DNA from: a virus
Direction: 5' to 3' (one strand)
Virus record (IMG/VR): IMGVR_UViG_3300027985_000678
Location: 1 to 21,964 of that record
Length of the DNA: 21,964 nucleotides
In this document: piece after piece, positions 1 to 21,964 of the stretch
Position numbering within the stretch: position 1 is the first letter of the stretch
Layout of the letters: every line of letters starts with the position of its first letter
Notes under the pieces: model-generated
Told to the model about the DNA's origin: nothing
The model's input: the letters and a program-made list of their open reading frames with translations, nothing else
Database searches by the model: none
Program-made: the position numbers and the translations under genes

Positions 1-243
1 GCCGTCACCAAAAACTGCATCCCGATAGCGCCGCACTTACATTATCCGCAGTTTATGGATGACAGCGATGGAGAACAGCGGGAATTGGGATTGTTTTTCG
101 CTCTTGTTCTACTCGGTAAGTGCGATGAGCTGTGGATTTTCGGTGACCGTGTATCAAACGGTATGTCACAAGAAATCAGGAAAGCCGAAAAGCGCGGCAT
201 TCCTATAAGACGATTTAGTTTCAAATGTGAGGAGGTCAGATAA
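1..243 (+). CDS. DUF7768/DUF4406-like Rossmann protein, 5' truncated by window edge
   Basis: This is an open frame from base 1 to the TAA at 241-243, with no start inside the window apart from a weak internal ATG at 55. About 80 residues are visible. They include the motifs PHLHYPQFMDD, ELGLFFALVLLGKCDELW and a C-terminal RKAEKRGIPIRRF. This pattern matches the C-terminal half of the nucleoside-2-deoxyribosyltransferase-like Rossmann family (DUF7768/DUF4406) common in clostridial phage replication modules, where the N-terminal half normally carries a nucleotide-binding segment. It ends at the base before the VapE ATG, so the two genes are packed as one operon, and its 3' end (GAGGAGGTC) supplies the VapE ribosome binding site. 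The biochemical role of this family in phages is not established. Family assignment is from remembered sequence pattern. Confidence 0.7.
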   Translation, partial: AVTKNCIPIAPHLHYPQFMDDSDGEQRELGLFFALVLLGKCDELWIFGDRVSNGMSQEIRKAEKRGIPIRRFSFKCEEVR

Positions 244-2577
244 ATGCGCCAATTGAAAATTGCTTACGGCAGTAGTTGTTATGCAAAGAAGTGGTCTAAC
301 AAAACTATTGGATTTGATGAACTGTGTGAACAGTTCAGAGTCCCGGTCAGGACTTCCGAATCAGCAGAAGAATACCCTAAGCTGCCGAAAGCCGAACGCG
401 ACCGCATTAAAGACATCGGCGGTATTGTGCCGGCGGAGCTTCGAGACGGCAGGCGTAAAAGTGCGAATGTAAACTGCTGCTCTATGATTAAGCTGGATGG
501 CGACGAGGTAAATACGGACTTTTTAGATCAGTTTGAAACGCACAATGAGTACGCTGCTGTAATTTACAGCACCCACAGCCATACACCCGAAGCACCGCGA
601 CTCCGCATCTTTATTCCCGCGACACGGGATATGACCTCCGAAGAAACAGTGGCGGTTACACGCTATTTTGCCGAAAGTCTCGGAATAGACCAGTTTGATG
701 AATGCTCCTATATCCCGCATCAGCTTATGTACCGTCCTTCGGTCTCCTCCAACGGTGAGTACATATTCCGAAAGTATGACGGAAAATGGTTTGATCCCGA
801 TGAAATATTGTCGGCGCATCCGAATTGGCATGATGTTACCACTCTCCCAACATCCTCGCGGGAAAGTGCTGTTATACAGCGGGATATAAAACGGCAGGCC
901 GATCCTCTTGCCAAAGACGGAATTATAGGCGCATTCTGCCGGACATACGGCATCAGTTCAGTAATAGATAAATTCCTCGCCGACATATATGTGCCGTCAG
1001 CGGTTGAAGGACGCTACGATTACATTAAAGGCACCAGTGCTGCAGGCTTGGTCGTTTACGATGATAAGTTCGCTTACTCCCACCATGCTTCCGACCCGGC
1101 ATACGGCAAACTATTGAACGCTTTTGACCTTGTTCGCACCCATCTATTCGGAGACCTTGACGAAAAAGCGTCGTTTAAAGAAATGTCAGGTCTTGCCGTG
1201 AAAGATGAAGCGGTCAGTGATTTACTGCTCGAAGAACGCCGCCAAAAAGCGTCATCGGATTTTACGGATAATGAAAACTGGGCATCACGGCTGACAAGAA
1301 CCAAGCAGGGCGAGGTCGAAAACACCCTCGGCAATCTGCTCCTTATCTTAAATATGGATAAGTCGCTGTCAGGGATACGGTATAACAAACTTGCGAGCCA
1401 AATATACGGTGAGGGTTTGCCGTGGGAACGTCAGCACCCAGCGTGGCGGGAGGCTGATACTGCACAGCTTGTTGCTTATATTGATGCTCACTACGGCGAG
1501 TTCACCGCTCGGAATTATGAGCTTGCCATTACAAAAGTCTCCGATGACAGAGCCTATCACCCCATCCTCGAATATCTCGACGCATTACCCCCTTGGGATA
1601 GCAGGCAAAGGGTAAACACCTTTTTTATTGATTACCTCGGCGCGGAGGATACCGCTTACACCCAAGCGGTAACGCGAAAAACCTTTGTAGCAGCGGTAGC
1701 ACGGGTGAAACTTCCGGGTATAAAGTTCGACAATGTTCCTGTTTTGAACGGTCCCCAAGGTATCGGGAAATCCATGGCAATTTCACGCTTAGGTCGTGAG
1801 TGGTACTCCGACAGTCTGTCCATATCGGATATGAAAGATAAAACTGCGCCCGAAAAGCTACAGGGGAATTGGCTGCTCGAACTCAGCGAAATGGCGGGCA
1901 TCAAGAAAATGGATGTGGAAACCGTGAAGTCCTTTGCAAGCCGGATTGACGACAAATATCGTCCCTCTTACGGACGAGTAGTCGAAAGCCATCCTCGCCA
2001 ATGCATCATCATCGGCACGACCAATAACGACGGAGGTTTCCTCCGTGATGTTACCGGCAATCGCCGATTTTGGCCTATCCGCGTAACAGGCGAAGGCAAA
2101 AAACATCCGTGGGATTTGACCGAAAAGGAAGTCGATCAGATTTGGGCTGAAGCGATAGCCCTGTTTGAAGCGGGAGAAGAACTCTACCTCAAAGGTGATG
2201 TGGCTGTTGCCGCCGCCGATGAACAGCGAGGTGCAATGGAAAACGACGACCGTGAGGGCTTAGTGGTTGCCTACCTTGAAGCGTTGCTCCCTGAGAACTG
2301 GGACACTATGGATATATACGCCCGTCAAGAATATTTCCGTTCCCTGGATGACCCAACCAAACCGATAGGCACAACTCGCAGGGTTCAGGTCAGCAATATG
2401 GAAATATGGTGCGAATGTTTCGGAAGGCATCGTGATGCCCTTAAAAAGACCGATTCCTACGAGATAGAAGCGATTGTAAACAGTATTGGTGGCTGGGAAC
2501 GGTACACTGGCAGCAAGACCGGCAAGAAAAACATCCCGCTTTACGGGCCCCAAAAAATCTATGTTCGGGAAAAATAA
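244..2577 (+). CDS. VapE-family primase-helicase (phage replication)
   Basis: A 777-residue protein with two parts. The N-terminal part resembles an archaeo-eukaryotic primase/prim-pol fold: the acidic pair D85 and D87 in IKLDGDEVN, followed by the STHSH segment (H111, H113) before a basic EAPRLRIFIP strand. The C-terminal part is a VapE/D5-like superfamily 3 ATPase, with Walker A GPQGIGKS at about residues 503-510, a Walker B-like NWLLELSEM near 542 and an arginine-finger-like GNRRFWPI near 605. By family knowledge such proteins prime and unwind phage DNA at the origin. The ATG at 244 sits 8 bases after GAGGAGG, and the length is normal for the family. The following non-coding gap carries an iteron-like array, which fits an origin next to its initiator. 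Activity is inferred. Confidence 0.9.
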   Translation: MRQLKIAYGSSCYAKKWSNKTIGFDELCEQFRVPVRTSESAEEYPKLPKAERDRIKDIGGIVPAELRDGRRKSANVNCCSMIKLDGDEVNTDFLDQFETHNEYAAVIYSTHSHTPEAPRLRIFIPATRDMTSEETVAVTRYFAESLGIDQFDECSYIPHQLMYRPSVSSNGEYIFRKYDGKWFDPDEILSAHPNWHDVTTLPTSSRESAVIQRDIKRQADPLAKDGIIGAFCRTYGISSVIDKFLADIYVPSAVEGRYDYIKGTSAAGLVVYDDKFAYSHHASDPAYGKLLNAFDLVRTHLFGDLDEKASFKEMSGLAVKDEAVSDLLLEERRQKASSDFTDNENWASRLTRTKQGEVENTLGNLLLILNMDKSLSGIRYNKLASQIYGEGLPWERQHPAWREADTAQLVAYIDAHYGEFTARNYELAITKVSDDRAYHPILEYLDALPPWDSRQRVNTFFIDYLGAEDTAYTQAVTRKTFVAAVARVKLPGIKFDNVPVLNGPQGIGKSMAISRLGREWYSDSLSISDMKDKTAPEKLQGNWLLELSEMAGIKKMDVETVKSFASRIDDKYRPSYGRVVESHPRQCIIIGTTNNDGGFLRDVTGNRRFWPIRVTGEGKKHPWDLTEKEVDQIWAEAIALFEAGEELYLKGDVAVAAADEQRGAMENDDREGLVVAYLEALLPENWDTMDIYARQEYFRSLDDPTKPIGTTRRVQVSNMEIWCECFGRHRDALKKTDSYEIEAIVNSIGGWERYTGSKTGKKNIPLYGPQKIYVREK

Positions 2578-2579
2578 TC

Positions 2580-2787
2580 GTGCCCATTGTGCATATCTGA
2601 AGCTTCGGCACAGACCATCGGCACAGTCGCAAGCCCCGATAAAACCTACAAAGAATGTTGCCTGTGCCGATTGTGCCTATAAAACCCTACTCCTTTTTAT
2701 ACATCAATATATTAAAGGGTTTTGCGTGTGTGAATACGCCTGTATGCGCCCGCGTAGAAAAATCGGCACAATCGGCACATCGGCACA
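2580..2787. repeat. Iteron-like array of GTGCCGATT-type units, candidate replication origin
   Basis: The 221-bp gap between the primase-helicase and the VRR-NUC gene holds about nine copies of a 9-bp word close to GTGCCGATT. Two degenerate forward copies abut at 2580-2597. Two reverse copies (TCGGCACA form) are at 2604-2613 and 2617-2626. Two abutting forward copies are at 2664-2681. Three abutting reverse copies are at 2762-2787. A 15-bp stretch at 2663-2677 is a perfect inverted copy of 2765-2779. Blocks of direct repeats in alternating orientation beside an initiator gene resemble iterons. An operator array is the alternative. An open frame crosses the gap but shows no protein-like composition. 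Confidence 0.65.
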
Positions 2788-2798
2788 AGGAGAATCAA

Positions 2799-3086
2799 AT
2801 GTGTGAAAAAACAATAGAACAAAAATTTGTGAAGGCAGTCAAGGCTATGGGAGGTATCGCACCCAAGTTTGTAAGCCCCGGCTTCGATGGAATGCCCGAC
2901 CGCCTTGTTCTTCTCCCAAACGGCATAATCGCTTTTGTTGAGGTCAAGCGGAATGGAGAAAAACCTCGACCGTTACAGGAAGCAAGGCATGAGTTGTTAC
3001 GGCGGTTAGGTTTTGAAGTTTATATTTTGGACGATGGAGAACAAATCAAAGAAATCTTAAAACAGATAGGAGGTGATTCCGAATGA
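2799..3086 (+). CDS. VRR-NUC domain nuclease (PD-(D/E)XK superfamily)
   Basis: A 95-residue protein that is essentially one VRR-NUC domain. The visible core is SPGFDGMPDRLVLLPNG, then AFVEVKRNGEKP and a conserved PLQ..RH..L...GF pattern. The likely metal-binding and catalytic residues are D34, E48 and K50, with Q60 as the usual trailing glutamine. Stand-alone VRR-NUC proteins of this size are typical of phage replication modules and are thought to cut branched or structured DNA. The ATG at 2799 is chosen because AAGGAG lies just upstream. A longer frame from 2655 would add 48 residues translated through the repeat array and looks non-coding. The stop overlaps the next gene's start as ATGA at 3083-3086, implying translational coupling to the SNF2 helicase gene. 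Confidence 0.9.
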   Translation: MCEKTIEQKFVKAVKAMGGIAPKFVSPGFDGMPDRLVLLPNGIIAFVEVKRNGEKPRPLQEARHELLRRLGFEVYILDDGEQIKEILKQIGGDSE

Positions 3087-4452
3087 AGTTCATACCACAC
3101 GATTACCAGCGATACGCGACCGATTATATCAAGAGAAAGCCTGTTGCTGCTGTATTCCTCGATATGGGCTTGGGTTAGGTAAGACTGTGTTAACGCTTAC
3201 TGCCATTGCCGACTTGCTGTTTGACAGCTTCGAAGCACACAGGATTTTAGTTATCGCCCCGCTTCGGGTCGCTCGTGATACCTGGCCGGACGAACTTGGC
3301 AAGTGGGAGCATCTATCAGATTTGCAGTTTTCGGTAGCGGTGGGTACAGAAGCCGAACGGAAAGCGGCGCTACGGGTAAAAGCTGATATTTACATCATCA
3401 ACCGAGAGAATGTCCAGTGGCTCATCGAGGAAAGCGGCATCCCTTTTGACTTTGACACTTTGGTGATTGACGAACTTTCCAGTTTCAAAAACCACCAGAC
3501 AAAGCGGTTCAGGTCGCTGATGAAGATTCGTCCAAAGTTCAAGCGAATTATCGGGTTAACAGGAACACCAAGTAGCAACGGCCTGATGGATTTATGGGCT
3601 GAGTACCGCATTCTCGACATGGGTCAGCGGCTTGGGAGGTTCATCGGGCAGTACCGCACAGCATATTTCTCCCCCGATAAACGGAACGGTCAAGCTATAT
3701 TCAGCTACATGCCTTTGCCATTTGCCGAAAAAGAAATCTACCGCAAAATTGCCGATATTACTATTTCCATGAAATCCACCGACCACTTAACCATGCCGGA
3801 ACTGGTGACTGCTGAATATCCCGTGCGATTATCGGATAAAGAGCGTCAGCGGTACGATGAACTTCGACAGGACTTAGTGTTGAAACTGGTGAGCGGCGAT
3901 GTCACTGCTGCCAATGCTGCAGCCCTATCGAACAAACTGTGTCAGATGGCGAATGGTGCGGTTTATGATGACGACGGCGAAGTCCACCACATCCATGACC
4001 GCAAGTTGGATGCCCTTGAGGATTTAATCGAAGCCGCCAATGGGAAGCCGGTCCTTGTGGCGTACTGGTTCAAGCACGATTTGGAACGAATATCAGAAAG
4101 GCTGAAAGACCGACATATTCCGTTTGCCAAGATGGATACATCGGAAAGCATCGCAAGGTGGAACAATGGCGAACTTCCGGTGGCACTTATCCATCCCGCT
4201 TCTGCCGGACACGGCTTGAATCTCCAGTCAGGTGGCTCCACGATTATATGGTTCGGCTTGACTTGGAGCTTGGAGTTGTATCAGCAGACCAATGCGAGGC
4301 TTTGGCGGCAAGGCCAAGAATCCGATACCGTGGTAATCCATCACCTCATCACAAAGGATACCATCGACGAAAAGATTATGTCGGCTCTGAAAAAGAAAGA
4401 CAAAACACAGTCCGCATTAATTGATGCAGTAAAAGCGGACTTAAAAATCTAA
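3083..4452 (+). pseudogene. SNF2-family DEAD-like helicase, frameshifted at Walker A
   Basis: The natural start is the ATG at 3083, which overlaps the VRR-NUC stop and has AGGAGG at 3068-3073. From there the frame reads MKFIPHDYQRYATDY, then AAVFLDMGLG, and hits TAG at 3176-3178, exactly inside the expected Walker A sequence GLGKT. The rest of the helicase continues in the -1 frame to 4452: APLRVARDTW (motif Ia), VIDELSSFKN (motif II), GLTGTPSSNGL (motif III), and a C-terminal lobe with SAGHGLNLQSGG and QTNARLWRQGQ (motifs V and VI). The data fit a 5-bp insertion, a near-tandem TTGGG/TTAGG, in an otherwise intact gene of about 450 residues. A GTG at 3073 could open the downstream frame, but its first ~30 residues are out-of-frame nonsense. 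It is either a recent inactivation or a sequencing error; the rest of the gene shows no decay. Confidence 0.85.
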
Positions 4453-4492
4453 GACAATCTGCGACAAAATGTGACAATCCGTGCCAATCCGA
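4453..4492. repeat. Four tandem 10-bp units, consensus GACAATCCGT
   Basis: Directly after the helicase stop there are four units with exact 10-bp spacing: GACAATCTGC at 4453, GACAAAATGT at 4463, GACAATCCGT at 4473 and GCCAATCCGA at 4483. One helical turn per unit would put the boxes on one face of the DNA, as in a cooperative binding site. The phase with GTGCCAATCC resembles the GTGCCGATT word of the upstream array. A TATAAT at 4502-4507 follows, only 16 bases before the next start codon. Confidence 0.6.
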
Positions 4493-4522
4493 GTGAACTT
4501 TTATAATTCGGAGGTACAGATT

Positions 4523-4717
4523 ATGAATCCTTATGAAGAATTAGCAAATGCCATCGTTCTGCAAGCGGTCAAGGACTATCGATTGCATGATGATGAAAAG
4601 GAGCTTGCCAGAATTGAGCGTTTCTTTCGTTCAGGCTGGTTTGGTGTTCTGACGAGCATTGACCCAGAAATGCTGATAGCCAAGCTGAGAAAGGAAAAGG
4701 TGCGCTATGAATACTAA
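4523..4717 (+). CDS. Small phage protein of unknown function
   Basis: A 64-residue protein starting MNPYEELANAIVLQAVKDYR. It is acidic to neutral and predicted helical, with no cysteines, membrane segment or recognisable catalytic motif. The pattern of LHDDEKELARIERFFRSGWF followed by LTSIDPEMLIAKLRKE resembles the short conserved proteins often found just upstream of DUF1492 regulators in clostridial prophages, but I do not know a function. The ATG at 4523 is preferred because GGAGGT lies at 4510-4515. An upstream in-frame start at 4481 would read through the 10-bp repeats. Its 3' end overlaps the next gene by 11 bases, so the two are probably translated together. Confidence 0.75.
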   Translation: MNPYEELANAIVLQAVKDYRLHDDEKELARIERFFRSGWFGVLTSIDPEMLIAKLRKEKVRYEY

Positions 4718-5141
4718 AACATACCTTTCTCAGGCCCGCTATCTCGATATGCGCATCAAATCCAAGCTTCAGCAAATAGACTCTCTAAACGAACTGGCGA
4801 CAAACTGTTCATCGGTCTTGACAGGTATGCCCAGGAATCCCAGCCCTTCTACCTCTCGCATGGCTGATGCCATTTGTAAAATCATCGACTTGCAGAACGA
4901 AATCAATCATGACATAGACACGCTGGTTGACCTCAAAAAAGAAATCATGGGTGTCATCAAAGCTGTGGTGAATCCGGAGCATCAAACTCTCTTAGAGAAA
5001 CGCTACCTCTGTTTCCTCTCTTGGGAGAAGATTGCAGTGGATATGGGCTACGACCTGCGTTATACCCACAAACTCCACATTCGGGCGCTGGAGGAATGTA
5101 TAATTCCCACTTCTCCTGAAGTGGACACGAAAAGACACTGA
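4707..5141 (+). CDS. DUF1492 sigma-like / ArpU-like phage transcription regulator
   Basis: A 144-residue protein starting MNTKTYLSQARYLDMRIKSK. Residues 1-95 form a long helical region with LTGMPRNPSPSTSRMADAI, a signature I associate with DUF1492. Residues 96-135 (LLEKRYLCFLSWEKIAVDMG, then YTHKLHIRALEE) look like a sigma-70 region 4 type helix-turn-helix. Members of this group sit at the end of the early region and are thought to activate late transcription, as do the related ArpU and RinA proteins. Placement here fits: the gene is the last before the packaging module, and its 3' end carries a GACAC box array just upstream of a TATAAT. An AAGGAAAAGG tract precedes the ATG. DNA targets are inferred from position only. 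Confidence 0.85.
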   Translation: MNTKTYLSQARYLDMRIKSKLQQIDSLNELATNCSSVLTGMPRNPSPSTSRMADAICKIIDLQNEINHDIDTLVDLKKEIMGVIKAVVNPEHQTLLEKRYLCFLSWEKIAVDMGYDLRYTHKLHIRALEECIIPTSPEVDTKRH

Positions 5142-5173
5142 AAGACACCTGCTTCTTATGATAGTATTATAAT
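5124..5173 (+). promoter_or_regulatory. Candidate activated late promoter: three GACAC boxes plus TATAAT
   Basis: GACAC occurs at 5124-5128, 5134-5138 and 5144-5148, exactly 10 bp apart, overlapping the DUF1492 stop. A perfect TATAAT lies at 5168-5173. There is no TTGACA at the proper spacing; the last GACAC box stands near the -35 position (about 18 bp upstream of the -10). A good -10 without a -35 but with phased boxes upstream is the expected look of a promoter that needs an activator, plausibly the adjacent DUF1492 protein. Transcription would enter the HNH-terminase module. Confidence 0.55.
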
Positions 5174-5194
5174 CAAGAAAGTAGAATCCAAAAG

Positions 5195-5230
5195 AGCCTT
5201 GTGGGAGCAATCCCGCAGGGCTTTCTTTAT
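5195..5230 (+). terminator. Hairpin with GCAA tetraloop and T-rich tail
   Basis: AGCCTTGTGGGA (5195-5206) pairs with TCCCGCAGGGCT (5211-5222) through 12 base pairs including two G-U, closed by a GCAA loop (5207-5210) and followed by TTCTTTATG. The shape is that of an intrinsic terminator with a weak T tail. It starts only about 15 bases after the predicted start site of the TATAAT promoter. It may therefore end early transcripts, act as an attenuator of the late transcript, or both. Confidence 0.6.
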
Positions 5231-5250
5231 GCCAGTGAGGAGGTGAACTC

Positions 5251-5610
5251 ATGCCGTACAAACCTAAACGTCCTTGTGCTTACCCCGGCTGCGGTCGGCT
5301 TGCTGATGGCGAGCAATACTGCGCCGAACATATAAAGGTTGTTACCAAACAATACAACCAGTACGAACGCGACCCCGCTTCCAACAAACGATATGGTCGT
5401 GCCTGGAAACGCATTCGTGACCGCTACATCAAGTCCCATCCTCTTTGTGAGGAGTGCGAGAAACAAGGCAGGCTTACCCCTGCCGAGGAAGTGCACCACA
5501 TTCGCCCGCTCTCTAAGGGCGGCGGCAACGAGAAGAGCAACCTCATGGCTCTTTGTAAATCCTGTCACTCTCGAATCACTGTCGAGAGCGGCGACCGGTG
5601 GGGGCGGTAA
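5251..5610 (+). CDS. HNH endonuclease of the packaging module
   Basis: A 119-residue HNH protein. The core is LCEECEKQGRL (C66, C69), VHHIRPLSKGG (H82, H83), N96 and LCKSCHSRI (C102, C105, H106), giving the betabetaalpha-metal fold with a structural zinc. The N-terminus carries a second cysteine/histidine set (C9, C14, C24, H27), which may bind another zinc. HNH proteins directly upstream of small and large terminase are known in HK97-like cos phages to take part in terminase-directed cleavage at cos, and the position here (just before the small terminase gene) fits that role. The ATG at 5251 follows GAGGAGGTGAACTC. It is the first gene of the late operon after the candidate promoter. A free homing-nuclease role is less likely. 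Confidence 0.9.
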   Translation: MPYKPKRPCAYPGCGRLADGEQYCAEHIKVVTKQYNQYERDPASNKRYGRAWKRIRDRYIKSHPLCEECEKQGRLTPAEEVHHIRPLSKGGGNEKSNLMALCKSCHSRITVESGDRWGR

Positions 5611-5644
5611 AATCTCTAAAACTTTTTAAAGCGGACAGCGGCGT

Positions 5645-5690
5645 GGGGCTTCGTGTTGAAAAACGCGGTTTCAAACAAGGGAATAGCCCC
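5645..5690. other. Structured intergenic element between HNH and terS, candidate cos/packaging site
   Basis: The 97-bp gap between the HNH and small terminase genes contains nested complementarity. An outer arm GGGGCT (5645-5650) pairs with AGCCCC (5685-5690). Inside it, CGTGTT (5652-5657) and AACGCG (5662-5667) form a 6-bp stem with a GAAA loop. The text between, with TTTCAAACAAGGG, is unpaired. I recall similar sequence at this place in related prophages. Location between HNH and terminase suggests a packaging-initiation site; a cis-acting RNA leader for terS is the alternative. Confidence 0.4.
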
Positions 5691-5707
5691 GGTCTAAAAG
5701 GAGTGTG

Positions 5708-6265
5708 ATGAATATGGCGAAAGACGGCACCAGCAGAGGCGGTGCTCGTGTCGGTGCGGGTGCAAAAAAGAAGCCGCTCGCCGACAAAATATCAACTGGC
5801 AACCCCGGCGGCAGAAAGTTGACCGTTATGGAGTTTTCGGAGACTGCAGACCTCAAAGGTCAGGAGATGCTCGAGCCAAATAAAATGCTCGAAGCTGTAC
5901 AAAAAGACGGCAAGACGCTCGTGGCGAGTGAAATATATAAATCCACATGGGTATGGCTGAACGAACGTGGCTGTTCCGCTCTCGTTTCTCCACAGCTTTT
6001 AGAGCGCTATGCCATGAGCGTGGCGCGATGGATTCAGTGCGAGGAGGCTGTGACCGAATATGGCTTTCTGGCAAAGCACCCTACTACGGGTAATGCGATT
6101 CAAAGTCCGTATGTGGCGATGGGCCAGAACTATATGAACCAGACAAACCGCTTGTGGATGGAGATATTTCAAATCGTCAAGGAAAACTGCACCGGCGAAT
6201 ACAACGGTGCAAATCCCCAAGACGATGTAATGGAGCGGCTATTATCTGCTCGGAAAGGAAAATAA
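5708..6265 (+). CDS. terS: Terminase small subunit (P27-like)
   Basis: A 185-residue protein of the P27-type small terminase group, which recognises the packaging site and loads the large terminase. The N-terminus is basic and glycine-rich (KDGTSRGGARVGAGAKKK), followed by NPGGRKLTVMEF. The conserved central block runs from STWVWLNERGCSALVSPQLL through YAMSVARWIQCEEAV to GFLAKHPTTGNAIQSPYV, ending in the NRLWMEIFQIVKEN helix. AAGGAG at 5698-5703 could serve the ATG at 5708 (4-base spacing) or the one at 5714 (10-base spacing); a GTG at 5705 is too close. The structured element lies immediately upstream. Only one base separates its stop from the SAM synthetase start, so the cargo genes are in the same transcript. 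Confidence 0.92.
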   Translation: MNMAKDGTSRGGARVGAGAKKKPLADKISTGNPGGRKLTVMEFSETADLKGQEMLEPNKMLEAVQKDGKTLVASEIYKSTWVWLNERGCSALVSPQLLERYAMSVARWIQCEEAVTEYGFLAKHPTTGNAIQSPYVAMGQNYMNQTNRLWMEIFQIVKENCTGEYNGANPQDDVMERLLSARKGK

Positions 6266-6266
6266 C

Positions 6267-7448
6267 ATGATAACTTATAAAACAGCAGAAAGCGTCTGCG
6301 CCGGACACCCGGATAAGCTATGCGACCTCATTGCCGACAGCATCCTTGATGCCTGTCTGCGCAAGGACAAATCTTCCCGTGTCGCCTGCGAGGTCATGGC
6401 GACTAAGGGCAAAATTATCGTTGCGGGCGAGATCACCTGCGACGGCAAGGTAGATATCCGCTGGGAGGTGCGTGAAGTCCTCCGCAAGGTCGGATACAAT
6501 CCGTGGAAATTTGCCGTTTTCGTATTCGTCCATAGGCAGAGCAAGGATATCGATGCCGGAGTGACCACCGCCCTCGAAGCCCGGAACGGCAGCGAGGAAC
6601 GCTATGCCTCCACGGGCGCGGGCGACCAAGGCACCGTTTACGGTTATGCCACCAACGAAACTCGTGAAATGCTGCCGCTTCCGCTGATGCTGGCGCATCG
6701 TATCTGCAAGCGTGTGGATATCGTTCGCAAGGATAAAATTGTCAAAGGCATTTTGCCGGATGGTAAAGCGCAGGTCACGGTCGAATATGAGGACGGTAAG
6801 CCCAAGCGCGTGAAAACCATTGTGGTTTCCGTTCAACACGATAAAAACAAAACGCAGGAGCAGTTATACTCCGATATCAAACAAAATGTGCTCTGGCAGT
6901 GCTTTGAGGACTTTCCTTTTGATGATGACACCGAAATCCTCATTAATCCATCCGGACGTTTTGTCGAGGGCGGTCCCGCAGCCGACACGGGCTTGACGGG
7001 AAGAAAGATGATGGTGGATACCTACGGAGGACTTGCTCTTCATGGCGGCGGGGCATTCAGTGGTAAAGACCCCACGAAGGTAGACCGAAGCGGCGCTTAT
7101 ATGGCGCGGTACATCGCAAAAAACATTGTATGGAGCGACTTGGCTGAGAGATGCGAGGTCGCTCTTTCTTATGCCATCGGCAAGGCTGATCCTGTGGCAG
7201 TCGATGTAAAATCCTTCGGTACAAGTGCGCTGACCGATGAACAGTTACGGGAAATTGTGCAGTCCGTATTCAATCTACGTCCTGCGGCGATTACCGAGAA
7301 GCTGCGATTGCGCGATGCCATTTATGAGGGTACGGCAGTCTACGGACATTTCAATTCCTGTCTATTCCCTTGGGAGGACGGCAGTATCCATTACAAAGAA
7401 CTGAGAAAGGCGGCGGAGAACTATGCTGATAGAAAAGATTCGGACTGA
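6267..7448 (+). CDS. metK: S-adenosylmethionine synthetase, phage-encoded
   Basis: A 393-residue, full-length methionine adenosyltransferase that makes SAM from methionine and ATP. Motifs: GHPDK near the N-terminus (H14, D16, K17), STGAGDQGTVYGYAT at about 115-130 (the GAGDQG loop), INPSGRFVEGGPAADTGLTG with TYGG at 228-254, and GGGAFSGKDPTKVDRSGAY at about 258-277, the classic signature. All key residues appear intact. It differs from typical bacterial chromosomal MetK in details such as CAGHPDKLCDLIADS and a hydrophobic VFVFVHRQSKDI segment, consistent with a phage lineage. It begins 1 base after terS and overlaps the next methyltransferase gene by 26 bases, so it is built into a methylation operon and most likely supplies the methyl donor. 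Confidence 0.95.
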   Translation: MITYKTAESVCAGHPDKLCDLIADSILDACLRKDKSSRVACEVMATKGKIIVAGEITCDGKVDIRWEVREVLRKVGYNPWKFAVFVFVHRQSKDIDAGVTTALEARNGSEERYASTGAGDQGTVYGYATNETREMLPLPLMLAHRICKRVDIVRKDKIVKGILPDGKAQVTVEYEDGKPKRVKTIVVSVQHDKNKTQEQLYSDIKQNVLWQCFEDFPFDDDTEILINPSGRFVEGGPAADTGLTGRKMMVDTYGGLALHGGGAFSGKDPTKVDRSGAYMARYIAKNIVWSDLAERCEVALSYAIGKADPVAVDVKSFGTSALTDEQLREIVQSVFNLRPAAITEKLRLRDAIYEGTAVYGHFNSCLFPWEDGSIHYKELRKAAENYADRKDSD

Positions 7449-8655
7449 GCGGCTCATTCCCGCCGATTATAACCCCAGGAAAGACCTCAAGCCGGGTGAC
7501 CCGGAATATGAAAAGTTGAAACGCTCAATTGAAGAGTTCGGGTATGTCGAACCCGTTATATGGAATAAGACCACGTCTCATGTCGTCGGCGGTCACCAGC
7601 GTTTGAAGGTGCTGCTCGATATGGGCATCACCGAAGTTGAGTGCGTGGTGGTCGAGATGGATGCCGAAAAGGAAAAGGCCCTCAATGTTGCGCTCAACAA
7701 AATCAGCGGCGACTGGGACAAAGACAAGCTGGCACTGCTCATTGCCGATTTACAAGGTGCAGACTTTGATGTATCGCTCACGGGTTTCGACCCCGGCGAA
7801 ATTGATGACCTTTTCAAGGATTCCATTAAGGACGGTATTAAAGACGACGGCTTCGACATAGATGCCGAACTGCAAAAGCCGGCCGTCACCAAGCTCGGAG
7901 ATGTCTGGGCGCTCGGCCGGCATCGGCTGGTCTGCGGCGACTCTACCAAAGCCGATACCTTTACCTCTCTGATGGACGGTAAGCTCGCCAATCTGGTGGT
8001 AACCGACCCGCCCTACAACGTCAATTATGAAGGAACGGCGGGCAAAATCAAAAACGATAATATGGGAAATGAAGCGTTCTACGACTTTCTGCTTGCTGCG
8101 TTTACGAACACTGAGGCGGTGATGGCGCAGGACGCTTCCATTTATATATTTCATGCCGACACCGAAGGGCTGAACTTCCGCAAGGCATTCTCGGACGCCG
8201 GCTTTCAGCTTTCCGGGTGCTGCATCTGGAAAAAGCCGTCACTGGTGCTGGGGCGCAGTCCCTACCAGTGGCAGCACGAACCGGTGCTGTTCGGCTGGAA
8301 GAAAAAAGGCAAACACAACTGGTATACAGACCGAAAGCAGACGACCATTTGGGAATTTGAAAAGCCGAAGAAAAACGCCGATCACCCCACCATGAAGCCG
8401 ATTGCACTGCTGGCGTATCCGATTATGAACAGCAGTCTGACAAACTGTATCGTGCTTGATCCTTTCGGTGGCAGCGGTTCTACGCTCATCGCCTGCGAGC
8501 AATCCGACAGGATTTGTTTCACTGTCGAACTGGATGAAAAATACTGCGATGTCATTGTAAGGCGGTACATCGAACAGGTCGGCACTGCTGACCAGGTTTC
8601 TGTCATTCGTAAAGGTATAACGATGAAATATGCGGAGGTGACCGCCAATGAGTAG
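7423..8655 (+). CDS. ParB/Srx-like domain fused to DNA N6-adenine (beta-class) methyltransferase
   Basis: A 410-residue fusion. Residues 1-100 form a ParB-like/sulfiredoxin domain: IPADYNPRKDL, FGYVEPVIWN, VVGGHQRLKVLLDMG. Residues 160-400 are an amino-methyltransferase with motif IV DPPYNVNYEG at 195-204 and the SAM-binding motif I DPFGGSGSTLIA at about 346-357. Motif IV precedes motif I, giving the beta-class order. DPPY indicates N6-adenine or N4-cytosine modification; adenine is more usual for this phage family. TMKP near 326 is another family landmark. The target sequence cannot be read from the protein. It starts inside metK (26-base overlap) and its end overlaps the next methyltransferase start by 8 bases, indicating coupled translation. 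The likely role is methylation of phage DNA against host restriction. Confidence 0.93.
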   Translation: MLIEKIRTERLIPADYNPRKDLKPGDPEYEKLKRSIEEFGYVEPVIWNKTTSHVVGGHQRLKVLLDMGITEVECVVVEMDAEKEKALNVALNKISGDWDKDKLALLIADLQGADFDVSLTGFDPGEIDDLFKDSIKDGIKDDGFDIDAELQKPAVTKLGDVWALGRHRLVCGDSTKADTFTSLMDGKLANLVVTDPPYNVNYEGTAGKIKNDNMGNEAFYDFLLAAFTNTEAVMAQDASIYIFHADTEGLNFRKAFSDAGFQLSGCCIWKKPSLVLGRSPYQWQHEPVLFGWKKKGKHNWYTDRKQTTIWEFEKPKKNADHPTMKPIALLAYPIMNSSLTNCIVLDPFGGSGSTLIACEQSDRICFTVELDEKYCDVIVRRYIEQVGTADQVSVIRKGITMKYAEVTANE

Positions 8656-10594
8656 ACTTACGCTCGGCTCTCTTTTTGACGGCTCCGGTGGTTTTCCACT
8701 CGGCGGTCTGCTCTGCGGCATTGAACCGCTCTGGGCTTCAGAGATTGAGCCGTTTCCTATACGGGTAACGACAAAACGGATACCTCGGATGAAGCACTAC
8801 GGCGACATTTCCAAGCTGAACGGTGCGGATTTGCCGCCGGTTGACATTATAACCTTCGGCTCGCCCTGTACCGATATGAGTGTAGCGGGCAAGCGGGCAG
8901 GTCTGGACGGAGAACAATCCGTCCTTTTTTATGAAGCAATTCGAATTATTAAGGAAATGAGGTGCAAGACCAATGGCAGATATCCAAGATATGCAGTCTG
9001 GGAGAACGTCCCCGGCGCATTCAGTTCAAACAAAGGAGCTGACTTTCAGGCAGTCCTCGAAGCGGTCATCGGCGTCATTGAGCCGACAGCCGAGGTGCCT
9101 GCGCCTGACAATGGGCGATGGCCTTACGCAGACTGCTACATGGGAGACGAATGGAGCGTGGCTTACAGAACTATCGACGCTCAATATTTCGGAGTTCCCC
9201 AACGCCGCCGCAGAATCTACCTTGTCGCAGATTTTACAGGCGGAAGTGCCGGAAAAATATTATTTGAGTCCGAAGGCGTGTCAAGGGATTTTGCGCCGGG
9301 CGGCAGCCCGTGGCAAGGAACTGCCGGAAATGCTGAGGGTAGCACTGGAACAACAGGCGGCGGCTTAATCTGCCTCAATGACCAAGGCGGCAGCCGCATG
9401 GATGTGCTGCAAGATATGACGGCGACTCTCCGTGCCGAAGCCCATCACCCGCCCTGTATCATGCAGTCGAGCGGGTTTTGCACAGAGCACAGCGCCAAGA
9501 GCCGAAGTGTCGGTTACGAGGAGGAGCGGTCTCCCACGCTTCGAGCCGGGGTTGTGCCGGGTGTCGCCATTGAAAACCATCCGACCGATGGTCGTGTCAA
9601 GGTTTCAGAAGACGGCAAAGTTCAGACGCTCACTTCCCGCATGGGAACGGGCGGTATGAATGTTCCGCTCGTGATAAACTCACCAAAAACGCTGAAAATC
9701 CGCTCCGGTTGTGAAGGCGGCGGCAAAGGTGCTCTCATCCAAGACGACAAATCCGCTACGCTCGGTTGCAACAACGACCAAACTGTTTTTGTGCCAACCG
9801 CCTACGGTATTTGTTCTGACAAGAGCAATTCCATGCTGTCAGACAATCCGCACAGCGGTATATATGAAGCGGAAACCTCACGCACCCTCGATGCAAATGG
9901 CGGTAACCCAGGCTGTAATCAAGGGGGCATTGCCGTGGTCGCCCTGCAGGGCTCCACGATTGGCCGTGAAGACAAAAACGGTCCCCAAGGCAGTGGTGTT
10001 GATGAAGATGTTTCGTTCACACTGAACACCGTTGACCGCCATGCCGTTGCCTATAGCATGACTACAGGAAGCTTTGCACAGGTGGCAAAGGAACAATCAC
10101 CGACGCTGTTATCGCGGGATTATAAAGATGCTCCAATAGTTTCACAGCCTGCATACGGCATAGACAGGGCGGCTTTTAACCAGGGGCAGAACGCTCTGTA
10201 TAAACCCGGAATTGAAGAAGAACAGCAGCCAACTCTTACGGCAAAAGGTCCGGGAGCAGTGGCGCAGCCTACACCTCCTGATTATATCGTCCGCAGACTG
10301 ACACCAACCGAATGCGCCCGGCTTCAAGGCTTCCCCGACGGCTGGTGTGCGGGCCTCGGCACGGAAAATCCAAGCGAGGAAGATATATCTTTCTGGACGG
10401 AGGTCTGGGAAACGCACCGCCAAATCATGGGTACAAGCAGCAAGCCGAAAACGAGGAAACAAATCATCAAATGGCTGCAAAATCCGCATTCCGATGCCGC
10501 TGAATACAAGATGTGGGGTAATGGTGTAGCGCTTCCCTGCGTCTGTTTTGTGCTGTTCGGTATTGTGTTATCTACACAAGAGACCGCCGAATAA
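8648..10594 (+). CDS. DNA cytosine-C5 methyltransferase with repeat-built insert
   Basis: A 648-residue C5 methyltransferase. Motif I is LGSLFDGSGGF at 6-16, motif IV GSPCTDMS with the catalytic Cys74, motif VI ENVPGAFSSN with Glu119, motif VIII PQRRRRIYLV, motif IX RRLTPTECARLQGFP at about 549-563, and motif X GNGVALPC near the C-terminus. Between VIII and IX lies an unusually long region (about residues 250-545, where the target recognition domain should be) made of about eight loosely repeated units centred on a TL pair (TATLRA, SPTLRA, VQTLTS, SATLGC, SRTLDA, SFTLNT, SPTLLS, QPTLTA), each followed by a glycine/proline-rich stretch ending in valine or isoleucine. It overlaps the preceding gene by 8 bases. 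A second gene may lie in the +1 frame at 8973-9368. Confidence 0.94.
   Translation: MSRLTLGSLFDGSGGFPLGGLLCGIEPLWASEIEPFPIRVTTKRIPRMKHYGDISKLNGADLPPVDIITFGSPCTDMSVAGKRAGLDGEQSVLFYEAIRIIKEMRCKTNGRYPRYAVWENVPGAFSSNKGADFQAVLEAVIGVIEPTAEVPAPDNGRWPYADCYMGDEWSVAYRTIDAQYFGVPQRRRRIYLVADFTGGSAGKILFESEGVSRDFAPGGSPWQGTAGNAEGSTGTTGGGLICLNDQGGSRMDVLQDMTATLRAEAHHPPCIMQSSGFCTEHSAKSRSVGYEEERSPTLRAGVVPGVAIENHPTDGRVKVSEDGKVQTLTSRMGTGGMNVPLVINSPKTLKIRSGCEGGGKGALIQDDKSATLGCNNDQTVFVPTAYGICSDKSNSMLSDNPHSGIYEAETSRTLDANGGNPGCNQGGIAVVALQGSTIGREDKNGPQGSGVDEDVSFTLNTVDRHAVAYSMTTGSFAQVAKEQSPTLLSRDYKDAPIVSQPAYGIDRAAFNQGQNALYKPGIEEEQQPTLTAKGPGAVAQPTPPDYIVRRLTPTECARLQGFPDGWCAGLGTENPSEEDISFWTEVWETHRQIMGTSSKPKTRKQIIKWLQNPHSDAAEYKMWGNGVALPCVCFVLFGIVLSTQETAE
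8973..9368 (+). CDS. Overlapping small phage protein in +1 frame of the C5 methyltransferase
   Basis: A 131-residue frame lies wholly inside the C5 methyltransferase gene on the same strand. It begins with ATG preceded by GAGGTG at 8959-8964 (8-base spacing), a good ribosome binding site for an internal start. The N-terminus (MADIQDMQSGRTSP) is low-complexity and serine/arginine-rich. The C-terminal half is protein-like: STLSQILQAEVPEKYYLSPK, then ACQGILRRAAARGKELPEML. I remember this YYLS.KAC.GILRRA.RGK.LP pattern from stand-alone small phage proteins of unknown function, which is the main reason for calling it real rather than a shadow. It may have arisen by overprinting, or the frames may share descent. 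Function unknown. The call needs a homology search. Confidence 0.6.
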   Translation: MADIQDMQSGRTSPAHSVQTKELTFRQSSKRSSASLSRQPRCLRLTMGDGLTQTATWETNGAWLTELSTLNISEFPNAAAESTLSQILQAEVPEKYYLSPKACQGILRRAAARGKELPEMLRVALEQQAAA

Positions 10595-10694
10595 TCGGTA
10601 TCATATTCTCTACAGAAATTGCTTGAAATGACTTGCTATATAAGCGGTTTAGAGCGATTAATGTAGTACCGAAAAAAGAAAGGCGGTTTAAAAA

Positions 10695-11516
10695 ATGGAA
10701 CTCAAATACAATGTAACAGGCAGCGAACGCAAATCACTGGTCGGAGCAATCAGCACGGTGCTGGAAACCCCAACCAAATACCTCGGCGCCCCAACCTTCG
10801 CCTATGAGGTCGGCGGCTATCACATCGACAAGGTTGGAACGCTTACTGGTCCCGACAACCTTGACTTGGAGGATGCCCTCCACCAGGCGGGCTTTGATGC
10901 GGACGGAGACACTCGCAAGTACGATGAGCCAGACACCTACGAGAGCGGGCTTGGCGGTATGGGTGCGCTTCCCACACCGGAGGAACTTGAAGCAGAAGCC
11001 TACGCCGAGCGGGAAATGAAACGCATGGCGGTCGAGGCACAGAACGTCCCTGACTACAGCAACCGAGGGCAGTATGGCGGCGACGAAATCCCCGAGATCG
11101 GACTGGTGATTGAAACGCCATGCTCCACCTTCACTGAAACGGCGCTTGAAAATCTCAAACGACTGGTCGAAAGCAAGGGCAGCCTTATTAAAAAGGCCCT
11201 CGGTGCGGAAACGCTCGAACTCGAAATAACAGATGACAAGGTGCGGTTCCCTTGGTTTGAGGACGGTGATAACCCTGATGCAGTCAAGGCATACACCCAT
11301 TTTGTGACTGCGCTCTGCGAGATGGCAAAAAACCAGAAACGCATCACCGCAAAGGAAAAGGAAACCGACAACGAAAAATACGCTTTCCGCTGTTTTCTCC
11401 TCCGGCTGGGTTTCATCGGGGCGGAGTACAAAGAGGAACGTAAAATTTTGTTAAAGAACCTATCCGGAAGCAGTGCTTTCAGAACACTAAAAGGTGGTGA
11501 TACCGATGAACAATAA
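10695..11516 (+). CDS. Phage 'virulence-related' family protein, function unknown
   Basis: A 273-residue protein starting MELKYNVTGSERKSLVGAIS. Visible features are an N-terminal segment with TPTKYLGAPTFAYEVGGYHI, an acidic middle with GALPTPEELEAEAYAERE, a central IETPCSTFTETALENLKRLV helix, and a C-terminal FRCFLLRLGFIGAEYKEERK followed by a serine-rich tail. Clostridial prophage homologues are often labelled virulence-related protein; I know no experimental basis for that name. No catalytic motif or membrane segment is seen. AAAGGCGG precedes the ATG. The 100-bp gap upstream (10595-10694) has a TCGGTA...TACCGA inverted pair at its two ends and AT-rich text but no convincing promoter. Its stop overlaps the next gene by 11 bases. 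Confidence 0.8.
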   Translation: MELKYNVTGSERKSLVGAISTVLETPTKYLGAPTFAYEVGGYHIDKVGTLTGPDNLDLEDALHQAGFDADGDTRKYDEPDTYESGLGGMGALPTPEELEAEAYAEREMKRMAVEAQNVPDYSNRGQYGGDEIPEIGLVIETPCSTFTETALENLKRLVESKGSLIKKALGAETLELEITDDKVRFPWFEDGDNPDAVKAYTHFVTALCEMAKNQKRITAKEKETDNEKYAFRCFLLRLGFIGAEYKEERKILLKNLSGSSAFRTLKGGDTDEQ

Positions 11517-11736
11517 TTTTCCATCAAGAGAAACCGTTGAACGCATCCGAAAACAGTACCCGGTCGGCTGCCGTGTGGAGCTTCTCCGCATGGATGACGC
11601 TCAGGCTCCACCCATCGGCACAAAAGGCACCGTGCGGTATGTGGATGACATTGGCAGCCTGGGTGTTGCGTGGGACAACGGAAGCTCGCTCCAAGTGGTC
11701 TACGGCGAGGATTTATGCAGAAAAATTGAAAAATAG
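11506..11736 (+). CDS. DUF4314 domain protein
   Basis: A 76-residue protein that is one small beta-barrel-like domain: RETVERIRKQYPVGCRVELL, PIGTKGTVRYVDDIGSLGVA, and WDNGSSLQVVYGED. The pattern of a basic helix, a KGTV turn and a WDNG turn is characteristic of DUF4314, found in clostridial and other phage accessory regions. Function is unknown; the fold suggests a nucleic-acid or protein binding SH3-like barrel, which is inference. The ATG at 11506 is preferred over the GTG at 11494 because GGTGG lies just upstream. It overlaps the preceding gene by 11 bases and is followed by a hairpin ahead of the large terminase gene. Confidence 0.85.
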   Translation: MNNNFPSRETVERIRKQYPVGCRVELLRMDDAQAPPIGTKGTVRYVDDIGSLGVAWDNGSSLQVVYGEDLCRKIEK

Positions 11737-11797
11737 CAACGACAATTGAGAACAGTGCCGGAGACGGCTCTGTATCTCGTACAGATAGATTTTGACG

Positions 11798-11823
11798 GAC
11801 TGCCAATGGCGGTCTTTTATTTT
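11798..11823 (+). terminator. Small hairpin with T tail upstream of terL
   Basis: GACTGCC (11798-11804, reading through GGACTGCC) pairs with GGCGGTC (11808-11814) with one G-U pair and an AAT loop, followed by TTTTATTTT. It resembles a weak intrinsic terminator between the methylation cargo and the large terminase. The stem is short, so read-through or chance is possible. Confidence 0.4.
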
Positions 11824-11844
11824 GCCCGGAAGGAGGCGGTCAGT

Positions 11845-13446
11845 ATGCGAAAGCTAAAGAAATACAAACCGACACGGTTCATGACCACAGATTCGTTTTA
11901 TGACAAGGCCGCCGCCGACTACGCTGTTGCTTTTGTCGAATCACTCTGCCACACCAAAGGCACATGGTCCGGAAAGCCCTTCGAGCTGATCGACTGGCAG
12001 GAACAGATTATCCGCGATGTGTTTGGAACTCTGAAACCAAACGGCTACCGACAGTTCAATACCGCTTATGTGGAGATACCGAAGAAGATGGGGAAGTCCG
12101 AGCTTGCGGCGGCGGTCGCGCTGCTGCTCACCTGCGGAGATGGCGAGGAACGCGCGGAGGTCTATGGCTGTGCCGCCGATCGAAATCAAGCGTCCATCGT
12201 TTTTAATGTGGCGGCGGATATGGTGAGGATGTGTCCGGCGCTTTCCAAACGCGTCAAAATTCTCGACGCAACCAAGCGGCTCATCTATCAGCCAACCGGA
12301 AGCATTTATCAGGTGCTGTCCGCCGATGTCGGCAACAAGCACGGCTTCAATACCCATGGCGTGGTTTTCGATGAGCTGCACACCCAGCCAAACAGAAAGC
12401 TTTATGACGTTATGACCAAGGGCAGTGGCGACGCGCGAATGCAGCCGCTGTATTTTCTTATCACCACCGCCGGAGACAACCAGAACAGCATCTGCTGGGA
12501 GGTGCATCAAAAGGCGCTGGATATTATAGACGGCAGAAAACACGACCCGACCTTCTACCCGGTCATTTACGGTGCCGCACAGGAGGACGATTGGACTGAT
12601 CCCAAGGTGTGGAAAAAGGCAAACCCCTCCCTCGGCATCACGGTCGGCTTGGATAAGGTCAAAGCGGCGTTTGAGTCCGCCCGCCAGAATCCTGCCGAGG
12701 AAAACAGCTTCAGGCAACTTCGGCTCAATCAATGGGTCAAACAGGCGGTGCGCTGGATGCCGATGGATAAGTGGGATAAGTGCGCTTTTGCCGTAAATGC
12801 CGAGGCGCTCGAAGGGCGTGTGTGCTACGGCGGGCTTGACCTTTCCTCCTCCACCGACATCACGGCATTCGTACTGGTGTTCCCACCTGCTGACGAGGAC
12901 GATAAGTATTGCATTCTCCCGTTTTTTTGGATACCGGAAGATAATATCGACCTGCGTGTGCGGCGTGACCATGTGAATTACGATGTGTGGAAAAAGCAAG
13001 GTCATCTTCTGACCACCGAGGGAAATGTGGTGCATTATGGATTTATCGAAGCCTTTATTGAGCAGCTCGGTGAGAAATACAACATTCGTGAGATTGCCTT
13101 TGACCGCTGGGGCGCGGTGCAGATGGTACAGAACCTTGAAGGCATGGGGTTTACTGTTGTGCCCTTCGGACAGGGGTTTAAGGATATGAGTCCTCCGACC
13201 AAGGAACTTATGAAGCTGGCGTTGGAAGAAAAAATCGCACACGGCGGTCACCCTGTCCTTCGGTGGATGATGGACAACATTTTCATTCGTACCGACCCAG
13301 CCGGAAACATCAAGGCAGACAAGGAAAAGTCCACAGAGAAGATCGACGGTGCAGTTGCAACAATCATGGCGCTTGACCGGGCGATTCGGTGCGGCAACGC
13401 TACGAGCGAGAGCGTGTACGATACACGCGGCTTGCTCATTTGGTAA
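11845..13446 (+). CDS. terL: Terminase large subunit (Terminase_1 family)
   Basis: A 533-residue packaging motor and nuclease. The N-terminal ATPase shows Walker A EIPKKMGKSE at about 75-84, Walker B GVVFDELHTQ at about 171-180, and a coupling motif region LYFLITTAGDN. The C-terminal RNase H-like nuclease starts with GGLDLSSSTDITAF near 327-340 and includes IAFDRWGAVQMV near 417; the ending KIDGAVATIMALDRA is typical of Terminase_1. The ATG at 11845 is chosen because AAGGAGG lies 8 bases upstream. The frame is open back to 11746 through a TTG, but that extension crosses the hairpin and lacks a ribosome binding site. It is separated from the small terminase gene by more than 5.5 kb of cargo, which is unusual since the two normally adjoin. 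Confidence 0.95.
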   Translation: MRKLKKYKPTRFMTTDSFYDKAAADYAVAFVESLCHTKGTWSGKPFELIDWQEQIIRDVFGTLKPNGYRQFNTAYVEIPKKMGKSELAAAVALLLTCGDGEERAEVYGCAADRNQASIVFNVAADMVRMCPALSKRVKILDATKRLIYQPTGSIYQVLSADVGNKHGFNTHGVVFDELHTQPNRKLYDVMTKGSGDARMQPLYFLITTAGDNQNSICWEVHQKALDIIDGRKHDPTFYPVIYGAAQEDDWTDPKVWKKANPSLGITVGLDKVKAAFESARQNPAEENSFRQLRLNQWVKQAVRWMPMDKWDKCAFAVNAEALEGRVCYGGLDLSSSTDITAFVLVFPPADEDDKYCILPFFWIPEDNIDLRVRRDHVNYDVWKKQGHLLTTEGNVVHYGFIEAFIEQLGEKYNIREIAFDRWGAVQMVQNLEGMGFTVVPFGQGFKDMSPPTKELMKLALEEKIAHGGHPVLRWMMDNIFIRTDPAGNIKADKEKSTEKIDGAVATIMALDRAIRCGNATSESVYDTRGLLIW

Positions 13447-13461
13447 GGAGGTAAACAGCCT

Positions 13462-14757
13462 ATGGGCATATTACAAAGCATATTCAAGCCCCGCGACAAG
13501 CCCAAAAACCTTGGCGGCGGCAGCTTTCTGTGGAGCGGCTCGACCTCCGGCAAGGTCGTCAATGAGCAGACTGCCATGCAGATGACGGCGGTATATAGCT
13601 GCGTCCGTATCTTAGCGGAGGCAATCGCAGGACTGCCACTGTTCGTGTACAAATACGGCGCGGATGGCAGCAAGGAGAAATATCTCGACCATCCGCTCTG
13701 GCGGGTACTGCATGACGAGCCAAACCCGGAAATGACGAGCTTCGTATTCCGCGAAACCATGATGAATCATCTGCTGCTCTCCGGCAACGCCTATGCGCAG
13801 ATTATTCGCAATGCTCGCGGTGAGGTCGTGGCGCTCTATCCGCTCATGCCCAATCGGATGAGAGTTGACCGAGACACACAGGGACGGCTTTACTACCGCT
13901 ATACAAAGAACAGCGACGATGCGCCGGAGGTCGGCAGGAGCAAACAGCCGGAGGTCATTCTTCCGCCGAGCGAGGTGCTTCATGTGCTGGGGCTTGGCTA
14001 TGACGGGCTTGTTGGCTACAGTCCTATTGCTATGGCAAAAAACGCTGTGGGTCTTGCCATAGCCGCCGAGGAATACGGCGCTAAGTTCTTCGCCAACGGC
14101 GCAGCACCGGGCGGTGTGCTCGAACACCCCGGCACAATAAAGGACCCGGAGCGAATACGGCAAAGCTGGCAGTCCACCTTCGGCGGCAGCGCCAACAGCA
14201 ATAAAATCGCCGTGCTGGAGGAAGGGCTGAAATACACGCCTATCGCCATCTCGCCGGAACAGGCGCAGTTCCTCGAAACACGCAAGTTCCAAATCAATGA
14301 AATCGCTCGGATTTTCAGGGTGCCACCGCATATGCTGGCAGATCTTGAGAAGTCGAGCTTTTCAAATATTGAGCAGCAGTCGTTGGAGTTCGTGAAATAC
14401 ACGCTTGACCCATGGGTTATCCGTTGGGAGCAGGCGATGAACAAGGCGCTCTTGTTCGAAAGCGAAAAGCGAGATGTGTTCACCAAGTTTAATGTAGACG
14501 GCCTGCTTCGCGGGGACTATGTCAGCCGCATGAACGGCTACGCTACGGCAAGACAAAACGGCTGGATGAGCGCCAACGACATCCGCGAGCTTGAAAATCT
14601 CGACCGCATTCCCGCTGAACAGGGCGGCGATTTGTACCTTATCAACGGCGCAATGACCAAGCTGGAGGATGCGGGCGCATTCGCCAAAACTACCATTGAA
14701 ATGGAGGAAACCTCAAATGGACAGAACAAAACCAAGAGTCCCCGCAAGGGCGCGTGA
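13462..14757 (+). CDS. HK97-family portal protein
   Basis: A 431-residue portal protein that forms the dodecameric ring through which DNA enters the head. Recognisable blocks are MQMTAVYSCVRILAEAIAGL at about 34-53, the LPLFVY strand, the clip/stem text with NPEMTSFVFRETMMNHLLLS, GNAYAQIIRNARGEVVALYP, the conserved FFANGAAPGGVLEHPG near 208-223, and the RIFRVPPHMLADLEKSSFSN block at about 276-295. Length is normal for the family. AAGGAGG precedes the ATG with an 11-base gap. It follows terL by 15 bases, and its last 41 bases overlap the start of the head protease gene. Confidence 0.95.
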   Translation: MGILQSIFKPRDKPKNLGGGSFLWSGSTSGKVVNEQTAMQMTAVYSCVRILAEAIAGLPLFVYKYGADGSKEKYLDHPLWRVLHDEPNPEMTSFVFRETMMNHLLLSGNAYAQIIRNARGEVVALYPLMPNRMRVDRDTQGRLYYRYTKNSDDAPEVGRSKQPEVILPPSEVLHVLGLGYDGLVGYSPIAMAKNAVGLAIAAEEYGAKFFANGAAPGGVLEHPGTIKDPERIRQSWQSTFGGSANSNKIAVLEEGLKYTPIAISPEQAQFLETRKFQINEIARIFRVPPHMLADLEKSSFSNIEQQSLEFVKYTLDPWVIRWEQAMNKALLFESEKRDVFTKFNVDGLLRGDYVSRMNGYATARQNGWMSANDIRELENLDRIPAEQGGDLYLINGAMTKLEDAGAFAKTTIEMEETSNGQNKTKSPRKGA

Positions 14758-15478
14758 TAAAACGCACTTCTGGAGCTGGGACAAGGACGAGGAAACGGGT
14801 GTCCGCTCCCTTTACCTCGACGGCACGATTGCGGACGAAAGCTGGTGGGACGATGATGTCACACCGCGAAGATTCAAGGATGAGCTTGTTTCCGGCGACG
14901 GCGACATCATCGTCTGGATAAATTCTCCCGGCGGCGACTGCGTGGCGGCATCGCAGATTTACACCATGCTCATGGATTATCCCCACGAGGTCACGGTGAA
15001 AATCGACGGCATCGCGGCTTCGGCGGCATCGGTTATCGCTATGGCGGGAACGAAGGTGCTCATGGCACCAACCTCGCTCATGATGATTCATAACCCTGCC
15101 TCCGTTGCCATCGGCGACACGGAGGAAATGCAGAAAGCCATCGCCATGCTGGACGAGGTCAAGGAGTCCATCATCAACGCCTATGAAATCAAGACTGGGC
15201 AGTCGCGGGCGAAAATCTCGCACATGATGGACGGTGAAACCTATATGAACGCCAATAAAGCCGTGGAGCTCGGCTTTGCGGATGGCATCTTGGAGGACGC
15301 GAAGCGCAACCATTCCGAAGATGTCGTTTTTGCTTTCAGCCGCAGGGCTGTTACCAACTCCCTTATGAACAAGCTCATGCACCGAGCCGCTACGAAAGCG
15401 GCAAAGAAGCAGGATGCGCCTACCGGCGTTTCCATCACCGAGGCTATGCAGAAGCTGCAAGCCCGTAAATACATTTAA
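14717..15478 (+). CDS. ClpP-like head maturation protease
   Basis: A 253-residue ClpP-type (S14) prohead protease, which trims the capsid protein's scaffold domain during head maturation. The fold shows SLYLDGTIADESWWDDDV, IIVWINSPGGDCVAASQIYT (oxyanion strand SPGGD), DGIAASAASVIAMAG with the likely nucleophile Ser102, and LMMIHNP with the catalytic His125. ELGFADGI near 189-196 places the third residue. All three appear present. The ATG at 14717 is chosen because TGGAGG lies just upstream; an in-frame ATG at 14669 lacks this signal. The gene overlaps the portal gene by 41 bases, an arrangement common in HK97-like head operons. The C-terminal tail is basic and may interact with the capsid delta domain. 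Confidence 0.93.
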   Translation: MDRTKPRVPARARDKTHFWSWDKDEETGVRSLYLDGTIADESWWDDDVTPRRFKDELVSGDGDIIVWINSPGGDCVAASQIYTMLMDYPHEVTVKIDGIAASAASVIAMAGTKVLMAPTSLMMIHNPASVAIGDTEEMQKAIAMLDEVKESIINAYEIKTGQSRAKISHMMDGETYMNANKAVELGFADGILEDAKRNHSEDVVFAFSRRAVTNSLMNKLMHRAATKAAKKQDAPTGVSITEAMQKLQARKYI

Positions 15479-15492
15479 TGGAGGTATTCAAT

Positions 15493-16674
15493 ATGAAAAA
15501 GGTACTCGAAATGCGCGAAATGCGCGCAAAGGCATGGGACGCTGCAAAGGCGTTTTTGGACACCCGTACCGATAACGGCATCCTCTCAGCCGAAGACAAT
15601 GTGACCTATGAGAAGATGCTCAAGGAAGTGGACGCTATGGCGCATCAGATTGCCATTGAGGAGGACCGTGTGGCAAGAGACGCCGCAATGGCTCAGCCGA
15701 CAAGCTCGCCCATTACGGAGAAGCCCAATGCACAGAACGGCAAGCCCGTCATCCCCAGAGCGACCGCCGAATATCGTGAGGATTTCTTAAACCTCGTGCG
15801 CGGCAAGAAGCCTGTCCACAACGTTATGGAGGAGGGTACAGCTTCCACTGGCGGATACCTTGTGCCTGTGGAATTCGACAGGAACCTTGTCAAGGCACTC
15901 GCCCGTGAGAATGTGATTCGCTCTCTGGCAAAGGTGATCACCACTGCGGCGCCGCACAGAATCAACGTCGCGCTGACGGACGTAGCCGCTGACTGGGTGG
16001 CGGAGAGCGGCGTGTTTACGCCCAGCACCCCCACCTTTAACCAGCTCTCTCTTGACGCTTTCACCCTCCGGGCAGCCGCGCTGGTTTCAGAGGAGCTACT
16101 CCAGGACTCTATGTTCGACCTTGAGGACTATCTCATAAACAATTTTGCTATGGCTTTCGCCGCAAAGGAGGAGCAGGCCTTCTGTGTCGGTACAGGTGAA
16201 GGACAGCCTACCGGAATCTTTACCGCCAAAGGCGGAGATGTCGGTGTAACGACTGCCGGTGCCACAGACATCAAGGCTGATGAGCTCATTGACCTGACCT
16301 ACGCCCTCAAGGACGGATACAAGAGGAATGCAGTCTTTGTTCTGAACAGTGCCACACTTGCCGGTATTCGCAAACTAAAGGACGGCAATGGCGTGTATAT
16401 GTGGCAGCCCTCCCTGCAGGCAGGAGAACCCGACCGTCTGCTCGGCTTCCCGGTATACATCTCCCAGTATGCTCCGACTGTTGCGGCAAACGCATACACC
16501 GTTGCTTTCGGCGATTTCCAAAATTACTGGATCGCAGACCGCAGCGGCAGGACCATTCGCCGGGCAAACGAGCTGCACATCGCCAACCTGCAGACAGGTT
16601 TCTATGCCTTCCAGCGTGTGGATGGCAAGACCGTATTGCCGGAGGGCATCAAGTTGCTGAAGCAGCACTCGTAA
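15493..16674 (+). CDS. HK97-fold major capsid protein
   Basis: A 393-residue major capsid protein. Residues 1-75 are highly charged and helical (VLEMREMRAKAWDAAKAFLD, EDNVTYEKMLKEVDAMAHQI), the delta/scaffold domain that the adjacent protease should remove. Residues 95-393 carry the HK97 fold: EYREDFLNLVRGKK, STGGYLVPVEFDRNLVKALA, AEKE-like AAKEEQAFCVGTGEGQPTGI, and a C-terminal FQRVDGKTVLPEGIKLLKQ. The ATG at 15493 is preferred with GGAGGT at 15480-15485; an ATG at 15478 overlapping the protease stop would add five residues but has a poorer signal. It follows the protease in the same transcript and is followed by the head fibre gene after 13 bases. Confidence 0.95.
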   Translation: MKKVLEMREMRAKAWDAAKAFLDTRTDNGILSAEDNVTYEKMLKEVDAMAHQIAIEEDRVARDAAMAQPTSSPITEKPNAQNGKPVIPRATAEYREDFLNLVRGKKPVHNVMEEGTASTGGYLVPVEFDRNLVKALARENVIRSLAKVITTAAPHRINVALTDVAADWVAESGVFTPSTPTFNQLSLDAFTLRAAALVSEELLQDSMFDLEDYLINNFAMAFAAKEEQAFCVGTGEGQPTGIFTAKGGDVGVTTAGATDIKADELIDLTYALKDGYKRNAVFVLNSATLAGIRKLKDGNGVYMWQPSLQAGEPDRLLGFPVYISQYAPTVAANAYTVAFGDFQNYWIADRSGRTIRRANELHIANLQTGFYAFQRVDGKTVLPEGIKLLKQHS

Positions 16675-16687
16675 GGAGGATTGAACT

Positions 16688-17029
16688 ATGAGCTATAACG
16701 CAAAAAACTACACCGAACAAGGCGGCGAAAAAACCGTTATTGGCGGTACGCTGGAGATTAAGGAGGGAGCCTCGGTGACGGGGCTTCCTTCCTCTCATGT
16801 TTCTGTTGCAACAGAAACCGCTCTCGGCGGGATTAAAGCTGCTGCTAAATCTGAAACCGACACAGTTCCCGCAAGAATCGGCACAGATGGGAAACTTTAT
16901 GTGCCGCCTTATCCCGTGGTAACCAACCAAGCTGCAAGTTCTGCCGAGGATGCTTCTGCACTTCTTGCTGATTTTAATGCCCTACTAACAAAGCTGAAAG
17001 CGGCAGGTTTAATGGCAGCAGACGAATAA
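16688..17029 (+). CDS. Head fibre / decoration protein
   Basis: A 113-residue protein starting MSYNAKNYTEQGGEKTVIGG. The stretch TLEIKEGASVTGLPSS and the later KLYVPPYPV resemble the phage head fibre family (phi29 gp8.5-like, Phage_fiber_2), whose members decorate the capsid surface but are often dispensable. The C-terminal third (SAEDASALLADFNALLTKLK) is helical. Position directly after the major capsid gene supports a capsid-associated role. AAGGAGG precedes the ATG. Assignment comes from remembered sequence pattern and context; biochemical function here is inferred. Confidence 0.8.
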   Translation: MSYNAKNYTEQGGEKTVIGGTLEIKEGASVTGLPSSHVSVATETALGGIKAAAKSETDTVPARIGTDGKLYVPPYPVVTNQAASSAEDASALLADFNALLTKLKAAGLMAADE

Positions 17030-17044
17030 TGGAGGTGAGCGGCG

Positions 17045-17362
17045 ATGACGCCAATGGAACTATTACCCAAGGTTAAGGAAAACCTGATACTCACGCATGA
17101 CGAGGATGACACTCTGCTCCTGCGGCTCATTGCCGCCGCCGTTTCGTATGCCGAAAGCTATCAGCATCTTCCTGAGAACTATTACAGCACTGCCACCATG
17201 CCACCCATTACCGAGCAGGCCGTCATCATGCTGTCGTCCCACTTCTATGAAAGCAGGGATGGCAGCACCGGCGGCTTTTTTGCAGATTCGGTTCAAGCGG
17301 GTCAACAGGTCTGGAATACGGTCAACACACTCCTGCGCCTTGACCGGGATTGGAAGTTATGA
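17045..17362 (+). CDS. Head-tail connector protein (HK97 gp6-like)
   Basis: A 105-residue, mostly helical protein that forms the ring below the portal. The pattern LLPKVKENLILTHDEDDTLL, RLIAAAVSYAESYQHLP, then PITEQAVIMLSSHFYESRDG fits the gp6-like connector family, in which two helices separated by an acidic DE/DD turn are followed by an A..LL.AHFYE.R segment. GGAGGTGAGCGGCG precedes the ATG. The stop overlaps the next start as ATGA at 17359-17362, so the head-completion genes are translationally coupled. Confidence 0.88.
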   Translation: MTPMELLPKVKENLILTHDEDDTLLLRLIAAAVSYAESYQHLPENYYSTATMPPITEQAVIMLSSHFYESRDGSTGGFFADSVQAGQQVWNTVNTLLRLDRDWKL

Positions 17363-17709
17363 ATATGAGTTACGGAAAAATGAATACAACCATCGACATC
17401 ATCTCGACCGAGCCTGTCAAGGACGCGGAGGGTTTCGTTACTACGGGCGACTATATCCTCGCTTCAGTGAGGGCGTATAAGGAAGTCCGTAACACGAGCG
17501 CGAAATGGGAACGGATTATCGGGAGTGCGGCATTCACAAGCGTTACGGCGATGTTTCGCTTTCGTAAAATCCCCGAATTAACCGTCACCACTTCGCATTT
17601 TCTCGCCGATTCGGACGGTCGCTACAACATTGTCAGCGCAGAGGATGTGCGTGGGCGCGGGATGTATGTGGAGGTTCTGGCTGAGAAATTGGAAGGGAGT
17701 GTGAAGTGA
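17359..17709 (+). CDS. Head closure / head-tail adaptor protein
   Basis: A 116-residue beta-rich protein of the phage head closure family (SPP1 gp16-like). Typical features are the MNTTIDIISTEPVKDAEGFV opening, a KEVRNTSAKWERIIGSAAF strand-turn-strand, and YNIVSAEDVRGRGMYVEVLA at the C-terminus. It plugs the connector after packaging and docks the tail. The ATG at 17359 overlaps the connector stop (ATGA); an ATG at 17365 is also possible. Its stop overlaps the next gene's ATG by one base. Confidence 0.87.
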   Translation: MNMSYGKMNTTIDIISTEPVKDAEGFVTTGDYILASVRAYKEVRNTSAKWERIIGSAAFTSVTAMFRFRKIPELTVTTSHFLADSDGRYNIVSAEDVRGRGMYVEVLAEKLEGSVK

Positions 17710-18143
17710 TGGCAAAATGCGAAATGAAAATGCCGGAGGACTTTCTCCTGAAACTCTCCCGTCTGGCGGATAAGACCGATGAAATTATCCCGAAGGTGCT
17801 GGAGGCGGGCGGTGAGGTCGTGCTTGCCAAGGCAAAGAGCAACCTCTCTTCCGTAGTTGGACGCGGCACAAAGGAAAAGTCGCGCTCCACTGGCGAACTG
17901 GAACGCTCTCTTGGACTCTCTCCCGCCAAGCAAAAGCGGGATAGCTCCGGATGGGACATAAAAGTTGGCTTTGCTGAACCGAGGAGTGATGGCGGCAGCA
18001 ATGCTAAAATCGCCAACATCCTCGAATACGGTAAGCACGGCCAGCCGCCCAAGCCCTTTATGAAGCCCGCCAAGTCGCAAAGTAAGAGCGCTGCCATCGA
18101 AGCGATGAAGGCAAAATTTGAAAGCGAGGCGGACGGTGTATGA
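17709..18143 (+). CDS. HK97 gp10-family head-tail protein
   Basis: A 144-residue protein of the HK97 gp10 family, a tail-completion/neck component. It has an N-terminal helical region (DFLLKLSRLADKTDEIIPKV, then VLEAGGEVVLAKAKSNL), a basic middle, and the characteristic C-terminal block IANILEYGKHGQPPKPFMKP ending in a long helix. Start choice is the ATG at 17709, overlapping the previous TGA by one base; a GTG three bases upstream is less likely. The stop overlaps the next start as ATGA. Exact structural role in this phage is inferred from order. Confidence 0.88.
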   Translation: MAKCEMKMPEDFLLKLSRLADKTDEIIPKVLEAGGEVVLAKAKSNLSSVVGRGTKEKSRSTGELERSLGLSPAKQKRDSSGWDIKVGFAEPRSDGGSNAKIANILEYGKHGQPPKPFMKPAKSQSKSAAIEAMKAKFESEADGV

Positions 18144-18478
18144 GCATACTTTTCGAACTGAATACAATCCTGACGCCCATTCTTCCTGTGGAGACGGGCA
18201 TTTTTTCTGATGTGCCGCCCGACGAGTACCTCGTTCTCACGCCTATGACGGATACCTTCACTCTGTTTGGCGACAACACCCCGCTCATCGATGTGTCCGA
18301 GGTGCGGATATCCCTTTATTCCAAAAGCAACTACATCAAACGGAAAAATATGATTACCTCCGCTCTGCTTGGAGCGGAATTTACTATAACTGACCGCCGG
18401 TACGTCGGATACGAAGATGATACCGGCTATCACCACTACGCCATCGATGTGGCGAAACACTATGAATTGGAGGAATAA
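18140..18478 (+). CDS. Tail terminator / minor tail completion protein
   Basis: A 112-residue protein lying between gp10 and the major tail protein, the invariant place of the tail terminator in HK97-like siphoviruses. Sequence features are an N-terminal helix (SILFELNTILTPILPVETGI), YLVLTPMTDTFTLFGDN, a VRISLYSKSNYIKRKNMI segment and C-terminal HHYAIDVAKHYELEE, in line with the gp17/DUF3168-type fold of terminators. Family assignment is by pattern and position rather than by a diagnostic motif. Its start overlaps the gp10 stop (ATGA). Confidence 0.78.
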   Translation: MSILFELNTILTPILPVETGIFSDVPPDEYLVLTPMTDTFTLFGDNTPLIDVSEVRISLYSKSNYIKRKNMITSALLGAEFTITDRRYVGYEDDTGYHHYAIDVAKHYELEE

Positions 18479-18481
18479 GCT

Positions 18482-19084
18482 ATGGCTACTATCGGGCTGG
18501 ATAAGCTCTATTACGCAAAAATCACAGAGGCTGTGGATGGAACAGAAACCTACGGCACTCCCATTTCCCTCGCCAAGGCGATGAAAGCGGATCTTTCGGT
18601 CGAACTTGCGGAGGCCACTCTTTACGCGGACGACGGTCCCGCGGAAATTGTGAAGGAATTCAAGAGCGGCAAGCTCTCCCTTGGCATTGACGATATCGGC
18701 GCTGCGGCCGCTGAGGACTTGACCGGGGCGAAAATCGACGACAACCATGTCGTGGTATCAGGCAGCGAGGACGGTGGTGCTCCTGTCGCCGTGGGCTTTC
18801 GGGCAAAGAAGGCGAACGGCAAATACCGATATTTCTGGCTTTACCGTGTGGTTTTCGGTATCCCCGCCGCCAACCTCGCCACCAAGGGCGACAGCATCAC
18901 CTTTTCCACACCGACCATTGAGGGCACGGTGCTTCGGCGCAATAAGCCGGACGGGAACGACAAACACCCGTGGAAAGCAGAAGCAAACGAAGATGATACC
19001 GGCATTCCGGCATCTGTTATTACAGGCTGGTACACGCAGGTCTATGAGCCGGTATTCGCAATTTTAGGCGGAGGTGAAGACTAA
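18482..19084 (+). CDS. Major tail protein (phi13-type)
   Basis: A 200-residue tail tube protein. The N-terminus MATIGLDKLYYAKITEAVDG and the following YGTPISLAKAMKADLSVELA, ATLYADDGPAE block are hallmarks of the phi13-family major tail proteins. The C-terminal half shows KYRYFWLYRVVFGIPAANLA and ITFSTPTIEGTVLRR. It polymerises around the tape measure to form the non-contractile tail tube. GGAGG precedes the ATG with an 8-base gap. Its TAA overlaps the ATG of the tail chaperone gene by one base, so the chaperone is coupled to it. Confidence 0.93.
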   Translation: MATIGLDKLYYAKITEAVDGTETYGTPISLAKAMKADLSVELAEATLYADDGPAEIVKEFKSGKLSLGIDDIGAAAAEDLTGAKIDDNHVVVSGSEDGGAPVAVGFRAKKANGKYRYFWLYRVVFGIPAANLATKGDSITFSTPTIEGTVLRRNKPDGNDKHPWKAEANEDDTGIPASVITGWYTQVYEPVFAILGGGED

Positions 19085-19473
19085 TGTCAAACGAAAGAAG
19101 CGCCGTTATAAAAATAGGTGAAAGAGAGTATGAAATGCTCCTCACCACTAAGGCCACCAAAGAGATCGCCAAAAGATACGGCGGTCTTTCCAATTTGGGC
19201 GAAAAGCTGATGAAATCCGAGAATTTTGAAATGGCTCTGGATGAAATCGTCTGGCTCATCACCCTGCTCGCCAATCAGTCGGTGCTGATTCATAATCTGC
19301 AAAATCCCGCAAAAAAGCAAGAGCTGCTCACGGAGGAAGCTGTGGAACTGCTCACCTCACCGCTTGAGCTGGGTGAATATAAAAACGCCATCATGGACGC
19401 CATGTACAAAGGCACTAAGCGCCATGTGGAAAGCGAGGACGAAGCGTCCTCAAAAAACGCACAGGTCGGGTAA
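19084..19473 (+). CDS. Tail assembly chaperone G
   Basis: A 129-residue protein equivalent to lambda gpG. Visible blocks are REYEMLLTTKATKEIAKRYG, the helical MKSENFEMALDEIVWLITLL and NPAKKQELLTEEAVELLTSP, and a charged tail. It binds the tape measure and keeps it soluble while tail tube subunits assemble. Seven codons before the stop lies the slippery heptamer that produces the longer GT form. Start is the ATG overlapping the major tail protein stop. In the standard order the tape measure would follow at once; here a three-gene cassette intervenes. Confidence 0.88.
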   Translation: MSNERSAVIKIGEREYEMLLTTKATKEIAKRYGGLSNLGEKLMKSENFEMALDEIVWLITLLANQSVLIHNLQNPAKKQELLTEEAVELLTSPLELGEYKNAIMDAMYKGTKRHVESEDEASSKNAQVG

Positions 19474-19661
19474 GCGATGAAGAATCCTTTGCCCGACTGA
19501 TTTTTTATGGAACGACTCTGCTTGGTCGGGCAGAGTCTGAGGTCTGGCTGATGCCCCTCGGTCATCTGCTCGACCAGTGGGAGATATATAAGCAGTTTCA
19601 CGGACTGTCAAAGCCAAAGCATGAGTACGGGATTGATGAAATCATCCCGCATGGGGTATAG
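19084..19661 (+). CDS. Tail assembly chaperone GT (-1 frameshift product)
   Basis: A -1 shift at 19452-19458 joins the first 125 residues of G to 67 residues read from 19458 to the TAG at 19659-19661, giving about 192 residues. The T part (SDEESFARLIFYGTTLLGRA, VWLMPLGHLLDQWEIYKQFH, ending DEIIPHGV) has the composition of genuine T domains and has no start codon or ribosome binding site of its own, which fits expression only by frameshift. In lambda the GT form recruits the major tail protein while G coats the tape measure. The product is inferred from sequence. Confidence 0.85.
19452..19458 (+). other. Slippery heptamer A AAA AAC for -1 programmed frameshift
   Basis: In the G frame the codons are TCA AAA AAC, which gives the canonical heptamer A AAA AAC, among the most efficient -1 sites known in bacteria. 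The G stop (TAA at 19471-19473) is near and the -1 frame stays open for 67 codons. Downstream GC-rich text with GGTCGGG and CCCGACT (19466-19497) could form a stimulatory hairpin. Confidence 0.9.
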
Positions 19662-19668
19662 CCTTAAA

Positions 19669-19711
19669 AACAAATATTCGTACAAATTACAGTTTTGTAC
19701 GAATATTTGTT
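19669..19711. repeat. Perfect 18-bp inverted repeat, candidate operator of the moron cassette
   Basis: The arms 19669-19686 and 19694-19711 are perfect reverse complements around a 7-base spacer TTACAGT. The core is CAAATATTCGTACAAA. The right arm ends on the first two bases of the TTGACA box, so a dimer or tetramer bound here would control the promoter. As RNA it could also fold as a hairpin at the end of the structural transcript, but it lacks a T tract. A looser outer complementarity, GCCTTAAA at 19661 with TTTAAGGC at 19720-19727, surrounds it. Confidence 0.8.
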
Positions 19712-19738
19712 GACATTTGTTTAAGGCTGTGATACTCT
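19710..19738 (+). promoter_or_regulatory. Sigma-70-type promoter of the moron cassette
   Basis: A perfect -35 TTGACA (19710-19715) is followed after exactly 17 bases by TACTCT (19733-19738), preceded by TGA as an extended -10. The start site would fall near 19745, close to the GAGGTG ribosome binding site of the first cassette gene (ATG at 19757), so the leader would be very short. Having its own promoter is typical of prophage cargo expressed from the lysogen. Confidence 0.65.
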
Positions 19739-19756
19739 TTGATTGAGGTGAGCGTA

Positions 19757-20182
19757 ATGGATATAAAATTTGAAACCCTTATTCCCTTTGAGAAACTCCA
19801 AGAAGAGCCTGATGAAGTGTTCAGAGTAGTTGACATATATGGGCAGGCGGTATTGCTGAAAAACAATGCTCCCGCTTATATCATTATGAAGCCACATGAA
19901 GCCGCGAAAACGAGTCTCCAGCAAGCCGAACCCCGCCAAAAGCCCTCCGCATACACTCTGCAGGAAGCGATGCGGATTGTTCTCTCTGATGCGAAGGATC
20001 ACAAAATGCACGCAGCCGAACTCGCCGATGCAATATATGAGCGAGGGCTATATGTTCAAAAGAACGGCGAAAAAGCAAAATATAACCAAATGCGGGCAAG
20101 GTGCGGCCACTATCCGGAGATGTTCGAAGCGTTAAAGGGTAACATTATTCGCTTACGGACAGAAAACGAATCGAATATATAG
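19757..20182 (+). CDS. Phd/YefM-like N-terminus fused to HARE-type winged helix; possible regulator or antitoxin
   Basis: A 141-residue protein. Residues 1-50 (FETLIPFEKLQEEPDEVFRV, then GQAVLLKNNAPAYIIMKP) resemble the N-terminal DNA-binding and dimerisation domain of Phd/YefM antitoxins, in which a strand-helix unit is followed by a KNN.P.A.I/V strand. Residues 66-135 (TLQEAMRIVLSDAKDHKMHA, ELADAIYERGLY, EMFEALKGNIIRL) resemble a HARE-HTH winged helix, a module found in restriction and chromatin proteins that may sense modified DNA. It is the first gene behind the cassette promoter and operator, with GAGGTG 6 bases before the ATG; autoregulation through the inverted repeat is plausible. Both domain assignments rest on pattern recall. 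It is 11 bases ahead of the nuclease gene. Confidence 0.65.
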   Translation: MDIKFETLIPFEKLQEEPDEVFRVVDIYGQAVLLKNNAPAYIIMKPHEAAKTSLQQAEPRQKPSAYTLQEAMRIVLSDAKDHKMHAAELADAIYERGLYVQKNGEKAKYNQMRARCGHYPEMFEALKGNIIRLRTENESNI

Positions 20183-20193
20183 ACGGTACTGCT

Positions 20194-20739
20194 ATGATTG
20201 ATTGGAATAGAAACGGTAAAATAGACCCTGTTGACATTGGGATTTCTATTGCCATAGCTTCGCAAGACTCTTTTGATTCGCTTGATTTGATGGGTTATTT
20301 GTTCCCCTTAGTACAAGAAATTGACCCAGACCGTAATGTGAAAGGGCAAATTCGGCAATATATGCCACACGTATTGTATGAAAAACGGAATACCGGAAAG
20401 CTTCATAAGTATGGTGCGGGACCTTTCTGCCGTTTTTCTATGTCAAAGAGGTGGCGCGGCGTTTCGGGTGTTTACGCAATATGCGATACTCAGCAACTTC
20501 TGTATATTGGTCAATGCGTGGATTTCGCAAAAAGGTTCAATGCCGGATACGGAATTATATCCCCGCGTAATTGCTATGAAGGCGGGCAACTGACAAACTG
20601 CAAGATAAATGCGATGATTTTAAGAAAATATCTTGCAGGGGAGCACGTCTATCTGTACTTTTATAAAACCAGTGATTATGATCGGGTAGAGCGTATATTA
20701 ATCAGCAAATTTCAACCGCCATATAACGGGCGTGAGTAA
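20194..20739 (+). CDS. GIY-YIG nuclease with N-terminal EF-hand-like loop
   Basis: A 181-residue protein. Residues 88-181 are a GIY-YIG nuclease domain: GVY at 92-94, YIG at 104-106, Arg114 after FAKR, Glu167 in VERILISKFQ and Asn178 in PPYN. All five conserved positions are present, so it should be active. Residues 1-20 read MIDWNRNGKIDPVDIGISIA and match the EF-hand/dockerin calcium loop (D3, N5, N7, K9, D11, D14). Residues 25-87 are helical with a basic end and no family I can name. The gene follows the winged-helix gene by 11 bases and overlaps the next gene by 8. Possible roles: restriction enzyme, toxin-like nuclease, or mobile-element nuclease. The linkage to a regulator and DUF6979-like protein favours defence; this is inference. 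The gene is visibly more AT-rich than the flanking tail genes. Confidence 0.85.
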   Translation: MIDWNRNGKIDPVDIGISIAIASQDSFDSLDLMGYLFPLVQEIDPDRNVKGQIRQYMPHVLYEKRNTGKLHKYGAGPFCRFSMSKRWRGVSGVYAICDTQQLLYIGQCVDFAKRFNAGYGIISPRNCYEGGQLTNCKINAMILRKYLAGEHVYLYFYKTSDYDRVERILISKFQPPYNGRE

Positions 20740-21109
20740 AATTAGAAATGATCAAGAAAGGATTGAATCAATTATGGGAAAATACGGCGAGGTTGCAGTT
20801 AAGGCCGCACGGTACATAAATGAATGCGGCGATCCACGCTCTGCGTGGGAGAAGGCAAGTTGTGAAGTATTCGAACGAGGCAGTTCTTCTCAAAAGAAAG
20901 GATGCCCCAAGAATGCGTTTCTCGGCCTATACGGTGGGAAAGGAAAAAACGCGACATACGCGCAAGCGGCATTAGCGTATCTAAAAGCTAATCCAAACCA
21001 AAATATAACAGCGGATGAGCTTTGGGCAATTATAATGGCTGGCGTTCACAAAGCGCATAACCATCAAATGGATGTAGTTCTTTCGTTGTATAAAGAAGGA
21101 CTAATTTAA
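20732..21109 (+). CDS. DUF6979-like protein
   Basis: A 125-residue protein. Its core MGKYGEVAVKAARYINECGD, SAWEKASCEVFERGSSSQKK, GCPKNAFLGLYGGKGKNATY and C-terminal AALAYLKANPNQNITADELW matches my memory of DUF6979, a family of unknown function seen beside restriction-type genes. The GCPKNAFLGL motif is the landmark. No catalytic motif is evident. The GTG at 20732 overlaps the nuclease stop by 8 bases (coupled translation). An ATG at 20774 with AAAGGA upstream would give a 111-residue product starting at the conserved MGKYGE and is a fair alternative. It is the last gene of the cassette and is followed by a terminator-like hairpin. Confidence 0.7.
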   Translation: MSKIRNDQERIESIMGKYGEVAVKAARYINECGDPRSAWEKASCEVFERGSSSQKKGCPKNAFLGLYGGKGKNATYAQAALAYLKANPNQNITADELWAIIMAGVHKAHNHQMDVVLSLYKEGLI

Positions 21110-21134
21110 ACAATAACAATCCATTACATAGGTA

Positions 21135-21166
21135 AGGCACTCTGGAAACAGGGTGTCTTTTCTTAT
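21135..21166 (+). terminator. Hairpin with GAAA tetraloop and T tail before the tape measure gene
   Basis: AGGCACTCTG (21135-21144) pairs with CAGGGTGTCT (21149-21158), ten pairs including two G-U, around a GAAA loop, followed by TTTCTTATG. This is an intrinsic-terminator shape. I recall such a hairpin just ahead of tape measure genes in related phages, which would make it backbone rather than cargo. Full termination would cut off the tape measure, so partial read-through or antitermination is expected. Confidence 0.6.
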
Positions 21167-21194
21167 GCCCATTTAACCGAAGGGAGGTGTTTTT

Positions 21195-21964
21195 GTGGCG
21201 GACAGTTTTGGCTTGAAAATAGGTGTCGAGGGCGAAAAAGAATTCAAAAACGCCCTGCGCGACATCAATCAGACGTTTAAGGTACTCGGCAGCGAGATGA
21301 AGCTGGTCTCCTCCGAGTTTGACAAACAGGATAAATCCGTAGCGGCGGTTGCGGCAAGAAACGAAGTTCTGAATAAGGCAATAGACGCCCAAAAAGACAA
21401 AATCACCACCCTTGAAGCTGCTTTAAAAAATGCTGCCGACAGCTTCGGTGAAAACGACCGCCGCACTCAGAACTGGGCGGTTCAATTGAACAACGCCAAG
21501 GCTGAACTCAACGGCATGGAAAAAGAATTAGATGAAACGGCAGACAGTGCGGACGACCTCGGTGATGAACTGGAGGAAAGCGGCGAAGCAGCTGAGAAAT
21601 CCGGCGGTAAGTTTGAGAAGCTGGGTGGCATCCTGAAAGGGATCGGCGCGGCAATGGGCGCGGTAGCTCTTGCCGCCGGTGCCGCCGCCGTGAAACTGGG
21701 CAAGGAAGTCATCGCAGCATACGCGGATTACGAGCAGCTTGTCGGCGGTGTGGATACGCTGTTCAAGGATTCCTCGCAGGCCGTTCAGAATTATGCCGCA
21801 AACGCATTCAAAACTGCCGGTATGTCTGCCAACGAATATATGGAGACGGTCACGGGCTTTTCGGCTTCACTCATCCAGTCCCTCGGCGGAGACACAGCGA
21901 AAGCCGCACAGGTTGCGGACATGGCCATTACCGATATGGCCGACAATGCCAACAAAATGGGTAC
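21195..21964 (+). CDS. Tail tape measure protein, 3' truncated by window edge
   Basis: An open frame from GTG 21195 (preceded by GGGAGGTG) to the window end, giving 256 residues of a much larger protein. The N-terminus ADSFGLKIGVEGEKEFKNAL, DINQTFKVLGSEMKLVSSEF is the usual tape measure opening. Residues 55-135 form an acidic coiled coil (LNKAIDAQKDKITTLEAALK, MEKELDETADSADDLGDELE). A glycine/alanine-rich hydrophobic stretch at about 148-180 (GIGAAMGAVALAAGAAAVKL) is a possible membrane-active segment. Then comes the conserved phage tail-length domain (YEQLVGGVDTLFKDSSQAVQ, ETVTGFSASLIQSLGGD). It sets tail length and is wrapped by the G/GT chaperones encoded upstream. Confidence 0.93.
   Translation, partial: MADSFGLKIGVEGEKEFKNALRDINQTFKVLGSEMKLVSSEFDKQDKSVAAVAARNEVLNKAIDAQKDKITTLEAALKNAADSFGENDRRTQNWAVQLNNAKAELNGMEKELDETADSADDLGDELEESGEAAEKSGGKFEKLGGILKGIGAAMGAVALAAGAAAVKLGKEVIAAYADYEQLVGGVDTLFKDSSQAVQNYAANAFKTAGMSANEYMETVTGFSASLIQSLGGDTAKAAQVADMAITDMADNANKMG

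Follow-up and report, generated by a model that had tools for sequence, protein, structure and literature searches.

The locus studied here raises the question of how the late genes of a virus could be switched on from a site that lies partly inside the gene of their own regulator. A sequence-only reading of this DNA had proposed that three GACAC boxes, exactly 10 bp apart and straddling the stop codon of a DUF1492 regulator gene, precede a TATAAT without a proper -35 and mark an activated late promoter. We analyzed the whole stretch of 21,964 nucleotides (IMG/VR virus record IMGVR_UViG_3300027985_000678, positions 1 to 21,964), hereafter the window, together with related loci. The best explanation, to which we assign a probability of about 0.74, is that positions 5124-5229 are the late promoter of a temperate Firmicutes phage, activated by the regulator whose gene overlaps the promoter. 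The genes in this part of the window follow the order SNF2-type helicase, small phrog_7024 gene, regulator, HNH endonuclease and terminase small subunit (Table 1); across 100 loci, HNH is a neighbor in 95, TerS in 86 and the helicase in 81.

Table 1. Features of the regulator and promoter region, in window coordinates.
Feature	Position	Strand	Remarks
Late transcriptional regulator gene	4707..5141	+	144 aa; phrog_36 / DUF1492-type
Codons for recognition helix DLRYTHKLH, residues 116-124	5052..5078	+	
Box 1, GACAC	5124..5128	+	core-31 register; coding
Box 2, GACAC	5134..5138	+	core-21 register; coding
Regulator TGA stop codon	5139..5141	+	within box array
Box 3, GACAC	5144..5148	+	core-11 register; downstream of stop codon
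Invariant 22-bp promoter core, TRTGNTA.TATTATAATRGC type	5155..5176	+	motif search
TATGA + TAGTAT, extended -10-like element (TRTGN + hexamer)	5157..5167	+	abuts TATAAT
TATAAT, most likely -10	5168..5173	+	
Terminator-like hairpin 5194-5223 with T-rich tail, predicted late leader	5194..5229	+	covariation
HNH endonuclease, first late gene	5251..5610	+	profile matches
Terminase small subunit (terS)	5705..6265	+	profile matches

The three boxes and their exact spacing across the stop codon were confirmed. Single GACAC words are unremarkable in the window (36 found versus 32.8 expected); the phased triple occurs once, and in none of 100 dinucleotide shuffles. The second box falls in a register that holds a degenerate box in several other word classes, and the third occupies the place where a -35 element for TATAAT would be. 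The absence of a proper -35 held as well: nothing resembling TTGACA is present at 16-18 bp upstream of 5168, where GACACC at 18 bp matches at 2 of 6 positions, and the best pair in the promoter scan, AAGACA-17 bp-TATTAT, has a weaker -10 than TATAAT. The 22-bp core, which the sequence-only reading had missed, emerged when motifs were sought from an anchor downstream of the array. This core is the same for every box word, as expected if it is read by the host polymerase. It has a single match in the window, of 22.7 bits (the next best scores 3.3), and in 22 larger phage records the pattern was found at most once each, besides two stray matches without an array, which is consistent with one such promoter per phage. 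The element at 5157-5167 may act as an extended -10; across the family, its TRTGN-hexamer and the adjoining TATAAT (5157-5173) are about equally conserved. Transcription would be expected to start near 5180, or near 5174 if the upstream hexamer is in use.

The sequence-only reading would have been refuted by a lack of boxes downstream of related regulator genes; arrays in the same register are present there. Five scans produced 398 loci with a regulator match, a sixth scan served as the hold-out set, and the register was measured in 100 non-redundant loci. Between stop-25 and stop+40, the autocorrelation in relatives reaches z of 14.6 at lag 10 and 7.7 at lag 20; neither lag stands out in the coding and downstream flanks. 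In the 100 loci, most word classes have their boxes at core-31, -21 and -11, and some are displaced by 1 bp. An identical 5-mer is repeated at lag 20 in 72 of these loci and at lag 10 in 52, compared to 1, 3, 0 and 0 loci for lags 9, 11, 19 and 21. Because the box columns were left out when the core motif was trained, this register is not imposed by the procedure. About 28% of the collected loci, mostly divergent or truncated, have no recognizable core or module, and when 786 whole genomes from two orders were screened for more arrays, one match was obtained, the known prophage of Lachnoclostridium phytofermentans (L103). Distant homologues are encoded by phages of Gardnerella, Streptococcus, Erysipelothrix, Terrisporobacter, Faecalibacterium and Ruminococcus; several named phages have repeats in 10- or 11-bp phase downstream of the gene, as judged by eye without statistical scoring. 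For example, by eye, the Gardnerella phage vB_Gva_AB1 has TGGCA four times, and the Faecalibacterium phage Aster has an 11-bp GTCAGT series.

Two of the three boxes are coding, and the repeats might accordingly be thought to reflect a constrained C-terminal peptide (VDTKRH), or else chance. Such an origin is hardly credible: the third box here, and all boxes in many relatives, lie after the stop codon; L048 and L053 keep the boxes, i.e., the same DNA, in a different reading frame; the register follows the core, not the stop codon; and the shuffles contain no such triple. Both the peptide and the chance origin are thereby refuted. It should be noted that the bare GACAC triple was rejected as a marker of the module, since in a large collection it is mostly a product of chance: used alone as a search key, it gave at least 120 matches in viral contigs, and among the matches listed, a regulator is present in three and the core in two.

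The box word differs between lineages while the phased geometry persists, and the word can be read from residues 118-119 of the regulator: RY goes with GACAC, RW with GCCAC, RH with GTCAC, RN with TTCAC, QH with GAGAGT (QY being mixed), HH or HY with GATACC, DN with TTACAG, and KW with GTTCC. In partial Mantel tests, box similarity correlates with the helix given the N-terminus (r = 0.63, p = 0.001); for the N-terminal 101 residues given the helix, the values are r = 0.03 and p = 0.29. When all protein columns are ranked by covariation with the box word, residues 118, 119, 116 and 122 come out on top, and residues 125-138, which are encoded closer to the array than the helix, are not among the leading columns. 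Box bases 3 and 5 associate with residue 118, and base 1 and the preceding base with residue 119. Thus, by computational covariation, specificity for the repeats tracks the C-terminal part of the protein. Arrays that lie 0.5-2.2 kb away from the regulator gene obey the code as well, so linkage on the DNA does not by itself account for it.

Words called from DNA only agree with residues 118-119 in all 84 loci that could be assigned (16 were unassigned), the word lists behind this agreement having been drawn up after the data were seen. In the hold-out set, the expected word was found in 22 of 26 new arrays of known classes. The four misses comprise two SIQHIYRIR and two SLRW regulators, suggesting that residues 116 and 124 probably matter too. 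In L145, L553 and L576, the helix is SIQHIY-R-L/I-R (H124 replaced by R), and the box series reads GATAGG..GTTAG..GTTCAT despite QH at 118-119. A DNA-only scan of viral contigs for the GAGAGT class gave 60 arrays; a regulator is present in 56 of the 58 with enough upstream DNA, and the helix, where readable, is QH in 55 of 55. None of the phylogenetically independent pairs contradicts the expectation, the well-supported branches being too few for significance. On this sequence evidence, reading of the boxes through the C-terminal recognition helix is well supported. The proposal that DUF1492 proteins bind such boxes thus gains from the covariation of helix and word, with the amendment that GACAC is one specificity class and not a property of DUF1492 proteins overall.

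The same comparisons bear on whether the array might instead be a packaging site, i.e., a cos or pac element bound by TerS or by the HNH nuclease. The array adjoins the HNH and terS genes, and repeated boxes are known in packaging sites. However, the box word shows no link to HNH (partial r = -0.08), TerS (-0.05) or the helicase, whereas its partial correlation with the regulator helix given HNH or TerS is 0.65, and the array is always coupled to the -10 core. We consider a packaging site very improbable and reject it, as neither TerS nor HNH covaries with the word.

A second series in 10-bp phase, GACAATCTGC GACAAAATGT GACAATCCGT GCCAATCCGA, lies at 4453-4492, directly after the helicase stop codon, and is followed by a CCGAG...TCGGAGG segment. 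The idea that this GACAA-type series is a further binding site for the late regulator was rejected, since regulators of the RY, HH, QH, RH and KW classes are all preceded by identical GACAA words. The series is kept in many relatives whatever the regulator class, and therefore another factor or function must account for it.

The regulator itself matches the phrog_36 "transcriptional regulator" profile (E = 2e-23), as do all 76 aligned members of the family. Pfam DUF1492 (PF07374) matches the window protein below the curated cut-off (14.2 versus 21.5 bits, E = 0.05) and is matched by 68 of the 76 members at E<=0.01, with a best value of 2.4e-11; Pfam Sigma70_r4 is matched by nine members, and the Q-like phrog_79 by only one (E = 3.8e-4). 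A sequence search of the PDB gave weak matches only, including region-4 parts of sigma factors (E = 0.05-0.12), and no member of the Q family was among them. The AlphaFold2 model (pLDDT 86) has two long N-terminal helices, 3-38 and 51-85, joined by a low-confidence tip loop, and a confident C-terminal domain of three helices at 90-130. Foldseek likens this domain to sigma-E region 4 on -35 DNA (2h27; probability 0.99, TMt 0.64), all E-values being above 0.1. The model and the structural likeness are in line with the earlier claim of a sigma region 4-like helix-turn-helix (HTH). For the N-terminal helical hairpin, the search for structural relatives gave generic coiled-coil matches only, with Z below 8. 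A near-invariant MP..P motif (residues about 39-46, window 4820-4855) is located in the tip loop of the predicted hairpin and is a candidate polymerase contact.

These results suggest the following course of events. The C-terminal HTH would read the three boxes, with one helix for each 10-bp turn, via residues 118, 119, 116 and 122, a step for which the covariation provides good support. The N-terminal helical hairpin may let protomers align along one DNA face, one protomer per box, so that the proximal box would take the -35 position. Host sigma-A RNA polymerase, without a -35 contact but finding the invariant core, would be recruited to the promoter, and would transcribe HNH-terS and the late genes, traversing the conserved leader hairpin on its way. 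We infer, accordingly, a regulator that acts on transcription initiation. With the site and its reader confined to about 100 bp, the switch travels as a single cassette, and one recombination step can change its specificity.

The leader hairpin, also missed by the sequence-only reading, is odd for a simple activated promoter, as it is terminator-like and comes right after the promoter. In the window, its z is -3.6. A stable hairpin with a T-rich tail downstream of the promoter was found in 95 of 99 representatives, compared to 6 of 99 shuffles; it starts 17-20 nt past the -10 of the core (interquartile range, 99 representatives), and 10 of the 11 stem pairs have compensatory changes. The hairpin also accompanies promoters whose array lies apart from the regulator gene, and thus is not merely the terminator of that gene.

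Conservation of the hairpin keeps open a possible Q-like role in antitermination. Under such a scheme, the regulator would dock on the array and load onto the polymerase at or just after the promoter, so that the hairpin at 5194-5229 is resisted, initiation being partly constitutive from the extended -10. Apart from the hairpin, its compensatory changes and its persistence with detached promoters, the two adjoining -10-like hexamers favor this scheme, and a comparable hairpin lies between the late promoter and the first late gene in phi11 and phi13. The published phi13 reporter, from -200 to +50, would include this hairpin and, consequently, initiation and antitermination are not told apart by the reporter data; this is our reading and not that of the phi13 authors. 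There are also precedents: 21Q binds direct repeats in its late promoter through a sigma-R4-like HTH, and the polymerase passes a terminator just downstream; AlpA acts alike, reading a single element with a terminator just downstream (PMC6606751, PMC9371919). Conversely, no word class has a consensus -35, from which weak basal initiation is expected, in contrast to the complete promoters of Q; the binding sites of Q are placed between -35 and -10 on different DNA faces, whereas the present array is further upstream and on one face; the two hexamers are offset by 6 bp, too little for a classical sigma-dependent pause; and where Q has its nozzle, the regulator has an N-terminal half that is a long helical hairpin. 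Furthermore, the arrays of L074 and L077 are without a downstream hairpin, and in TP901-1 one hairpin is far downstream and another, seen by eye, falls between the repeats and the -10, i.e., precedes the -10. Antitermination fits the hairpin better than activation does, and the array position and the missing -35 worse. We regard it as unlikely, and activation of initiation and antitermination could both be true. A bolder and quite doubtful version is that the regulator is a Gram-positive counterpart of Q, with a two-residue code that reads the array and a polymerase that passes the leader hairpin; if so, Ltr "activators" such as those of phi11 and phi13 might partly be antiterminators.

Several loci differ from the window in the number or setting of their promoters. 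L069/L070 and L074/L077 carry at least two copies of the array and core per phage downstream of the regulator, some of them without the leader hairpin, and possibly have more than one late promoter. On the minus strand of L681 (about 3100-3210), two late promoters of different word classes stand head to tail, a GATACC array with core followed by a GAGAGT array with core and hairpin; this 5.9 kb contig contains no regulator, and a major head protein is encoded downstream of the promoters. L681, a single case and a fragment, may be a phage satellite that responds to two helper phages. In L665, a GAGAGT-type array with core (locus position 6128-6177) has no regulator in the 5.8 kb upstream, and the next large downstream ORF is primase-like by eye.

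Taken together, a widespread family of phage late switches gains a compact, testable protein-DNA recognition code, in which two residues predict the DNA word and the word predicts the regulator class. Late promoters in gut and rumen phages become annotatable from sequence alone, and the code indicates which phages might be able to cross-activate one another, besides providing orthogonal switches. How late transcription is controlled in Gram-positive phages becomes a direct question in view of the conserved hairpin.

Compared to known systems, the HTH fold resembles the three-helix sigma-70 region 4 and the -35 domains of ECF sigma factors; unlike these, the regulator has no region 2, is not a sigma factor, and faces three boxes versus one -35. 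With 21Q and AlpA, the locus shares a terminator-like element downstream of the promoter, as indicated by sequence and covariation. It differs in that its boxes end at core-7, not between the -35 and -10 of a complete sigma-70 promoter, and, apart from the single phrog_79 match, no sequence relation to these proteins was seen.

The closest likeness is to the Ltr superfamily (TP901-1 Alt, phi11 RinA, phi13 Ltr/LtrC, ArpU and Ltrb/DUF1492), where, too, a small regulator gene just before the packaging genes has direct repeats upstream of a -10 at its 3' end, and the late operon is downstream. The founding Ltr paper (Quiles-Puchalt 2013) reportedly describes late regulators whose own gene carries repeats at its 3' end. 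The activated late promoter of the sequence-only reading gained support from the matching of reader and box, and belongs to a kind of system that was already known. The searchable literature, which includes few subscription papers, gave no account of the 10-bp register, of the helix-to-word code or of a promoter-hairpin module, and this silence is weak evidence; the helical code and the module appear to be new. Regulators of S. thermophilus labelled DUF1492 are assigned to Ltrb (PMC5601072). In phi13, the late regulator depends on repeats located at its own gene's 3' end, and both the repeats and a TATA box are required (PMC13123087); these repeats are 18 bp long, versus short boxes in exact 10-bp phase and fixed register in the window. 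The Alt repeats of TP901-1 are reported at -76 to -32 (PMC13123087), and box 3 of the window likewise ends at -32, given a start at 5180; by eye, the repeat spacing in TP901-1 and phi11 is nearer 11 bp, versus 10 bp in the window. Unlike the known Ltr systems, the present one combines a word that is readable from residues 118-119 with a core that is invariant and a leader hairpin that covaries.
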